From NCBI GenBank assembly GCA_035512495.1, contig DATKDW010000062.1, forward strand, positions 114,957-178,956: DNA of 64,000 nt. Direction: 5' to 3'. Positions within the stretch are counted from its first letter, which is position 1. Every line of letters begins with the position of its first letter. Of this stretch, positions 1 through 64,000 are shown in pieces. Origin of the DNA: Acidimicrobiales bacterium. GTDB taxonomy: Bacteria > Actinomycetota > Acidimicrobiia > Acidimicrobiales > CADCSY01. The position numbers and the translations under genes were made by a program. The notes below the pieces were generated by a model. The model searched no databases, was not told the DNA's origin, and was given only the letters and a program-made list of their open reading frames with translations.

Positions 1-426
1 GCCCAGGTCGCTCAGGCCGGGCTGGGCCCCCTGGAGGCTCGCCTCGCCCTCCTGGTTGACCTCACCCCACTTGGTGGCGTCCCAGATCTCGATCCGGTTG
101 AACACGCCGGCCACGACGACGTCACGGTCGAGGTGGGCGAACTCCCGGAGGCTCGATGGGATGGTGATGCGGCCCTGCTTGTCGGGATCGACCTCGGCGG
201 CGCCGCCGGCGAAGGACCGCACGACGTTGCGCTCGGTCGCTCCGCGCTTGGCGCTCTCCTGCATCTCCTGGGCCACCTTCTCGAACTCCTCCGCCGTGTA
301 GATCGCCAAGCACCCGTCGAGCACCTTGGTGATGACGGCGCCCTCGGCGAGCTGGTCACGGAACTTGGAGGGCAGGATCACCCGCCCCTTCATGTCCAGG
401 GAGTGCCCGTGCGTCCCCAGGAACAT
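1..426 (-). CDS. mraZ: MraZ transcriptional regulator, 5' part (cut by window edge)
   Basis: Reading from the ATG at 424-426, the first 142 codons match MraZ, the SpoVT-AbrB-fold regulator that heads the division and cell-wall (dcw) cluster and represses its own promoter. The protein starts MFLGTHGHSLDMKGRVILP and carries both characteristic DPDKQGR- and DMKGR-type motifs, one per swapped-hairpin domain (about residues 5-50 and 80-125). The frame is still open at base 1, so the C-terminus and the expected rsmH/ftsL genes lie to the left of the window. The leader contains a promoter and GTGG-rich repeats of the kind MraZ binds. Confidence 0.95.
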   Translation of the reverse strand, partial: MFLGTHGHSLDMKGRVILPSKFRDQLAEGAVITKVLDGCLAIYTAEEFEKVAQEMQESAKRGATERNVVRSFAGGAAEVDPDKQGRITIPSSLREFAHLDRDVVVAGVFNRIEIWDATKWGEVNQEGEASLQGAQPGLSDLG

Positions 427-453
427 CCGTGTTCACCACTCCGGTCGTCGTCT

Positions 454-482
454 GGGGGCCCGCTGCACTCCACCGGGCCCCC
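454..482 (-). other. Strong hairpin in the mraZ leader
   Basis: The arms GGGGGCCCG (454-462) and CGGGCCCCC (474-482) are a perfect 9-bp inverted repeat around an 11-nt loop, lying between the mraZ promoter and its start codon. No T-tract follows, so it is not a standard intrinsic terminator. It could stabilise the leader, pause polymerase or affect translation of mraZ. Confidence 0.5.
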
Positions 483-533
483 CTGCTGCACCTCGGACGC
501 TCAGAGATCCACCCCTTCGCGCCACTTGGCGCC

Positions 534-562
534 ACCGTACGCCCCACTCCCCCACCCGTCAA
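534..562 (-). promoter_or_regulatory. Candidate sigma-A promoter of mraZ
   Basis: On the minus strand a -35 TTGACG (557-562) and a -10 TACGGT (534-539) are separated by exactly 17 bp. Transcription would begin near 527, giving a leader of about 100 nt before the mraZ start at 426. The spacer is full of TGGGG/GTGGG units, so MraZ binding there would directly block RNA polymerase. The elements are seen; use as a promoter is inferred. Confidence 0.65.
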
Positions 563-582
563 CCCCCCTCCACCCCACCTCG
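541..582 (-). promoter_or_regulatory. GTGG-type repeats, candidate MraZ boxes
   Basis: The minus strand between 541 and 582 holds several TGGGG, GTGGG and GTGGAG units, overlapping the spacer and -35 of the mraZ promoter and extending upstream of it. MraZ is known to autorepress by binding short direct TGGGN-like repeats in its promoter. The exact number and phasing of functional boxes cannot be fixed by eye because the tract is low in complexity. Confidence 0.5.
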
Positions 583-586
583 CACC

Positions 587-620
587 ATGTGCGCAGCAGT
601 CGATTCCAGAGAGGTCCGCA
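587..620 (+). repeat. 34-bp repeat, copy A (left of HTH/NTase module)
   Basis: First of three copies of a 34-bp sequence ending in GGTCCGCA and containing CAGTCGATTCCAGA. It matches copy B (2293-2326, opposite strand) at 29 of 34 positions and copy C (2342-2375, same strand) at 28 of 34. A partial unit with GCGCAGCAGAATCCAGAAC follows at about 636-655. The copies bracket the two-gene module at 726-2124. Confidence 0.75.
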
Positions 621-689
621 GAGCAATCCAGAACGCGGCGCAGCAGAATCCAGAACCGGCCACAAGTTCCACCACGCAGACCGAGCTCC

Positions 690-717
690 TTGCTAAATGT
701 TCCAGAACTGGTACATT
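690..717 (+). promoter_or_regulatory. Candidate promoter of the HTH/NTase module (leaderless)
   Basis: A -35-like TTGCTA (690-695), a 16-bp spacer and a -10 TACATT (712-717) precede the ATG at 726 by only 8 bp. Transcription would therefore begin at or next to the start codon, giving a leaderless mRNA, which is common in actinobacteria. No Shine-Dalgarno sequence is present. Both promoter elements lie inside or against the palindrome at 693-720. Confidence 0.55.
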
Positions 718-720
718 TAG
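693..720 (+). promoter_or_regulatory. 28-bp near-perfect palindrome, candidate operator
   Basis: The arms CTAAATGT (693-700) and ACATTTAG (713-720) enclose a second inverted repeat CCAG-AA-CTGG (702-711). Twenty-four of the 28 positions are self-complementary. The site ends 5 bp before the HTH gene and covers its -10 element. It is also AT-rich compared with its surroundings. The first gene encodes a DNA-binding protein, so autoregulation is the natural inference. Confidence 0.7.
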
Positions 721-725
721 ATCCC

Positions 726-1370
726 ATGGCCGGTAGGATGGTTCCGCTCGAAGAGGCAGCACGGCGTCTCGGGGTGACCCGACGTCGAGCGCAGGCGCTT
801 GTGACGTCCAAGCAGCTCGCTGCAGAGAAGTTGGGCCAGCAGTGGATGGTGCCGGTGTCGGCGGTCAGTAGCTTCGAGCACACGAGGGTTGGCCGGCGGG
901 GCCGCCCGCTCACCCAGCGGGGAGCTTGGGCGGAGATCTGTGCACTCGTGGAGCGGCCTGTAGCCGGAGCCGATCTGGATCGCCGGCGTCGGCGGGTCCG
1001 TCCTCGTGCCGAGCACCGCAACCTGTACGTTCACCCCGGGGTGCTCGCCTCCTTGCGGGCGGACCCGGGCATCGTCCTCTCGGGACGAGATGCCGCCGCC
1101 GAAGCCGGCGCACCGGTCGATCCTGGTGGGGAGATCGACGCCTACGTTCGACGGTCCGGGGCCGACGCGCTGGTGCGTGGCGTCCGCGCGCGGGAGGTGC
1201 TCGAGAACGCAAACCTCCTCCTGCACGTCGTCGATGACGACGTCTGGCCGTTCGAGCGAGGCCAGCGGTACGCCGCTCCGTGGGTCGCATGGCTCGACCT
1301 CGAAGATCGGCAGGACCGCGCGGCTGGAACTCTGCTGGACCGGCTGCTCGGCGGGCGCATCCGTGCGTGA
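726..1370 (+). CDS. HTH protein, AbiEi-like putative antitoxin of a nucleotidyltransferase pair
   Basis: The 214-residue protein begins with an excisionase/MerR-type helix-turn-helix (about residues 5-50, with EEAARRLGVTRRRAQAL and a following WMVPVSAV strand). An unassigned domain of about 150 residues follows, ending with a DLEDRQDRAAGTLLDRLL segment of the sort seen in AbiEi-like antitoxins. The next gene starts inside its last codons (8-bp overlap) and encodes a nucleotidyltransferase-fold protein. It sits directly behind a palindromic operator. By analogy with type IV AbiE systems it would be antitoxin and autorepressor; this is inference, as no activity can be read from sequence. The ATG at 726 is chosen because it follows the -10 element. 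Confidence 0.7.
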   Translation: MAGRMVPLEEAARRLGVTRRRAQALVTSKQLAAEKLGQQWMVPVSAVSSFEHTRVGRRGRPLTQRGAWAEICALVERPVAGADLDRRRRRVRPRAEHRNLYVHPGVLASLRADPGIVLSGRDAAAEAGAPVDPGGEIDAYVRRSGADALVRGVRAREVLENANLLLHVVDDDVWPFERGQRYAAPWVAWLDLEDRQDRAAGTLLDRLLGGRIRA

Positions 1371-2124
1371 AGTCGACATCTCCGACCAGCTGCTGCCGCA
1401 GCACCACGAGGTCATGCGCTGCCTCGGCCTGCTTGGCCGGCGCATCGATACCGACCTGTGGTGCCTTGTCGGCGGGATGATGGTCCTCGTCGCCGCCCGG
1501 GCAGCAGGACGGGCTGATTCCCGTGCCGAGCAGACCAAGGACGGCGACGTCCTCGTCGATGTCCTCGCCGAGCCGGGAATCCTCGCCAAGGTCACCTACG
1601 CGCTGCGATCCCTCGGCTACGAGCTCCCAGTGGAAGAAGACCGAGGCGGCGACTTCGCCCGCTGCATGTTCGTCTCCGGTCGGGCGCAGGTGGATGTCCT
1701 CGCACCAGAGGACACCCCGGCAGACCGGCTCGCCGTCGGGTCGGACCTTCGCAGCCTCGCCATCCCCGGCGGCCGTCGTGCGCTCGACGGCGCCGAACTG
1801 ACGACGATCTACTACGCCGAGGACCAGGCCGATGTCGTCATCCGCGTCCCGTCGCTGACCGGCGCGATCTGCGTCAAAGCTGCCGCCGCGGTCGACCAGC
1901 GCACCACCAGCCACCCGCGACACATCCAGGACGTAGCGTTCCTGCTCGCCTGCATCGACGACCCGGTGGCGGCCGCCAACGAGCTCACCGACGACGACCG
2001 GGCCCTGCTCTCAGAGCTCCGCCAGCAGCGACTCGGTCCGGACGACGACATCGTTTGGCGGTACCTCGACGCAGACGATCAGGCACGGGCCGAGGCCGCC
2101 TTCGATTTCCTCATCGGCGACTGA
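1363..2124 (+). CDS. Nucleotidyltransferase-fold protein, AbiEii-like putative toxin
   Basis: The 253-residue frame starts at GTG 1363 and overlaps the upstream stop. It shows the minimal nucleotidyltransferase pattern: LVGGMMV near residue 30, an acidic KDGDVLVDV near residues 55-65, and a third acidic strand AQVDVLAPED near residue 108. A helical C-terminal half follows. This is the layout of AbiEii/MNT-type transferases, toxins of type IV toxin-antitoxin and phage-exclusion systems that transfer nucleotides to tRNA or proteins. KDGD is a variant of the usual D-x-D arrangement, so activity is not certain. Overlap with the HTH gene supports one functional unit. A non-toxic nucleotidyltransferase remains possible. 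Confidence 0.7.
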   Translation: MREVDISDQLLPQHHEVMRCLGLLGRRIDTDLWCLVGGMMVLVAARAAGRADSRAEQTKDGDVLVDVLAEPGILAKVTYALRSLGYELPVEEDRGGDFARCMFVSGRAQVDVLAPEDTPADRLAVGSDLRSLAIPGGRRALDGAELTTIYYAEDQADVVIRVPSLTGAICVKAAAAVDQRTTSHPRHIQDVAFLLACIDDPVAAANELTDDDRALLSELRQQRLGPDDDIVWRYLDADDQARAEAAFDFLIGD

Positions 2125-2292
2125 TCCCAGGCAGCTGGTCGGTGGGCCACGCCTGCGTGTGTCGCCAGTCGACGTAATCGGGCGGTGTTGTCGGCCATAG
2201 CAGCACGCTTCCTCCAGCACCACATGTTTCAGGGATGGCTGAGCCGATTCTGGTTGTCCCTGCGGCGTACCACCGGGAGCTCTGATTTTCCG

Positions 2293-2326
2293 TGCGGATC
2301 GTTCTGGAATCGACTGCGGCGCACAC
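2293..2326 (-). repeat. 34-bp repeat, copy B (inverted)
   Basis: Read on the minus strand, this copy matches copy A (587-620) at 29 of 34 positions and copy C at 27 of 34. With copy C it forms an imperfect inverted repeat with a 15-bp centre (2327-2341), capable of a long stem-loop when single-stranded or transcribed. Confidence 0.75.
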
Positions 2327-2341
2327 GCCACTCGGGCGCGT

Positions 2342-2375
2342 GTATGCGCCGCAGCGGATTCAAGAGAGGTCCGCA
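2342..2375 (+). repeat. 34-bp repeat, copy C
   Basis: Same orientation as copy A and identical to it through the final 13 bp (AGAGAGGTCCGCA). A and C are thus imperfect direct repeats about 1.75 kb apart around the HTH/NTase genes, while B and C form a palindrome. This could be an attachment or transposition scar, a REP/MITE-like family, or a recombination site. No transposase is present. Confidence 0.75.
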
Positions 2376-2642
2376 CAGGGAGGCACAACGCGACGCAGGA
2401 GACGGGCGCCAGCCCCCGCAACCCAAACCAGAACCACCCTCCGCTCCCTGCCACTGAGAGAGGTCACACCAGTCGTGGTCAAAGGTAGGATCGGGTCACT
2501 TGTGGAGGGTCGCGGTGAGAGCCCGCTTCGTCCAGGAGGGCCTGATGCTCGAACCGAATGTGCACAGTGCCGGTCGCTCCGACCGAGGTGCACCCGATCA
2601 CGGACGCGGTCACCACCAGGCTCCCAGGCTGCGGGGTCGCGT

Positions 2643-2795
2643 GTGATCGGTCGCTGGACCTGGGACCTCGCCACCTCCGAGATGACGTGGAGCAAGGAGC
2701 AGTACGGCATCCTCGGCCTCGTCGACACCACAGTGGGCCCCAGCTACGAGGGGTTCGTGCGCTCCGCCATGGAGCGCCGGGACGCCGTCCGGTGA
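2643..2795 (+). pseudogene. Truncated PAS-domain remnant
   Basis: This 50-codon stretch encodes a recognisable PAS N-terminal half: GRWTWDLATSEMTWSKEQY followed by GILGL and PSYEGFV. It then ends in SAMERRDAVR and a TGA where intact PAS domains have an HPDDR-type motif. No complete PAS domain exists in this or neighbouring frames. GTG at 2643 could start it, but a functional product is unlikely. Its stop overlaps the GTG of the following kinase, so it may be the residue of a sensor gene or of the kinase's former N-terminus. Confidence 0.55.
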
Positions 2796-5503
2796 TTGGA
2801 TCGTCGGGGTGGTGGGCCGACCTCCCCCTGCGTCGGAAGGGCCTGGTCGTCGTGGCCATCCCGGTGCTCTCACTCCTGTTGGTGGCCGCCGCCCTCCTCC
2901 CGTTGATGGCCCAGCGGGAGCGGACCGATCGCTCGGTTAGGGAGAGCATCGCCATCCAGACAGCCACCCGCGACCTCCTGTTGGTCCTGGTCGAGGCGGA
3001 GACGTCGGTGCGGGGCTTGGTGGCGACGGGCGACGAGCGGTTCCTCGAGAGGTACGACGAGGCGGTCGACCGCTCCGAGGTGATCTTCCGCAGCCTCCGG
3101 GCGGTGGGAGGCTCGGCTGCCCTCCTGGACGTCGGACCGAGCATCGAGGACCTGGCTCGGAGCCGCTTGGACCAGCTCGCAGCGACCCGCGCCGATGCCC
3201 TCGCTGACCCCGAGAGAGACCTCGTGATCCGCCTGGCTGCGGGCAAAGCGACGATGGACCGCCTGCGCGAGGTGCTGGCCGAGGTCAAGACAGGGGAGGA
3301 GCGTCGCTTGGCCGCCCTCCTCGACGACGAACGTCGGTCGGTCCGGACGATGGTGGTGGTGGTGGTGGGAGGCGTCGGGGTCGGCATCCTCGGCGGCCTG
3401 CTCGCCAGCTGGCTCTTCACCCGTGGCGTGGCCCGCCGTGTGGAGCTCCTGGAGGACAACGCCCGGCGCCTCGAACAGGGCTTCCCCCAGCTCGACCCAC
3501 CCGCCGGCGCCGACGAGATCGCCACCCTCGGCCAGGTCCTGGCCCGGACGTCGGATCTCCTCGCCCGCCAGACCGCGGAGGCCAATGAGGCGTCGAGGTT
3601 GAAGTCGGAGTTCCTGGCCAACATGAGCCATGAGATCCGCACGCCGATGAACGGCGTCCTCGGGATGACGCAGCTCCTCCTGGCCAGTGGTCTCACCCCT
3701 GAGCAGGAGGGCTACGCCCAGACGGCGCACGGCGCCGCCGATGCCTTGCTCACCGTCATCAACGACATCCTCGACTTCTCCAAGATCGAGGCGGGGCAGC
3801 TCGATCTCGAGGTGATCGACTTCGACCTGCGGGCCGCGGTGGAGGAGGTGGCCGAACTCCTGGCCGAGCGGGCGCACGAGAAGGGGATCGAGCTGCTCAC
3901 CGCGCTCGCTGCCGACGTCCCCGACCTCGTGCGTGGGGATCCCGGACGGTTCCGCCAGGTGCTGGTGAACCTGGTGGGCAACGCCGTGAAGTTCACCGAC
4001 GTTGGTGAGGTGGTCGTCCGCGTCGATCGGTGCGACGTCCCAGGGCCCCCGCTCCTGGTGCGGGTGGAGGTCCTCGACACCGGCGTCGGCATGTCGAGCG
4101 ACGTCCTCGACCGGATGTTCACCAGCTTCTCCCAGGGCGACGCGTCCACCACCCGGACCCATGGGGGCACCGGGTTGGGGCTGGCCATCACCAGCCAGCT
4201 CGTGGATCTGATGGGTGGCGAGATCGGGGTGGACAGCACGCCTGGGGTGGGGAGCCGCTTCACCGTCACCCTTCCCTTCGCCCCCTCGTCGGTGGACCAG
4301 CTCTCCCCGAGGCGGCAGGTGGCGCACCTCAACGGAGTGCGGATCCTGGTGGTGGACGACAACGCCACCAACCGGACGATCCTGCGAGAGACGCTCGGGA
4401 GGTGGGGTGTGGAGGTCGACACCGCGAGCGGCGCCGCAGAGGCCCTCGCCCTGCTCCGGAGCGAGCCGGCCTACGAGCTGGCGATCCTCGACTACCACAT
4501 GCCGGGGACCGACGGGATCGAGCTGGCGACGGCGATCGCCGCCGCGGCGGCCCACCCCCGCCTGGTCATGCTGACGTCGTCGGGTCTCGGGGAGGACAGG
4601 CGGCGTGCCCGCGCCGTGGGTGTCGAGACCTTCCTGACCAAGCCGGTTCGGCAGTCCGCGCTCTACGACTGCTTGGTGACGGTACTCGCCCCGGACGGAG
4701 GGGACGACGAACACGGCAGCAGCGCAACCCCCGCATCCCGACCCGTGGAGCAACCCGCTTACCTGCTCGTGGCGGAGGACAACCCGGTCAACCAGCAGGT
4801 GGCGCGTCAGATGCTCGAGCGTCGCGGTCACCGGGTGGATGTGGTCGGCGACGGTGCCGAGGCGCTCGAGGCGGCCACCCGCATCTCCTACGACGCCGTG
4901 CTGATGGACTGCCAGATGCCGGTGATGGACGGCTACCAGGCCACCCGTGCCATCCGTGGAGCGGAGGGTCAGGAGCGACGCACGCCGATCATCGCCATGA
5001 CCGCAGGAGCCACGGTCGGTGACGTCGAGCGGTGCCTGGCGGCCGGGATGGACGACCACGTGAGCAAGCCGGTGCGCTGGGACGCGCTCGACGACATCCT
5101 GGCTCGCTGGTGTCGGGGCTCCAACGACACGCCGCCGACGCCGCTCGACGGTGTCGAGATCCTCGATGCCGAGGTGATCGACGGCCTCACCGAGCTCGAC
5201 GGCGGCTCGGGTTCGATGGCCACGCTGGTGGCCACCTTCCGCGCCGACGCGGAGGGACGGTTGGCGAACCTCAGGCTCGCCGCCGCATCGGACGACGCCG
5301 ACGCTGTCGCGTCCCTTGCCCACTCCCTCAAGGGCAGCGCTGCCAACCTCGGCGCCAGCGCCGCGGCCGCACGCGCGGCGACGCTGGAGACGCTGGCTCG
5401 CAGCCCCAACCTCGAGGGAGCGCTGGTGATGATCGACGAGCTGGCCGAGGACGTGGCCGTGGCGGTCGAAGCCCTGCAGGCGACCTTCGGGACAGGTTCC
5501 TGA
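2792..5503 (+). CDS. Hybrid sensor histidine kinase with two receivers and HPt
   Basis: The protein has about 903 residues from GTG 2792. Order: TM1 (about 17-40); a CHASE3-like periplasmic helical segment with ETSVRGLVATGDERFLERY; TM2 (about 186-208); HAMP; HisKA with SHEIRTPMNG (phospho-His near 280); HATPase_c with an NAVKFTD N-box; receiver 1 (AILDYHMPG, Asp near 566); receiver 2 (VLMDCQMPVMDGY, Asp near 705); and a C-terminal HPt with AHSLKGSAANLG (His near 843). This is the BarA/GacS-like phosphorelay architecture. All four phosphotransfer sites look intact. No response regulator with an output domain is adjacent; the convergent GGDEF-EAL gene has no receiver. The upstream extension of the frame is not protein-like, so GTG 2792 is preferred. 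Confidence 0.93.
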   Translation: MIGSSGWWADLPLRRKGLVVVAIPVLSLLLVAAALLPLMAQRERTDRSVRESIAIQTATRDLLLVLVEAETSVRGLVATGDERFLERYDEAVDRSEVIFRSLRAVGGSAALLDVGPSIEDLARSRLDQLAATRADALADPERDLVIRLAAGKATMDRLREVLAEVKTGEERRLAALLDDERRSVRTMVVVVVGGVGVGILGGLLASWLFTRGVARRVELLEDNARRLEQGFPQLDPPAGADEIATLGQVLARTSDLLARQTAEANEASRLKSEFLANMSHEIRTPMNGVLGMTQLLLASGLTPEQEGYAQTAHGAADALLTVINDILDFSKIEAGQLDLEVIDFDLRAAVEEVAELLAERAHEKGIELLTALAADVPDLVRGDPGRFRQVLVNLVGNAVKFTDVGEVVVRVDRCDVPGPPLLVRVEVLDTGVGMSSDVLDRMFTSFSQGDASTTRTHGGTGLGLAITSQLVDLMGGEIGVDSTPGVGSRFTVTLPFAPSSVDQLSPRRQVAHLNGVRILVVDDNATNRTILRETLGRWGVEVDTASGAAEALALLRSEPAYELAILDYHMPGTDGIELATAIAAAAAHPRLVMLTSSGLGEDRRRARAVGVETFLTKPVRQSALYDCLVTVLAPDGGDDEHGSSATPASRPVEQPAYLLVAEDNPVNQQVARQMLERRGHRVDVVGDGAEALEAATRISYDAVLMDCQMPVMDGYQATRAIRGAEGQERRTPIIAMTAGATVGDVERCLAAGMDDHVSKPVRWDALDDILARWCRGSNDTPPTPLDGVEILDAEVIDGLTELDGGSGSMATLVATFRADAEGRLANLRLAAASDDADAVASLAHSLKGSAANLGASAAAARAATLETLARSPNLEGALVMIDELAEDVAVAVEALQATFGTGS

Positions 5504-5551
5504 CGTTCGGAGCACGGCCGCCGCGTGGAAGAGGCGGACCCGTCCGACCTC

Positions 5552-7693
5552 TCAGCCGGCTGCTGACGGTATCGGTGCGTGGTGGCGCGCGTAGTCGAGG
5601 GCATCGGTCGTGGGCATGGGCCGGGCGAAGAGGAAGCCCTGCCCGGCGATGCCTGTGTAGTGGCTGACCCGTTGGAGGTCCGCGGGAGTTTCGATGCCCT
5701 CGATCACGACGTGCAGGCCAAGGTGTTGCACCAGCGCGACGACCGAGTCGAGCAGGCAGCTCTGCTCGCTGCCGGGACCGTGGATGAACGACCGGTCGAC
5801 CTTGACGATGTCGGCGGGGAGCTCACCGAGGTAGCGCAACGCCGAGTACCCGGTGCCGAAGTCGTCGAGGGCGACGTGGAAGCCCAGCTGGCGCAACTCG
5901 GCCAACGCCGCCGCCGCCCCCTCCGTGCTGGTCATGGCGGTCCCTTCGGTGACCTCGAACACAAGGTTGGAGGGCGGGTTGGCATACCGCTCGGCGGTGG
6001 CGACGATCGACGCCACGATCCCGTCGCTCGCCAGGTCCAGGGGAGACAGGTTCACGCTCATCTGCTGCCCAGGGCTGTGGTGGCGCAGCTCTGCCAGCAT
6101 GGCGCACGCCTGGTCTCGCACCCAGGCGTCGATGTGGATGATGGCACCGGAGTCCTCCGCCAGGTCGAGGAAGGATTCCGGCAGCAGCAAGCCCCGCTCG
6201 GGATGCTGCCAGCGCACCAGCGCCTCGAATCCCAGCAGCTCACCGGAGTCCAGCGCGAACACCGGCTGGTAGTAGGTCACCAGCTGATCCCGCTCCAACG
6301 CCATGGACAGGTCGTTGCGCAGCTCGTGGCGAGCTTGCACCCCGGCGTGCAGGCCGACCGAGTACCGCTCGGCCCGGTTCTTGCCCTGGTTCTTGGCCAG
6401 GTACATGGCGAAGTCGGCGTTGCCCAGCAGCTCTTCAGCCGACGCCGGGGCGGTCCCGTCGTCGGTCACCGCCACCCCGATGCTGCACCCCACCCGGACT
6501 CGACCCGCCGCAAGATCCACCGGCGCGTCCAGCGCCGCGCGCAGCCGCTCCGCCACCGTCACCACGGCAGTCGGGTCTTCGCCCACCTCCATCGCCACCG
6601 CGAACTCGTCGCCACCCAACCGGGCCACGATGTCGCAACCCCGGCTGGCTGCCTGCAGCCGCAACCCCAGCACCCGTAACAGCTCGTCGCCCGCCGCGTG
6701 GCCCTTGCTGTCGTTCACGTGCTTGAAGTCGTCCAAATCCACGAACAGCACCGCCACCTTGCCCGGACCATCCACCAGCTCGCCCAGCCGGTCCAGGAAC
6801 GCCTTGCGGTTCGGCAACGCCGTCATCGAATCCACGTGCGCCTGGGTGTGCAGGCGCCCATGGCTCTCGTGTAGCGCGGCCGCGCTCGCACTCAGCACTC
6901 GGGCGAGCTCCCGGACCTCCGCCACTCCTTCGGGCACCGCGATCGGCTCACGTGCCCCCGACTCACCCAACCTCTGAGCCGCCCGGCTGACCTCGGTCAG
7001 CGGTCGCAGCACCCAGCGTGACAACCGTCGCGTCGCCATCCACGCCATCAGCAACGCCACCGCCACCGTGCCCAACACCAAGGCGCCGACGACGTTCAGC
7101 CTGGACATCACCTCATCGGCGCGGGTCTCGAGCGTCGTGGACATCTCGACCTGCAGGTCGCCGAGGTGGTTGTCGATCCCCGTCCAGCGCTGCCAGACGG
7201 GGATCATCAAGGGGGGCTCCCCCTGGGACAGGAAGTCGGCAAGGGTCTCGCCGTTCCAGTTCACCCACGCCTTCTCGATCTCCACCCCGACCTCATCCCA
7301 CACCGTGAGCGCCGTCCCGAAGTGCGCCTCCTCGGCAGGGTTCTCGATCAGCCCCTCGACCACCACCAGGGCGCGCTCGAAGCGAACGACCAGACCGTCG
7401 AACTCTGCCTTTGCGACAGCGGCCTTCTCATCGCCGCCGAGCCGGTACAGCACCCCGACCAGCGGGTCGGTCATCTGCCGCTTCATCACGAGCAGCTCGC
7501 CCACCGCGCTCGCCTTCTTCGTGTGCGTCGAGGTGGTGCCCTCGAACACGGCCCGCTGGAAGTGGTGCGTGCTGGCCGCGAGCAGCCCGAGGAAGAAGAT
7601 CGCCGCGACCAGCACGGCGACCGAGGAGATCCAGATCCGGCGCAACGACCGGCCCGACGCCCTCACCCGGCTGTCGCTCCCCAGTGCGCTCAC
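5552..7693 (-). CDS. Membrane-bound GGDEF-EAL cyclic-di-GMP protein
   Basis: A protein of about 713 residues with TM helices near 20-42 and 200-220 around a periplasmic helical domain, HAMP, GGDEF and EAL domains. The cyclase site GGDEF is intact (near residue 359) and is preceded by an RGCD I-site for product inhibition. The phosphodiesterase domain has EALVRW and DDFGTGYS. Both synthesis and breakdown of c-di-GMP look possible from sequence. GTG 7693 is chosen over the longer start at 7777 because GAGGAG precedes it by 9 nt. It converges with the hybrid kinase 48 bp away; a shared signalling role is only suggested by proximity. Confidence 0.92.
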   Translation of the reverse strand: MSALGSDSRVRASGRSLRRIWISSVAVLVAAIFFLGLLAASTHHFQRAVFEGTTSTHTKKASAVGELLVMKRQMTDPLVGVLYRLGGDEKAAVAKAEFDGLVVRFERALVVVEGLIENPAEEAHFGTALTVWDEVGVEIEKAWVNWNGETLADFLSQGEPPLMIPVWQRWTGIDNHLGDLQVEMSTTLETRADEVMSRLNVVGALVLGTVAVALLMAWMATRRLSRWVLRPLTEVSRAAQRLGESGAREPIAVPEGVAEVRELARVLSASAAALHESHGRLHTQAHVDSMTALPNRKAFLDRLGELVDGPGKVAVLFVDLDDFKHVNDSKGHAAGDELLRVLGLRLQAASRGCDIVARLGGDEFAVAMEVGEDPTAVVTVAERLRAALDAPVDLAAGRVRVGCSIGVAVTDDGTAPASAEELLGNADFAMYLAKNQGKNRAERYSVGLHAGVQARHELRNDLSMALERDQLVTYYQPVFALDSGELLGFEALVRWQHPERGLLLPESFLDLAEDSGAIIHIDAWVRDQACAMLAELRHHSPGQQMSVNLSPLDLASDGIVASIVATAERYANPPSNLVFEVTEGTAMTSTEGAAAALAELRQLGFHVALDDFGTGYSALRYLGELPADIVKVDRSFIHGPGSEQSCLLDSVVALVQHLGLHVVIEGIETPADLQRVSHYTGIAGQGFLFARPMPTTDALDYARHHAPIPSAAG

Positions 7694-7860
7694 CGGCTGG
7701 TTCTCCTCGCGCGTTGACCTGCACTCAGCGTAGGCAAGCGCGCCTCGTACTGAAATAGGCCGAACGACCCTGATCACCCAGTTCGGAGTGTCTCTACGGG
7801 TTCGTCCGGTGCGTGTCGGGCGGGGCGTCGGTGAAACGTCGCGGGTGGCTGGACCTCACC

Positions 7861-8526
7861 TCACGGGAGTCGGTCGAGCAGGGCGCCGACGACGTCCTCG
7901 GCGTCGATCGGCAGCCCGACGGCGGCGTGGTCGAGGCCGGCCACCGCGCGGGCGCGCTCGTCGTCGTCGAGGGCGAGAAGGCCCACGACCTCGGCCGCCG
8001 ACCACCGTCGCAGAAGGGCGCACTGGAAGCGGGCGGCGTGGCGGGCCCGGCGCTGGGAGAGGCCCACGGCCTTGCGCCCGTCGACGCTGATCTCCCCAGG
8101 GCCCAGCCCACCGAAGCAGACGAGTCGCGACCACGGCGTGCAGATCAGCCCGCCGGTGTGGACCTCGGCGACGATGCCGAGATCGCCGAGGGCGGCCGCC
8201 CACACCCCGCCCAGCCAGTGGAAGGACCGGCCCACGTCGTCGTCCCACACGTCGTCGCCCCGAGGCACGACCACGTCGACCCAGATCGACTCGCCCGGGA
8301 CGAGCAGGACCGCACCCCCGCCGCTGCGCCGTCGAACCAGCGTGACACCGGCGGCCTCGAGGGCGGCGACGTCCACCGAGGACTCGGACTGGGTGCTCCC
8401 CAGGACCAATGCCGGGCGGTCGACCTCCAGCACCGACACCAGGCGGGACGCCGGCTCGTGGAGCGGGCGGTCGTGGAACCGGCGGGCAGGCCCCCGGGCC
8501 CGCTCCACCGGCCAGCCCGAGCTCAC
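7861..8526 (-). CDS. Lipoate--protein ligase family protein (LplA/LipM-like)
   Basis: The 221-residue protein has the biotin/lipoate ligase fold signature: VLGSTQSESSVD, then RRRSGGGAVLL, the substrate-binding motif of LplA/LipM enzymes that attach lipoate or octanoate to E2 and GcvH domains. A G-R-K-AVGLSQRR segment (IKISVGxR-like lysine region) follows near residues 140-150. GTG at 8526 is chosen: it overlaps the TGA of the HNH gene as GTGA, whereas the longer frame runs through that gene. Whether it is a ligase or an octanoyltransferase cannot be decided. Confidence 0.8.
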   Translation of the reverse strand: MSSGWPVERARGPARRFHDRPLHEPASRLVSVLEVDRPALVLGSTQSESSVDVAALEAAGVTLVRRRSGGGAVLLVPGESIWVDVVVPRGDDVWDDDVGRSFHWLGGVWAAALGDLGIVAEVHTGGLICTPWSRLVCFGGLGPGEISVDGRKAVGLSQRRARHAARFQCALLRRWSAAEVVGLLALDDDERARAVAGLDHAAVGLPIDAEDVVGALLDRLP

Positions 8527-9023
8527 GCCGAGATCGCAGGCTGCAGGTAGGGCTCCCACTGGGCCGGCACCACGCCGACGGCGATCGTGATCCAGGCCAG
8601 CTCCCGGGGCGCCGCGGGGGTGCGCCGGAGCACCATGGCGGTGTCGGCGAGGTCCCGGTCGCGCTTGGAGGTGTTGCACGGACGGCAGGCCGCCACCACG
8701 TTCTCCCACACGTGCAGGCCGCCCTTGGCCCGCGGGACGACGTGGTCGATGCTCTCGGCTGGCGCGCTGCAGTACTGGCAGCGGCCGCCGTCGCGGGCGA
8801 AGACCGCCCGCCGGTTGAGCGCGGCGCGGCGCCGGTAGGGCACCCGGACGAAGTACCGGAGCCGGATGACCGAAGGGACGGCCACCGTGAGGCGCTCGGA
8901 GCGCATCTCCTCCTCCGACGCGTGGACGACGTCGGCCTTCTCACTGAGGACGAGCACCACCGCCCGCCGTGCCGAGACGACGCAGAGCGGCTCGTAGCTC
9001 GCATTGAGGACCAGCGCCCTCAC
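8523..9023 (-). CDS. HNH endonuclease family protein
   Basis: The 166-residue protein starts VRALVLNASYEPL, a common opening for a widespread actinobacterial HNH protein. It holds a CxxC (CQYC) and CxxC (CRPC) zinc pair around an SIDHVVPRAKGG motif, giving the HNH beta-beta-alpha-metal nuclease fold. The role of this family is not established; it is usually chromosomal and conserved, not part of a restriction system. GTG 9023 is the start that matches the conserved N-terminus. Its stop overlaps the start of the lipoate ligase-like gene. Confidence 0.85.
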   Translation of the reverse strand: MRALVLNASYEPLCVVSARRAVVLVLSEKADVVHASEEEMRSERLTVAVPSVIRLRYFVRVPYRRRAALNRRAVFARDGGRCQYCSAPAESIDHVVPRAKGGLHVWENVVAACRPCNTSKRDRDLADTAMVLRRTPAAPRELAWITIAVGVVPAQWEPYLQPAISA

Positions 9024-9085
9024 CACGGCCGAGAACCTAGCCTCCGCCGGCGCCGGGACGGCGGCACCGGCGGTGATTCGAGCAC

Positions 9086-9499
9086 TCAACCGCCATGGCC
9101 GACCACCCCCCGCCACCGCCTGCACCACCGCAGGTACGTGACCACGTCGGCAGGGTCCGGGGGCGACGACCCGTCGCCCCCGTACGCCGTGACCAGCCGG
9201 AACCGCAGATACGAGGGATCAGGCAGCGGCAAAAAGGGCTTCCGACCCCACCAACCAGGAGAAGCCAAAACAAAGACCTGCCGCACCCCAACAAGCCAAA
9301 GCGACGGGTGGAGGAGCACGGTGAGCGCGACCGGGACAAGCCAGGAGCGGTCGACGGGGCGGCGCGAGGCCTGGCGGGGTGGCACCGAGGGGAGGGGCCC
9401 GCCGCCGGAGCCTGCGGAGGCGGTGGGAGGGGTCCCGCTCGGTGACGGGCCCCGGCCAGGCCGGTCATCCGCGACGTCGTCCTGCTCCCCGGTCGTCAC
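9086..9499 (-). CDS. Conserved small protein with one hydrophobic segment, function unknown
   Basis: This 137-residue frame begins at GTG 9499, overlapping the TGA of the acyl-CoA dehydrogenase as GTGA. The first 45 residues are low-complexity and rich in Pro, Gly and Ser. After that comes a hydrophobic stretch (WLVPVALTVLLHPSLWLVGV), then FLPLPDPSYLRFRLVTAYGG and PPDPADVVTYLRWCRRW. The second half reads like a conserved protein and resembles unnamed actinobacterial proteins. It could be peripheral or single-pass membrane associated. No function is proposed. Confidence 0.7.
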   Translation of the reverse strand: MTTGEQDDVADDRPGRGPSPSGTPPTASAGSGGGPLPSVPPRQASRRPVDRSWLVPVALTVLLHPSLWLVGVRQVFVLASPGWWGRKPFLPLPDPSYLRFRLVTAYGGDGSSPPDPADVVTYLRWCRRWRGVVGHGG

Positions 9500-10719
9500 G
9501 CAGCGACCCGAGGCTCCTTCGGGAGCCCGAGCACCATCTCGCCGATGATGTTTCGCTGAACCTGGCTGGTGCCCGCGTAGATGGTCCCGGCACGGGCGTT
9601 CAGGAACACGTCGACCCACGAGCGCGAGCTGTTGGGCGCACCGGGGTCGTCGGTCTGGAAGGCGCTCGACGGGCGCCGGCCGGTCGGGGTGAGAGCGTCG
9701 GCCCCGAGGATGTCGACGCCGAGCTCGGTCACGATGCGGTGGTACTCGCTCCAGTACAGCTTGGACACTGCCGCGTCGGGGCCGGGCTGCTCGCCTGCGA
9801 GGAACTTGGTGAGGGCGCGCATCCCCAGGTAGCGCATGATCTCGACCTTGGTGTGGCACCACGCCAGCTTCTGGCGGAAGACCGGGTCCTCGTCGCGCCC
9901 TCGCTCCTTGGCCAGGGCGAGGAGGCGGTCGAGCTCGCCGCGGAAGCGGATCGGCAGCACCGCCGCGGCCTCGCCCCGCTCGTAGCCGAGCAGGGTCATG
10001 GCGACGCCCCACCCCGCGTTGACCTCCCCGACGACGTTGGCGCGGGGACAGCGGGCGTCGGTGAAGAAGACCTCGTTGAACTCGGACTCTCCGGAGATCA
10101 TCTTGATGGGGCGCACCTCCACCCCCGGTTGGTCCATGGGCACGAGCAGGAAGCTGATGCCCTTGTGCTTGGCCGCGGACGGGTCGGTGCGGGCGAGGAC
10201 GAAGATCCAGTCGGCGAGGTGACCGGCCGAGGTCCAGATCTTCTGGCCGTTGAGCACCCACTCCTCCCCGTCGAGCTCGGCCCGGCAACCCACGTTGGCC
10301 AGGTCGGAGCCGGCGTTGGGCTCGGAGTAGCCCTGGCACCAGCGGTCCTCGCCGGAGAGGATCCGGGGCAGGAAGTGGTGCTTCTGCTCGTCGGTCCCCC
10401 ACTGGATGATGGTGTTGCCCACCATCTGGATCCCGAAGACGTCGTTGGGGGCGTAGGGCGGCACGCCCGCCTTGGCGAACTCCTCCTGGAGGACCACCTG
10501 CTCCATGGCGGAGAGCCCCGCTCCGCCGTACTCCGTGGGCCACGAGGTGCCGAGCATCCCGTTCTCGTAGAGCGTGCGGCGCCACGCCGCACCGAAGCGC
10601 TCGAGCTCCTCGCCCTCGAGCGCCCCCGTGCCCTGCCAGTCGGCGGGCAGGTGCTCGGCGAGGAACGCCTGGACCTTCTCGCGGTAGACCTCGGCCTCGG
10701 GCGCGTAGTGGGGCTCCAT
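9496..10719 (-). CDS. Acyl-CoA dehydrogenase family protein
   Basis: The 407-residue flavoprotein shows the acyl-CoA dehydrogenase layout: a helical N-terminal domain with WPTEYGGAGLS, the FAD-contact segment CQGYSEPNAGSDLA, a beta domain with WTSAGHLADW, and a C-terminal domain ending RAGTIYAGTSQVQRNIIGE. It would oxidise an acyl-CoA thioester and pass electrons to ETF. The position that is the catalytic Glu in IYEGT-type enzymes is Ala here, so the base lies elsewhere or chemistry differs; the same is true of many long-chain and steroid FadE proteins. Start ATG 10719. The stop couples to the small protein downstream. Confidence 0.92.
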   Translation of the reverse strand: MEPHYAPEAEVYREKVQAFLAEHLPADWQGTGALEGEELERFGAAWRRTLYENGMLGTSWPTEYGGAGLSAMEQVVLQEEFAKAGVPPYAPNDVFGIQMVGNTIIQWGTDEQKHHFLPRILSGEDRWCQGYSEPNAGSDLANVGCRAELDGEEWVLNGQKIWTSAGHLADWIFVLARTDPSAAKHKGISFLLVPMDQPGVEVRPIKMISGESEFNEVFFTDARCPRANVVGEVNAGWGVAMTLLGYERGEAAAVLPIRFRGELDRLLALAKERGRDEDPVFRQKLAWCHTKVEIMRYLGMRALTKFLAGEQPGPDAAVSKLYWSEYHRIVTELGVDILGADALTPTGRRPSSAFQTDDPGAPNSSRSWVDVFLNARAGTIYAGTSQVQRNIIGEMVLGLPKEPRVAA

Positions 10720-10738
10720 GGCCGCCGAGCGTAGCCCT

Positions 10739-11611
10739 CTACCGCTTGTCGAGGACCCCGTGGATGCCTCGCCAGCCGACCGCTGCCGCCCCCACCAGGG
10801 GCCCCTCGTGGCCGAGGCCGGCCGGCACGATGCGGGCGCCGGCGGAGAACTCCAGGCGGGCGACGGCGTCGACCTCCGATTGGGCGGCGGCGAAGAAGGG
10901 GTCGCCGAACCCGAGGGCCACCGACCCCGCCACGACGGCGAGGCGGAGGTCGAGCAGGTTGGCGACCGACGCCACCGCCCGGCCCACGAGGCGACCGGTG
11001 CGGGCCACGACCGCCGGGCCGGCCTCCGCCGCGGGGCGCCCGGTGACGGTGGCGATGCTGGTGCCCGAGGCCTCGGCCTCGAGGCAGCCCCGGGCGCCGC
11101 AGGCGCACGTACGGCCGTCGGGCTCGACCACCAGGTGGCCGATGTGGCCGGCGTTGCCCGCCGCGCCGTCGAGCAGCCGGCCGTCGAGCACGATGCCGCC
11201 GCCCACGCCGGTCGAGACGACCATGGCCAAGAAGTCGCGGGCACCTGCGGCCGCGCCCCGCCACCCCTCACCGAGGGCAAGCGCCTTGGCATCGTTGTCG
11301 ACGAAGGTGGGCAGGCCCGTCAGCTCGGCCAGCCGCCGACGGAGCGGGAACCCCTGCCAGGCCGGGATGTTGAGCGGCGACACGGCCTCACCACCGAGGG
11401 TCATCGGGCCGCCGCACCCGACCCCGCACACGGACTCGTCCCCCCTCCGCACCTCGGCGATGAGGGACCCCAGACCGGCGAACAGCGACTCGGCGTCGCC
11501 ACCGGCGGCTGCCGTCGGGGTGCTCGCCCGGGCGATGAGGCGACCGTCGGCGTCGACGAGGCCGGCCGCCAGCTTCGTGCCCCCAACGTCGATCGCCAGC
11601 GCCACGTCCAC
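10739..11611 (-). CDS. ROK family sugar kinase (glucokinase-like)
   Basis: The 290-residue protein has an N-terminal ATP phosphate loop IDVGGTKLAAGLVD, a catalytic DNDAKALALGE segment, and the ROK signature with the zinc motif CACGARGCLEA followed by GTSIATV. This matches bacterial ROK glucokinases, which phosphorylate glucose or a related hexose. No HTH domain is present, so it is a kinase and not a NagC-type repressor. Start GTG 11611, with GTG 11605 also possible. It lies 19 bp upstream of the acyl-CoA dehydrogenase and may share its transcript. Confidence 0.9.
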   Translation of the reverse strand: MDVALAIDVGGTKLAAGLVDADGRLIARASTPTAAAGGDAESLFAGLGSLIAEVRRGDESVCGVGCGGPMTLGGEAVSPLNIPAWQGFPLRRRLAELTGLPTFVDNDAKALALGEGWRGAAAGARDFLAMVVSTGVGGGIVLDGRLLDGAAGNAGHIGHLVVEPDGRTCACGARGCLEAEASGTSIATVTGRPAAEAGPAVVARTGRLVGRAVASVANLLDLRLAVVAGSVALGFGDPFFAAAQSEVDAVARLEFSAGARIVPAGLGHEGPLVGAAAVGWRGIHGVLDKR

Positions 11612-11695
11612 GCCGGGACCCTACGGTGCCCCGCCGTGCCGGAGGCGCGATCCGGGGCCTAGGCTCGGAGGAGGGAGACGACGAGCTGGGCCGGT

Positions 11696-12706
11696 GTGGC
11701 GCCCACGGGGAAGGACGGCAGCCAGGTGGCCAGGCAACGATCGTCGGCTGATGAGCCCGCCGCCTTCGCCGAGACGTTCGCGGCGATCGCCGGGAACGTC
11801 GAGACCGTCGTGCAGGGCAAGCCGGAGGTGGTGGAGCTGGTGCTCCTGTGCCTCGTGGCCCAGGGCCACCTCCACATCGAGGACGTGCCGGGCGTGGGCA
11901 AGACCAGCCTGGCCAAGGCCCTCGCCACCTCGCTCGACTGCAGGTGGGGACGCATCCAGTTCACCCCCGACCTCCTACCGTCGGACGTGGTGGGCGTCAC
12001 CGTCTGGAACCGCCAGAGCGGCGAGTTCGACTTCCGACCCGGGGCGGTGTTCGCCAACCTGGTCCTGGGTGACGAGATCAACCGGGCATCGCCGAAGACC
12101 CAGTCCGCTCTCCTCGAGGCCATGGAAGAGCGCCAGGTCACCGTCGACGGGACGACCTATGCCCTCGACGAGCCGTTCATGGTCGTGGCCACCCAGAACC
12201 CCGTGGAGCACGAGGGCACCTACCCCCTCCCGGAGAGCCAGCTCGACCGCTTCCTCATGCGCATCTCGGTGGGGTACCCGGCCCGCGACGCTGAGGTCGG
12301 GATCCTCGAGAGCCAGGGTGGCGACGACATCCTCGAACACCTCGAACCCGTCGCCACAGCCAAGGACGTGCTGGCCATGAGCGCGACCGCCCGGTCCATC
12401 CACGTGGCCCCGGCGCTCCAGAGCTACCTCGTCGACCTGGCGGAGACGACCCGGCGCCACCCCGCCCTCGAGCTCGGGATGTCGCCACGCGCCACCTTGG
12501 CCCTGCAGCGGGCGGCCCGCGCACGCGCCGCGGCCAGCGGCCGCGGCTACGTGGTGCCCGACGACATCAAGGCACTCGCCCAACACGTCCTCGCCCACCG
12601 GCTCTCGCTCACCCCCGAGGCCGCCATGCAGGGCGTGGAGACGGCCGAGATCGTCGACGACGTGCTGCGCCACGTCGCTGTCCCGTCGGGGAAGTCGAGC
12701 CGGTAG
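11696..12706 (+). CDS. MoxR family AAA+ ATPase
   Basis: A MoxR ATPase of about 336 residues with Walker A (EDVPGVGKTSLAKALA), Walker B (GDEINRASPKTQSALLEAM) and the typical MoxR motif ATQNPVEHEGTYPLPESQLD. MoxR proteins act as chaperone-like ATPases, usually with a DUF58/VWA partner. Here the DUF58 gene follows after 4 bp and a transglutaminase after that, the standard three-gene operon. GTG 11696 is used; GTG 11726 in the same frame is an alternative, since the first 20 residues are not conserved. Confidence 0.95.
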   Translation: MAPTGKDGSQVARQRSSADEPAAFAETFAAIAGNVETVVQGKPEVVELVLLCLVAQGHLHIEDVPGVGKTSLAKALATSLDCRWGRIQFTPDLLPSDVVGVTVWNRQSGEFDFRPGAVFANLVLGDEINRASPKTQSALLEAMEERQVTVDGTTYALDEPFMVVATQNPVEHEGTYPLPESQLDRFLMRISVGYPARDAEVGILESQGGDDILEHLEPVATAKDVLAMSATARSIHVAPALQSYLVDLAETTRRHPALELGMSPRATLALQRAARARAAASGRGYVVPDDIKALAQHVLAHRLSLTPEAAMQGVETAEIVDDVLRHVAVPSGKSSR

Positions 12707-12710
12707 GGCG

Positions 12711-13898
12711 GTGCTCACGCGGCAGGGGTGGCTGGTGGTGGTCGGCGCCGTCGTCGTGCTGGGCCTCGGACGCCTCTTCGGCGTCACCGAGCTGTACGTG
12801 ATCGGCGCCGCGGGGCTCTTCCTCGTGGTCCTCTCCACCGTCGCCGTCGGCCTGACCCGCCTGCGCCTCGACATCGCCCGCGAGCTGCACCCGCCCCGGG
12901 TCCACGCCGGCAGCCTGAGCCGGGTGGAGCTCCGGGTCCGCAACGGCGGCGCCCGCCGAACCCCGCTGCTCCAGCTGCGCGACCCCGTCGGTCAGGGACG
13001 CAGCGCCAAGGTGGTGCTGTCGCCCCTGGCGAGCGGCAACGCGGTCCGTGCCGCCTACCGCCTGCCCACCGAGAAGCGCGGCCTCCTTCGCATCGGCCCC
13101 TTGGCGGTGGAGGTCGGTGACCCGTTCGGCCTGGCGTCGGTCTCGACCCCGGGAGCGCCCATCGCCGAGCTGACGGTGTGGCCGGCGATCGAGTCGATCC
13201 GCCCCCTCCCCCACACCCAGGGCGACGACCCCCACGGTGGTGCCGACCACCCCAACGCGCTCACGGCCTCGGGCGAGGACTTCTATGCCCTGCGCCAGTA
13301 CGTGGTCGGTGACGACCTGAGGCGGGTGCACTGGCCCTCCACCGCCCGCCGCGACGAGCTCATGGTCCGCCAGGACGAGCTGCCGTGGCAGGGTCGCGCC
13401 ACCATCCTGCTCGACACCCGCCGGCAGATGCACTCACCGGAGACCTTCGAGCGGGCCGTGAGCGCCGCTGCCAGCATCACCGTCGCCTGCGCCTCCCGGA
13501 AGTTCCTCATCCGCCTGGTCACGACCGCGGGTGACGACACCGGCTTCGGCGCCGGCTCCGCCCACGTGGAGTCGATCATGGAGCGCCTGGCGATGGTGCG
13601 GACCTCCGACGACAGCCACCTCGCCCAGGTCGTGCTCTCGCTGCGCCGACCGGGCAACGGCGGCGCGCTGGCCGCCATCCTGGGCGGCGCCGCGGGGCCC
13701 GACCTCGAGGCCGCCGGGCGCCTGCGCACCTCCTACGGCCACGTCACGATCGTCGGCTTCGTACCCGGACGAGGTGGCGGCACCGGCATCGTCGGCGACG
13801 TCCTTCTGATCGACGGCTCCACGCCGTTCGGGCCGGCCTGGGACCGGGCGATCGCCTCCCGCCGGCGCAGCCGGTCACGGGCGAGGGCCACCACGTGA
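12711..13898 (+). CDS. DUF58 domain-containing membrane protein
   Basis: The 395-residue protein starts with two closely spaced hydrophobic helices (about residues 7-45), followed by a beta-rich region and the DUF58 core. The signature GEDFYALRQYVVGDDLRRVHWPS lies near residues 185-210, and an ILLDTRRQMH stretch follows, like a degenerate VWA fold. It is coupled to MoxR upstream (4-bp gap) and the transglutaminase downstream (GTGA overlap). The three are inferred to form an envelope-linked maturation system; the substrate is unknown. Confidence 0.93.
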   Translation: MLTRQGWLVVVGAVVVLGLGRLFGVTELYVIGAAGLFLVVLSTVAVGLTRLRLDIARELHPPRVHAGSLSRVELRVRNGGARRTPLLQLRDPVGQGRSAKVVLSPLASGNAVRAAYRLPTEKRGLLRIGPLAVEVGDPFGLASVSTPGAPIAELTVWPAIESIRPLPHTQGDDPHGGADHPNALTASGEDFYALRQYVVGDDLRRVHWPSTARRDELMVRQDELPWQGRATILLDTRRQMHSPETFERAVSAAASITVACASRKFLIRLVTTAGDDTGFGAGSAHVESIMERLAMVRTSDDSHLAQVVLSLRRPGNGGALAAILGGAAGPDLEAAGRLRTSYGHVTIVGFVPGRGGGTGIVGDVLLIDGSTPFGPAWDRAIASRRRSRSRARATT

Positions 13899-16267
13899 CC
13901 GCTACCCTCACCCAGCCGGCCGAGACCGGCGCACCCGAGCCCAGCCCCATCGGGACGGAGCCAGGGGCTCCTCACGTCTCGGGCGAGCTCCTGGTGCTGG
14001 CCGAGGTGGCGCTGACGGCGATCACCGTGGCGGCCGCACTGGGCCTGAGCCAGCTGTTCGTCGAGGGATCGTTCCTGGTGCCCGTGATGGGCTTCGGTGT
14101 CGGCGCCCACCTGCTGGCGGTGCTCTGCCGGCGCGCCCGCCTCGGGCCGCTCGCCACCGCCGTCATCGCGTCGGGCGGCCTGGCCTTGGCCGTGGCCTGG
14201 TTCCTGCTCCCCGAGACCACGTCGTACGGGCTGCCCACCGGCGAGACCCTCGCCACCACCCGGGAGCAGCTGGCCGACGCGCTGGCCACCTTCCGCGACG
14301 TGGTCGCCCCCGCGCCGGTGGAGCCGGGGTTCGTCCTGGCCTCCGCCATGGGGGCCTGGGTGGTGGCCTTCACCGCCGACACCGCAGCCTTCCGGGCCAA
14401 CGCACCCGTCGAGGCCGCGGTGCCAGGCGCGACGCTCTTCATCTTCGGGGCGGCGCTGGCCGAGCCTCAGGGACGGCCCACCACGACGGTCCCCTTCCTC
14501 CTGGCACTGCTCGCCTACTGGCTCGCACAGCGCGCACGGAACCAGGCGACGACCCCGACGTGGCTCGCCAGCGACGCCCGGGCCGGATCGAAGTCCCTGC
14601 TGCGTGCCGGCGCCGCCCTTGCCGTGCTGTCCGTGGCCGCCGCCACCCTCGTCGGTCCCGAGCTCCCCGGCGCCGGCGACGACGCCGTGATCCCGTGGCG
14701 GGCGAGCGACCGCGGCGACCCCGAGTCACGGGTGACCATCAGCCCCCTCGTCGACATCCGGGCCCGAATCGTCGACCAAGCCGACGTCGAGGTCTTCACC
14801 GTCGCCTCCGAGCGGCGCAGCTACTGGCGTCTCACCTCCCTCGAGACCTTCGACGGGCGCATCTGGTCCTCCAAGGGCCAATACCGTCCGGCACGCGGCA
14901 CCCTGGAGTCGGACGTGCCAGCCCACCTGGCCCCGGCCGAGGTCGCAGTCCAGGACGTGCGTGTCGGGCTCCTCTCCTCGATCTGGCTACCCGCCGCGTT
15001 CGAGCCCGTCGCCGTCGAGGGCACCGACGCCCGCTACGACGGCGACTCCGGGAGCCTCCTCACCGAGGAGGACACCGCCTCCGGCCTCGAGTACCGGGTG
15101 ACCTCCGCCCTCAAGACCCTCGACGCCGCCAGCCTGGCCACCGCCCCCAACGTCGCGCCGAGCCAGGTGCGCGACACCTACACGGCGCTGCCCGACGGCT
15201 TCAGCATCCCCGTCCAGCAGCTGGCCGCCCAGGTGGCAGGCGACCCCACCCTCACCCAGTTCGACCGGGCGCGCCGCCTCCAGGATCACTTCCGCGACGG
15301 CAGCTTCACCTACGACCTCGAGATCCCGCCCGGGCACAGCGGCGACGCCCTCGAGCACTTCCTGTTCCAGAGCCGCCGGGGCTACTGCGAGCAGTTCGCG
15401 GGCGCCTACGCGGCCATGGCCCGTGCCGTCGGCCTCCCCGCACGGGTGGCGGTGGGGTTCACCCCCGGCGAGCTCGGCGAGGACGGCCGCTACCACGTAC
15501 GCGGCCTCCACGGCCACGCCTGGCCGGAGGTCTACCTCGACGGCTACGGCTGGGTCGCCTTCGAGCCGACCCCCGGGCGCGGCATCCCCGGCGGTGAGCC
15601 CTACACCGGAGTCCCCGAAGAGCAGGCGTCTCCCGACGACCCGACCACGGGGACCACCTTCCCGCCCACCACCGAGGTGCCGACCGACCAGGGGGAGGGT
15701 GCCCCCACGACGATGCCCGACCTCTTCCCGGACCAGGGCGGGGGCGGCGCGGGCGGCGAGGACCCCGGCGACTCGGCTGCCCGCCGCTGGCTCCCGCGGC
15801 TCCTGATCGTCCTGGCTCTGCTGGTCATCGTGCCCCTGCTGTGGGCGGGCGCCCTTGCCCTCGTCGCCGGCCGCCGTCGCGACCGCCGTCGCGCCGCGGC
15901 CACCACCAACTCCGACCGCGTCCAGGTGGCCTGGACGGAGGTCGGCGAGCTGCTCGCCCGCGCCGGCACACCCCAGCGGCCGTGGGAGACCCCCGCCGAG
16001 TACGCCCGGCGCGCCGGACGGACCGAGGGCGTCGACCCCGCGCTCCTCCGTGGCCTCGCCGGCGCGTCCACCGCGGCCACCTATGCCGCCGGCGACGTCG
16101 GTGCGGACACCGCCGGGCAGGCCGTCGACGCTGCCGAGACGATCGAGCGGACGGTCACCGGGACGCTGGACGGCCCCACCCGGGTGCGCTGGGCCCTCGA
16201 CCCTCGACCCCTCATCCCGGCTCGGACCTCCCGCCGCGACGTCCGCGAGGAGCTGGCCTCGCGCTGA
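13895..16267 (+). CDS. Membrane transglutaminase-like protein (TgpA-type)
   Basis: A 790-residue protein with several N-terminal TM helices (about residues 30-260), a large external region and a transglutaminase core containing GYCEQFAGAYAAMARAVG (Cys near 500) and GHAWPEVYLDGYGW (His near 542 with Asp following). A Pro/Thr-rich linker, one TM helix (about 630-655) and a cytoplasmic DUF4129-like tail come after. The Cys-His-Asp set looks intact, so it may act as a transglutaminase or protease on envelope proteins. GTG 13895 overlaps the DUF58 stop, tying it to the MoxR operon. Confidence 0.93.
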   Translation: MTATLTQPAETGAPEPSPIGTEPGAPHVSGELLVLAEVALTAITVAAALGLSQLFVEGSFLVPVMGFGVGAHLLAVLCRRARLGPLATAVIASGGLALAVAWFLLPETTSYGLPTGETLATTREQLADALATFRDVVAPAPVEPGFVLASAMGAWVVAFTADTAAFRANAPVEAAVPGATLFIFGAALAEPQGRPTTTVPFLLALLAYWLAQRARNQATTPTWLASDARAGSKSLLRAGAALAVLSVAAATLVGPELPGAGDDAVIPWRASDRGDPESRVTISPLVDIRARIVDQADVEVFTVASERRSYWRLTSLETFDGRIWSSKGQYRPARGTLESDVPAHLAPAEVAVQDVRVGLLSSIWLPAAFEPVAVEGTDARYDGDSGSLLTEEDTASGLEYRVTSALKTLDAASLATAPNVAPSQVRDTYTALPDGFSIPVQQLAAQVAGDPTLTQFDRARRLQDHFRDGSFTYDLEIPPGHSGDALEHFLFQSRRGYCEQFAGAYAAMARAVGLPARVAVGFTPGELGEDGRYHVRGLHGHAWPEVYLDGYGWVAFEPTPGRGIPGGEPYTGVPEEQASPDDPTTGTTFPPTTEVPTDQGEGAPTTMPDLFPDQGGGGAGGEDPGDSAARRWLPRLLIVLALLVIVPLLWAGALALVAGRRRDRRRAAATTNSDRVQVAWTEVGELLARAGTPQRPWETPAEYARRAGRTEGVDPALLRGLAGASTAATYAAGDVGADTAGQAVDAAETIERTVTGTLDGPTRVRWALDPRPLIPARTSRRDVREELASR

Positions 16268-16278
16268 CGGGCCCGGTG

Positions 16279-16458
16279 CTACTCCTGGGCGGTGACGGCG
16301 TAGGTCCACACGGCGTCGGTGCTCTCCACGTCGGGTCCGAGCTCCCTTCCCTCCGCCAGGACCCGCTCGACCTTCTTGCGAGCGGACGCCTCGTCGAAGG
16401 CCTGCACGGTCAGCCGCGCCTCGATCTCGACGCTGAACGCTCGCTTCTGCTTCGGCAT
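16279..16458 (-). CDS. Small conserved-looking protein, function unknown
   Basis: A 59-residue protein from ATG 16458 (GTG 16476 also possible). It contains AFSVEIEARLTVQAFDEASA followed by a charged helix KKVERVLAEG, predicted beta-beta-alpha and soluble. Codon use is like its neighbours. I do not recognise a named family. It converges with the transglutaminase gene 11 bp away and precedes nothing obvious functionally. Confidence 0.65.
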   Translation of the reverse strand: MPKQKRAFSVEIEARLTVQAFDEASARKKVERVLAEGRELGPDVESTDAVWTYAVTAQE

Positions 16459-16518
16459 GGGGGCGACGGTACGCACCGCGGGGAGCCAGCCTCAAGTCGG
16501 GCTGGACACCGCCGAGGG

Positions 16519-16893
16519 CTACTCGTCCTTCTTGAACCGGTCCCGGACGCGTTGCCCGGTGTTGCCGAAGTAGTCCTTCATGCCCGCCGAGCGCATCGAG
16601 GTGCTCCACTCCTGCCAGCCCACTCGGCCCATCTTGCGGAGGTTGCGCTCGAAGAAGAACGCGGAGCCGAGCATGGCGAGGAAGCCGACGAACGAGAGCA
16701 GCGGCGTGACGCTCAGGGTGGCCACCATGAACACGACGCCGACGACGAAGCTGAGTGCTGCCCACTTGAGGTTGCGGCCCGCGTGGCGGAACACGGTCGT
16801 CGAGGAGACCTCGCGCACCAGGTCGGGATCGGACGCGGACAGCTCGCGCTCGATCTCCCTGATGATGCGTTCCTCGTCCTCCGAAAGCGGCAC
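16519..16893 (-). CDS. DUF3040 domain-containing membrane protein
   Basis: The 124-residue protein opens MPLSEDEERIIREIERELSA, the hallmark of DUF3040, a short actinobacterial family. It has a two-helix hydrophobic region near residues 45-80 and a basic tail. The function of the family is unknown. Start GTG 16893. Confidence 0.88.
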   Translation of the reverse strand: MPLSEDEERIIREIERELSASDPDLVREVSSTTVFRHAGRNLKWAALSFVVGVVFMVATLSVTPLLSFVGFLAMLGSAFFFERNLRKMGRVGWQEWSTSMRSAGMKDYFGNTGQRVRDRFKKDE

Positions 16894-16983
16894 GCCGCCT
16901 ACCCTCCACGAACTCGCCCTGCGCCGATGCTACCCACGATCTTCGCACGCGAGGCCAGCGACGACAACGCGCCCCGGGGCGGG

Positions 16984-18033
16984 TCACGGTGCCGTGGGAG
17001 CCCCTCCATCTGCCGCCGAGCGATAGGCGGCGGCCGCGATCCGGTGGGCCGCGACGGCCACGCCGAGCCCGGGTGCCGGCGGCCGCCCGGCGGCCAAGGC
17101 GTCGAGGAACGCCCGGGCCTGCGGCGCGTACCCGGCGGCCGCGGCTCCCAGCTCGCCCCGCATGCCCAGGCCATCGACCCAGTCGGGGTACGGGCAGGCG
17201 CGCTCCTCGATCCCGGCGTCGGTGGTGACCGTCAGGGGGCCCGTGTACTCGTCGGTGACCGCGACGATGCCGTCCTCGCAGATGACCTCGAGCGAGCGGG
17301 TGGAGGGCCTCGTCAGGACCTGGTGCCACACGCTCGCCAGCGTCGCCACCGCCCCAGAGGCGTACGTGAGGGTCACCACGGCCACGTCCTCGATGCCGGG
17401 GAGGGCGGCGAAGGCGGCGGTGCGCGCCGAGACCGAGGTGACCTCACCGAGCAGCCACGAGAGCACATCGACGTCGTGGATGGAGTGCTCGAGGAGGGTG
17501 CCCCCGCCGGCGATGCTGACCTCGCCCCGCCACGTCGAGGCGTAGTGCCCGCGGACCGGGAGGAACTGGTCGTCTCGAAACACCACCGCCATGGGGCGCC
17601 CGAGCGAGCCCGAGCGCACCAGGTCGACGACCGCCTGGTAGGCCGGGGCCGTCCGCAGCACCAGCCCCACCTGCGCCGGGATGCCAGCGGCGGCGACGGC
17701 GGCGGCCATGGCCTCGGCATCCTCGAGGGAGGTCGCGAGGGGCTTTTCGCACAGGAGGGCCACCCCCGCGGCGGCGGCAGCCTCCACCAGGCCGCGGTGG
17801 GACGATGTCGGCGTGCAGATCCAGACGGCGTCGACGGCGTCGAGCAGCTCGTGCGGGTCGGTGGTGGCGAGGGCCGCCCCGTGTGGCCGAGCCGAGGCCC
17901 GGGCGCGCTCGAGGTCGACGTCGCAGGTGGCGACCACCGACGCGTCGACCAGGCCGGCCCCAACCACTCCCTTGATCGCCCGCGAGTGGATGGTGCCGAT
18001 GAACCCGCAGCCGATGATCCCGATCTCGATCAC
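16984..18033 (-). CDS. Gfo/Idh/MocA family NAD(P)-dependent oxidoreductase
   Basis: A 349-residue protein with an N-terminal Rossmann fold (IGIIGCGFIGTIHSRAI, then WICTPTSSH) and the family's CEKPLA motif containing the catalytic Lys near residue 95, followed by the C-terminal alpha/beta substrate domain with STWRGEVSIAGGGTLLEHSIHD. Members oxidise sugars, inositols or related alcohols; the substrate cannot be told. GTG 18033 overlaps the dinB stop as GTGA, so it is cotranslated with a repair polymerase, an odd functional pairing. Confidence 0.9.
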   Translation of the reverse strand: MIEIGIIGCGFIGTIHSRAIKGVVGAGLVDASVVATCDVDLERARASARPHGAALATTDPHELLDAVDAVWICTPTSSHRGLVEAAAAAGVALLCEKPLATSLEDAEAMAAAVAAAGIPAQVGLVLRTAPAYQAVVDLVRSGSLGRPMAVVFRDDQFLPVRGHYASTWRGEVSIAGGGTLLEHSIHDVDVLSWLLGEVTSVSARTAAFAALPGIEDVAVVTLTYASGAVATLASVWHQVLTRPSTRSLEVICEDGIVAVTDEYTGPLTVTTDAGIEERACPYPDWVDGLGMRGELGAAAAGYAPQARAFLDALAAGRPPAPGLGVAVAAHRIAAAAYRSAADGGAPTAP

Positions 18034-19334
18034 GGCGCGGGGTCCCGACCCGGGCCCCACTGCTGGTCTCCCTGCCGCTTGACCTCGAGGCCGCCACGGC
18101 CGGCGAGCACGGCCGGCCCGATGGCAGCGTCGCCGAAGCGACCCCGGATGGCGTCGACCGCCCGGGTGGCGTCGGTCCAGTCGGGCTCGTCGCTCGCCTC
18201 GAGGCTGAGCTGGCGGGTGGCGCCCCCGGCCAAGCCGGTGATGCCCACCCCGAGGAGGCGGACGCCCGGTGAGGGGTCGACCTCGGCCAGGAGTCGCCGA
18301 GCGGTGCGGGCGATGGCGACGCCCGTGTCGATGCCCTCGGGGTGGGTCTCTGAGCGGGTGATGGTCCGGAAGTCGTTGAAGCGGACCTTCACCGACACGG
18401 TGCGTCCGGCCAGCCCCGCTCGCCGCAACCGGGTGCCGACCGCCTCGGAGAGACGGACCACCTCGCGGTCGAGGGTCTCGAGGCTGTGGTGGTCGCGGGA
18501 GAACGTCTCCTCGTGGCTGACCGACTTCGGGCGGGTGTCGGGGACCACGGCACGCGAGTCGCGCGCCCAGGCCAGGGCGTGGAGGTGGCTACCGGCCCCC
18601 TTGCCGAGGGCGGCGACGAGCGTCGACTCGGGGAGGCCTGCCAGATCGCCCACGGTGCGCACCGCCAGGCGTTCCAGACGGGCCAGCGTCGCCGGGCCGA
18701 CACCCCAGAGCGCGCCCACCGGGTGGGCGTGGAGGAACGCCAGCTCCTCCGCGGGTCCGACCACCACCACGCCTCGGCCGGGCTGCGGGCCGGCGCGGGA
18801 GGCGCCGGGCTTGGCGGCCTCCGACGCCAGCTTGGCGATGAGCTTGCGCGGCGCCACGCCGACGGAGCACCACAGCCCCGTCTCGTCGTGGACGCGCCGG
18901 CGCAGCAGCTCGGCGATGGCGGGCGCCGTGCCGAACAGCCGGTGGGCACCCGCGACGTCGAGGAAGGCCTCGTCCAGCGAGATGCCCTCCACGAGGGGGG
19001 TGATGCTCCGGAAGATGCCGAAGACCTCGGTGCTGACCTCCTGGTAGCGGGCGTGGCGGCCGCGGAGGAAGGTGGCGTGGGGGCACAGCCGGCGCGCCCG
19101 CGTCGACGGCATAGCCGAGTGGATGCCGTACGAGCGAGCCTCGTAGGAGGCTGCGGCCACGACCCCCCGGTTGCCGTCCCCGCCGACGACCACGGGGCGA
19201 CCCCGCAAGTCGGGTCGCTCGAGGAGCTCGACCGAGACGAAGAAGGCGTCCATGTCGACGTGGAGGATGGTGGGGTCCCCCACCACCTCGATCCCGGCAA
19301 GCCCGGCGACCCCGGCCGCGTCGGCGGTGGTCAC
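18030..19334 (-). CDS. dinB: DNA polymerase IV (Y-family, DinB)
   Basis: A 434-residue translesion polymerase with the catalytic motifs DMDAFFVSVE and SLDEAFLDV, the steric-gate region SYEARSYGIHSAMP, helix-hairpin-helix contacts (LWGVGPATLARL) and a C-terminal little-finger domain. It would copy damaged templates at low fidelity. No clear C-terminal beta-clamp motif is evident; the tail is QGDQQWGPGRDPAP. GTG 19334 overlaps the NUDIX stop, and its own stop overlaps the Gfo/Idh start. No LexA-type operator was identified in front of the NUDIX gene. Confidence 0.95.
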   Translation of the reverse strand: MTTADAAGVAGLAGIEVVGDPTILHVDMDAFFVSVELLERPDLRGRPVVVGGDGNRGVVAAASYEARSYGIHSAMPSTRARRLCPHATFLRGRHARYQEVSTEVFGIFRSITPLVEGISLDEAFLDVAGAHRLFGTAPAIAELLRRRVHDETGLWCSVGVAPRKLIAKLASEAAKPGASRAGPQPGRGVVVVGPAEELAFLHAHPVGALWGVGPATLARLERLAVRTVGDLAGLPESTLVAALGKGAGSHLHALAWARDSRAVVPDTRPKSVSHEETFSRDHHSLETLDREVVRLSEAVGTRLRRAGLAGRTVSVKVRFNDFRTITRSETHPEGIDTGVAIARTARRLLAEVDPSPGVRLLGVGITGLAGGATRQLSLEASDEPDWTDATRAVDAIRGRFGDAAIGPAVLAGRGGLEVKRQGDQQWGPGRDPAP

Positions 19335-19822
19335 AAGCGGGTGACCACCATCGACGCGCGCGCCTCGCCGTCGATCCGGTAGCGGTAGTGCCGGCGCTCG
19401 GTCCAGCGCTCGGCCAGCCACGCCGAGAAGGGCTCGTGGGTCGGCAGCCAAGCCTCGGACAGGTGGAAGGGGCAGTGCGTGACCGGGATGAAGCGGGCGT
19501 CGACCACGATGCCGTCCGGGTCGTCGACGGCCAGCTGCCCCGTCCACCCCAGCGCCCGGTGGACCTCGACCCGCAGACGCCACCCCATGCCCTCCGCCGT
19601 CGCCTCGACCTCCCAGACGGGCCCCTCCCAGGAGGTCACGGTGATCCCCGTCTCTTCCTCGACCTCGCGGGTCAGGCCGTCGAGGACGCTCTCGCCGTCG
19701 GCGACCTCGACCACCCCCCCGGGTGGCGACCAGTCCGCACGGCCGTCGCGGCGCAGGTTCTTGACCAGCAGGACCCCGTCGTCGCCCTCGATGATCCCGC
19801 TGGCCACGACCCAGTCCCGCAC
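19331..19822 (-). CDS. NUDIX hydrolase
   Basis: A 163-residue protein with the NUDIX box near residues 35-60: GGVVEVADGES followed by LTREVEEETGI. The first Gly-to-Glu spacing is two residues longer than the consensus, while the REVEEETG metal site is complete. Pairing with dinB through a GTGA overlap would fit a role in clearing damaged nucleotides, but the substrate is not determinable. Start GTG 19822. Confidence 0.88.
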   Translation of the reverse strand: MRDWVVASGIIEGDDGVLLVKNLRRDGRADWSPPGGVVEVADGESVLDGLTREVEEETGITVTSWEGPVWEVEATAEGMGWRLRVEVHRALGWTGQLAVDDPDGIVVDARFIPVTHCPFHLSEAWLPTHEPFSAWLAERWTERRHYRYRIDGEARASMVVTRL

Positions 19823-19886
19823 GGCCCAAGTCTGCCCGATCGACCGGCCGAGAACGGGCCACCGATCCTGCCGGCCGGGAGCGGCC

Positions 19887-20978
19887 CTAGGTTCGGAGCA
19901 GCTCGACGGCGTCGAGGTCGAGGGCGTGGAGGGCGTGGCGCTCGGCCATGGTCATGAACATCTCGTCCCCCCGCTCGGTGCGCTCCACGAGCATCGAAGC
20001 TGCGACCGCCATCACCAGCCCGGCCCAGGTGCCACGCCGGTAGTCCTCCCAGCACCGGTCCCAGCCGTAGCCCCCAACGCCGGCGGCGACGAGGTCGTCG
20101 TGATAGCGGTGCACAAGTCGGTCCTCGTGCGCCCGGCGGTCGTCGGGCACCAGCCCGGCCCCGATGAAGTACGCCACGTCGGTCAGCGCCGGCCCCAGGG
20201 TGACGGTCTGCCAGTCGACCACCGCCACCGGCACCCCGCCCCCGTGGCCACCGAACAGCAGGTTGTCGAGGCGGTAGTCGCCGTGGGCCACCGTGACGGG
20301 TCCGGGGTCGCGGCCGATGTAGCCGCCGAGCGAGGCGAAGAGGGCGTCGCAGGCTCCTGCAGCCTCCGGGCTCAGGCGGTCGGCGTAGCGCTCCCGGAAG
20401 CCCTCGTGCAGCATGGGGAGGAGCTGGGAGAGGAACATCCGCCCGGCCTCCGGGTCGCGGTGGAGCCACTCGAGCTGGCCGAGCGTGGGGTCGTCCCACC
20501 GGGGGGCGTGCAGCTTCACGAGCTCGGCGACGGCGACCTCGGCCTGCTCGGGTGGGCAGCCGGCCAGCTGGTCGCCCTGCTCGGCAGGTGCCATGTCCTC
20601 GAGCAAGAGCACGAAGTCGGCGTCGGCGACGTCGATGTCGGCGTACAGGCATCGGGGCGTGCGCACCGGCAGCCCACCGGCGAGCTGCTGGTAGAACCGC
20701 ACCTCCTTCTCGTAGCTGCCGAGCGACTTGGCGGTCTCGCGGCTCGTGGTGTCCGCGGCGGGCAGCTTGGCGACGAGCGTCGCCGGCGCCGAGTCGGGGG
20801 CGCCGTCGTAGGTGAGGTGCACCCGGATGCTGTCGCACATCTGCCCGGTGCCCACCGGGGCGAGGTCGACTTCGGTGACGGCGACCTCGTCGCCGAGCTC
20901 ACCGGAAGCGCGGAGCGCCTCGGTCAGCCACGCCGGGGTGAGCGCGGCCGGGTCGCTGGCGATGCTGAGCGAGTCCAT
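19887..20978 (-). CDS. Phosphotransferase (APH/choline-kinase-like)
   Basis: A 363-residue kinase-fold protein with the APH catalytic loop VAHGDYRLDNLLF near residue 225 and the metal-binding VVDWQTVTLGP after it. An N-terminal nucleotide-binding lobe with LVAKLPA (catalytic Lys) is present. Such actinobacterial proteins are often linked to acyl-CoA metabolism and are not usually antibiotic resistance genes. ATG 20978 is chosen over ATG 20987. A 20-bp palindrome (20995-21014) lies immediately upstream. Confidence 0.88.
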   Translation of the reverse strand: MDSLSIASDPAALTPAWLTEALRASGELGDEVAVTEVDLAPVGTGQMCDSIRVHLTYDGAPDSAPATLVAKLPAADTTSRETAKSLGSYEKEVRFYQQLAGGLPVRTPRCLYADIDVADADFVLLLEDMAPAEQGDQLAGCPPEQAEVAVAELVKLHAPRWDDPTLGQLEWLHRDPEAGRMFLSQLLPMLHEGFRERYADRLSPEAAGACDALFASLGGYIGRDPGPVTVAHGDYRLDNLLFGGHGGGVPVAVVDWQTVTLGPALTDVAYFIGAGLVPDDRRAHEDRLVHRYHDDLVAAGVGGYGWDRCWEDYRRGTWAGLVMAVAASMLVERTERGDEMFMTMAERHALHALDLDAVELLRT

Positions 20979-20994
20979 GGTCGGCACGGCCGGA

Positions 20995-21014
20995 CACTGA
21001 CAGACGCGTCAGTG
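20995..21014 (-). promoter_or_regulatory. Palindrome CACTGAC-N6-GTCAGTG, candidate repressor site
   Basis: Perfect 7-bp inverted arms separated by 6 bp lie 16 bp before the phosphotransferase start. The size and symmetry suit a TetR- or FadR-type dimer. No regulator gene is adjacent, so the factor would act from elsewhere. Confidence 0.55.
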
Positions 21015-21045
21015 AGGTGTCAACGACCCCTCGGCGGGGTGGTCG

Positions 21046-22212
21046 TCAGGCGACGGCTTCGCTGTCGTCCCACGCCGCCAGGTCGGCCAGGCGGGGGTCG
21101 TTGGAGAAGACCTCGACCAGCGGGAGGTCGAGCCCGATGCGCTTCTGCATGGCCTTGACCTCGAGCTCCTGGTCCCAGAGCACGAGGGTGGCGACCACGC
21201 CGGCGCTGCCGGCCCGGGCGGTCCGGCCCGAGCGGTGCAGGTAGGTCTTGTGGTCGGCGGGCGGGTCGTAGTGGACCACCACGTCGATCTCGTCGACGTG
21301 GATCCCTCGAGCGGCGACGTCGGTGGCGACGAGCACATGGAGCTCGCCGGACATGAAGTCGTTCAGTGCCCGCTCGCGCGCGCCCTGGCGCAGGTCGCCG
21401 TGGATCGGCTCGGCCCGCACGCCCTCCTTCTCCAGCTGCTCGGCCAGGCGGTCGGCGCCGCGCTTGGTGCGGACGAACATCCGGCACCGGTAGGTGCCGG
21501 CAGCGATGGCAGCCGCCACCTTGACCTTGTCCATCTGGTGGACCTGGAGGAAGCGGTGGGTCATGTCCTCGACGGTGACGTTGTCGGACGCGACCTCGTG
21601 GAACACGGGGTCCTTCATGTGGACCCGGACCAGGTGGTCGACCTCGCCGTCGAGCGTCGCGGAGAACAGCATCGTCTGGTGATCCGGGTTCACGTGGCGG
21701 AGCACCCACTCGACCTGCGGGAGGAAGCCCATGTCGGCCATCCGGTCGGCCTCGTCGAGCACGACCTGTTCGATGGCGTCGAGGAAGATCTCCTTGCGGT
21801 CGATCAGGTCGATGAGGCGACCCGGGGTGGCGACGACGATGTCGATTGGCTCCTCGAGCGACTTGAGCTGCTTGTCCATGTCGGTGCCGCCGTAGACCGC
21901 CTGCACGATGCGGTCGCGCTGGGCGGCGAGCGGCTCGAGCTCGAGGGTGACCTGGACCGCCAGCTCCCGGGTGGGCACCAGGACGATGGCGCGCGGGTGG
22001 CGGGGCTCGGCCTCCTCGACCCGCTCCACGATGGGCAGACCGAAGGCCAGGGTCTTGCCCGAGCCCGTCTTGGCCTTGCCGCACACGTCGAGGCCCGCGA
22101 GGCCGTCGGGGATCGTCATGGCCTGCACGGGGAACGGGGCCGTGATGCCACGGGTGGCGAGGGAGTCGACGAGATCGCTCGAGACGCCGAGCGCGGCGAA
22201 GGTGGTGCTCAT
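21046..22212 (-). CDS. DEAD-box ATP-dependent RNA helicase
   Basis: A 388-residue compact helicase with the Q-motif region (FAALGVSSDLVDSLATRGI), motif I AKTGSGKT, motif Ia PTRELA, motif II DEAD, motif III SAT, and C-terminal ARGIHVDEIDVVVHYD with HRSGRTAR. It lacks the long C-terminal extensions of CsdA/DeaD, closer to RhlE-type proteins. A role in RNA unwinding or ribosome assembly is expected. Start ATG 22212 is preceded by AGGAG at about 9 nt. About 130 nt of untranslated DNA lies upstream, so a long leader is possible. Confidence 0.95.
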   Translation of the reverse strand: MSTTFAALGVSSDLVDSLATRGITAPFPVQAMTIPDGLAGLDVCGKAKTGSGKTLAFGLPIVERVEEAEPRHPRAIVLVPTRELAVQVTLELEPLAAQRDRIVQAVYGGTDMDKQLKSLEEPIDIVVATPGRLIDLIDRKEIFLDAIEQVVLDEADRMADMGFLPQVEWVLRHVNPDHQTMLFSATLDGEVDHLVRVHMKDPVFHEVASDNVTVEDMTHRFLQVHQMDKVKVAAAIAAGTYRCRMFVRTKRGADRLAEQLEKEGVRAEPIHGDLRQGARERALNDFMSGELHVLVATDVAARGIHVDEIDVVVHYDPPADHKTYLHRSGRTARAGSAGVVATLVLWDQELEVKAMQKRIGLDLPLVEVFSNDPRLADLAAWDDSEAVA

Positions 22213-22390
22213 GGTTGGGTTGCTCCTGGTGATCGTCATCTGCGGAAGGTGGGTCGCCATCGCGGCGCCGCACTCCGTCTGGACGGGGAGGAGCGGTGAG
22301 GCAACCCGCGAGGCCACGATGCTGCGTGCCACCTCGCACCACCCAGGGTAGCGCCTCGACCCCACTCCAAGACACTCAGGGCCGTGCGCG

Positions 22391-23227
22391 TCAGTCCCAG
22401 AAGTCGAGGGCGGTGCGCACGGTCTGCTCGAAGGCGTCGTCGTCGAGGTCGGCGCGGAGGGCACCGAGGAGCTCGGCGTCGGTGCCCACGAGGCGCCGCA
22501 GGGGGGCCTCCGGGTCGGTGGCGACCTCCCAGATGGCCTCGGCGACGACCTGCGGGTCGGCCGGTCCGCCCTCCCGTCCCGGCACGTTCCCGTAGGCAGC
22601 GTCCCACCGGGCCCGGAGCTCGTCGTAGGGCGAGCCGTCGGCATCGGCGACCTGGCGGTTGTCGTCGAAGCGGGTGGGGAAGCTGCCCGGCTCCACGACG
22701 GCGACCCGGATGCCGAAGGGGTGCACCTCGTAGTGGAGAGCCTCGCTGACCGCCTCCAGGGCGTACTTCGAGGCGCCGTAGATCCCACCGAAGGGCGGAC
22801 TCACGCGCCCGGCGATCGACGACACGTTCACGATCACGCCCGAGCCGGCGTCGCGCATCACCGGCAGCACCGCCTTGGTGACCCGCAGCACGCCGAAGAC
22901 GTTCGTGGCGAAGACCGCCTCCGCCTGGGCAACGTCGACCTCCTCGACCGCGCCCCGGATGCCCAGGCCGGCGTTGTTCACCAGCACGTCGATCCGGCCG
23001 AGGTCGGAGACGACACCATCGACGGCGGCGGCGACCGAGGCGTCGGAGGTGACGTCGAGCGCCACGATGCGGAGGTCGAGGCCCTCGTCGTCCCGGGCGG
23101 CCTCGAGCTCGCCGGCGCAGGAGGCGTCGCGCATCGTCGCCACGACCGTGTGGCCCTGGCGGGCCCCGTGCAGGGCGGCGAGGAGCCCGAAGCCGCTGCT
23201 GCAACCGGTGATGAGGGCGACGGCCAT
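22391..23227 (-). CDS. Short-chain dehydrogenase/reductase
   Basis: A 278-residue SDR with the NAD(P)-binding TGCSSGFG near residue 8, the structural NNAG, the catalytic Ser (VSSIAG) and YGASK active site. The long C-terminal part after VEPGSFPTRF fits oxidoreductases of the DltE/retinol-dehydrogenase-like class. The substrate is unknown. It lies 11 bp downstream of the hydrolase and is likely cotranscribed. Confidence 0.9.
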   Translation of the reverse strand: MAVALITGCSSGFGLLAALHGARQGHTVVATMRDASCAGELEAARDDEGLDLRIVALDVTSDASVAAAVDGVVSDLGRIDVLVNNAGLGIRGAVEEVDVAQAEAVFATNVFGVLRVTKAVLPVMRDAGSGVIVNVSSIAGRVSPPFGGIYGASKYALEAVSEALHYEVHPFGIRVAVVEPGSFPTRFDDNRQVADADGSPYDELRARWDAAYGNVPGREGGPADPQVVAEAIWEVATDPEAPLRRLVGTDAELLGALRADLDDDAFEQTVRTALDFWD

Positions 23228-23238
23228 GGACCCGCACG

Positions 23239-24207
23239 CTAACGGCGGTCGACCGTGGGCCGGGGCGGCAGCCGACTGATCACGTCGTCGATCGCCGTGG
23301 CGGTGACCCGGGCGAAGTCCCGGCCCGACACCAGGCACGCGTCGTGGTCACCCCGGAGCTGGTGGACGGTCGCGCCGGGCACCGCCTTGGCCAGCGCCCG
23401 CTGCTTGCGGGGCCGGACGAGCCGGTCCTCGGTGGTGATCACCACGGCGGTCGGGACGTCGACCTCACTGGCGAAGGGACGGGCGTCGTAGCCGCCGAGG
23501 GCACGCCCGGCGTGAGCTGTGTCGGTGGGGTCGCCCCGACGCAGCTCGCCCTTGAGCCACCCCTGGTAGGGCGCCAGGTCGGGGCTGGTCTCGATGGCGT
23601 CGCGCAGCAGGCGGTCGATCATCCCGCGTGGCGCGCCCAGCCGCAGGACGTACTCGAGCAGGCCCATGGTCTTCCAGACCAGCCGCTCGCGACGGCTCGC
23701 CCGCCACTCCAGGGCGGTGGCCTGGAAGACGAGGGCGTCGACCAGCTCGGGGTGACGCCGCCACAGCAGCATCGAGATGGGGCCACCCATGGAGTAGCCG
23801 CAGGCGATCACGGAGCGCAGCCCGAGGGCCCGCACCACGCCCGCAGCGTCGTCGGCAGCCGCCTCGAGGGTGAACGGCTCCTCGCTCCGCATCCCCCGAC
23901 CGTGGCCGCGGTGGTCGACCGCCACCACCGACGCCAGCCCCCCGACGGCGTCGTAGGCCCGCCACCAGTTGAGGTCGGCAGACGCGGTCCAGCCGTGGAG
24001 CAGCAGCACCGTGGGCGCGCCCGGCGGGCCGTCCGACTGACGAACGAACACCTCGCCACGGCCCGGGACGTCGACGATCCGCCCGGCCGGGAGCGGCGGC
24101 GGGATCGGCGGCCGTGGGTCGCCCCGCTCGAGGCGCCGCACGTAGCGACGGGCCCGCCGGCCCCCATCGAGCAATCGTCGTCTGGCCACTCGCACGCTCG
24201 TCATCAT
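23239..24207 (-). CDS. Alpha/beta hydrolase
   Basis: About 322 residues with HGWTASADLNWW (oxyanion region), nucleophile elbow GYSMGG (Ser near residue 140), acid TTEDRL and a His in GDHDACL near the C-terminus, giving an intact triad. The basic N-terminus (VARRRLLDGGRRARRYVRR) is not a signal peptide. Start taken at ATG 24207 or 24204; the longer frame would run into the divergent MOSC gene. It is likely an esterase or lactonase of lipid metabolism, substrate unknown. Confidence 0.88.
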   Translation of the reverse strand: MMTSVRVARRRLLDGGRRARRYVRRLERGDPRPPIPPPLPAGRIVDVPGRGEVFVRQSDGPPGAPTVLLLHGWTASADLNWWRAYDAVGGLASVVAVDHRGHGRGMRSEEPFTLEAAADDAAGVVRALGLRSVIACGYSMGGPISMLLWRRHPELVDALVFQATALEWRASRRERLVWKTMGLLEYVLRLGAPRGMIDRLLRDAIETSPDLAPYQGWLKGELRRGDPTDTAHAGRALGGYDARPFASEVDVPTAVVITTEDRLVRPRKQRALAKAVPGATVHQLRGDHDACLVSGRDFARVTATAIDDVISRLPPRPTVDRR

Positions 24208-24227
24208 CGAAGTGCTATCACCGGTCC

Positions 24228-25001
24228 ATGCGAATCGGAACCGTCGAAGAGCTGTGGCGCTACCCCGTGAAGTCCATGCAAGGGGCCCGGCTGCCATCCC
24301 TGGAGCTGGTGAGCACGGGCGTGCACGACGACCGAGGCTTCGCGCTGATCGACCGAGACACGGGCGCGCTGATGAGCGCCAAGCGCTACTCGGCCCTGCT
24401 GCTCGCCTCCGCCGAGCGCGACGACGCCGGGGCGGTCACGATCACCCTGCCGGACGGCGGCCAGGTGCGCAGCGACGACCCCGAGGTCGATGCCCGGCTG
24501 TCGGCGTGGCTCGGACGCGAGGTGCACCTCGACACCCCCCGAGCGCGCGAGCAGGTCTCCTACGAGATGACCTTCGACCCGCCGAACGACGACGCTGAGA
24601 TGGTCGCCATCCCGACGCCGCCGGGCACGTTCCTCGACCTCGCCGGCATCCACCTGCTCACGTCCTCGACGCTCGAAGGGTGCGCCCGCGTCCACCCCGA
24701 GCTCGACTGGGACGTCCGGCGGTTCCGCCCCAACATCGTCCTCGACGCCGACGTGCAGCCCTTCGGCGAGGACGCATGGTGCGACGGGTGCCACCTCAGG
24801 ATCGGCGACGCCGTCCTGACGCCTCGCCACCCCACCGTGCGCTGCGCCATGCCACTGCGCGGCCAGCCCGGGCTGGAGCGGCAGGCGAAGATGTACGCCG
24901 CCCTCGAGGACCTGCACGCCAACCACCTCGGCATCTACGTCGACGTGACGCAGCCGGGCACGATCGCCGAGGGCGACGAGGTCCAGCTCGTCGACGCCTG
25001 A
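24228..25001 (+). CDS. MOSC domain protein (molybdenum-cofactor sulfurase-like)
   Basis: A 257-residue protein beginning MRIGTVEELWRYPVKSMQGA, the N-terminal beta-barrel seen in front of MOSC domains (YiiM/mARC-like), followed by the MOSC domain with DVRRFRPNIVLD and a Cys in TVRCAMPLRGQPGLE. MOSC proteins bind molybdenum cofactor or carry sulfur. Start ATG 24228 is 20 bp from the divergent hydrolase start, so the two promoters must overlap. Confidence 0.92.
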   Translation: MRIGTVEELWRYPVKSMQGARLPSLELVSTGVHDDRGFALIDRDTGALMSAKRYSALLLASAERDDAGAVTITLPDGGQVRSDDPEVDARLSAWLGREVHLDTPRAREQVSYEMTFDPPNDDAEMVAIPTPPGTFLDLAGIHLLTSSTLEGCARVHPELDWDVRRFRPNIVLDADVQPFGEDAWCDGCHLRIGDAVLTPRHPTVRCAMPLRGQPGLERQAKMYAALEDLHANHLGIYVDVTQPGTIAEGDEVQLVDA

Positions 25002-25043
25002 GGGGCGAGCGCTGGCGTCCGAGGCGTGCTATGCCGGCGTGCC

Positions 25044-25994
25044 ATGAGGTTGCCCATGAACGCCCTGCTGGCACAGGCGCTCGTCACGGTGACGCAGGAG
25101 TACGAGCAGCGAGGCGCCGGCTCGGCCGGTCTGCCGACACTGGCGGTGTGGTCGAACGTGCTCCGGCCGGTCGGCGACGGCATCGACCTGCGCGAGCTCC
25201 CGGCTGCAGCGCGCCTGTCCAAGCGGGCGGTTCGCGCCGCTGTCGGCGCGGCGGAGAAGCAGGGGTGGCTGGTGCATGAAGGAGGTGCCGTGCGGCCATC
25301 GCCGGCCGGCGAGATGGCTCGTGACCGATGGCCGTCGCTCGACGCCGACGTCGAGGCAGCTGTCGGCGGCGACATCGTCGCACCACTCCGCGAGGTGGTC
25401 TGCCAGCTCTACCTCGAGTGGCCGCACCACCCGACCGGCTACGGCCCGGCCGATCACTCGATCACCGGAGGCGTCTACACCGCGGGTGGTGGCCAGATCG
25501 ACTCGAAGGTGCCGACCCACGCTGCGGACTGGGCGCCGGTCCTCCGGCACGACGTCGACGGTTCGAGCGTCGCGGCCCTGCCCCTCTCGGCGTTGCTGTC
25601 GCAGACGTTCGTGGCGTTTGCAGCCGACTTCGAGGAGCTCTGGATCGGCGGGCTCCATCTCGCTGCGACGGTGCTACGCCTGTTGCCGGACGAGGGTGCG
25701 CTGGTCAGCGAGATCCCGATGCTCAGTCGGCTCAAGGGCGACGGCAAGTCCGTCCTCGAGCGCCATGGCTACATCGAGATCTTGCGCGACGCCGACGACC
25801 CCAAGGTGCGACTCGCCGTGCCGACGTCACGCGGCCGCAACACCCGCGACGAGTACGAAGCGACCGTCGGCCGGGTCGAAGATCGCTGGGGCCCGAAGTA
25901 CGGCGCCGATGTCGTCACCAGCCTACGGTCAGCGCTCGAGTCCCTCGACATCGACCGATCGCTACCGCACTCGGTGATCGACACGCTGACGTAG
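25044..25994 (+). CDS. Protein with two winged-helix (MarR-like) domains
   Basis: A 316-residue protein. Residues about 25-95 form a winged helix (LPAAARLSKRAVRAAVGAAE, then GWLVHEGGAVRPSPAG). Residues about 210-275 form a second one (EIPMLSRLKGDGKSVLERHG, then YIEILRDADDPKVRLAVPT). Between them is a WPHHPTGYGPADHS segment. This looks like a fused tandem DNA-binding protein or an intramolecular pseudo-dimer. Target and ligand are unknown. ATG 25056, with GAGG at 6 nt, is an equally good start. Base composition is slightly less GC3-biased than neighbours. Confidence 0.65.
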   Translation: MRLPMNALLAQALVTVTQEYEQRGAGSAGLPTLAVWSNVLRPVGDGIDLRELPAAARLSKRAVRAAVGAAEKQGWLVHEGGAVRPSPAGEMARDRWPSLDADVEAAVGGDIVAPLREVVCQLYLEWPHHPTGYGPADHSITGGVYTAGGGQIDSKVPTHAADWAPVLRHDVDGSSVAALPLSALLSQTFVAFAADFEELWIGGLHLAATVLRLLPDEGALVSEIPMLSRLKGDGKSVLERHGYIEILRDADDPKVRLAVPTSRGRNTRDEYEATVGRVEDRWGPKYGADVVTSLRSALESLDIDRSLPHSVIDTLT

Positions 25995-26029
25995 ACGCGG
26001 TTCAGATGCGACGCCGAAGCTCGTCCGAC

Positions 26030-27325
26030 CTACGGCGTGAGACGGTGGAGATCTCTCGGGAAGAGCGTGACCTCTCTGATGTTCGCAGCGCCGGTGAGGC
26101 GGGCGACCCACCGTTCGAGGCCGATCGCAAAGCCCCCGTGAGGCGGCATCCCATGCCGGAAGGCTTCCAGGTAGCCATCGAACGCGGTGAGGTCTTGGCC
26201 GGCGAGCGCGGCCTCGTAGTCCTCGAGCCGGTGCAGTCGTTGGCCCCCAGTCACGAGCTCAAGTCCTCGGAAGAGAAGATCGAAGCTGTTCGACGCTGCC
26301 CCGTCCTGAGGGTCAGGGTGCGTGTAGAAGGGCCGCTTCGCCATGGGGTAGCCCGTCACGAAGACGAACTCTGAGCCGTGCTCGGCCAGGACCCACTCGC
26401 ACAGCCAGCGCTCGTCATGTGGAGCAAGGTCAGGCTCGCCGACCGTTGGACGGCCGGTCGCGGCTTCGATCATCTGCTGGGCGTCGGCGAAGTCAACCAC
26501 CGGGACCGCTTCTGGCACCGTCGGCAAGGTGAGCCCGAGCAGCTCCACGGCGGGTGCGGCAGTCTCGGCGATCGCCCCGAGCATCCCGTGGAGGGCCGTG
26601 CCGAGGATCGCCATGACATCACGGTGGTCGGTGATGAACCCCACCTCGGCGTCGAGGGACACGTACTCGGCGAGATGCCTCGCAGTGTCATGCGGCTCAG
26701 CACGGAACACTGGTGCCACTTCGTAGACGCGCTCGAAGACACCGACCATCACCTGCTTGTAGAGCTGTGGACTCTGAGCCAGATACGCCTGGGTCCCGAA
26801 CCAGTCGATGGGGAAGACGTTCGCGCCGGACTCGGTGGCGGATGCCACGACCTTCGGGGTGAAGATCTCGGTGAACCCGGAACCGTCGAGCGTCGAGCGG
26901 AAGCCCGCTACCGATGCCGAGGCGATCTGCGCGATCGCGCGTCGACGGGGATGGCGCAGCGAGATCGCTGCGTGATCGAGCAGTGTCGGCAGCTGCGCGT
27001 TCAGCTGCGGCCGCCGCAGCTCGAGCGGCGGCGCAGAGTCGACGCTGGAGATCACCGTTATCGAAGGGTTGACGATCTCGACGCCTGCCGGCGCCTGCAC
27101 GCTGCTGGCGACCTCGCCAGTCACCTCGATCACGGACTCACACGCCACACCCGCGATTCGTTGCCGCAGGTCGGGATCGACGACCACGACCTGGGCGACC
27201 CCGCTGCGGTCCCGAAGCAGGACGAAGGCAACCTGTGCGAGCTGCCGTTGGTGGTGCAGCCATCCCTGCACGCGCACGCGTTCACCAACGTGTGCGCAGA
27301 GCTCGTGGGCCAACCTGCGTTCCAT
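26030..27325 (-). CDS. aspS: Aspartyl-tRNA synthetase, archaeal-type (likely non-discriminating)
   Basis: A 431-residue class IIb synthetase. An N-terminal OB anticodon domain (VRVQGWLHHQRQLAQVAFVL) is followed by the catalytic core with motif 2 FRAEPHDTARHLAEYVSLD and motif 3 GFAIGLERWVARL. Length and lack of a GAD insertion match archaeal/AspS2-type enzymes and not the roughly 590-residue bacterial AspRS. Such enzymes can charge both tRNA-Asp and tRNA-Asn. A housekeeping bacterial AspRS is expected elsewhere in the genome, so this would be a regulated paralogue. ATG 27325 has GGAGG at 7 nt. A T-box leader lies directly upstream. AsnRS is an alternative call. Confidence 0.88.
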   Translation of the reverse strand: MERRLAHELCAHVGERVRVQGWLHHQRQLAQVAFVLLRDRSGVAQVVVVDPDLRQRIAGVACESVIEVTGEVASSVQAPAGVEIVNPSITVISSVDSAPPLELRRPQLNAQLPTLLDHAAISLRHPRRRAIAQIASASVAGFRSTLDGSGFTEIFTPKVVASATESGANVFPIDWFGTQAYLAQSPQLYKQVMVGVFERVYEVAPVFRAEPHDTARHLAEYVSLDAEVGFITDHRDVMAILGTALHGMLGAIAETAAPAVELLGLTLPTVPEAVPVVDFADAQQMIEAATGRPTVGEPDLAPHDERWLCEWVLAEHGSEFVFVTGYPMAKRPFYTHPDPQDGAASNSFDLLFRGLELVTGGQRLHRLEDYEAALAGQDLTAFDGYLEAFRHGMPPHGGFAIGLERWVARLTGAANIREVTLFPRDLHRLTP

Positions 27326-27520
27326 CCTTCGCCTCCATCCGGTCGAACTCCCAGATGTGTGGGCGAGGGGATCCCGCGGTGCCACCACACTTCACCGCCG
27401 GATGCTCCGACGGCCTCATTCGGTGAGGCTGCTCAGGGGACGTCACTCCCCGTCTGCGCAGCCACCGACATCGTAGGAGCAGCCCACGAGTCGAGGCACT
27501 CGAGTTTTCCCTCTGACCAC
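27326..27520 (-). promoter_or_regulatory. T-box riboswitch leader of the AspRS gene
   Basis: On the minus strand 27375-27384 reads TGGCACCGCG, an exact match to the T-box core UGGNACCGCG, preceded by GAAGTGTGG. The variable base is C, which pairs with discriminator G73, as carried by bacterial tRNA-Asp and tRNA-Asn. Upstream, 8-bp arms (27477-27484 with 27427-27434) form a Stem I-like helix. Inside it, GGGGA/TCCCC encloses a loop with the Asp codon GAC (27442-27444, minus strand). GCGGTG (27393-27398) can pair with CACCGC of the T-box. TCGCC just 3' can pair with GGCGA in the ribosome binding site. No T-tract terminator is seen, so control is probably translational. The upstream boundary and specifier are uncertain. 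Confidence 0.8.
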
Positions 27521-27618
27521 TCGATCACCGGAGTGCGCCCAGCAGTCCGCGACCCGGAGTGCCACTGGGGAGGCGACAAGTGCCGCGAGGCCAGGCACTC
27601 GACCCCATTGCCCGCCGC

Positions 27619-28824
27619 TCAGGCGGCGGCGGGCTCGGGGAGCCGCAGGTCGAGGACGCCGGGCGGGTGCGTGGTCCAGGTGCGACCGTGGGGATCGGTG
27701 ATGGTGAGGGTGCCGTCGGGGTCCATGGTCTCGCTCCAGCGAGGGAGGTGGGCGAGGTGGTGATGGCGGCAGCACTTGAGGACCAGGTTGGTCAACTTGG
27801 TGGGTCCATGTCGGTTGACGTGGATGACGTGGTGCGCTTCGCACCAACCTGGTGGTCGGTCGCAGCCGGGATGGCGGCAGTGCCGGTCGCGCAGCACGAG
27901 GGCGTTGTAGAGGTTGGCGGGCACGGTGCGGGTAGCGGTGCCGTAGTCGAGGATGCTGGTGCGGCCCTTCATGAGCACCCGGTGCACGGCGCTGTCGCAC
28001 AGGAGCCGCTGCAGGCTGGCCGCCGGCAGGAGCGGCCCGTCGATCACCTGGCCGGGCCCGTCGCCGTCGAGATCGTCGAGGGTGGCGACGATGTTGAGGT
28101 GAGGGCGGTGCCGCCCTCCGGCCCGGGTCTGTTGGTGGTCGAGGAAGAACCGGCAGATGTCTCCCAGCGCGTCGGCGCGGCGTTGGGGGGCGGTGCGCTC
28201 CTCGCCTTCGGCGTCGTCGGTCAGGGCGAGGCGCAGGGCGGCCTCGATCGTGGCGCCGGACTCGGCGTCGAGGGAGCCGGTGAGCTCGTAGCGGTCGCCG
28301 AGGGTGCGCGACAGGCGCAGCGACCGCCGTGCCGGGGCGGGGTCGCCGCGGTCGACCACGGCGTCGGCCCGCTCCTTCCAGCGGCGCATGGCCGTGGCGG
28401 TCTGGGCCACGTCGAGCGGCTCGAGCACTGGAACCAGCTCGGCCTCGTGGTCGGCGAGGAGGCCGATGGTGGCGTCGTCGACGTTGGCCACCACTGCCTG
28501 CACCTGCCCGCCCGAGAGCCGCCCGTCGCGCCAAGCGTCACCGGTGAGCGGTAGCGACCGCAGCCGCCGCGCCGTGCGGGCTGTCGACGACGCCGCCGCG
28601 CCCGACATCGCGGTGTGATGACGCAACCACGCGGTCAACGACGTGGCCCCGTCGGGCGACCACCCCGCATCGACGTCGAAGCGTCCGAGGGCGTCGCTCA
28701 GCTTGGCGTTGAGCAGGTCCACCAGGCGGCACACCTCCGCGATGGCTTCGCCGGAGGCAGGGATGTCGACCTCGTCAATCACCTCAGCCAACCGCTCCAA
28801 CATGTCCCCATGGTAGTCGAACAT
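27619..28824 (-). CDS. DUF222/HNH endonuclease domain protein (13E12 repeat family)
   Basis: A 401-residue protein with an N-terminal DUF222 helical region and a C-terminal HNH nuclease domain (CRHPGCDRPPGWCEAHHVIH and CCRHHHLAH), as in the mycobacterial 13E12/REP13E12 family. These occur in many copies in actinobacterial genomes and are often linked to mobile or repeat-associated DNA. ATG 28824 is chosen because AGGAG lies 6 nt upstream; GTG 28866 would add 14 residues. It lies upstream of the T-box leader in the same orientation. Confidence 0.9.
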   Translation of the reverse strand: MFDYHGDMLERLAEVIDEVDIPASGEAIAEVCRLVDLLNAKLSDALGRFDVDAGWSPDGATSLTAWLRHHTAMSGAAASSTARTARRLRSLPLTGDAWRDGRLSGGQVQAVVANVDDATIGLLADHEAELVPVLEPLDVAQTATAMRRWKERADAVVDRGDPAPARRSLRLSRTLGDRYELTGSLDAESGATIEAALRLALTDDAEGEERTAPQRRADALGDICRFFLDHQQTRAGGRHRPHLNIVATLDDLDGDGPGQVIDGPLLPAASLQRLLCDSAVHRVLMKGRTSILDYGTATRTVPANLYNALVLRDRHCRHPGCDRPPGWCEAHHVIHVNRHGPTKLTNLVLKCCRHHHLAHLPRWSETMDPDGTLTITDPHGRTWTTHPPGVLDLRLPEPAAA

Positions 28825-28884
28825 ACGTTCTCCTGCAACGGTTTGAGCCCATTTGTTCAGCGTCACGACCCGCCCCTCGACCCC

Positions 28885-29616
28885 TCACCACGCCGCGTCG
28901 ACGAGCAGGTAGAGGCTGGTGGCGGTGATGGCGACGAGGTAGAGCACCCGGAACCGGTGCTCGCTCATGCGGTCGAGCGCCCAGCTTCCGGCGGCCGTGC
29001 CGAGCACCACCCCGGCCATGCCAATCGCGGCCGGCGCAAGGAAGCGGGTGGGCGCCAGGCCGGCGAGGCCGAAGAGGATGATCTTGGCGGCGTGACCCGC
29101 CACCTGGCTGGCGGCGAAGGTGCCCACGAAGGCCTGACGGCTCGCCGCGGCGGCCCGGAAGAGCGGCGCCTGGAGCGGTCCGGTGGCACCGACGACCACG
29201 TTGAGGGCGCCGATGACCCCGCCCACCGCCACCCAACCGACACGGCTCGGCGCCCGGGTGGCGCCGCCCCGCACCTCGGGGACCCAGGTAGCCGCAAGCA
29301 CGGTCAGGGCGATTGCGACCTGCAGTGCCTCCGACGGCGCCCGGACCACCAGCGGCATGGCCAGCGCCCCTGCCGGGAGGAGCAGCAACGCGAACGGCGC
29401 CACCACGGCCCGGTCGACGTCACGCCGCCGGATGACCGTCCGGGTGGCGTTGGAGACGATCTGGATCGCCGCGTGCAGCGGGATGGCCACCACCGGTTCC
29501 ACCCACAGCACGAGCACCGCCAGCAGCACCAGCCCGCCGCCGAAGCCGAGGACGGCCGTCATGGCCGACGTGAGGAGCGCCGCCACCCCCACGAGCACGA
29601 CCAACCCGGCATCCAC
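28885..29616 (-). CDS. TSUP family (TauE/SafE-like) membrane transporter
   Basis: A 243-residue, highly hydrophobic protein with about eight TM helices and the duplicated TSUP pattern (GFGGGLVLLAVLVLW in the first half, GATGPLQAPLF and GHAAKIILFGLAGL in the second). The family exports or imports sulfonates, sulfite or organic anions. GTG 29616 appears leaderless: a TACCAT hexamer ends 6 bp before it, within tandem ATACAAGT repeats. Confidence 0.88.
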   Translation of the reverse strand: MDAGLVVLVGVAALLTSAMTAVLGFGGGLVLLAVLVLWVEPVVAIPLHAAIQIVSNATRTVIRRRDVDRAVVAPFALLLLPAGALAMPLVVRAPSEALQVAIALTVLAATWVPEVRGGATRAPSRVGWVAVGGVIGALNVVVGATGPLQAPLFRAAAASRQAFVGTFAASQVAGHAAKIILFGLAGLAPTRFLAPAAIGMAGVVLGTAAGSWALDRMSEHRFRVLYLVAITATSLYLLVDAAW

Positions 29617-29635
29617 ACTTGTATGGTACTTGTAT
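29617..29635 (-). promoter_or_regulatory. Tandem ATACAAGT direct repeat before the TSUP gene
   Basis: On the minus strand two identical ATACAAGT units (29628-29635 and 29617-29624) are 11 bp apart, one helical turn. They directly abut the GTG start and overlap a possible -10 (TACCAT, 29623-29628). The AT-rich, one-turn spacing suggests a repressor or activator binding two half-sites on one DNA face. Confidence 0.5.
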
Positions 29636-29655
29636 CTTGACGGAAGGGATCCCGC

Positions 29656-30708
29656 TCAAGAGGTGGGCACCTCGATCTCGCCGGCGATGATCTGCCGGCG
29701 CAGCGCCTGCAGCTGATCGTCGACGACGTCGAGGTGACCTCCGCTGTCGGTGTAGCCCACCCCGCCCTCGGCGAGGCCCAGCACCGTGGTACCCGAGGGC
29801 CCGCCCCGCTCGACGTAGCCCGTCACCGCGACCTCGACTGCGAGGTCGAGCCGGGACCGCATCGTCGTGAGGAGGCGGGACTGGGCCGTCTCGCTGACCT
29901 CGTCGTACTGGTCGGTGCCGCTGCCGATCGCCCAACGCTGGCGCCCGTCGGCCTCGAGGCGGCGAATGGCCTCGAGGACGCCCACCACCTTCCCGCCGGC
30001 AGCCTCGTAGACCACGTCGGCTCCCGCCTCGTACAGCAGCACCGCCAGCTCGCGGGCCACGGCCACCTCGGTCGCGGCCGTGTCGACCGGGGCGTCGTCG
30101 ATGACCCACAGGTCGACCTCGACGTCGGGGCGCACGTGGCGGGCGCCGGCGGCGTAGCCCGCCCGGTGACGGCGCGCCCGCTCGTCGGCTCGCTCGACGA
30201 GGATGCCGATCCTGCCGGTCTCCGAGGTCAGGGCGGCAGCCGCACCGACCAGGAAGGCCCCCTGCTCGTCGGCGAAGCGGACGGCAGCCACGTTGTCACC
30301 CGTCGCCTCGCCCCCCACCACCACGAAGTGGTGATCGGGGTAGTCCTCGGCAACGGGCACCACCGCCCGGTCGTACCCCGGACCGATCCCCACCGTCAGA
30401 CGGTTGCCGCCCTCGGCCAGCAGGCGCAGCAGGACCTCGCGATCGGGGACCTCGTCGCTCAGCGCCGCCTCCTGGACGCGCACGTCGTGGGCCACCACCG
30501 AGCGCTGCACGCCGATCGATGCCAGGTCGTTCTCGGCCCGGTCGCCGCGGCCGCCGGGGCCGTAGGCGATGCCAACCGCGGCGCCGGTGCCGGCCCCCGG
30601 ATCCCCACCGCAGCCGGCGAGAGCGAGGGCGACGGCGAGCACGAGACCGGCGATGACACTCGTCCGGCGGCGCCGACGAAGGTGGAGAGAAGCGTCGGCG
30701 GTGGGCAC
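29656..30708 (-). CDS. BMP family (PnrA-like) substrate-binding lipoprotein
   Basis: About 350 residues with a basic N-terminus, hydrophobic signal and lipobox LALAGC (Cys near residue 33), followed by a periplasmic-binding fold of the basic membrane protein family (VGIGPGYDRAVVPVAEDYPDHHF, then AVRFADEQGAFLVGAAAALTS and VVYEAAGGKVVG). BMP proteins usually bind nucleosides for ABC import. No ABC permease or ATPase is adjacent, so it is an orphan here. GTG 30708 is preferred to the TTG at 30717. Confidence 0.88.
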   Translation of the reverse strand: MPTADASLHLRRRRRTSVIAGLVLAVALALAGCGGDPGAGTGAAVGIAYGPGGRGDRAENDLASIGVQRSVVAHDVRVQEAALSDEVPDREVLLRLLAEGGNRLTVGIGPGYDRAVVPVAEDYPDHHFVVVGGEATGDNVAAVRFADEQGAFLVGAAAALTSETGRIGILVERADERARRHRAGYAAGARHVRPDVEVDLWVIDDAPVDTAATEVAVARELAVLLYEAGADVVYEAAGGKVVGVLEAIRRLEADGRQRWAIGSGTDQYDEVSETAQSRLLTTMRSRLDLAVEVAVTGYVERGGPSGTTVLGLAEGGVGYTDSGGHLDVVDDQLQALRRQIIAGEIEVPTS

Positions 30709-30723
30709 GGAGCGCAACGGTAG

Positions 30724-31692
30724 GTGCTGGCGCCGGTCTGGTCCGAGCCGCGCCCGCCCTGCCAGACTGCGCCCCTGGCCACGAGCACCTCACCCCTCGT
30801 CGGTGTCGGTCGCCGGGCGCTCGCCCGCAGCATCGACGCCGTCATCGCCGCCGGCCTCACCGTGGCCGCGTTCGCCCTGACCCCCGACGACCGCCCGGTG
30901 CTGGGGTTCGTGGTGGCGATCCTCCTCGTCACAGCCCAGGAGGCCTCGCTCCTCGCCAGCGTCGGCGCGACCCCGGGCAAGCTGGCGACCGGACTGCGCG
31001 TGCGCGCCCTCGACCACGCCGGACCACTCCCGGTCGCCGCCGCGCTGCGCCGGTCGGTGATCGTCGCCGTCGTGGGGCTCTCGGTCGTGGGCCTGCCCGC
31101 CCTGGTCGCCTCGGCGAGCCTGAGCCCGATGCGGCGGGGGTTCCACGACCGTCGGTCGGGCACCGTCGTGCTCCCCCGGGCCTTCGGTTCCCTCATCGCC
31201 CACGACTACGTCCGCCAGTGGGAGGCGGCCGGCGAGCGCACGCCGGTGACACCCCTCGGGCCGGTGGCCTCACTCGCCGAGCGGCGTCGGGCGCGCGCCC
31301 ACCGCCTCGACCACGCCCCGCTGCTGGTGGCCGGCACGGTCGCTCTCACCGCGTCCGGAGAGCTCGGCGACGGGATCGGTCCGCTCGTGGTCATCTCGCT
31401 GGCGTGGCTCACCGCCTTCGTCGCCGACGAGACCTGGCGGGTCAGCCGCTACGGCCAGACGGGCGGCCACTGGCGGGAACGGGTCATGGTGGTCGACCGC
31501 CGCAGCGGCGAACCGCCCGGCCCCTGGCGGTCGTTCCTCCGCGCCCTGGTGCTCGCCCCCTTGTTCTACGTGCCGCCGCTCCAGCTCATCCTGGCCGCCT
31601 GGGTGCGCCTGTCGAACCACAACCTCGGGCCTCACGACCTCGCTGGGCGCACCGTCGTCATCCGGCTGCCCCAGTGGCAGCCGGCGAGCTGA
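30724..31692 (+). CDS. RDD family membrane protein
   Basis: A 322-residue protein with two RDD-like halves: RRALARSIDAVIAAGL with VGATPGKLATGLRV and HDRRSGTVVL, then a second half with RERVMVVDRRSGEPPGPWRS and FYVPPLQLILAAW. Several TM helices. RDD proteins are poorly characterised; some are linked to ion transport. It starts a three-gene unit with rhomboid (3-bp gap) and a serine hydrolase. GTG 30724 lies 15 bp from the divergent BMP start. Confidence 0.8.
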   Translation: MLAPVWSEPRPPCQTAPLATSTSPLVGVGRRALARSIDAVIAAGLTVAAFALTPDDRPVLGFVVAILLVTAQEASLLASVGATPGKLATGLRVRALDHAGPLPVAAALRRSVIVAVVGLSVVGLPALVASASLSPMRRGFHDRRSGTVVLPRAFGSLIAHDYVRQWEAAGERTPVTPLGPVASLAERRRARAHRLDHAPLLVAGTVALTASGELGDGIGPLVVISLAWLTAFVADETWRVSRYGQTGGHWRERVMVVDRRSGEPPGPWRSFLRALVLAPLFYVPPLQLILAAWVRLSNHNLGPHDLAGRTVVIRLPQWQPAS

Positions 31693-31695
31693 GCC

Positions 31696-32496
31696 GTGGC
31701 CCTCCCCCTGCGCGACGACAGCACGGCCGAGCGGGCGCCGATCGTCACCTGGGCGCTCATCGTGGCCAACGTGGTGGTGTTCCTGCTGCTCCAGCCGCCG
31801 GTCTTCCAGTCGGGCGCGCTCGACACCGGGGCGACCTCCGCCGACCCTGCCCGCCAGCGGGCGGTGGCGGAGGAGCACGTCAACCAGTGGGGCGTGATCC
31901 CCTGTGAGGTGCGCCGGCTCGAGCCGCTCGTCTCCGAGCCCGAGGGCTGTGACCGGGGTACCCGGCTCTCGGCGGTCCCCGACGAGAAGCACGTGCCGCT
32001 CAGCCTCCTCACCCACATGTTCCTGCACGGTGGGGTCATCCACCTGGTGGGCAACATGTTCTTCCTCTGGCTGTTCGGCAAGAACGTGGAGGACCGCCTC
32101 GGCCATGCGGCCTTCCTCGGCCTCTACGTGGTGACAGGCATCCTCGCCATGCTCGGCCACGTCGCCGCCAACCTCACCGACGCCGTGCCCGCCGTGGGCG
32201 CGTCGGGCGCCGTCTCGGGCGTGATGGGCGCGTACGTGATCTTCCACCCACACACCCGCATCCTCACCCTGGTGCCAAACCTGGTGTTCCAAGTCGTGTA
32301 CCTCCCGGCGTATGTGCTGTTGGGCCTGTACTTCGTCCTGCAGTTCTTCACCCCCGACATCGCCCAAGTGGCGTGGGTGGCCCACGTCGCCGGCATGGTG
32401 GCCGGCGGCCTCCTCGCCCTCGCGGTCGAGCAGCGCTCCCGCCTCCGTCGGGCATCGCCCCAGAGGCCGGACGCGGCGCGGGAGGTGCCGGTGTGA
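31696..32496 (+). CDS. Rhomboid family intramembrane serine protease
   Basis: A 266-residue protein with about six TM helices, HMFLHGGVIHLVGNMFFLW (the conserved H-x(n)-GN region), catalytic Ser in GASGAVSGVMGAY and catalytic His in AWVAHVAGM. A Cys-containing extracellular loop follows TM1 (about residues 45-95). It would cleave TM segments of membrane proteins. Start GTG 31696; the stop overlaps the next gene as GTGA. Confidence 0.95.
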   Translation: MALPLRDDSTAERAPIVTWALIVANVVVFLLLQPPVFQSGALDTGATSADPARQRAVAEEHVNQWGVIPCEVRRLEPLVSEPEGCDRGTRLSAVPDEKHVPLSLLTHMFLHGGVIHLVGNMFFLWLFGKNVEDRLGHAAFLGLYVVTGILAMLGHVAANLTDAVPAVGASGAVSGVMGAYVIFHPHTRILTLVPNLVFQVVYLPAYVLLGLYFVLQFFTPDIAQVAWVAHVAGMVAGGLLALAVEQRSRLRRASPQRPDAAREVPV

Positions 32497-33350
32497 CGGA
32501 GGACGAGCGGAGCCGGGCGCGCGCCGCGCTGGCAGCGATGGACGCCTGGCCGGTGGGCACCGCCGCGGGCGTGGTGGTGCGGGCCAGCGGTGGCACGGTC
32601 GACCACGGAGACATCGATCGGCGCTTCGCCCTGGCCTCGCTCACCAAGGTCCTCACCGCGGTCGCCGTCCTCGTCGCCGTGGAGGAGGAGACCGTCGCCC
32701 TCGATGCTCCGGCCGGGCCTCCGGGCGCCACCGTGCGCCACCTCCTCGCCCACGCCTCCGGCCTCGCCCCCGACGAGGCGGTCCCGCTCGCGCCGCCGGG
32801 GAAGCGACGCATCTACTCCAACGCCGGCTTCGAGACGCTGGCCGACGCGGTCGCGGCCGCCGCGGCGATGCCCTTCGACGAGTACCTCCGGGCCGCGGTG
32901 CTCGAGCCCCTCCACCTCACCGGGACGCGGCTCGAGGGCTCCCCCGCATCGGGGGCCACGGGGACCGTCGCCGACCTCGGCCGGCTCCTCGCCGAGCTCC
33001 AGGCGCCCACCATCCTCGCCCCCGCCACCTTGGCGGAGGCCACCACCACCGCCTTCCCCGGACTCGACGGGGTCCTCCCGGGCTTCGGCCGGCGATCGCC
33101 CAACGACTGGGGCCTGGGGGTGGAGGTCCGGGGCCGGAAGTCGCCCCACTGGACCGCGCCCGGCGGCTCACCCCGCACCTACGGCCACTTCGGTCGGGCC
33201 GGGGGGTTCGTGTGGGTCGACCCCGACGCCGGCGTCGCCGCCGGCTGCCTGACCGACCGCGACTTCGGGACGTGGGCGACCGAGGCGTGGCCCGGGTTCA
33301 ACCAGGGGGTCCTCGACGCCTTCGACGTCACCCCACCAGCGGGCCGGTAA
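32493..33350 (+). CDS. Serine hydrolase, class C beta-lactamase/PBP-like fold
   Basis: A 285-residue protein with the SxxK motif SLTK (near residue 50), a YSN motif (RIYSNAGFETLAD) and a C-terminal HFGRAGG in place of the KTG box. This is the beta-lactamase-related esterase/peptidase family and not a resistance enzyme. No signal peptide is seen, so it is probably cytoplasmic. It is coupled to the rhomboid gene by a GTGA overlap. Confidence 0.88.
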   Translation: MTEDERSRARAALAAMDAWPVGTAAGVVVRASGGTVDHGDIDRRFALASLTKVLTAVAVLVAVEEETVALDAPAGPPGATVRHLLAHASGLAPDEAVPLAPPGKRRIYSNAGFETLADAVAAAAAMPFDEYLRAAVLEPLHLTGTRLEGSPASGATGTVADLGRLLAELQAPTILAPATLAEATTTAFPGLDGVLPGFGRRSPNDWGLGVEVRGRKSPHWTAPGGSPRTYGHFGRAGGFVWVDPDAGVAAGCLTDRDFGTWATEAWPGFNQGVLDAFDVTPPAGR

Positions 33351-33363
33351 GGGTCACACCGAC

Positions 33364-35193
33364 CTACCAGGAGCCGCCCCCACCGCCGCCCATGCCACCG
33401 CCGGACGAGCCACCCCCGCCGAAGCCGCTCCCCCCGGACGAGGATGGCGTCGAGGTGAGGGTGCCCGCGGTGGTGACGGTGAAGCCGCGCATGGCCCCGC
33501 TGAAGTGGGCGAGGGTGAAGGCGTCGGTGCCGCTGTACCAGCCGCCCACGGGCAGCTCCCCGTCGATGCCCGCGAAGGCCTTGGCCCACTTGTCGGTGGC
33601 CCCGAAGACCACGGCATAGGGGAGGTACTCGGAGAACAGCCCGGCCCGCTCGGCAAAGCGGGCCCGCTCCTTCTCGGACTCCTCGATGAAGCGGCGGAAG
33701 CCCTCGACCCGGCGCATCACGGCGGTCCCCTTCGCGGTGCGGTGCGGCATGCGCCGGGCGCTGGCAGCGATCAGCAGGCCCACCACGACGATGGGTACGG
33801 GCACCAACCCGATTCCTGTGTTGGCGGCGGCAACGACGGTGAGGACCACACCGGCGAGGGCCACACCCACCCCGATGGCGACCCACCGCGCCCGCTCGTG
33901 GTCGGGCCGGGTGTGGAACCACCCCCGCTCGGCGACGTCGTCGTAGAGGTCGCTCTGCACCGACCTCAACCGGGCAGCGAAGCGGTCCTTGAGCTCCGAG
34001 ATCCGAACCCGGTCGGGGTGGCTGGCGTCGAAGAGCGACTCGTGGAGGTTCCGCTCGTAGGCCAGGAGGTCGTCGGGGGGTGCCTCCCGGTGCAGCTCCC
34101 AGTCGGGGGACGAGAACCACCCCTTCTTGGGGAGCTCCTCGATCCGCAGGTAGCCGCGCACGGCGAGGTCGATGATGGTGGCGGTGACGTCGAGGGGGTT
34201 GGCGACCTCATCGATGAGGGTGCCGATCTGACCGGGACGCAGGCCGTCGGGCGGCACGTACTCGACGGGCGTGAGGGGGCGGTCGAAGAGGGGCACCCGC
34301 TCGTGGGTGCCGTCGGGGTTGCCGAAGGCAACGTCGACGTGTGAGCCCACGTAGCGACGGTCGCGGCCCGTGCGCCACCACAGGGCGACGACCCCGGCGA
34401 TGCCGCCAACGAGGAGGATCCCCGCCGTGCCGACGGTCGCCGGGGTCACGGCGAAGGCCCGCGCCGCGCTCCACCGCTCTTCCAGGATCGGCACGGGCTC
34501 GGCCACCGAGCCCACGGGGAGGCCCACCACCACCGTGAAGGCGCTGCCCGGGCCGAGCGGGCCTGCGCCGAACGTCACGCCCCCGGCGTCGGGTCGGGCC
34601 CCGCTGCACGGCAGGGTGGAGCCTGCCGGGCCGGCGAAGCACGCCACCTCCGTCGGGGCAGTGGGAAGGTCGACGCGCACCCGGGCGGCACCGATGGGGA
34701 CGCCCCACTCGGGGCCGATCGCGTCCCAGTAGAGCTCGACGTGGGTGTCGAACCCGTTGAGGGCACCGCCGACGCGGTAGGTGATCTCGTAGGTGTGAGC
34801 CCCCGTGATGAACACGTCCGGCTCGCCGATCCGGAACGTCGTGCGCTCACCGCCCTCCACCTGCACGCGGTCGGGCGCGCCCGGCGACGTCTGCACCGAG
34901 AGGAGGTCGAGACGCAGGAGGCGGTCGTGGGTGTCGTCGTAGCGCTCCCGGACGGGGATGGTCCGAAGGATCCCCCGCCGCTGGGCAGCCCCGAAGTCGT
35001 AGCGGATCTCCTCGCGCACGACGAGGTCGCCGCTTGGCTCCACCGTGATGGTGACGTCGTAGCGCTCGATCCGCTCCCCCGCCTGGGCGGACGCGGGACC
35101 GGCGAGGACGAGGAGCGACGCGCAGGCGAGCACCGTCCCCACCAGCGCCCACCCCAGCGGGCGGCTCGTCGGACGGGACCCCCGGTGGCGCAC
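33364..35193 (-). CDS. DUF2207 domain membrane protein
   Basis: A 609-residue protein. It has a signal peptide with a GPASAQA cleavage region; an extracellular beta-sandwich (ERYDVTITVEPSGDLVVREEI, with YDDTHDRLLRLDLLSV); a TM helix near residue 260; a cytoplasmic winged-helix-like region (PPDGLRPGQIGTLIDEVANP); two more TM helices; and a Gly/Ser-rich tail. This is the YciQ-like DUF2207 family, function unknown. Start taken at GTG 35193 because it leads directly into the signal peptide. Confidence 0.9.
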   Translation of the reverse strand: MRHRGSRPTSRPLGWALVGTVLACASLLVLAGPASAQAGERIERYDVTITVEPSGDLVVREEIRYDFGAAQRRGILRTIPVRERYDDTHDRLLRLDLLSVQTSPGAPDRVQVEGGERTTFRIGEPDVFITGAHTYEITYRVGGALNGFDTHVELYWDAIGPEWGVPIGAARVRVDLPTAPTEVACFAGPAGSTLPCSGARPDAGGVTFGAGPLGPGSAFTVVVGLPVGSVAEPVPILEERWSAARAFAVTPATVGTAGILLVGGIAGVVALWWRTGRDRRYVGSHVDVAFGNPDGTHERVPLFDRPLTPVEYVPPDGLRPGQIGTLIDEVANPLDVTATIIDLAVRGYLRIEELPKKGWFSSPDWELHREAPPDDLLAYERNLHESLFDASHPDRVRISELKDRFAARLRSVQSDLYDDVAERGWFHTRPDHERARWVAIGVGVALAGVVLTVVAAANTGIGLVPVPIVVVGLLIAASARRMPHRTAKGTAVMRRVEGFRRFIEESEKERARFAERAGLFSEYLPYAVVFGATDKWAKAFAGIDGELPVGGWYSGTDAFTLAHFSGAMRGFTVTTAGTLTSTPSSSGGSGFGGGGSSGGGMGGGGGGSW

Positions 35194-35257
35194 GGGCGGA
35201 GCGTATCGGCCTGCTCTGGGCCACACTGGACCCCCGACCGATCTTCGAGGAGCAGAC

Positions 35258-35746
35258 ATGTCGATCCACGACATCCCCGTCAAGACCCTCGCCGGCGAGC
35301 CCTCCTCGCTCGGTGAGCACCAGGGCAAGGCCCTCCTGGTGGTGAACGTCGCCTCCAAGTGCGGCCTTACCCCGCAGTACACCGGCCTCGAGGAGCTGCA
35401 GGAGACCTACGGCGACCGTGGCTTCTCCGTCGTCGGCTTCCCCTGCAACCAGTTCGGCGAGCAGGAGCCCGGCACCGCCGAGGAGATCGAGACCTTCTGC
35501 TCGACCACCTACGGCGTCAGCTTCCCCCTGTTCGAGAAGGTCGAGGTCAACGGCGAGGGCCGCCACCCGATCTACGAGGAGCTGACCTCGGTGCCCGACG
35601 CCGAGGGCAAGGCCGGCGACATCCAGTGGAACTTCGAGAAGTTCCTCGTGTCACCCGCGGGCGAGGTGGTCGCCCGCTTCCGCCCCCTGACCGACCCGAA
35701 GGCCGACGAGGTCATCGGCGCCATCGAGGAGCACCTCCCGACCTGA
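35258..35746 (+). CDS. Glutathione peroxidase family protein (Cys type)
   Basis: A 162-residue thiol peroxidase with NVASKCGLTPQY (peroxidatic Cys near residue 36), the FPCNQFGEQEPG motif and WNFEKFL, the three GPx signatures. With Cys in place of selenocysteine and in an actinobacterium, it is likely thioredoxin- or mycothiol-linked. Start ATG 35258 has GAGGAG upstream. It stands alone between divergent and convergent neighbours. Confidence 0.95.
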   Translation: MSIHDIPVKTLAGEPSSLGEHQGKALLVVNVASKCGLTPQYTGLEELQETYGDRGFSVVGFPCNQFGEQEPGTAEEIETFCSTTYGVSFPLFEKVEVNGEGRHPIYEELTSVPDAEGKAGDIQWNFEKFLVSPAGEVVARFRPLTDPKADEVIGAIEEHLPT

Positions 35747-35768
35747 CCGCACCCGCCCGGACCCGGCG

Positions 35769-37355
35769 TCAGTCGGCGACGATGCGGTCCAGGGTGAGCT
35801 CGGGCTTGTCCTGCTCGAGGCGGGCGAGCCACATCGGGCTCTCGAACAGCGCAAGGAGGGTGCCGTCGGCGCGGGCCAGCACCCGCACACCGCTGGTGCG
35901 CCGGAGGGTGGGCGCCGAGGCGGCGTCAGTGCGCCGCGCCACCTTGGTCGCCATCGGCGAGATCTCCACCGGCGCGCCGAACTCGTGCTCGAGGCGGTGG
36001 CTGAAGACCTCGAACTGCATCTGGCCCACCGCGGCGAGCACCGGGGCGGTGTCGCCTACGTCCTCGTCGCGCAGGACCTGGACCACACCCTCCTCGTCGA
36101 GCTGGGCGAGGCCCTTGCGGAACTGCTTGAAGCGGCCGGTGTCGACGGGTCGCGCCACGGCGAAGAGCTCGGGGGCAAAGCTGGGGATCCGCGGGAAGCG
36201 GACGGGGTGGTCGACGTAGAGCGTGTCGCCGATTCCGAGCTCGGTGGCGTTGACCAGGCCCACGACGTCGCCGGGGTAGGCGTCGTCGATGGTCTCGCGG
36301 TCGCTGCCGAAGACCTGCGAGGCGTACTTGGTGGCAAAGGGCTTGCCAGTTGCCTCGTGGGTGACGGTCATGCCCCGCTCGAAGTGGCCCGAGCACACCC
36401 GCACGAAGGCGATGCGGTCGCGGTGCGAGGGGTCCATGTTGGCCTGGATCTTGAACACGAAGGCAGAGAAGGGGTCGTCGAGGGCACGGGGGTCGCCGTC
36501 GACGTCGAGGCGGGGGGAGGGTCCCGGGGCGAGGTCGACCACCGCGTCGAGCAGCAGGCGGACCCCGAAGTTGGTCAGGGCCGAGCCGACGAAGACCGGG
36601 GTCGACTCCCCGGCCAGGAAGGTCTTGGGGTCCACGTCGGCGCCGATCTCGTCGAGCAGGGCGCACTCCTCAACCGCCGCCTCCCAGGACGGGCCCTCCT
36701 CCTGCGCCGCCTGGGCGGCCTCGACCACCTCCTCGGTGGCCTCGGTAGCGCCCCGTGCGGTGCGCCCGAAGCGGAGGAACCGGCCGTCACGTCGGTCGAT
36801 CACGCCTCGGAGGTCGCCGGGGATGCCGACCGGCCAGGTGGCCGGGGTGGGCCGCAGCCCGATCTGCTCCTCGATCTCGTCGAGCAGCTCGAGGGGGTCG
36901 CGACCGGGCCGGTCGAGCTTGTTCAGGAAGGTCAGGACCGGGATCGAGCGTGCCTTGGCGACCTCGAAGAGCTTGAGGGTCTGCGGCTCGATGCCCTTGG
37001 CGGCGTCGAGCACCATCACGGCGGCGTCGGCGGCCGCCAGCACCCGGTAGGTGTCCTCGGAGAAGTCGCGGTGCCCGGGGGTGTCGAGGAGGTTCACCAC
37101 GGTGTCGCCGTAGGTGAACTGCAGCACGGTCGAGGAGATCGAGATGCCGCGCCTCTGCTCCATCTCCATCCAGTCGGAGGTCGCCGAGCGACGGCCTCGA
37201 CGGGCCTTGACCGCCCCCGCCTCCTGGATGGCTCCCCCGTAGAGCAGGAACTTCTCGGTGAGGGTGGTCTTGCCGGCGTCGGGGTGGCTGATGATGGCGA
37301 AGGTCCGCCGGGCGGCGGCCTGGCCGACGACGTCGGTCGAGGCTGGCGGTGTCAC
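35769..37355 (-). CDS. prfC: Peptide chain release factor 3
   Basis: A 528-residue translational GTPase with G1 ISHPDAGKTTLTEK, the switch region RRGISISSTVLQF, DTPGHRDF (G3) and NKLDRPGRDP (G4), then domains II and III ending in the RF3-type C-terminus. The N-terminus and length match RF3 and not EF-G. RF3 recycles RF1/RF2 after termination. Start GTG 37355. Confidence 0.95.
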   Translation of the reverse strand: MTPPASTDVVGQAAARRTFAIISHPDAGKTTLTEKFLLYGGAIQEAGAVKARRGRRSATSDWMEMEQRRGISISSTVLQFTYGDTVVNLLDTPGHRDFSEDTYRVLAAADAAVMVLDAAKGIEPQTLKLFEVAKARSIPVLTFLNKLDRPGRDPLELLDEIEEQIGLRPTPATWPVGIPGDLRGVIDRRDGRFLRFGRTARGATEATEEVVEAAQAAQEEGPSWEAAVEECALLDEIGADVDPKTFLAGESTPVFVGSALTNFGVRLLLDAVVDLAPGPSPRLDVDGDPRALDDPFSAFVFKIQANMDPSHRDRIAFVRVCSGHFERGMTVTHEATGKPFATKYASQVFGSDRETIDDAYPGDVVGLVNATELGIGDTLYVDHPVRFPRIPSFAPELFAVARPVDTGRFKQFRKGLAQLDEEGVVQVLRDEDVGDTAPVLAAVGQMQFEVFSHRLEHEFGAPVEISPMATKVARRTDAASAPTLRRTSGVRVLARADGTLLALFESPMWLARLEQDKPELTLDRIVAD

Positions 37356-37431
37356 CGGACCACCCTACCGGGGGGCCTCCGCGTGACCGTCGGCGGCCGG
37401 AGCGTCACACGGGACCCCTAGGGTCGTCGAG

Positions 37432-40089
37432 GTGCCCGCCCCCGGACCCGCGTTGCTCGGCCGTGGCGTCGTCGTCACCGCCGGCTCACCGCCCCCACCG
37501 CCCTGGGAGGGCGCGCCCGTCGTGACCCTCGACGACGCCGGCCTGGCCGACCCGGCCGCAGTGGTCGGCGCCCTCCACGACGCCTGGCTGGCGCGACGGC
37601 CGTTGGTGGTCGAGCTGGCCGTCGACCCGGTGCACTTCCGCACCCCCGAGACCTGGGAGGTGGAGCCGTGGCGCCTCGATCCTCGATTCGAGGCGTGGTC
37701 CGACCGCCTCCACTTCCTGGTGTGGGCCAACACCTACGACGCCCGCGCCGGCGACCCGGTGTGGTGGTGGGGCCGCAAGGCGGCGCGCCTCGGCGCCACC
37801 GAGACGCCCGACGGGCCCGCCGACCTCCTGCTGCCCGATGGCACGGCGGCGTGGGTCGATGGCGGCCCCCGTGGCCCCCTCGACACCGCGGTGCTCGGCG
37901 CCGCGGTCGTGCACCGCGAGAGCGTCGACCTGGGGTCGCTGGCCACCGCCCCCGCGCCCTGCCTCCCCGCCGCCGACCTGGCCCCCGACCAGCTGGCCGC
38001 GGTCGCCCATGGGGCGGGGCCGGCCCGCATCGTCGCCCCTGCCGGCTCGGGCAAGACCCGCGTCCTCACCGAGCGGGTGCGCCACCTCATGGTCGACCGG
38101 GGCCTCGAGCGCAGCACCGTGCTCGCCGTGGCCTACAACAAGCGGGCCCAGCTCGAGCTCGAAGCCCGCACCACCGACGTCGGTCCGCGTGCCGACACCC
38201 TCAACGCCCTCGGCTACCGGCTGGTGACCGAGCACCTCGGCCGGCAGCCCCGGGTCCTCGACGAGCGCGAGGTGCGCCGCCTGGTCGACGAGGTGGTCCC
38301 GAAGCGCCGGCGGCTGGCCAACACCGACCCCACCGCCCCCTACCTCGAAGGCCTCACCGCCATCCGCCTCGGGCTGCGCGACCCCGACGAGGTGGAGGAC
38401 GAGCGTGACGACGTGCCCGGCCTGGCTGGCGCCTTCCGCCCCTACCGTCGCGCCCTCGCGGCCGCCGGCGCCGTCGACTTCGACGAGCAGGTCTACGGCG
38501 CCGTCGAGGCGCTCCTGCGCGACGGGGCACTGCGCCGACGGGCCCAGGACCGCTGCCGCCACCTGCTGGTCGACGAGCTTCAGGACCTCACCCCCGCCCA
38601 CCTCCTGCTCCTGCGCCTCCTGGCCACCCCCGACCTCGACGTCTTCGGTGTGGGCGACGACGATCAGGTGATCTACGGATACTCAGGGGCTGACCCGGGG
38701 TTCCTGATCGACTTCGCCGAGCTGTTCCCGGGGGCGGCGTCGCACCCCCTCACCGTCAACTACCGCTGCCCCGAACCGGTGGTGGCGGCGGCCAAGGCGC
38801 TGCTGTCGTACAACCACCGCCGGGTCCCCAAGGAGATCACCGCCGGCCCCGATGCCGCGGCCGAACTGGCGGCGCTGGACATCGACCGCCACCCGCCGGA
38901 GGTCGGCGCCCGGCGCCTGGTCGAGACGGTCGAGGCGTGGCTCGCCGACGGTGCCACCACGGCCGAGGTGGCCGTGCTCGCCAGGGTCAACAGCCTCCTC
39001 CTCGCCCCTCACGTGGCGCTGTCCACCGCCGGCATCGCGATCACCTCCACCCTCGGCCCGGAGGTCCTGGAGCGCACCGGGGTGCGCGCCGCCCTCGCCT
39101 ACCTCCGCATCGCGGCCGAGCCGTCGGCCATCGACCCCGCCGACGTCGTGGAGGTCTACCGCCGCCCGTCCCGGGGCCTGCCCAACTGGTTCCCCAAGTG
39201 GCTGCGGGGCCGACTCGACGTCGGCGAGCTGCGCCGCATCGCCGCGAAGATCGACGACGCCAAGGTCAGCGACAAGGTCGACAGCCTCGTGGACGACATC
39301 GAGCTCGTCATCGACGCCGCCCACGGAGGCGCCACCACTCGCGAGCTGCTCGGCGTGGTGAAGGACAGCGTGGGCCTGGGCGGGGCCATGCGCCTCCTCG
39401 ACGGCTCCAAGGGGGGCCAGACCGCCTCGCAGCTCGACGACCTCGAGGCGCTCGAGCAGGTCGCCGACCTGCACCCCGAGGCCGCCAGCTTCGAGCCGTG
39501 GCTGCGCTCGGTGCTCCACCGGGAGCGGGCCGATGGTGGCGTCACCCTCTCCACCATCCACCGGGTGAAGGGCATGGAGTGGGACCACGTGGCCGTGTTC
39601 GGGGTCACCGACGGGCTGATCCCCCACCGCCTGGCCGACGACGTCGAGGAGGAGCGGCGCATCCTCCACGTGGCCGTCACCCGCGGGCGACGGCGGGTGG
39701 CGGTGCTGGGCGACGCCGGGCGCCCCTCCCCCTTCCTCGACGAGCTCACCGGGTCCGCGCCCCACCGCCCGGCGCCTCTGCCCCGGGAGCGCTCGGTGAT
39801 CGAGCCGGTGACACCGAAGGGCCGACGGCGAGCGGAGGCGGTGGCCGACCTGCCACCGGGCGATGCTGCGGTCGAGGAGGCGCTCAGGGCGTGGCGCCTG
39901 GAGCGCAGCAGGGCCGACGGCGTGGCCGCGTTCATCGTGGCCAGCAACGCCACCCTGCGCGCCATCGCCGTCGCCCGCCCATCGTCGCTGGCCGGCCTGG
40001 CCCGCGTCCCCGGCATCGGACCCACCAAGCTCGAGGCCTACGGCGACGAGATCCTCGCCATCCTCGAGGCCCTCCCGGCACTTCGATGA
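37432..40089 (+). CDS. UvrD2-like superfamily I helicase with HRDC domain and novel N-terminus
   Basis: An 885-residue protein. Residues 1 to about 190 are an unassigned domain (VDPVHFRTPETWEVEPWRL, then HFLVWANTYDA and WWWGRKAARLG). The UvrD/Rep core follows with Walker A APAGSGKTRVL (near 203), LLVDELQDL (a DELQD variant of DExQD), GVGDDDQVIYGYSGA, LTVNYRCP, LSTIHRVKGMEWD and HVAVTRGRRR. An HRDC domain ends the protein (LRAIAVARPSSLAGLARVPG). Mycobacterial UvrD2 also carries HRDC. The N-terminal domain is the distinctive part. Start GTG 37432. Confidence 0.92.
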   Translation: MPAPGPALLGRGVVVTAGSPPPPPWEGAPVVTLDDAGLADPAAVVGALHDAWLARRPLVVELAVDPVHFRTPETWEVEPWRLDPRFEAWSDRLHFLVWANTYDARAGDPVWWWGRKAARLGATETPDGPADLLLPDGTAAWVDGGPRGPLDTAVLGAAVVHRESVDLGSLATAPAPCLPAADLAPDQLAAVAHGAGPARIVAPAGSGKTRVLTERVRHLMVDRGLERSTVLAVAYNKRAQLELEARTTDVGPRADTLNALGYRLVTEHLGRQPRVLDEREVRRLVDEVVPKRRRLANTDPTAPYLEGLTAIRLGLRDPDEVEDERDDVPGLAGAFRPYRRALAAAGAVDFDEQVYGAVEALLRDGALRRRAQDRCRHLLVDELQDLTPAHLLLLRLLATPDLDVFGVGDDDQVIYGYSGADPGFLIDFAELFPGAASHPLTVNYRCPEPVVAAAKALLSYNHRRVPKEITAGPDAAAELAALDIDRHPPEVGARRLVETVEAWLADGATTAEVAVLARVNSLLLAPHVALSTAGIAITSTLGPEVLERTGVRAALAYLRIAAEPSAIDPADVVEVYRRPSRGLPNWFPKWLRGRLDVGELRRIAAKIDDAKVSDKVDSLVDDIELVIDAAHGGATTRELLGVVKDSVGLGGAMRLLDGSKGGQTASQLDDLEALEQVADLHPEAASFEPWLRSVLHRERADGGVTLSTIHRVKGMEWDHVAVFGVTDGLIPHRLADDVEEERRILHVAVTRGRRRVAVLGDAGRPSPFLDELTGSAPHRPAPLPRERSVIEPVTPKGRRRAEAVADLPPGDAAVEEALRAWRLERSRADGVAAFIVASNATLRAIAVARPSSLAGLARVPGIGPTKLEAYGDEILAILEALPALR

Positions 40090-40155
40090 CACCGCCGTCA
40101 CGTCCGATCCCTAACATCGCTTCCGACCACCTCACCCCGAACCGGAGGCACCGAC

Positions 40156-41394
40156 GTGTACCAGTGGAGCGACGAGCAGCTGATGGTGCAACAGGCCGTC
40201 CGGGACTTCGTGACGAAGGAGGTCAAGCCCCACGTCGAGGAGCTCGAGCATGGCGACCTCCCGCCCTACGACATCCTCCGCAAGCTGTTCTCGACCTTCG
40301 GCATGGACGCCATGGCCCGCGCCGGCTTCGAGAAGCGCATCGCGCGGGAGAAGGCGGTCGCCGCCGGCGAGACCCCCGAGGACGAGGGCGAGAGCGGCGG
40401 AGGCGGCGGCGGGTCCGCCTTCACGATGATCCCGATCATCGAGCTGTGCCGCTACTGCCCGGGCATGGTCACCGCCATGGGGGTCAGCATGGGCCTCACC
40501 GCAGCGGCGATCATGTCGAAGGGCACGACCGCCCAGAAGGAGCGCTGGGCGCTCGACCTCCTCACCATGGACAAGATCGGCGCCTGGGCCATCACCGAGC
40601 CCGGCTCCGGGTCCGACGCCTTCGGGGGGATGCGCTCGTCCGCCAAGCGCGACGGCGACGAGTACATCCTCAACGGCTCCAAGACCTTCATCACCAACGG
40701 GCCTCACGCCGACACCACCGTGTTCATCTGCAAGCTCGACGAGGGCGACGGCACGCCCATCGAGTCGCGCAAGGTGGTGAGCTTCATCCTCGACCGCGGC
40801 ATGCCCGGCTTCGAGCAGTCGAAGCCGCTGCGCAAGATGGGCATGCACTCCTCCCCCACCGGCGAGCTGTTCCTCACCGATGTGCGGGTCGGCCGCGACC
40901 GCCTCATCGGCGAAACCGAGGACCAGCCCGCTCGCTCGGCCGCCAAGGACACGTTCTCGATGGAGCGCACCGGGGTGGCAGCGATGGCGCTCGGCATCGT
41001 CGAGCAGTGCCTCGAGCTGAGCGTGCAGTACGCCCGCGACCGCGTCCAGTTCGGCAAGCCCATCGGCGAGTTCCAGCTCATCCAGCTGAAGCTGGCGAAG
41101 ATGGAGGTCGCTCGGCTCAACATCCAGAACCTGGTCTTCCGCCAGATCGAGATGTCGGCCGCCGGCAAGGGCATGGACCTCACCGAAGCGTCTGCCTGCA
41201 AGCTGTACTCCGCCCAAGCTGCCATGGAGGTCGCCCTCGAGGCGGTCCAGCTCTTCGGCGGCAACGGCTACATGGCCGAGTACCAGGTCGAACAGCTGTG
41301 CCGTGACGCCAAGGTCCTGCAGATCTACGCCGGCACCGACGAGATCCAGGTCAGCCAGATCGCCCGCAACCTCCTGGCCGCCGGCGGGTCCTGA
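40156..41394 (+). CDS. Acyl-CoA dehydrogenase family protein
   Basis: A 412-residue enzyme with AITEPGSGSDAFGGM (FAD contact), ILNGSKTFITNGPHADT, a central CARD-like segment and the C-terminal LFGGNGYMAEYQVEQLCRD and IYAGTDEIQ motifs. A Gly/Glu-rich insertion (EDEGESGGGGGGSA, about residues 75-90) sits in the N-terminal helical domain. The IYEGT-type catalytic Glu is Ala. The acyl substrate is unknown. GTG 40156 is preceded by CCGGAGGCACCG. Confidence 0.92.
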   Translation: MYQWSDEQLMVQQAVRDFVTKEVKPHVEELEHGDLPPYDILRKLFSTFGMDAMARAGFEKRIAREKAVAAGETPEDEGESGGGGGGSAFTMIPIIELCRYCPGMVTAMGVSMGLTAAAIMSKGTTAQKERWALDLLTMDKIGAWAITEPGSGSDAFGGMRSSAKRDGDEYILNGSKTFITNGPHADTTVFICKLDEGDGTPIESRKVVSFILDRGMPGFEQSKPLRKMGMHSSPTGELFLTDVRVGRDRLIGETEDQPARSAAKDTFSMERTGVAAMALGIVEQCLELSVQYARDRVQFGKPIGEFQLIQLKLAKMEVARLNIQNLVFRQIEMSAAGKGMDLTEASACKLYSAQAAMEVALEAVQLFGGNGYMAEYQVEQLCRDAKVLQIYAGTDEIQVSQIARNLLAAGGS

Positions 41395-41406
41395 GCCGCC
41401 GTCGCC

Positions 41407-42060
41407 TCAGGGGCGGAAGGCGCCCGGCGGCAGCAGCGGCAGCAGCGGCAACGGGTCGACCGGTGCGCCCCCGATGTGGACCTCGAAGTGCAGGTGGGGA
41501 CCGGTCGACTGGCCGGTGTTGCCGGTGTTGGCGATCCAGTCGCCCCGCGAGACCGCGTCGCCGACCTGCACCGGGGTGCCGGCGAGGTGGGCGTAGCGGG
41601 TCATCGTGTCCTCGGCGTGCTGGATCTCCAGGGTGATGCCGTAGCCCGAGCGCCAGCCGGCGTAGGTCACGGTGCCGGCCGCGGGCGCCACGAGCAGCGT
41701 GTGCCACGGGGTCGGGATGTCGAGCCCCTGGTGGGGACGGCCCCAGCGCATGCCGAAGCCGGACGTGACCTCACCCAGCATCGGCCAGTGGAGGCGCAGG
41801 CCGACGGCGACCGGAGCCACCGGTGCCGTGGCGGCTGGGGCGACGGTGACCGGCCGGGGGTTGCGCCACCCCATCAGGCCGGCGATGGTCAAGCCCGTGG
41901 TGCTTGGCCGGCCGACATCGGCGGCCCGCTCGCCGTCAGGGGCCCGCTCGCTGGCGGGGAGGGTCTGGGCGGGCGAGGCCAGGACTGGGGGCGCCAGGGC
42001 GACGGTGAGGGCGACGGCAAGGGTGGTGCAGAGCAGGGAGCGGTGGTGGCGCGCGCGCAT
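41407..42060 (-). CDS. Secreted M23 (LytM) family peptidase
   Basis: A 217-residue protein with a signal peptide (LLCTTLAVALTVALAPPVLA), a linker, and an M23 domain containing the zinc motifs MRWGRPHQGLDIPTP and GPHLHFEVH. Both HxxxD and HxH ligands are present, so it should hydrolyse peptidoglycan cross-bridges. It converges with the acyl-CoA dehydrogenase. Its upstream region shows no clear c-di-AMP riboswitch. Confidence 0.92.
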   Translation of the reverse strand: MRARHHRSLLCTTLAVALTVALAPPVLASPAQTLPASERAPDGERAADVGRPSTTGLTIAGLMGWRNPRPVTVAPAATAPVAPVAVGLRLHWPMLGEVTSGFGMRWGRPHQGLDIPTPWHTLLVAPAAGTVTYAGWRSGYGITLEIQHAEDTMTRYAHLAGTPVQVGDAVSRGDWIANTGNTGQSTGPHLHFEVHIGGAPVDPLPLLPLLPPGAFRP

Positions 42061-42191
42061 CAGGGCCTTCGGGGCAGGGGAAGACGCCAGCGCCAGGGGC
42101 TGCCGGTATCAGGACCGCCCCATGGTAGTTCTTCCGTTCACGAAAGTGACATCAGGGCGTCACCATTTCGTCATGCACCCGGGGAAGGGTC

Positions 42192-42473
42192 TCAGGTCGA
42201 CTCGTGACCGGCCGACCGCCGGCCAGCCGGGCGGCGCAGGCCAGCGGCACGGAGCCGGCCAACCAGCTCCCGGGCGTCGACCGCCACCGCCCCCAGCTCG
42301 AGCGCCTCGAGTCGCAGCTCGGCGGGGATGTCGTAGTGGTCACCCTGGAAGGCGCGCCGCGGCACACCCAGCCGGGTGGCGAAGGCGTGCAGCTCCTCGA
42401 CGCTGACGTCGCTGACCAGGTGGGCCCAGCGCCGCCCGCGCCAGGGCCAGATGGCCTGGTCGACGAGGATCAG
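42192..42473 (-). CDS. DUF4031 domain protein with no standard start codon
   Basis: The frame encodes ILVDQAIWPWRGRRWAHLVSD, then ELHAFATRLGVPRRAFQGDHY and AVDARELVGRLRAAGL, a full-length match to the short DUF4031 family (about 90 residues, function unknown). In this family the start codon lies right before ILVD; here that codon is CTG (42471-42473). No ATG, GTG or TTG lies between the in-frame TAG of the sigma factor (42498-42500) and the conserved region, and no Shine-Dalgarno is visible. It may use CTG, reinitiate after the sigma gene, or be made by readthrough. Confidence 0.7.
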   Translation of the reverse strand: MILVDQAIWPWRGRRWAHLVSDVSVEELHAFATRLGVPRRAFQGDHYDIPAELRLEALELGAVAVDARELVGRLRAAGLRRPAGRRSAGHEST

Positions 42474-42497
42474 CGGAGGGAGGTCCGGGTGGTGGGC

Positions 42498-43469
42498 CTA
42501 GACGGCGAGCAGCTCGCGGGCGCCGGTGTCGACCGACGGGTGGCGCAGCTTCGACATGGCCCGGGCCTCGATCTGGCGGAACCGCTCCCGGGTGAGGTTG
42601 AAGGCCTCGCCGACCTCCTCGAGGGTGCGGGGCTCACCGCGGTCGAGCCCGTAGCGCAGCCGGATGATGGTGCGCTCCCGCTCGTCGAGGGGCGCCAGCA
42701 GGCGGGCGACCTCGTCGGGCAGCAGCGACTCGGCGGCGGCGTCGAACGGGGAGGCGGCGGAGGGGTCGGCCACCACGTCGCCGAGCTCGGCGTCGCCGTC
42801 CTCGCGCAGCGGGTCCGACAACGACAACGTCCCGCCGGCGTAGCGGAAGATGTCGGTCAGCTTGTCGATGGGCAGGTCGAGCTCGGCGGCAAGCTCGGCC
42901 AGGGTGGCGGGGCGGCCGTGCTTGACCTCGAGGCTGGCCTGGGCCTTGCGCAGGCGGGTCAGCTGGTCGCCGGCGTGGACCGGGAGGCGGATGGTGCGGC
43001 CGGTGTTGGCGATGCCGCGGGTGATGGCCTGGCGGATCCACCAGGTGGCGTAGGTGGAGAACTTGAAGCCCTTGCGCCAGTCGAACTTCTCGACGGCGTG
43101 GATGAGGCCGAGGTTGCCCTCCTGGACGAGGTCGAGGAGCGGCAGCTCTGACGCCTGGTACTTCTTGGCGATCGAGACCACCAGGCGCAGGTTGGCCTGG
43201 ATGAAGGTCTGGGTGGCGTCCTCGCCGGCCCGGATGGCCAGGCGCAGCTCGCGCTTCTTGGCGACGGGGATGCGCTCGCTGGTCGCCTCGAGCGTGGCCA
43301 GCTCGGCGCGCGCGGCGTTGCCGTCCTCGATCGCCTGGGCGAGGGTGGCCTCGTCGGCCTTCGTCAGCAGGGCGTGCTTGCCGATGTCACTCAGGTACAG
43401 CCGGACGAGGTCTTCGTCGGCGCGCTCTGGACGTTGCTTGGGCAACTCGTACCGGTCCTTGTTCAGCAT
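42498..43469 (-). CDS. Sigma-70 family RNA polymerase sigma factor (SigB/HrdB-like)
   Basis: A 323-residue group 1/2 sigma factor. It has region 1.2 (DLVRLYLSDIGKHALLTKA), region 2 (FIQANLRLVVSIAKKYQ, LLDLVQEGNLGLIHAVEKFD, FKFSTYATWWIRQAITRGI), region 3 (HGRPATLAELAAELDLP) and region 4 (ERTIIRLRYGLD, then TRERFRQIEARAMSKLRHP). It lacks the long region 1.1 of the primary factor, so it resembles alternative SigB-type factors. ATG 43469 is preferred; the longer frame adds low-complexity residues. It ends in TAG with DUF4031 continuing in frame. Confidence 0.93.
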   Translation of the reverse strand: MLNKDRYELPKQRPERADEDLVRLYLSDIGKHALLTKADEATLAQAIEDGNAARAELATLEATSERIPVAKKRELRLAIRAGEDATQTFIQANLRLVVSIAKKYQASELPLLDLVQEGNLGLIHAVEKFDWRKGFKFSTYATWWIRQAITRGIANTGRTIRLPVHAGDQLTRLRKAQASLEVKHGRPATLAELAAELDLPIDKLTDIFRYAGGTLSLSDPLREDGDAELGDVVADPSAASPFDAAAESLLPDEVARLLAPLDERERTIIRLRYGLDRGEPRTLEEVGEAFNLTRERFRQIEARAMSKLRHPSVDTGARELLAV

Positions 43470-43631
43470 CGCGCGGGGATGGCTGGCCGTCGGCCGGCGC
43501 GAGCGACCAGACGAGCCCGACTGACGGGGGCCTTCAGTGTACGACGAATGTGGGGATCGCGGTCCCAAGGTTCTGCATCGGACCCCCGAACACCTGCTTG
43601 AGGGGTGCCACCGGGTCCGGGAGCCGGGCGC

Positions 43632-45443
43632 TCAGCGGCTCCAGAGGTGCTCCGCCGGGATGGCCATGATGGTGTCGGGACCGGCGGTGACCGAGGCCAG
43701 GAGGCCCCGTGCCGTCGGCAGGACCTGGGTGGCGTAGAACCGGGCGGTGACCACCTTGGCCTCGAGGAACCCCTGGTCAGAGGGGTTGTCGGCGGCGAGG
43801 AGGCGGGTGGCGGCCAGCGCCGATCGAGCGAGCAGCCACCCGCCGGTGACCGTGCCGAACATCCGCAGGTAGGGCGCGGCCCCGGCCAGGGCGGCGATCG
43901 GGTCGGCCAAGCCGTGCTCCATGAGCCAGCCGGTGGCGTCCCGGAGGGCGGCGACGCCGTCGGCGAGCTCGACGCCGATCGCGGCGAGGTCGCCACCCTC
44001 AGCGGTTGCCTCGGCGGCGACGGCCTCCATGGCCGCCAGGTGGCGCTCGACCACCGCTCCCCCGCTCAGGCCGAGCTTGCGCCCCACCAGGTCCATGGCC
44101 TGGATCCCGTTGGTCCCCTCGTAGATGGGGGCGATACGGGCGTCGCGGTAGTGCTGGGACGCCCCGGTCTCCTCGACGTAGCCCATGCCGCCGTGAACCT
44201 GGACGTTGAGGGAGGTCACCTCGACCCCGAGGTCGGTGCACCACGCCTTGGAGATGGGGGTGAGCAGCTCGACGAGCTCCTGTCGCTCGGTGCGCACCGC
44301 CTCGTCGGGGTGGCTGTTGGCGAGGTCGATCGACTCGGCGTTGAGGTAGAGCAGGCAGCGCATCGCCTCTACGGAGGCCTTCATCGACATGAGCATGCGA
44401 CGGACGTCGGGGTGGTCGACGATGGGCGAGGACTCGCCTCTGGGCGCGCCGGGTGCCCGCCCCTGTCGCCGCTCGCAGGCGAAGGCCACCGCCTGCTGGT
44501 ACGCCCGCTCGGCCAGGGCCAGGCCCTCGACGCCCACCGAGAGGCGGGCGTTGTTCATCATGGTGAACATGTAGCGCATGCCGGCGTTGGGCTCGCCGAT
44601 GAGGTACCCGACCGCCCCCTCGCCACGCTCGCCGTAGGAGAGGACGCAGGTGGGGCTGGCCTTGATGCCCATCTTGTGCTCGATGGAGACGCAGGTGACG
44701 TCGTTGCGGGGCCCGAGGCTGCCGTCGTCGGCCACCAGGTGCTTCGGGACGATGAAGCACGAGATCCCCTTGGTCCCCGGCGGGGCGTCGGGCACCCGGG
44801 CCAGGACGAGGTGGATGATGTTGTCGGCCATGTCGTGCTCGCCGAAGGAGATGAAGATCTTGGTGCCCGAGATCCTCCAGGTGCCGTCGTCGGCGGGCAC
44901 GGCACGGGTGCGCAGCGCCCCTACGTCGGAGCCGGCGTCGGGTTCGGTGAGGTTCATCGTCCCGGTCCACTCGCCCGAGACCATCTTCGGGAGGTAGACC
45001 TCGCGCTGCTCCTCGCTGCCGTGGGCGTGGAGCATGTCGATGGCGCCCTGGGTGAGCAGCGGGGCCATGGAGAACGCCATGTTGGCCGAGGTGAGCATCT
45101 CCTGCTGGACGATGTTGACCAGCCACGGGAAGCCGCCACCCCCGTAGGCGGGGTCGAACGGGACCGCCCCCCAGCCGGCCTCCACGTAGCGCCGGTAGGC
45201 GTCCCGGAACGCCTCGGGGGTGGTGACGCTGCCGTCGGCGTCGAGGGTGAGGCCTTCGGTGTCGCCGATCCGGTTGGTGGGCGCCACCACCTCCTCCATG
45301 AAGCGAGCCGTCTCCTCGAGCACGCCGTGGACCACGTCGGCCTTGGCGTGGGCGAAGGGCTCCAGCGACGCCAAGGCCCCCACGTCGACCACATGGTCGA
45401 GGACGAAGCGGATGTCGGCGAGCGGCGCCACGTAGTCAGGCAT
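43632..45443 (-). CDS. Long acyl-CoA dehydrogenase (DmdC-like)
   Basis: A 603-residue member of the long acyl-CoA dehydrogenase subfamily that includes 3-methylthiopropionyl-CoA dehydrogenase. Motifs: GTMNLTEPDAGSDVGALRT (FAD contact), KIFISFGEHDMADN, HGGMGYVEETG and IYEGTNGIQAMDLVGRK, where the catalytic Glu is present. A C-terminal helical extension of about 130 residues is typical of this group. The substrate is not fixed; DMSP breakdown is possible but no other dmd genes are near. Start ATG 45443. Confidence 0.9.
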   Translation of the reverse strand: MPDYVAPLADIRFVLDHVVDVGALASLEPFAHAKADVVHGVLEETARFMEEVVAPTNRIGDTEGLTLDADGSVTTPEAFRDAYRRYVEAGWGAVPFDPAYGGGGFPWLVNIVQQEMLTSANMAFSMAPLLTQGAIDMLHAHGSEEQREVYLPKMVSGEWTGTMNLTEPDAGSDVGALRTRAVPADDGTWRISGTKIFISFGEHDMADNIIHLVLARVPDAPPGTKGISCFIVPKHLVADDGSLGPRNDVTCVSIEHKMGIKASPTCVLSYGERGEGAVGYLIGEPNAGMRYMFTMMNNARLSVGVEGLALAERAYQQAVAFACERRQGRAPGAPRGESSPIVDHPDVRRMLMSMKASVEAMRCLLYLNAESIDLANSHPDEAVRTERQELVELLTPISKAWCTDLGVEVTSLNVQVHGGMGYVEETGASQHYRDARIAPIYEGTNGIQAMDLVGRKLGLSGGAVVERHLAAMEAVAAEATAEGGDLAAIGVELADGVAALRDATGWLMEHGLADPIAALAGAAPYLRMFGTVTGGWLLARSALAATRLLAADNPSDQGFLEAKVVTARFYATQVLPTARGLLASVTAGPDTIMAIPAEHLWSR

Positions 45444-45469
45444 GGGCCGAGGCTACGGTGCATCCCCCG

Positions 45470-46513
45470 ATGGACCTCGCCGTCCCCGGCACCGCCACGC
45501 GCTACGACGCCCTCCTCGTGGTCTCCTTCGGGGGACCCGAGGGGATGGACGATGTCGTGCCGTTCATGGAGAACGTCACCCGGGGCCGCGGGATCCCCCG
45601 CGAGCGGCTGGTCGAGGTGTCGCGGCACTACGCCCTCTTCGACGGGGTGAGCCCCATCAACGGCCAGAACCGCGCCCTCGTCGCTGCGCTCACCGCCGAG
45701 CTCGCGGGGGCGGGCATCGACCTCCCCGTGTACTGGGGGAACCGCAACTGGGACCCCCTGCTCGCTGACACCGTGGCCGCCATGGCCCGCGACGGCGTCG
45801 AGCGAGCGCTCGCCTTCGTCACCTCGGCGTACTCGTCGTACTCGGGCTGCCGCCAGTACCGGGAGGACGTCGCCCGCGCCTGCGCCGAGGTGGGACCGGT
45901 GGCACCGGTGATCGAGAAGCTCCGGGGCTTCCACGACCACCCCGGCTTCGTGGAGCCCAACGCCGACAACGTCCGCGCCGCCCTCGAGCGGGTCCCCGCC
46001 GCGCGGCGGGACGGAACCCCAATCGCGTTCACGGCCCACAGCATCCCCACGTCGATGGCGGACTCGAGCGACTACCAGGCCCAGCTCCTCGAGGTGTGCA
46101 CGCTCGTGGCCTCCCGCCTCGACGGCAACCACCCGTGGGCGTTGGTCTGGCAGAGCCGCAGCGGCCCTCCCTCACAGCCCTGGCTCGAGCCCGACATCGT
46201 CGACCACATCGAGGCCCTGCACGCCGGGGGCGCGACCGACCTGGTGGTCGCGCCGATCGGCTTCGTGTCCGACCACATGGAGGTGGTCTACGACCTCGAC
46301 ACCGAGGCCACCGGCCGCGCCGAGGAGCTCGGCCTCTCGCTGGTGCGGGCGGCAACCGCCGGCACCGACCCGCGGTTCGTCGCCATGGTCCGAGAGCTGG
46401 TGCAGGAGCAGCTCGACCCCTCCGCGCCCCGTCGCGCCCTCGCCTCGGGCCCGCGCTTCGACACCTGCCACCCGGCCTGCTGCCACGGGCCCACGCGCCC
46501 TCCCCGCGCCTGA
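45470..46513 (+). CDS. hemH: Ferrochelatase (probable coproporphyrin III type)
   Basis: A 347-residue protein with DALLVVSFGGPEGMDDV, VYWGNRNWDPLLADT and AFTAHSIPTSMA (catalytic His), GFVSDHMEVVYDLD (Glu partner) and a C-terminal CHPACC cluster region that may bind an Fe-S cluster, as in actinobacterial enzymes. These insert iron into coproporphyrin III in the coproporphyrin-dependent haem pathway. ATG 45470 is chosen over GTG 45458. No other haem genes are adjacent. Confidence 0.95.
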   Translation: MDLAVPGTATRYDALLVVSFGGPEGMDDVVPFMENVTRGRGIPRERLVEVSRHYALFDGVSPINGQNRALVAALTAELAGAGIDLPVYWGNRNWDPLLADTVAAMARDGVERALAFVTSAYSSYSGCRQYREDVARACAEVGPVAPVIEKLRGFHDHPGFVEPNADNVRAALERVPAARRDGTPIAFTAHSIPTSMADSSDYQAQLLEVCTLVASRLDGNHPWALVWQSRSGPPSQPWLEPDIVDHIEALHAGGATDLVVAPIGFVSDHMEVVYDLDTEATGRAEELGLSLVRAATAGTDPRFVAMVRELVQEQLDPSAPRRALASGPRFDTCHPACCHGPTRPPRA

Positions 46514-46565
46514 CCCCCTCCGACCGCACGACCCGGCACCCGACGACGTCGGGCAGACTGCCGAC

Positions 46566-47594
46566 GTGCAGCTCACCAAGCTCGACCGCAACGCCGCCTT
46601 CGTCATCCGCGACCTCCCCGACGTGCCCTGCGAGGGCCCGGTGCGGCTGGGGCCGAAGGTGACACAGGCCAACGCCAAGCTCTACGCCCGGGTGGCCACC
46701 TACCGCCTGGCCCTCCTCGGGATCCGCCGGGGCGGCGGCGCCGCCGGCATCAAGGCCGAGGCCGCCGACGGGTCCACCGCGGTGGCCGACTTCGTGGAGG
46801 ACGTGAGACCCCTCGTGGCGAGGGGCGACCTGGCCCTGGACCCGGCGGCCGGCGTCAGCGCCGAGGGCCTGGCCCCGCTGCGCGACGACGACCCCCGCAA
46901 CCCGCTGCTGTGGGAGTCCGTCGACGGTGGCGCCGTGCGTGAGCTGGCGGCGGCCCGCAGCGCCGCCGCCTGCGCCGAGGCGTACCTCGGCGGCCTCGAC
47001 GGGCAACGGGTCGCGCTGCGGTGGAGCCGCGCCGCGGCTCCCCTGGCCCAGGAGCTGCACCGTCGGGGCGCCCGCATCGTGGCCATCTCCACAGGCGCCG
47101 GCAGCGCGGTGCAGGAGGCCGGCTTCGGCGTCGACGAGCTCGTGGCCGCAGCCGCCGACCACGGCGACGACCTCGTCACCCACCTCGGTGTCGACACCAC
47201 CGACCAGTGGGCCGTCTTCGGGGTGGACGTCGACGTCTTCGTGCCGGCCCCGACCCTGCGCTCGCTGTCGGAGGAAGGCGCCGGCATGGTCCGGGCGGGC
47301 GTGGTGCTCCCAAGCGGGGAGCAGCCCGTCAGCCCGAAGGCACTGGCGTCGCTGCGCCGGCGTGGGGTCGCCGCCCTCCCCGACACCATCGCGCTCGCCG
47401 GGCCCAGCATCGTCGGCGCCGCGCCGACGGACGCCTCGATCGACGACGCCCTCGCCCGCGTCGACACCGCGGTGGCCGAGGCCATGGCGGCGTCGGCCCA
47501 CGACGACGGCCCGCTCCTGGGGTCGTGCTACGCCGCCGAGTCGTTCCTGCGCACGTGGCGCGACGAACTCCCCTTCGGCCGCCCGCTGCCCTGA
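46566..47594 (+). CDS. Degenerate Glu/Leu/Phe/Val dehydrogenase-like protein
   Basis: A 342-residue protein that follows the amino-acid dehydrogenase plan: TQANAKLYARVATYRLALLG, a Gly-rich loop RRGGGAAGIKAE, then GLDGQRVALRWSRAAAPLAQELHRRGA-type Rossmann opening, VDVFVPAPTL and a VAALPDTIALAG segment. Two key sites are altered: the catalytic Lys of GGxKGG reads GGGAAG, and the GxGNVG cofactor loop reads RWSRAA. The frame is intact with normal codon use, so it looks like a retained pseudoenzyme or an enzyme of changed function, not a decayed gene. Confidence 0.65.
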   Translation: MQLTKLDRNAAFVIRDLPDVPCEGPVRLGPKVTQANAKLYARVATYRLALLGIRRGGGAAGIKAEAADGSTAVADFVEDVRPLVARGDLALDPAAGVSAEGLAPLRDDDPRNPLLWESVDGGAVRELAAARSAAACAEAYLGGLDGQRVALRWSRAAAPLAQELHRRGARIVAISTGAGSAVQEAGFGVDELVAAAADHGDDLVTHLGVDTTDQWAVFGVDVDVFVPAPTLRSLSEEGAGMVRAGVVLPSGEQPVSPKALASLRRRGVAALPDTIALAGPSIVGAAPTDASIDDALARVDTAVAEAMAASAHDDGPLLGSCYAAESFLRTWRDELPFGRPLP

Positions 47595-47600
47595 ACGCTC

Positions 47601-47705
47601 CTAGAACCCGGCGACGACGGACATGAGCACGAAGGCGCCCAGGCCGATCAGGCAGGCCCACACCCCGACCTTGATCCAGGTGGGGTAGCGCTGATACGTC
47701 GACAT
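47601..47705 (-). CDS. 34-residue single-pass membrane peptide
   Basis: ATG 47705 is preceded by GGGGAGGACGAG, a strong ribosome binding site. The product is MSTYQRYPTWIKVGVWACLI followed by GLGAFVLMSVVAGF: a short polar head and one hydrophobic helix. It lies in the 190-bp gap after the dehydrogenase-like gene, in convergent orientation. The clear RBS, amphipathic start and TM design support a real small membrane protein; the function is unknown. Confidence 0.65.
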   Translation of the reverse strand: MSTYQRYPTWIKVGVWACLIGLGAFVLMSVVAGF

Positions 47706-47788
47706 CTCGTCCTCCCCAGCAGCCTTGCTCCACGGTAGCCCCGGCGCGCCGCGAACCCTGCCACCCTCCCGGGGCGCCGCTGCACCCG

Positions 47789-49540
47789 TCAGCAGCTCGG
47801 CGTGCCCCCCGGGTCCATGCCCGCGGCGCTGTAGCGCACCCGTGGTGACCACATGAGCCAGCCGTCGATGCCGATCTCGGCCGCACCGCAGATCTGGGCC
47901 CGCACCTCGGCCGGGCCGTAGACCCTGCGGAAGCTGAAGTCCTGCAACCACGGGAAGATCGCGGTGCCGGTGCCGTCGACCTTCTCCTGGAAGTCGAGCA
48001 GCGAGGCCCGCACGATCTCGCGGGGCATCCCCACCGGGTCGGGGACCCGGTACTCACCGCTGACCCACAACGACGGGTACACCATCGGCGCCACATAGTC
48101 GGTCTGACGGGCGATGCGTGGCATGTCCTGGGCAACCGGGCCGGGGCGGGCGGCGGCGATGCCGAACACCGACGCCCCCTGGTAGACGCCCATGGCGCGC
48201 AGCTGCGGGAACGCCTCGGCGAGGAAGTCGGCCACCGCCACCTCGGGCGGGTCGATCAGGCCGGGCGCCACCATGTCGTCGAGGGAGCCCTCGGGACGGC
48301 GGATGTAGTCCCAGAGGATGTCGTCGACGCCGGCGGCGGCGGCCTCGAGGGCGATGTCGATGTTGTACTGCCGCACCTCGGGGTGGGCGAAGTTGGTGAA
48401 GCTCTCGCCGTAGCTGGGGTGGGGATCGCCGTCGGGCGTCTGGATGACCCAGTCGGGGCTCCCCTGCTCCCACGCCGCCTTGGCCAGGATCGGGTCGCGG
48501 AACGCCACCATGCGACCAACGACGGAGACCCCGCGGCCGTGCAGGTCTTCCAGCGCCTCCTCGAGGTCGTAGCGGGCCTTGACCGCCCCGATCTTGCGGG
48601 CCAGGGGGACCTGCGAGTCGTAGCCGATCTCGCCGCCCTCGTCCTTGAGGTCGAGCTGGACGGTGTCGATGCGCCCCTCGTCGATCATGTCGAGGACGCC
48701 CTGGCGGAGCCCGTCGTGGGCCCAGGCGGCAGCGGTGACGTGGGCGGCGCGCATGCCGGGGTGCTGCACCGGGACGATCACCTCGCTCATCGCCACGTTG
48801 CCGCTCCGGTCGATGGCGGCCAGCGCCACCGGCCCGGCCGGGGGGATGTCGTAGTGCAGCGCGAACCGGCCCTCGTCGTGCTCGACCCGTTCGCCGTCGG
48901 CGAGGAGGACGGAGTCAGGGTCGACGTGGCCCTCGATCACGACGGGATCATCGATGGCGACGGGGTCGAGGAGCGCCGGGGCGCTGATCTGAGGGGCGGT
49001 ACCGTCGACGACGAAGCGGCGCTGCTGGCGCGAGGTGCCGACGAAGGTCCGAGGCACCGCCACCTCGATGGTGTAGGTGCCCTCGGCGAGCTGCTCCTCT
49101 GGGCGCCAGCCGAAGCCGTGGTCACGCTCCTCGAGCTCGTCGGTGACCTCGCGGCCGTTGACCCAGGCGCGCGTCACGTTGGCGCGAGTGGCAGGCGCCA
49201 CCCGGATGTCGAGCTCGATCTCACCGGCGGTGACGAGGGTGAGGCTGGAACCGTCGGCCACCCCCGCCAGGCGGAGGTCGACCTGGTTGGCGCCCCAGGC
49301 GGCGTTGGCCACGTAGGCGACGAGCCCGATGGCCCCGAGGCACAGCACCAACAGGAAGACATCGGGCCGGCGCTTGGCGCGGAACAGCTGGCGACGACGG
49401 CTGGGGCCACGGTCGAGCGCGGCTCGGGGGTCGCTGAGCAGCGCCGGCCGGTAGGTCCCCGCGGAGGGGCGGGGGCGCCGGCGACGTCGGGGGCCGGGTC
49501 CGGGGCGGGCGCCCGGGATGTCGCGGAGGGACGTGACCAT
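47789..49540 (-). CDS. DUF4015 putative glycoside hydrolase, membrane-anchored
   Basis: A 583-residue protein with a Pro/Arg-rich cytoplasmic start, one TM helix (about residues 60-80), an Ig-like beta domain (about 85-260) and a C-terminal TIM-barrel-type DUF4015 domain with TVQLDLKDEGGEIGYDS, VVGRMVAFRDPILA, ILWDYIRRPEG and YVAPMVYPSLW. The D/E pattern on successive strands resembles glycoside hydrolases of the GHL/DUF4015 group. It would act outside the cell on an unknown polysaccharide. Start ATG 49540. Confidence 0.88.
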   Translation of the reverse strand: MVTSLRDIPGARPGPGPRRRRRPRPSAGTYRPALLSDPRAALDRGPSRRRQLFRAKRRPDVFLLVLCLGAIGLVAYVANAAWGANQVDLRLAGVADGSSLTLVTAGEIELDIRVAPATRANVTRAWVNGREVTDELEERDHGFGWRPEEQLAEGTYTIEVAVPRTFVGTSRQQRRFVVDGTAPQISAPALLDPVAIDDPVVIEGHVDPDSVLLADGERVEHDEGRFALHYDIPPAGPVALAAIDRSGNVAMSEVIVPVQHPGMRAAHVTAAAWAHDGLRQGVLDMIDEGRIDTVQLDLKDEGGEIGYDSQVPLARKIGAVKARYDLEEALEDLHGRGVSVVGRMVAFRDPILAKAAWEQGSPDWVIQTPDGDPHPSYGESFTNFAHPEVRQYNIDIALEAAAAGVDDILWDYIRRPEGSLDDMVAPGLIDPPEVAVADFLAEAFPQLRAMGVYQGASVFGIAAARPGPVAQDMPRIARQTDYVAPMVYPSLWVSGEYRVPDPVGMPREIVRASLLDFQEKVDGTGTAIFPWLQDFSFRRVYGPAEVRAQICGAAEIGIDGWLMWSPRVRYSAAGMDPGGTPSC

Positions 49541-49591
49541 GGTGAGGAGGAGCGCGGGCCGCGGTGGGAGCCGCCCGCTCAGTGTCCAGTA

Positions 49592-49601
49592 AACACGTGT
49601 T
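49592..49601. promoter_or_regulatory. AACACGTGTT palindrome upstream of the DUF4015 gene
   Basis: A perfect 10-bp palindrome lies 52 bp upstream of the DUF4015 start in a 124-bp gap. The AT-rich arms stand out against GC-rich flanks. It could be a regulator site for the DUF4015 gene. The gap otherwise shows nothing recognisable. Confidence 0.3.
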
Positions 49602-49664
49602 CCCGGGGTATGGGCCAGCCGGGGACGTGCGAGAGGACCCGGCGGCGACGGGATCCGCGCACCC

Positions 49665-50678
49665 TCAGGGAGCGGTGGCGATGGCCTTTCGGGCTCGCTC
49701 CAGGCCGTCGTCGTCGATGTCGTGGTGGGTGACGGCCCGCACCACGCCGGGCTCGATGGTGCCCACCACCACGCCCTCGGCGGCCAGGTGAGCCACCAGG
49801 GCGCGGGCGTCGGGATGGCGCCAGATCACCATGTTGGTGCAGACCGCTGCCGGGTCGAGGCCACCGTCGGGCCACCGCTCGGCGACCGCCTCCGCCAGGG
49901 CGGCGGCCCGCCGGTGGTCGTCGGCCAAGCGCTCCACCATGTCGGTCAGCGCCACGAGGGCGGCGGCGGCGATGACGCCGGCCTGGCGCATGTTGCCGCC
50001 GAGGTGCTGGCGTTCGCGCCGGGCCTCGGCGATCAGTGCGGCCGGGCCGGCCAGCAGCGAGCCGACCGGGGCGCAGAGTCCCTTCGACATGCACGCCATG
50101 ACGGTCGTGGCCTGGGCCGCGTAGTCGGCGGCGCTGGTGCCCGTGGCCACCTCGGCGTTGAAGAGGCGGGCGCCGTCCATGTGCACCGGGACGCCGCAGG
50201 CCGCGACCTCGCGGAGCGCGGCCAGGTCCCAGGGCGCACCGTTGGCGGGCATGTGGGTGTTCTCGACGGCCACGAGCGAAACCGTCGGGTAGTGGTGGCT
50301 CCCGGCGTCGGCGAGGTGGCGGATGTCGTCGGCACGGATGGCACCCCGCTCGTCGGGGACCTGGTGGAGCTGCACGCCGGCATTGCGCGCCGCGGCATTG
50401 GTCTCGTAGACGAGCAGGTGCTGACGGGCCCCGACGATCACCGAGTCGCCCGGACGGGTCTGGACCATCACCGCCAGCTGGTTGCCCATGGTGCCCGTCG
50501 GCACGTAGAGCGCCGCCTCCTTGCCCACCCGCTCGGCGAACGCCTCCTGCAGCGCATTGACGGTCGGGTCCTCGCCGTAGACGTCGTCACCCACCTCGGC
50601 GTCGGCCATGGCCCGCCTCATGGCGGGGGTCGGGCGGGTGACGGTGTCTGAGCGGAGGTCGACGGGGCCGTCGGTCAT
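49665..50678 (-). CDS. Low-specificity L-threonine aldolase family protein
   Basis: A 337-residue PLP enzyme opening [20 protein letters not shown], the standard threonine aldolase start, with [10 protein letters not shown] and the PLP Lys in [14 protein letters not shown] near residue 200. It splits threonine or allo-threonine into glycine and acetaldehyde, or related beta-hydroxy amino acids. Start ATG 50678. It is in tandem with the MarR gene 28 bp upstream and may be cotranscribed with it. Confidence 0.93.
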
Positions 50679-50706
50679 GCCCGGAGGCTACCGAGGGCCG
50701 GGCCGG

Positions 50707-51204
50707 TCAGCCTCCTCGCTCCGTCGTGCCCTCCTCGGCCACGAAGCGGTCGACGCCCTCGATCAGGCGCTCGAGCAGCTCGGCCAGCACGGCGCGCTCG
50801 CCCTCGTCGAACCCGGTGAGGATCCGGTCCATCGCCGAACGGCGGCGCTCGACCACTGCCTCGTGGCGCCGCCTGCCCGCCGGCGTGAGGGCGACCACGA
50901 CGGCCCGGGCGTCATCGGCGTCGCGCCTGCGGTCGGCCAGGCCGGCGTCGACGAGACGGTCGACGGCCCGCGTCGCGGTCGACGCGTCGACCCTGAGCGC
51001 GGCGGCGAGGTCGCGCATCCGCCAGCACGGCTCCTGGGCGAGGAGGTCGAGGGTGTCGACCTGGCCGAGGTCGACCGCATCGGGACCCACCCCGTAGAGG
51101 TAGGTGCGCAGCCCGCCCATCGAGGCGCCCCGACGCAGCTCGCGCCAGGCGACGCCGATGCGACGCTCGACCTCGCGGTCGTCGCCTGGACGGGGTGCGC
51201 TCAC
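50707..51204 (-). CDS. MarR family transcriptional regulator
   Basis: A 165-residue winged-helix protein: dimerisation helix, then EPCWRMRDLAAALRVDASTATRAVDRL-type recognition helix region, a wing (RRRDADDARAVVVALTPAG) and a C-terminal helix. GTG 51204 is chosen because a longer frame reads through the intergenic operator. It is divergent from the MFS exporter, with a perfect palindrome between them. The classic arrangement is a ligand-responsive repressor of both genes. Confidence 0.9.
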   Translation of the reverse strand: MSAPRPGDDREVERRIGVAWRELRRGASMGGLRTYLYGVGPDAVDLGQVDTLDLLAQEPCWRMRDLAAALRVDASTATRAVDRLVDAGLADRRRDADDARAVVVALTPAGRRRHEAVVERRRSAMDRILTGFDEGERAVLAELLERLIEGVDRFVAEEGTTERGG

Positions 51205-51230
51205 CGCTGGCCCACGGTACAGTGGTCGAG

Positions 51231-51249
51231 TCGTTGCACAGTGCAACGA
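51231..51249. promoter_or_regulatory. 19-bp perfect palindrome between MarR and MFS genes
   Basis: TCGTTGCAC and GTGCAACGA flank a single A. Every arm position is complementary. It lies 27 bp before the MarR start and 51 bp before the MFS start and overlaps a TTGCAC -35-like hexamer on each strand. Dimension and position fit a MarR dimer operator controlling both directions. Confidence 0.8.
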
Positions 51250-51300
51250 TCGTAGCGCGCGGACCGCTCGTGCGCCGGGAAGCGCTCCGGAGGAGCTGGG

Positions 51301-52971
51301 ATGGCGGCGACGGCCACGGGCACCAAGCTCACACACCGCCAGGTGCTGGTGGTGCTGAGCGGCCTTCTCCTCGGCATGTTCCTCGCAGCGATCGACCAGA
51401 CGATGGTCTCCACCGCTCTCCCGGTGATCGTGGGCGACCTCGGCAGCCTCGACCAGCTCTCGTGGGTGGTCACCGCCTACCTGCTCACCGCCACCGTGTC
51501 GGTGCCGCTCTGGGGAAGGATCAGCGACCAGTTCGGGCGCAGGATCGTGTTCCAGGCGGCCATCGCCGTCTACCTCGTCGGCTCCATCCTCTGCGGCGCC
51601 GCCCAGGACCTGAACCAGCTGGTGGCGTTCCGCGGCCTCCAGGGCATCGGCGGTGGCGGGCTGATGAGCATGGCGTTCATCATCATCGGCGACATCCTCT
51701 CGCCGCGCGAGCGGGGCCGCTACATCGGCTACTTCACCGCCACCTGGGCCTTCGCCAGCGTGGCCGGCCCCCTGCTCGGGGGCTTCCTCGTCGACAACTC
51801 GTCCTGGCGCTGGATCTTCTTCGCCAAGGTGCCCTTCGGCATCGCCGCCCTGATCGTCACCAGCCGGGTCCTGCGGCTCCCCTTCCCGCAGCGGCGCCAG
51901 CGCATCGACCTCATCGGCGCCGGCCTCCTGGTCACGGCCATGTCGAGCCTGCTCCTCGCCGCCAGCTGGGGAGGCAACCAGCACCCGTGGGCCTCGTCGA
52001 CGATCATCGGCCTCGCGGTCGGCGGCACGACCCTCACCGTCGCGTTCCTCTGGTGGGAGCAGCGGGTGGACGAGCCCATCGTCCCCCTCCGGCTGTTCCG
52101 CAACCCGGTCTTCAGCGTCTGCGCCGGCCTGAACTTCCTCATCGGAGCCGCCATGTTCGGAGGCATCGTCTTCATGCCGCTGTTCCTCCAGGTCGTCGGC
52201 GGCCTCTCGGCGACCGCGTCGGGCATGTTCATGGTGCCGATGATGGCGGGGGTGACCCTCGCGTCGATCGCCTCGGGGCGACTCATCACCCGTACCGGCC
52301 GCTACAAGGCCTGGCCGGTGCTCGGGACCGGGCTCGTCACCGTCGCCCTGGCCCTCCTGTCGCTCCTCGACACCGGTGTCACCGGCCCCCAGGTGGTCCC
52401 GATCATCGTCCTCATGGGCCTCGGCGTCGGCATGGTCATGCCCGTGGTCACCATCGCCGTGCAGAACGCCATCGACCACGCCGACATGGGCGTGGCCACC
52501 TCCGGCGTCACGTTCTTCCGGTCGCTCGGCGGGGCCATCGGCGTCGCCGGCCTCGGGGCGGTGTTCGCCTCCAGGCTCCACAGCCAGCTGGCCCGGCGCC
52601 TCCCGGCCGACACGCTCGCCGGCCTCGACGTCGACGACGTCGCCAACAGCCCCGAGGCCATCCGCGCCCTGCCCGTCGAGATCGCCGAGCCGGTGATCGC
52701 CGCCGTGTCGAGCGCCGTCACGACCACCTTCATGGTCGCGGCTCCGCTCGCCTTCGTCGGCTTCCTCGTCGCCATCTTCCTCCGCGAGCTGCCCCTGCGC
52801 GACACCGCCTACGTCGGGGCCGCCGAGGAGGAGCCGGCCGGCCTGGGCATGCCCGCTCCGGCGGTCGCCCCCGGGGTGGCCACCGCCGCCGGTCGACGTC
52901 GGGCCGCCCGCCCCACCGGTGTCGGCACCGACGGCAAGCAGGACCCTCAGCACCCGGTACGGTCTCACTGA
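51301..52971 (+). CDS. MFS drug:H+ antiporter, DHA2 family (EmrB/QacA-like)
   Basis: A 556-residue protein with about 14 TM helices. It has motif D1 (LLLGMFLAAIDQTMVSTALP), motif A (GRISDQFGRRIVF) and motif C-like SVAGPLLGGFLVD, the DHA2 exporter signature. It likely exports toxic hydrophobic compounds under control of the divergent MarR protein. The C-terminal 60 residues are polar and cytoplasmic. ATG 51301 follows GGAGGAGCTGGG. Confidence 0.93.
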   Translation: MAATATGTKLTHRQVLVVLSGLLLGMFLAAIDQTMVSTALPVIVGDLGSLDQLSWVVTAYLLTATVSVPLWGRISDQFGRRIVFQAAIAVYLVGSILCGAAQDLNQLVAFRGLQGIGGGGLMSMAFIIIGDILSPRERGRYIGYFTATWAFASVAGPLLGGFLVDNSSWRWIFFAKVPFGIAALIVTSRVLRLPFPQRRQRIDLIGAGLLVTAMSSLLLAASWGGNQHPWASSTIIGLAVGGTTLTVAFLWWEQRVDEPIVPLRLFRNPVFSVCAGLNFLIGAAMFGGIVFMPLFLQVVGGLSATASGMFMVPMMAGVTLASIASGRLITRTGRYKAWPVLGTGLVTVALALLSLLDTGVTGPQVVPIIVLMGLGVGMVMPVVTIAVQNAIDHADMGVATSGVTFFRSLGGAIGVAGLGAVFASRLHSQLARRLPADTLAGLDVDDVANSPEAIRALPVEIAEPVIAAVSSAVTTTFMVAAPLAFVGFLVAIFLRELPLRDTAYVGAAEEEPAGLGMPAPAVAPGVATAAGRRRAARPTGVGTDGKQDPQHPVRSH

Positions 52972-53012
52972 CGATCCCGTCACCGACGGACCCGAGGCAG
53001 GGAGAGGCGCAC

Positions 53013-53864
53013 ATGGACGAGCTCACAGGGCGGACCGCGGTCATCACCGGCGCAGCGAGCGGGATGGGCCGGGCCTTCGCCGACCGCTTCTCCGCCGCCG
53101 GGATGAACCTCGTCCTCGCCGACATCGAGCAGGCGCCCCTCGACGATGCCGTCGCCGAGCTCTCCGGCTCAGGCGCCCAGGTCATCGGGGTGCGCACCGA
53201 CGTGTCCGACGGCGACCAGGTCGACGCCCTCGCCGCCGCCGCCTTCGAGCGCTTCGAGACCGTCAACGTGGTGTGCAACAACGCCGGGGTGGCTGCGGGT
53301 GGCCGCATCGCCGACCTCGCCGTGGCCGACTGGGAGTGGGTGCTCGGCGTGAACGTGTGGGGCGTGGTCCACGGCCTGCGGGCGTTCCTCCCCCACCTCA
53401 TCGCCCACGGCGACGGCCACGTGGTGAACACCGCCTCGGTGGCCGGTCACACCTCGCCGCCCGGGATGGCCCCCTACAACGCCTCCAAGCACGCGGTGGT
53501 GACGATCTCCGAGACGCTCTACAACGAGCTCACCGCCGACGGCTCCACGGTCGGGGTCACCGTGCTGTGCCCCGGGCTGGTGTCGACGCGGATCATGGAG
53601 TCCGACCGCAACCGCCCCGAGCAGCTGCCCAAGGCCGGGATCGAGCTCTCGCCCGAGGACGAGCTGCGCAGGGCCGCCATCACCGAGCTGTTCGCGGCGG
53701 CCAAGCCGCCGGCCGAGGTGGCCGACCTCGTCCACGACGCCATCCTCGCCAAGCAGCTCTACCTCTTCACCGACGACGTGTTCCTCGAGAGCATCCGCAC
53801 CCGTCACGAGTGCATCCAGCACATGCGCAACCCCGACGCCTCCACCGCCGGCCTCTTCGACTGA
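53013..53864 (+). CDS. Short-chain dehydrogenase/reductase
   Basis: A 283-residue SDR with TGAASGMG (cofactor), CNNAG, catalytic Ser in TASVAG and YNASK. The Asp in VLADIE after strand 2 suggests NAD preference. The C-terminus extends past the catalytic core with FLESIRTRHECIQHM. Start ATG 53013 has GGGAGAGG upstream. It is 41 bp after the exporter and could share its transcript and MarR control. Confidence 0.9.
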   Translation: MDELTGRTAVITGAASGMGRAFADRFSAAGMNLVLADIEQAPLDDAVAELSGSGAQVIGVRTDVSDGDQVDALAAAAFERFETVNVVCNNAGVAAGGRIADLAVADWEWVLGVNVWGVVHGLRAFLPHLIAHGDGHVVNTASVAGHTSPPGMAPYNASKHAVVTISETLYNELTADGSTVGVTVLCPGLVSTRIMESDRNRPEQLPKAGIELSPEDELRRAAITELFAAAKPPAEVADLVHDAILAKQLYLFTDDVFLESIRTRHECIQHMRNPDASTAGLFD

Positions 53865-53908
53865 AGAGGGGCAGGCCGTCGTCGCGATCCGGCCGCCCGG
53901 CCCGATGC

Positions 53909-54043
53909 TCAGGTGCCGGACTCCGCCGGCTGGAAGAAGCGGAGCACCTCGGCGTCGACGAGCTGCTGGCCGGACGCCCACAGCCGCTCGAAGCGGCGGC
54001 GGTAGGGGCCGGTGAGCCAGAAGGTGAGTCGTCGGACAGGCAT
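53909..54043 (-). CDS. 44-residue small ORF, function unknown
   Basis: ATG 54043 to TGA 53909 encodes MPVRRLTFWLTGPYRRRFER followed by LWASGQQLVDAEVLRFFQPAESGT. Nearly all codons end in G or C as in neighbouring true genes, and the product looks like an amphipathic helix-rich basic peptide. No Shine-Dalgarno is seen. It fills most of the 252-bp gap between the SDR and phosphoribosyltransferase genes. Confidence 0.45.
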   Translation of the reverse strand: MPVRRLTFWLTGPYRRRFERLWASGQQLVDAEVLRFFQPAESGT

Positions 54044-54116
54044 GGTCTAGAGATCGGCCAGGAAGGGGCGCAGCCTTGAGGGCTTCGTCGCTGTTCCGTG
54101 CTCCGTCACCCCGCCC

Positions 54117-54824
54117 CTACGGCGCGAGGGGCTGCGCCGGGGGATCGCCGCCGCCAGCAGCACCGTCGCCCGTGCCCGCCGACGCGGCCTCGGCGGCCCG
54201 TTCGAGACAGTCGACGACCTCCTGATCCGAGGTCTGGGAGAAGTCCTCGTAGAACCGCCCGATGGCGGAGAACCGCTCCGGGGTCTCCAGCGCGATCAGC
54301 TCGTCGGCGTCGCCTCCCAGGCGCTCGGTCCACCCCGGTGGGGCCACCGGCACAGCCAGGACCACCCGGGCCGCTCCATGGGCGCGGGCGACCTGGCAGG
54401 CAGCCCGTGCGGTCGACCCGGTGGCGATGCCGTCATCGACGATCACCGCCGTGCGCCCCTGCAGCGGGACGCGGACCCGGTCACCGCGGAACCGGCGGGC
54501 CCGGCGCGCGAGCTCGATCCGCTCGCGCTCCTCCACCCCAGCCAGCTCCGCCTCGGAGACACCGGCGACGCGCACCACCTCGTCGTTGATGACCCGCACG
54601 CCGTCCTCACCGATCGCCCCCATTCCCAGCTCGGGCTGGGACGGCACACCGAGCTTTCGGACCACGATCACATCCAGCGGCGCATCCAGGAACCGGGCGA
54701 CCTCGAACGCCACCGGCACCCCACCCCGTGGGAGACCGAGCACCACCACCGGCTGGCCCCGGAGCTGCTCCAACCGGGGAGCCAGGCGCCGCCCCGCATC
54801 CACACGATCGACGAACCAGACCAT
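54117..54824 (-). CDS. Phosphoribosyltransferase-domain protein
   Basis: A 235-residue type I PRTase-fold protein with VLGLPRGGVPVAFEVA, VIVRKLGVP-like segment and the PRPP loop VIVDDGIATGSTARAA. This resembles the predicted phosphoribosyltransferases often fused or linked to dienelactone hydrolase-like or erythromycin-esterase proteins. The substrate is unknown. ATG 54824 has AGGGAGG at about 5 nt; the longer frame is not conserved. Confidence 0.88.
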   Translation of the reverse strand: MVWFVDRVDAGRRLAPRLEQLRGQPVVVLGLPRGGVPVAFEVARFLDAPLDVIVVRKLGVPSQPELGMGAIGEDGVRVINDEVVRVAGVSEAELAGVEERERIELARRARRFRGDRVRVPLQGRTAVIVDDGIATGSTARAACQVARAHGAARVVLAVPVAPPGWTERLGGDADELIALETPERFSAIGRFYEDFSQTSDQEVVDCLERAAEAASAGTGDGAAGGGDPPAQPLAP

Positions 54825-54987
54825 GAGCCTCCCTTTCGGTGCCGGCCCCAGCCTCCCGCAGCGGCGCCGCCACGACCAGGGCCGATGGTCCCGCCGGGTC
54901 GGCAACGCCGCAGGCACGGAGCCGTCCACGCCGTCGCCGCCCGAGTGCCCGGTAACGTCGTGACCGAAACATGACGAAGGGGGATGC

Positions 54988-56679
54988 GTGGCGATCTATG
55001 ACCTGGTGATCCGAGGTGGGACGCTGGCCGACGGCACTGGCGGCCCGCTGCGCAGCGGCGACGTCGGCGTGCGCGACGGGCGCATCGTCGCCGTGGGCGA
55101 GGTCGACGGCGACGCCACCCGCACCATCGACGCCGACGGCGCGCTCGTGGCGCCCGGCTTCGTCGACATCCACACCCACTACGACGGCCAGGCCACGTGG
55201 GACTCGGCACTCGCCCCGTCTTCGTGGCACGGCGTCACCACCGTGGTCGCCGGGAACTGCGGCGTCGGATTCGCACCGGTGCGGCCCTCGGACCACCAGC
55301 GCCTCATCGAGCTCATGGAGGGCGTCGAGGACATCCCCGGCGCCGCGCTGCACGAGGGGCTCTCCTGGGACTGGCAGACCTTCGGCGAATACATGGACGC
55401 CGTCGAGCGGGTCCCCCACGACATCGACATCGGCCTGCAGCTCCCCCACGGCGCCCTGCGCCTGCACGTGATGGGCGAGCGGGGCGCTGACCGCGAGCCG
55501 GCCACCGGCGACGACATCGCCGAGATGGCCGAGATCGCCCGACAGGCGGTGCTCGACGGGGCGTTGGGCTTCACCACCTCGCGCACCATGAACCACCGGA
55601 CCAGCACGGGCGACTACACCCCGACCCTCACCGCCGAGGCCGACGAGCTCGTCGGCATCGCCTCCGGCCTCGGTGCCGCCGGCCGCGGGGTCCTCCAGGT
55701 CGTGTCCGACTACCGCGACGTCGACGCCGAGTTCGCCATCTTCCGGCGGATGGCCGAGGAGTCCGGACGGCCGCTGTCGACCTCGCTCGCCCAGTCGTCG
55801 ATGGCCCCGTCCATGTACCGGCGGGTGCTCGAGCTCCTCGCCGAGGCCAACGCCGACGGTGTCCCCATGCGGGCCCAGGTGGCGGCGCGGGCGGTCGGGA
55901 TCCTCCTCGGCCTGCAGTGCACCTGGAACCCGTTCCTCCGCAACCCCGTGTACCAGGAGATCGCTGGTCTGCCCGTCGCCGAGCGGGCTCAGGCGATGGG
56001 CGACCCCGCCTTCAAGGCCCGCCTGCTCGAGGTCGACCGGCCCCACCCCTCCTACGGCGAGATGTTCGAGCTCGGCGACCCCCCCGACTACGAGCCGGAC
56101 CCGTCGTCGTCGATCGCAGCGCGCGCGGCCCGCGACGGCCGCCAGGCCAACGAGTACGCCTACGAGATCATCCGGCGCGACGAGGGGCGGGCGTTCCTCT
56201 ACCAGCCGTTCCTCAACTGGGCCGACGGCAACCTCGACGCCGTCGGCGAGATGCTCGCCGACCCCAACGCCGTGCCCGGGCTCTCTGACGGCGGCGCCCA
56301 CGTGGGCACCATCTGCGACGGCAGCTTCCCCACCACGCTGCTCACGCTGTGGGGACGCGACCGCGACCGGGGCCAGCTCGGCCTGCCGCTGCTCGTGGCG
56401 CGCCAGTGCCGCGACACCGCCGCCACGGTCGGCCTCCACGACCGCGGGGTGCTGGCACCCGGCTACCGGGCCGACATCAACGTCATCGACCACGAGCGGC
56501 TCACGATGCGAGCACCGGAGATGCACTTCGACCTGCCCGCCGGGGGCAAGCGCCTGCTCCAGCGGGCCGAAGGCTACCTGCACACCATCGTGGCCGGCGA
56601 GGGCGTCTACGAGGACGGCGAGGCCACCGGCGCCCGGCCCGGACGGCTGGTCCGGGGGCCCCAGGAGGCGAGTCGATGA
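54988..56679 (+). CDS. N-acyl-D-amino-acid deacylase family amidohydrolase
   Basis: A 563-residue amidohydrolase with the metal-binding VDIHTHYDGQATWD, the GNCGVGFAPVRP loop (metal-ligand Cys of D-aminoacylases), a C-terminal SDGGAHVGTICDG and PGYRADINVID. The fold and motifs fit D-aminoacylase/dihydroorotase-like subfamily enzymes that cleave N-acyl groups. It overlaps the PhyH gene as ATGA, so the two act on one pathway by inference. Start GTG 54988 after GGGGGATGC. Confidence 0.9.
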   Translation: MAIYDLVIRGGTLADGTGGPLRSGDVGVRDGRIVAVGEVDGDATRTIDADGALVAPGFVDIHTHYDGQATWDSALAPSSWHGVTTVVAGNCGVGFAPVRPSDHQRLIELMEGVEDIPGAALHEGLSWDWQTFGEYMDAVERVPHDIDIGLQLPHGALRLHVMGERGADREPATGDDIAEMAEIARQAVLDGALGFTTSRTMNHRTSTGDYTPTLTAEADELVGIASGLGAAGRGVLQVVSDYRDVDAEFAIFRRMAEESGRPLSTSLAQSSMAPSMYRRVLELLAEANADGVPMRAQVAARAVGILLGLQCTWNPFLRNPVYQEIAGLPVAERAQAMGDPAFKARLLEVDRPHPSYGEMFELGDPPDYEPDPSSSIAARAARDGRQANEYAYEIIRRDEGRAFLYQPFLNWADGNLDAVGEMLADPNAVPGLSDGGAHVGTICDGSFPTTLLTLWGRDRDRGQLGLPLLVARQCRDTAATVGLHDRGVLAPGYRADINVIDHERLTMRAPEMHFDLPAGGKRLLQRAEGYLHTIVAGEGVYEDGEATGARPGRLVRGPQEASR

Positions 56680-57506
56680 GCGAGGTCACCACCTCAGGGC
56701 TCACCACCGAGGACGTCGCCCGCCACGTCGAGCGGGTGGCGACCGACGGCTACACCATCGTCGAGGACGCCATCGAGGCCGACCTCATCGACGCCCTGGC
56801 CGACGACCTCGCCCGCCTCGAGCACGACCTGTCGGTGGTGCCGGCCGGCAACCCGTTCGAAGGCGCCCAGACCTGGCGCATCTACAACCTGTTGGTGCAC
56901 GGCGAGCTCTACGAGCGGATCCCCGTGCACCCGAGCGTGCTGCCGGTGGTCGAGGGCGTGCTCGACCCGGGCTGCCTGGTGTCGTCGCTGTCGTCCATCG
57001 CCATCGGCCCGGGCGAGACCCCTCAGCCCATCCACGCCGACGACCAGCTGCTGCCCCTGCCCAAGCCGCACCCGCCCACGGTCTGCAACTCGATGTGGGC
57101 CATCACCGACTTCACCGAGGCCAACGGCGCGACCCGCCTCATACCGGGGACCCACCTCTCGGACCGCTCTCCCGACTTCGGGACCCACTACGAGTCGATC
57201 CCGGCGGAGATGCCCAAGGGCTCCGTGCTCATCTGGCACGGCAGCCTGTGGCACGGTGGCGGCGCCAACCAGACCGACCAGCGCCGAGTGGGCATCGCCA
57301 TGAACTACTGCGCGGGGTGGATCCGCCAGCAGGAGAACCAGCAGCTGGGCATCCCCGCCGACATCGCCCGGGGCTTCTCCCCCCGGCTGCAGGAGCTGGT
57401 GGGCTACGGGATCTACTCCGGCCTCATCGGCCACATCGACAAGCGCAACCCGGCAGAGCTCCTCCGGGAGGACGCCACCAGCAGCCTCGTCTGGGATCGC
57501 TCGTAG
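56676..57506 (+). CDS. Phytanoyl-CoA dioxygenase (PhyH) family oxygenase
   Basis: A 276-residue 2-oxoglutarate/Fe(II) oxygenase-fold protein with IHADDQLLPL supplying the HxD iron ligands, GATRLIPGTHL, and LWHGGGANQTDQRR with the distal His and the 2-oxoglutarate-binding Arg. It would hydroxylate a small hydrophobic or acyl substrate. Start ATG 56676 overlaps the deacylase stop. Its substrate and link to the deacylase are not known. Confidence 0.9.
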   Translation: MSEVTTSGLTTEDVARHVERVATDGYTIVEDAIEADLIDALADDLARLEHDLSVVPAGNPFEGAQTWRIYNLLVHGELYERIPVHPSVLPVVEGVLDPGCLVSSLSSIAIGPGETPQPIHADDQLLPLPKPHPPTVCNSMWAITDFTEANGATRLIPGTHLSDRSPDFGTHYESIPAEMPKGSVLIWHGSLWHGGGANQTDQRRVGIAMNYCAGWIRQQENQQLGIPADIARGFSPRLQELVGYGIYSGLIGHIDKRNPAELLREDATSSLVWDRS

Positions 57507-57513
57507 CGCAGCC

Positions 57514-58212
57514 TCAGCAACCGCCGCCCTTGGGGCGGTTGGGGATCGACGGGTCGACGACCTCGAGGTGCACGTGGGGCCACGACGGCTCGGCGGTGTG
57601 CTCGTCGACCTGCGACTCGAAGGGCAACACGGTGGCGCGAGGCGCCAGCACCGTCACCCCTGCCTCCACGCGGTCGCCCGATCGCACCACCACGCCGTTG
57701 ATGTGGAGCAGCTTGACCTCCCAGCCCGGGCGGGCGACAGGCTCGATCACCACGAAGTCGTCGCGGTGGTCGCAGTAGAGGACGTAGCCGCCGGCACGCA
57801 GGACTCGACCCGTCACGGGCGAGCGGATCTCGGACTCGGGGTCGACCACGATGTCGGCAGCCCCCCGTGGCGTCGTGTCGCGGTCGCGCGACTCCATCGT
57901 GATCGGCGCGACCGCGGTCGGCAGCGGGTCGAGCTCCTGGGCCCCGTCGTGGTTCGACTGGTGGAAGCCGACCCGCTCGACGCGCGCCGACGGGTGGTGG
58001 AGGACGACGTCGCCGACCACGGCGAACGGCGTCCAGGCCTGCTCGACGACCGACCGTGGAGCGGGCGCCGGCTCCGGCGCGGGAGCGGCGGCGGTCTCGA
58101 CCATCGGTGCAGCCCGCCCGAGGGTCGCGGTCTCCTCCACACCGCAGGCCGCAGCGAGGGCCGCCAGCCCAGCGAGGAGCGCGACGAGTCGTCGAGGGTG
58201 CCGCCGGTCCAT
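57514..58212 (-). CDS. LytM/M23-like lipoprotein, probably zinc-deficient
   Basis: A 232-residue protein with an N-terminal lipobox (LAALAAAC), a Pro/Ala-rich linker, and an M23-like beta fold. The HxH site reads WPHVHLEVVD. The first zinc site, normally HxGxD, reads RGAADIVVD with the His missing. It may therefore be a non-catalytic LytM protein acting as a regulator or binder, as EnvC/NlpD-type proteins do. Start ATG 58212. It converges with the PhyH gene. Confidence 0.75.
   Translation of the reverse strand: MDRRHPRRLVALLAGLAALAAACGVEETATLGRAAPMVETAAAPAPEPAPAPRSVVEQAWTPFAVVGDVVLHHPSARVERVGFHQSNHDGAQELDPLPTAVAPITMESRDRDTTPRGAADIVVDPESEIRSPVTGRVLRAGGYVLYCDHRDDFVVIEPVARPGWEVKLLHINGVVVRSGDRVEAGVTVLAPRATVLPFESQVDEHTAEPSWPHVHLEVVDPSIPNRPKGGGC
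57519..57540. terminator. Hairpin between convergent genes, candidate bidirectional terminator
   Basis: AACCGCC (57519-57525) and GGCGGTT (57534-57540) form a 7-bp stem with an 8-nt loop, 12 bp after the PhyH stop and overlapping the last codons of the opposing lipoprotein gene. No T-run follows on either strand, so termination efficiency is uncertain. Confidence 0.35.
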
Positions 58213-58358
58213 GCCCCGACGGTAGTGGCGGCCCCGCGCCGAACGCCCTCGGGCCTGCTAGGCCAAATGGCCCCACTGCGCCCGGAACGCGCCTCCACCC
58301 TTGCGCATCCGCGGGCGTCAGAGCACAGTCGCTGCATCGGGCTTCCGGAGGGTGCGAC

Positions 58359-59348
58359 ATGAGCAGCGTCGCGAACATGGTCAGCAGGACCGACGGCGCT
58401 GAGTGCTGGAGCACGGATCCATCGGCTGGTCCCAGCCTTCATGATCAGTGGCAGGCGATGGTCTCGGAGACGCATCTGCCGTGGAGGATCCTCTCGGTCG
58501 GTGGGGAGACCGGACTGCCGTTCCATGCGACCGCGGAGCGGCGGCGATTCGACGACCTCGCAGTGGTCGACTGCGTCTGCGACCCGTGTTCGGGCACACG
58601 CGGCAATGCTGAGATCGCGGCGACGGACGGCGAGTTCGCCGTCGTGCTCATCATCCGAAACGGGACCGAGACGGTGAGCCAGGGTGGCGCCGAAGCCAAT
58701 CTGAAGACCGGCGATGTCGTGGCCTGGGACAGCACCATGCCCGCCAAGTTCGCGGTGTGGGAGCGGCTGACGAAGCGCAGCCTGTTGATCCCCAGTGCCG
58801 CGCTGGACGAGGTCAACGCGCGCGCGTGGCTGCAGGCCGGCACGGTCCTGCACGGCGCATCGCCTGCGACGCAGCTCCTGACCGGTTACCTCGAGGCCAT
58901 CCGCTCCCTGGCGAACTTGGAGCCGGTCGCGGTCAGTGCCGCTCGAAACGCCACGCTGGAGCTGTTCGGCGGGGCGATGCGCAGCGAGGCTGGCGTGCCG
59001 TCGACAGCGATGGCACGCCCTGCTCTGCGTGCCGTCATCGAACGCTACATCGACCGGAACCTCCCCCACGGCGATGTGGGACTCGACACCATCGCCGCAG
59101 CGCACTGCGTGTCACGCCGCACCGTCAACCGCGCGTTCAGCGACGTCGGTCAGACGCTCGGAGAGGTGATTCGGGCCCGTCGTCTGGCTCGCGCTCGCTG
59201 CGACGTCGTCGACACCGACCTGCCCATCTCTGCGATCGCTCATCGCTGGGGGTTCTCTGACGGCAGCCACTTCTGCCACGCGTTCAAGGATCGCTACGGG
59301 AGCGCTCCAAGGGAGTACCGGCAGACGACTGGCGTCGGCGCTCCTTGA
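58359..59348 (+). CDS. AraC family transcriptional regulator
   Basis: A 329-residue protein with an N-terminal AraC_binding_2-type sensor (about residues 30-200) and a C-terminal double HTH: LDTIAAAHCVSRRTVNRAFSDVG and ISAIAHRWGFSDGSHFCHAFKDRYG followed by SAPREYR. This is the regulator class common before P450 or catabolic genes. It lies 60 bp upstream of the P450 in the same direction. GC3 is lower than in most neighbours, suggesting a different history. Start ATG 58359 with GGAGGGTGCGAC upstream. Confidence 0.93.
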   Translation: MSSVANMVSRTDGAECWSTDPSAGPSLHDQWQAMVSETHLPWRILSVGGETGLPFHATAERRRFDDLAVVDCVCDPCSGTRGNAEIAATDGEFAVVLIIRNGTETVSQGGAEANLKTGDVVAWDSTMPAKFAVWERLTKRSLLIPSAALDEVNARAWLQAGTVLHGASPATQLLTGYLEAIRSLANLEPVAVSAARNATLELFGGAMRSEAGVPSTAMARPALRAVIERYIDRNLPHGDVGLDTIAAAHCVSRRTVNRAFSDVGQTLGEVIRARRLARARCDVVDTDLPISAIAHRWGFSDGSHFCHAFKDRYGSAPREYRQTTGVGAP

Positions 59349-59408
59349 GACGGTGTAGCTCCTCGACGGGCCCCCGGGACGACGGTCCGATCGCCTAGGC
59401 TGACGACG

Positions 59409-60614
59409 ATGTCAGTCACTGCGCCGACCACCACCGACCGCCCCACGGCCGACCTGCTCGACCCGAGCTTCTACGTCGACCTCGACGCCATGCACGAGGC
59501 GTTCCGCTGGATGCGGGCCAACGAGCCCGTCTACCGCGACGAGGCCAACGCGCTCTGGGCGGTGACCCGCCACGCCGACGTCATCGACGTGGAGCGGCGG
59601 GCGAAGGTCTTCGTCAGCGGCCAGGGCTACCGCTCGTTCCACAGCCCGTCCGAGAGCAACATGATCGCCCAGGACGACCCTGGCCACGCCGAGCAGCGGG
59701 CCCTCGTCGCCCGCCGGTTCACCCCCAAAGCCGTGCTGCGCCACGAGGAGACCATCCGCTCGATGGTGACCGGGCTGCTCGACTCGATCGCCGAGGCCGG
59801 ACGGATGGAGGTCGTCGGTGATCTCGCCGCCCCGCTGCCCTGCAAGCTGACCGCCCACCTGCTCGGCTTCCCCGAGGACGCCTGGCCCGAGGTGCGATCG
59901 TGGTCGGAGCGCCTGATGCGCATCGACCGCATGACGCGCGAGCCCGAAGTCGCGATGGACCTCATCATGGCGTGCCAGGAGTTCCAGGCCGTGCTCGACG
60001 ACGTGGTGCCGGCGCGCCGCGAGGAGCCGGCCGACGACCTGGTCTCGGTGTGGGCCAACGCCGAGGTCGGTGGCTGCCCCATGAGCGGCGAGACCATCTT
60101 CCACGAGACCGGGCTCTTCATCTCCGGCGGGGCCGAGACCACCCGCACGGTCATCGCCCGCGGGATCGCCGCCCTTTGCGAGCACCCCGAGCAGTGGGAG
60201 GCGATCGCCGCCGACCCCGCCCTCGTGCCGCACGCCGTCGAGGAGCTGATCCGCTGGGTCACCCCCCTCAACAACTTCTTCCGAACCGCGACGGCCGACG
60301 CCACCATCGCCGACACCGCCGTCGCCACCGGCGACCGGGTGATCCTGCTGTACCCCTCCGCCAACCGCGACGAGGCCGTCTTCGACGATCCGTACCGCTT
60401 CGACGTCGCCCGCGCCCACAACAACCACGTGGCGTTCGGCTTCGGACCCCACGTCTGCGTCGGCGCCCCCCTCGCCCGCCTCGAGCTGCGCATCCTCTTC
60501 GAAGAGCTCGCCCGGCGCTTCACCAACCTCCACGCCCTCGGGCCCCTCGAGCTGGAAGCCAGCATCTTCGCCACCGCCGTGGAGCGCTTCGAGGTCGGCT
60601 TCGACCTGCGTTAA
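59409..60614 (+). CDS. Cytochrome P450
   Basis: A 401-residue bacterial class I P450 with the I-helix GLFISGGAETTRTVIARG, EELIRW (ExxR) and haem-binding FGFGPHVCVGAPLARLE. The usual acid-alcohol pair of the I helix reads ET. Substrate unknown; no ferredoxin gene is adjacent, so redox partners lie elsewhere. The AraC gene upstream may control it. Its TAA stop is shared in part with the opposing TrmH gene (TTAA). Confidence 0.95.
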   Translation: MSVTAPTTTDRPTADLLDPSFYVDLDAMHEAFRWMRANEPVYRDEANALWAVTRHADVIDVERRAKVFVSGQGYRSFHSPSESNMIAQDDPGHAEQRALVARRFTPKAVLRHEETIRSMVTGLLDSIAEAGRMEVVGDLAAPLPCKLTAHLLGFPEDAWPEVRSWSERLMRIDRMTREPEVAMDLIMACQEFQAVLDDVVPARREEPADDLVSVWANAEVGGCPMSGETIFHETGLFISGGAETTRTVIARGIAALCEHPEQWEAIAADPALVPHAVEELIRWVTPLNNFFRTATADATIADTAVATGDRVILLYPSANRDEAVFDDPYRFDVARAHNNHVAFGFGPHVCVGAPLARLELRILFEELARRFTNLHALGPLELEASIFATAVERFEVGFDLR

Positions 60615-61420
60615 CCGCGCGGCGGGCGGAGGTGGTGGAAGGCGATGGCGGCGGCGGTGGCCGCGTTGAGGGAGTCGACGCCTTCGGCCATCGGGATGGC
60701 GACGCGCTGGTCGGCCGCGGCCAGGGCGGCCTCGCTGAGGCCGGGGCCCTCGGCCCCGAGCATGATGGCGAGGCGCTCGCCCGGCCGGGCCGCCACATCG
60801 TCGAGCGGCTCGGCGCCCTGCGGGGTCAGGGCCAGCAACCGGAACCCCGCTGAGCGGATGTCATGGAGGGCGTCGGGCCAGGCGTCGGCTCGCGCCCACG
60901 GCGTCGCCAGCACGTAGCCCATGGAGACGCGCACGGTGCGGCGGTAGAGCGGGTCGGTGCAGGCCGGGTCGAGGACGACGGCGCCGACGCCGAGGGCGGC
61001 GGCGTTGCGGAACACCGCGCCCAGGTTCTCGGTGTCGGTGAGGCCCTCCACCACGGCGATGCGGTCGTGGCCGGCGACCACGTCGGTCACGGTCGAGGCC
61101 GCCGGCCGGTCGGCCGAGGCAAGCACCCCGCGGTGGACGTCGAAGCCGGCCACCGCGCTCATCACCGCCTGGTCGGCCAGGTAGACGGGCACGTCGGGGT
61201 CGAGGTCGATCAGGTCGTCAGCCAGCGTCGCCAGCCGCGGCGGCGTCACCAGGACCGACCGCAGGGCCACCCCGGCGGCCATGGCCCGGCGCACCACCAG
61301 CTCGCTCTCGAGCATGAACGTGCCAGCCCCCAGGCGGCGACGGGCCGCGTCGGTGAGGCCCACGTACTCGGCGACCCGGGGGTCGCCCGGGTCGCTGATC
61401 AGCACCGGATCGGCCATCAC
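60611..61420 (-). CDS. SpoU/TrmH family RNA 2'-O-methyltransferase
   Basis: A 269-residue protein with an N-terminal substrate-binding domain and a C-terminal SPOUT knot: VVEGLTDTENLGAVFRNAAALG (motif 1, catalytic Arg), IMLGAEGPGLSE (motif 2) and IPMAEGVDSLNAATAAAI (motif 3). It would methylate ribose in rRNA or tRNA. Its stop codon overlaps the P450 stop by a TTAA palindrome. Start ATG 61420 or ATG 61417. Confidence 0.93.
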   Translation of the reverse strand: MMADPVLISDPGDPRVAEYVGLTDAARRRLGAGTFMLESELVVRRAMAAGVALRSVLVTPPRLATLADDLIDLDPDVPVYLADQAVMSAVAGFDVHRGVLASADRPAASTVTDVVAGHDRIAVVEGLTDTENLGAVFRNAAALGVGAVVLDPACTDPLYRRTVRVSMGYVLATPWARADAWPDALHDIRSAGFRLLALTPQGAEPLDDVAARPGERLAIMLGAEGPGLSEAALAAADQRVAIPMAEGVDSLNAATAAAIAFHHLRPPRG

Positions 61421-61488
61421 CCGAGTCTGCCTGCACCCGACCGGCCGCGACGTCGCTACCGTCGAGACATCGCCTCCCCTGCCTGCCG

Positions 61489-64000
61489 ATGACCTCCACC
61501 GCCCCCACCATCACCGACCTGTTGCCGGCCGGCTGCGGCGCCGACGCCGCGTTCGAGGCGTTCACCACCTGGGTGGCGTCGGAGGGCATCGAGCTCTACC
61601 CGGCCCAGGAAGAGGCCCTGCTCGAGGCCTACGCCGGGAGCAACGTGATCGTCGCCACCCCCACCGGGTCGGGGAAGTCCCTCATCGCCCTCGGGGCGCA
61701 CGTCGCCGCCATGGCCGAGGGACGACGCAGCGTCTACACCGCGCCGATCAAGGCGCTCGTGTCGGAGAAGTTCTTCGCCCTCTGCCGCCAGCTCGGCTCC
61801 GACAACGTGGGGATGGTCACGGGCGACGCGTCGGTGAACCCCGGGGCACCGGTCATCTGCTGCACCGCCGAGATCCTCGCCAACCGGGCCCTGCGCGAGG
61901 GCGCCACCGCCGATGTCGGCCAGGTCGTCATGGACGAGTTCCACTTCTACGCCGACCCCGACCGCGGCTGGGCGTGGCAGGTCCCGCTGCTCGAGCTGTC
62001 CCAGGCACAGTTCGTGATCATGTCGGCCACGCTCGGCGACGTGAGCCGCTTCGAGCGCGAGCTCACCGAGCGCACCGGCCGGGCGACGGCCACGGTCACC
62101 AGCGTGGAGCGGCCCGTACCACTCGACTTCGAGTACCGCCGCACGCCGCTGCTCGCGTCCCTCGAGGAGCTGCTGGAGACCGGGCGGGCACCGGTCTACG
62201 TCGTGCACTTCACCCAGGCGTCAGCCGCCGAGCGGGCGCAGTCCCTCATGAGCGTCAACATGTGCACCAAGGAGGAGAAGGCGGCCATCGCCGAAGCCAT
62301 CGGCGCCTTCCGCTTCGGTCCGGGGTTCGGAAGGTACCTGTCGCGCTACGTGCGCCACGGCATCGGCGTGCACCACGCCGGGATGCTCCCCAAGTACCGG
62401 CTCCTGGTCGAGAAGCTCGCCCAGGAGGGGCACCTCAAGGTGATCTGCGGCACCGACACCCTCGGCGTCGGCATCAACGTCCCCATCCGCACGGTGCTCA
62501 TGACCCAGCTGTGCAAGTACGACGGCACCTCCTCGCGGCTGCTGAGCGCCCGGGAGTTCCACCAGATCGCCGGTCGGGCCGGACGGGCCGGCTACGACAC
62601 GTCGGGCACGGTGTGGGTCCAGGCGCCCGAGCACGTGGTGGCCAACGAGGTGGCCGTGGCCAAGGCGGCCGACGACCCCAAGAAGAAGAAGAAGCTGGTC
62701 CGCAAGAAGCCGCCGGAGCGTGGCTTCGTGAGCTGGTCGGACGACACCTTCGAGAAGATCGTGTCGGCCCCGCCCGAACGCCTCACGTCGAGCTTCGGCG
62801 TGTCGCACTCGATGCTGCTCAACGTGCTCGACCGCCCCGGCGACGGGTGCGCGGCCGTACGGCGCATCCTCGTCGACAACCACGACCCGCGCCCCGCCCA
62901 GCGACGGCACATCCGGCGGGCCATCGCCATCTACCGGTCGCTCGTCTCGTCGGGTGTCGTCGAGCAGCTGCAGCGCCCCGACCCCGACGGTCGCACCGTG
63001 CGGGTCACCGTCGACCTGCAGGCCGACTTCGCCCTCAACCAGCCGCTGTCGCCGTTCGTGCTGGAGGCAATCGGCCACCTCGACCGGGAGGCGCCGGCGT
63101 ACGCCATGGACGTGCTGACGATGGTCGAGGCGACGCTCGAGAACCCCAACGTGGTGCTCATGGCCCAGCTCTCCAAGCTCAAGGGCGAGGTCGTCGCCGA
63201 GCTCAAGATGCAAGGCATGGAGTACGAGGAGCGCATGGAGGTGCTCGACCAGCTCGAGCACCCCAAGCCGCTGCGGGACGAGATCTACGGGATGTTCAAC
63301 GAGTACCGGGCACTGCACCCCTGGGTCGCCGACCACGACATCAAGCCGAAGTCCATCGCCCGCGACCTGTACGAGCGGGCCATGACCTTCGCTGAGTACA
63401 TCGACCACTACGGCCTCGCCCGCTCCGAGGGCCTGGTGCTGCGCTACCTGACCGACGCCTGGAAGGGCCTGGTGCAGAACGTGCCGGAGGACGCCAAGAC
63501 CGATGAGGTCTACGACGTCACCGAGTGGCTCCTCGCCATGATCCGCCAGGTGGACTCCTCGCTGGTCGACGAGTGGGAGCGCCTCCGCCAGCCCGAGGTG
63601 GCGGTGGAGGAGATGGCCGCCGACCCGACCGCGGTCCGCCTCCCCGAGGAGCCCCCGAAGGTCACCGAGAACTCGAGGGCCTTCCGGGTGATGGTGCGCA
63701 ACGACGCCTTCCGCCGGGTGGAGCTGCTGGCCCGTCGCCGCTACGGCTCCATCGCCGAGCTCGACGCCGGTGAGGCCATGGCGGTCGAGGACATGGCAGC
63801 CGCAATGAACCCGTACTGGGAGGAGCACGAGGCCGTGGGCACCGGGCCCGACGCCCGCGGCCCGGCCCTGTTCCAGGTCGAGGAGCACCCCGACCACTGG
63901 GACGTGCACCAGGTCCTCGCCGACCCCGACGGCGACCACGACTGGTCACTGCGGCTCCACGTCGACCTCGTCGCCTCCGACGAAGAGGGCCACCCGGTCA
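61489..64000 (+). CDS. DEAD/DEAH-box helicase with DUF3516-like C-terminus (Ski2-like), 3' end missing
   Basis: At least 837 codons from ATG 61489, open at the right edge. Helicase motifs: Q region IELYPAQEEALLEAY, Walker A ATPTGSGKS, motif II DEFH (a DEVH variant), SATLGD and HQIAGRAGRAGYDTSG. A Lys-rich linker (DDPKKKKKLVRKK) precedes an all-helical C-terminal domain, as in actinobacterial DUF3516 helicases related to Ski2/Mtr4/HelY. An RNA-processing role is likely by family. It is divergent from TrmH. Confidence 0.9.
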   Translation, partial: MTSTAPTITDLLPAGCGADAAFEAFTTWVASEGIELYPAQEEALLEAYAGSNVIVATPTGSGKSLIALGAHVAAMAEGRRSVYTAPIKALVSEKFFALCRQLGSDNVGMVTGDASVNPGAPVICCTAEILANRALREGATADVGQVVMDEFHFYADPDRGWAWQVPLLELSQAQFVIMSATLGDVSRFERELTERTGRATATVTSVERPVPLDFEYRRTPLLASLEELLETGRAPVYVVHFTQASAAERAQSLMSVNMCTKEEKAAIAEAIGAFRFGPGFGRYLSRYVRHGIGVHHAGMLPKYRLLVEKLAQEGHLKVICGTDTLGVGINVPIRTVLMTQLCKYDGTSSRLLSAREFHQIAGRAGRAGYDTSGTVWVQAPEHVVANEVAVAKAADDPKKKKKLVRKKPPERGFVSWSDDTFEKIVSAPPERLTSSFGVSHSMLLNVLDRPGDGCAAVRRILVDNHDPRPAQRRHIRRAIAIYRSLVSSGVVEQLQRPDPDGRTVRVTVDLQADFALNQPLSPFVLEAIGHLDREAPAYAMDVLTMVEATLENPNVVLMAQLSKLKGEVVAELKMQGMEYEERMEVLDQLEHPKPLRDEIYGMFNEYRALHPWVADHDIKPKSIARDLYERAMTFAEYIDHYGLARSEGLVLRYLTDAWKGLVQNVPEDAKTDEVYDVTEWLLAMIRQVDSSLVDEWERLRQPEVAVEEMAADPTAVRLPEEPPKVTENSRAFRVMVRNDAFRRVELLARRRYGSIAELDAGEAMAVEDMAAAMNPYWEEHEAVGTGPDARGPALFQVEEHPDHWDVHQVLADPDGDHDWSLRLHVDLVASDEEGHPV

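Follow-up and report, generated by a model that had tools for sequence, protein, structure and literature searches.

A probable tRNA-Asp-sensing translational T-box of minimal architecture upstream of a second aspartyl-tRNA synthetase gene in an Acidimicrobiales bacterium

We analysed a 64-kb stretch of DNA (64,000 nt, hereafter the window) from the genome of an Acidimicrobiales bacterium (GCA_035512495.1). On its minus strand, the gene aspS2 begins with an ATG at 27325-27323, and the core GGTGGCACCGCG (27386-27375) lies upstream of this aspartyl-tRNA synthetase (AspRS) gene. We found that the minus strand at 27463-27323 holds all the parts of a T-box, namely a K-turn Stem I, Stem III, an antisequestrator, and a competing sequestrator of the Shine-Dalgarno (SD) sequence (Table 1). 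The gene directly upstream (27619-28866, minus strand) looks like a DUF222/HNH protein of the 13E12-repeat type. Such genes are often multicopy in actinobacteria, and the relation of this one to aspS2 is probably only positional.

Table 1. Features of the aspS2 leader and gene, listed 5' to 3' with window coordinates
Feature	Position	Strand	Basis or remark
-10-like promoter element TACGAT	27470-27475	-	12 nt upstream of Stem I
Stem I C-stem, 5' strand GGCUGC	27458-27463	-	descriptor search and covariation
K-turn: 3-nt loop GCA then GA, partner GA at 27434-27433	27453-27457	-	
Stem I upper hairpin GGGGA-GUGACG-UCCCC	27436-27451	-	descriptor search, covariation, full-length model
Specifier codon GAC (Asp), within UGACG of the apical loop	27442-27444	-	anticodon GUC of tRNA-Asp
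Stem I C-stem, 3' strand GCAGCC	27427-27432	-	descriptor search and covariation
12-nt linker UCACCGAAUGAG where Stem II and the IIA/B pseudoknot would lie	27415-27426	-	sequence
Stem III GCCGUCGGA-gca-UCCGGCGGU	27394-27414	-	pairing and covariation in orthologs
Antisequestrator helix A1, 5' strand GUGUGG	27385-27390	-	pairing and covariation
T-box bulge UGGCACC; UGGC complementary to tRNA 3' end GCCA	27378-27384	-	
Antisequestrator helix A2 GCGGG-auccc-CUCGC	27363-27377	-	pairing and covariation
Antisequestrator helix A1, 3' strand CCACAC	27357-27362	-	pairing and covariation
Predicted sequestrator UCGCC/GGCGA with inner hairpin CAUCUGG/CCGGAUG	27329-27366	-	MFE fold; cross-species SD pairing
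Shine-Dalgarno GGAGG, 6 nt upstream of ATG	27332-27336	-	sequence
aspS2, archaeal-type aspartate--tRNA(Asn) ligase, 431 aa	26030-27325	-	NF003483

The AspS2 protein scored 541.7 bits on NF003483 (aspartate--tRNA(Asn) ligase; cut-off 353), and its closest solved structure is the non-discriminating AspRS2 of T. thermophilus (1n9w). It shares with 1n9w a His and a Pro at positions that are Trp and Lys in the AspRS of T. kodakarensis (1b8a). We take these positions to mark the acceptance of tRNA-Asn, and judging from the protein sequence AspS2 is probably a non-discriminating AspRS. The same genome also encodes a canonical AspRS on contig C70 (654.6 bits) and GatB, and no AsnRS was found in it above the cut-off.

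Stem I reads GGCUGC-GCA-GA-C-GGGGA-GUGACG-UCCCC-U-GA-GCAGCC (27463-27427), and its K-turn recurs in the leaders of two relatives, G003 and G089, and of Flexivirga, Terrabacter, and Humibacillus. A longer base for Stem I, GGCUGCUC/GAGCAGCC from 27482, was rejected; its 5' strand lies upstream of the -10-like box, and it has no K-turn. As expected of a T-box, the Stem I specifier agrees with the downstream gene (GAC, AspRS), Stem III lies immediately 5' of the antisequestrator, separated from A1 by GAA, and the UGGCACC bulge is flanked by two helices. An earlier sequence-only reading had proposed that an antisequestrator could pair here, and we found it as A1 (6 bp) and A2 (5 bp).

An absence of any regulatory RNA, with a chance UGGCACC and fortuitous pairing in GC-rich DNA, would agree with the high GC content, with the 38 UGGNACC words on the two strands of the window, and with a negative Rfam search (see below). 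However, only one of the 38 words has both antisequestrator helices, and the single GAC-bearing K-turn Stem I of the window lies 60 nt upstream of this word on the same strand. Markov shuffling of the window (150 shuffles) gave on average 0.2 antisequestrators and 0.05 Stem I elements per shuffled window when each was counted by itself, and never the two in their joint arrangement. This zero count, the E-values of held-out covariance models, the covariation, and the conserved position before orthologous aspS2 genes contradict a chance word, and we give this explanation almost no credence.

The Rfam check named in the sequence-only reading came out negative. RF00230 had no match reaching the gathering score in the window, none at E<=10 in the leader, and none at E<=1 across the genome. 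Since models built from orthologous leaders match the window strongly, we regard this miss as a sensitivity problem of RF00230. Among aspS2 leaders, L027 and L038 from Chloroflexota and L091, L096, and L099 from Bacillota passed the RF00230 cut-off. G173, which belongs to the same class as the present genome, has an aspS2 leader that was matched over all 219 positions below the gathering score (E 7e-10). None of the short-form leaders searched was matched. Because the orthologous long-form leaders match, RF00230 does not cover the short form. If the element is functional, standard models overlook short T-boxes.

To score the leader independently of its own sequence, R1, a covariance model of the discriminator domain, was trained on orthologous leaders without the window. 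It scored 55.3 bits in the window (E 4.4e-10), where the next best match reached 18.3 bits. Over 29 loci, R1 matched only in the leaders of G000, G003, G089, and G173 and in none of the 25 others. R2, a full-length model built from 9 Terrabacter-family sequences only, gave an end-to-end match at 27461-27355 (50 bits, E 7.2e-8), which includes the K-turn, GAC, and the linker, and it scored L002 and L004 like the window. MAFFT alignments with a misplaced variable linker (A3, A7-A9) were excluded from the models. A class-wide R1 search at E<=0.01, run like the genome-wide searches with strict filters that lose weak matches, returned one match in the own genome and three elsewhere, of which that in G173 is real. 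The matches in G168 and G370 (L103, L104) were rejected as false, lying in coding-like sequence without a UGGNACC core.

We then compared orthologous leaders. The same element was found upstream of aspS2 in G003 (AspRS 68% identical, same family) and G089 (63%), and the T-box is absent from the aspS2 leader of G028 (AspRS 63% identical). Our sample comprised 80 further aspS2 loci. Most Actinomycetota and many Chloroflexota aspS2 leaders carry GGUGGCACC flanked by A1/A2 helices, and the A1 sequence varies with its pairing intact (GUGUGG/CCACAC, GUGCGG/CCGCAC, GCGCGG/CCGCGC). In the discriminator domain (18 aligned sequences, window excluded), 96.7% of cells are paired and 9 of 19 pairs are doubly changed; 0/500 shuffles reach the observed values, and slid controls pair 37-52%. 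Stem III is paired in 100% of cells in orthologs, with 5/6 pairs doubly changed. For Stem I (8 leaders, window included), 94.5% of cells are paired and the covariation score lies above all 500 shuffles. Thus, the two features on which the sequence-only reading had staked itself, covariance support for Stem I and a UGGN core in orthologous AspRS leaders, are both present, the latter in most of the leaders. Upstream of aspS2, T-boxes occur widely across Actinomycetota and Chloroflexota, and in Actinomycetota an Asp T-box at this place is common rather than the exception for which it had been taken.

The minimal form recurs in other actinobacteria. R1 matched in 71 of 188 genomes of the Terrabacter family, where about twenty examined loci are of the minimal form, followed by an AspRS frame wherever the frame is unambiguously readable. 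Among the actinobacteria that have this form are cultured strains of Terrabacter, Humibacillus, and Flexivirga. In many minimal T-boxes of the Terrabacter family (L118, L121, L126-L137, L139, L141, L143, L144), the bulge reads UGGCACA in place of UGGCACC, which alters an otherwise near-invariant T-box position.

To identify the cognate tRNA, the own genome was searched for the Asp/Asn anticodon-loop pattern, and the only match was tRNA-Asp(GUC), with the loop CUGUCAA and the 3' end GCCA. A tRNA with G73 had been predicted from the variable C of the core, and this tRNA has it; here, as in T-boxes generally, the specifier-reading tRNA has a discriminator base complementary to the variable position of UGGN. 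Since GAC matches GUC and UGGC matches GCCA (G73), the specificity is for Asp and not for Asn. Of the Asp/Asn-type specificity suggested earlier, the Asp part stood and the Asn part fell; an Asn-specific leader was rejected on the specifier GAC. An Asn-type or dual Asp/Asn T-box would suit the enzyme, which belongs to the aspartate--tRNA(Asn) ligase family, has non-discriminating markers, and is predicted to charge tRNA-Asn too, and the tRNA-Asn of G003 and G089 has G73. However, the loop of every ultrashort leader examined has UGACR with no AAC or AAU codon, and tRNA-Asn(GUU) reading GAC needs a G-U36 pair at codon position 1. We consider this alternative very unlikely.

The Asp reading may extend beyond the codon. 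All ultrashort leaders inspected share the U and the purine of UGACR. Part of this set was found by a TGAC pattern, so that the U counts as unbiased evidence only for 8 leaders and where the others were read directly. UGACR is complementary to U33-G34-U35-C36-A37 of tRNA-Asp, and we hypothesize that the outer pairs with the tRNA may form.

To evaluate the control of translation, we examined the pairing potential around the SD. The sequence-only reading had noted a UCGCC element complementary to the ribosome-binding site. We found that UCGCC (27366-27362) can pair with GGCGA (27333-27329), a segment overlapping the SD, and the MFE fold of the leader places the UCGCC-GGCGA helix over the SD together with the inner hairpin. 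Such an alternative SD-sequestering hairpin without a terminator, seen here as pairing potential only, is as expected of a translational T-box, and the translational control proposed earlier is favoured by the sequence. Across 52 leaders, SD pairing is stronger with the anti-SD strand of the same leader than with those of other species (mean -11.6 vs -10.7 kcal/mol; 0/300 permutations). The window's own SD/anti-SD duplex is unexceptional, being equalled or bettered by 27% of shuffles; some pairing comes easily in GC-rich DNA, and this counts against the element. Enforcing the antisequestrator without tRNA is predicted to cost about 13 kcal/mol relative to the sequestered fold. This is a wide margin for so small a tRNA contact to overcome, and in this folding model it counts against the switch. 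In the same MFE fold, the linker UCACC (27426-27422) pairs with GGUGG of the T-box core (27386-27382). This pairing is not conserved in G003 or G089; in the present genome it may serve as an additional lock on the off state.

A T-box that attenuates transcription would have parallels in some orthologous leaders of Chloroflexota, which carry long GC hairpins after the antiterminator. But in the window there is no terminator-like U-run downstream of the antisequestrator, and the 3' hairpin that competes with it takes in the SD along with part of the start region. Transcriptional control here seems very unlikely. For translational control, we propose the following course. The RNA would start at the ultrashort K-turn Stem I, whose apical loop presents the codon GAC. 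With charged tRNA-Asp, UCGCC would pair with the ribosome-binding site and translation would be off. Uncharged tRNA-Asp would dock through anticodon-GAC and 3' GCCA-UGGC pairing and stabilise the A1/A2 antisequestrator; the anti-SD strand would be taken up, the SD freed, and the backup AspRS made. Induction would be expected when AspRS1 or aspartate is limiting.

Taken together, the anatomy, the covariation, the match of specifier and tRNA, the alternative pairings, the conservation, and the co-occurrence with AspRS1 (see below) are seen in the sequences, and the helices, the held-out models, and the tRNA match bear out the earlier claim of a T-box-type leader of an AspRS gene. With high confidence, we propose that the element at 27463-27323 acts as a translational T-box riboswitch, with uncharged tRNA-Asp(GUC) as its ligand and the second AspRS gene, aspS2, as its target. 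The T-box identity itself is as had been read before; what makes the element interesting is its minimal architecture and its link to a second AspRS. The surprising feature overlooked earlier is that the element lacks both the elbow-binding module of Stem I and Stem II.

We found no IDTM in the element, as a 6-nt loop without an apical motif closes Stem I, and no Stem II, S-turn, or IIA/B in the 12 nt from Stem I to Stem III. Similarly short linkers occur in other minimal leaders. A TANNNT box stands at -11 to -15 from Stem I in the window and 8 other K-turn leaders, against a background of 0.65% per 16-nt window. In a second set of K-turn leaders, which overlaps the first by four, the box was found in 18 of 21 and not in the other 3. 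With the box at this place, transcription would begin at Stem I or immediately upstream of it, and since the box lies so close, there is no room for a tRNA-elbow module.

T-boxes have been divided into four classes, which strengthen their hold on the tRNA through the IDTM of Stem I, through the S-turn of Stem II, or through both (PMC10482949). None of these four classes lacks both modules, and the newness of the present form is meant relative to such reviews. Class III needs Stem II, and deletion of its IIA/B pseudoknot costs >1000-fold in tRNA binding (PMC10482949); by analogy, a T-box lacking both Stem II and IIA/B could bind tRNA too weakly to work. A decayed T-box, in which the discriminator and sequestrator survive and tRNA sensing is lost, leaving aspS2 constitutively low or driven by its promoter only, would fit this dependence of class III and the absence of both known tRNA-affinity modules. 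However, genomes of at least two distant groups retain the K-turn, GAC, the short linker, UGGC, and every helix, with covariation, and the distance from the specifier to UGGC is constant (59-61 nt in 7 leaders from two groups). A decaying element would lose these parts, their covariation, and their spacing, and decay is therefore unlikely. We favour, with some reservation, a functional natural T-box of ~110 nt that has no IDTM and no Stem II S-turn with IIA/B and would add a fifth architecture to classes I-IV. It would select tRNA-Asp by codon-anticodon contact, maybe over five pairs (UGACR), and by acceptor-end pairing, which we infer to suffice for a slow translational decision. If so, a T-box with neither IDTM nor Stem II represents the minimum RNA for reading both the identity and the charging state of a tRNA, and it is small enough for structural work and engineering.

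The element resembles the class III T-boxes of Nocardia farcinica and Mycobacterium ileS in its short Stem I without an IDTM, the K-turn, the apical-loop specifier, the SD sequestration, and the actinobacterial host. The ileS T-boxes differ in that they need the Stem II S-turn and IIA/B and read Ile, whereas the window element has an Asp codon and neither module. With class II (Bacillus subtilis glyQS), it shares the lack of a Stem II domain, which is replaced by a single-stranded linker joining Stem I to the discriminator, but glyQS has a long Stem I with an IDTM, is glycine-specific, and acts on transcription. The RF00230-type aspS2 leaders of Chloroflexota, Bacillota, and G173 precede the same gene with the same kind of discriminator, and that of G173 (L102) also shares the GAC specifier context; they differ in having a long Stem I and an Rfam match. 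G173 has a long Stem I (GGUAGCUG apex) and a linker, GCUGCGAGCACCAAUGAGG, nearly identical to GCUGCGAGCGUACGAACGAGG of G003. This makes it plausible that the minimal form arose from a long, Stem II-less T-box by loss of the Stem I apex.

Asp leaders with a long Stem I and apparently no Stem II were also seen in L029 (Kribbella), L043, L068 (Asanoa), and L075, as in L102 (G173). Such leaders (G173, Kribbella L029, Asanoa L068) appear to fit poorly with class II being glycine-specific. In the literature examined, the actinobacterial T-boxes described are those of ileS (PMC1262725, PMC2494555, PMC7583486). In TBDB, actinobacteria were searched with a translational model (PMC7778990), and Asp T-boxes of actinobacteria may be listed there.

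To relate the T-box to the role of aspS2, we recorded the canonical AspRS across genomes. It is kept in 17/17 T-box genomes tested, one of which (L033) has only a weak T-box core, and was not found in 12 of 18 aspS2 genomes without the T-box, G028 included, an absence that may in part reflect incomplete genomes. The association has p = 3e-5, or 0.011 within the close subfamily, uncorrected for relatedness. As the canonical AspRS is present in all T-box genomes tested, the T-box goes with aspS2 as a spare enzyme, and this pattern suggests tRNA-Asp-induced expression of a backup AspRS. Many actinobacteria may keep such an inducible spare AspRS, which bears on the tolerance of AspRS inhibition. 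In G028 (L003), aspS2 begins right after the upstream gene and may be the sole AspRS.

A second synthetase under T-box control beside the canonical one is known from tyrZ of B. subtilis. Like tyrZ, aspS2 of the window would be a T-box-controlled duplicate synthetase gene, and the two differ in amino acid, phylum, and level of control. The two-codon T-box of aspS2-gatCAB in Clostridium acetobutylicum reads Asn and Glu codons and heads the gatCAB operon. It also precedes a non-discriminating AspRS2, but the window element has a single Asp codon, and gatB lies on another contig.

Another type of leader with an ultrashort Stem I was observed in L045, L060, L071, L072, and L146-L151. It has no recognisable F-box and carries a conserved CGCGCGU-CGGCGUACCGACGAGAGG between Stem I and Stem III, which may be a different substitute for Stem II.
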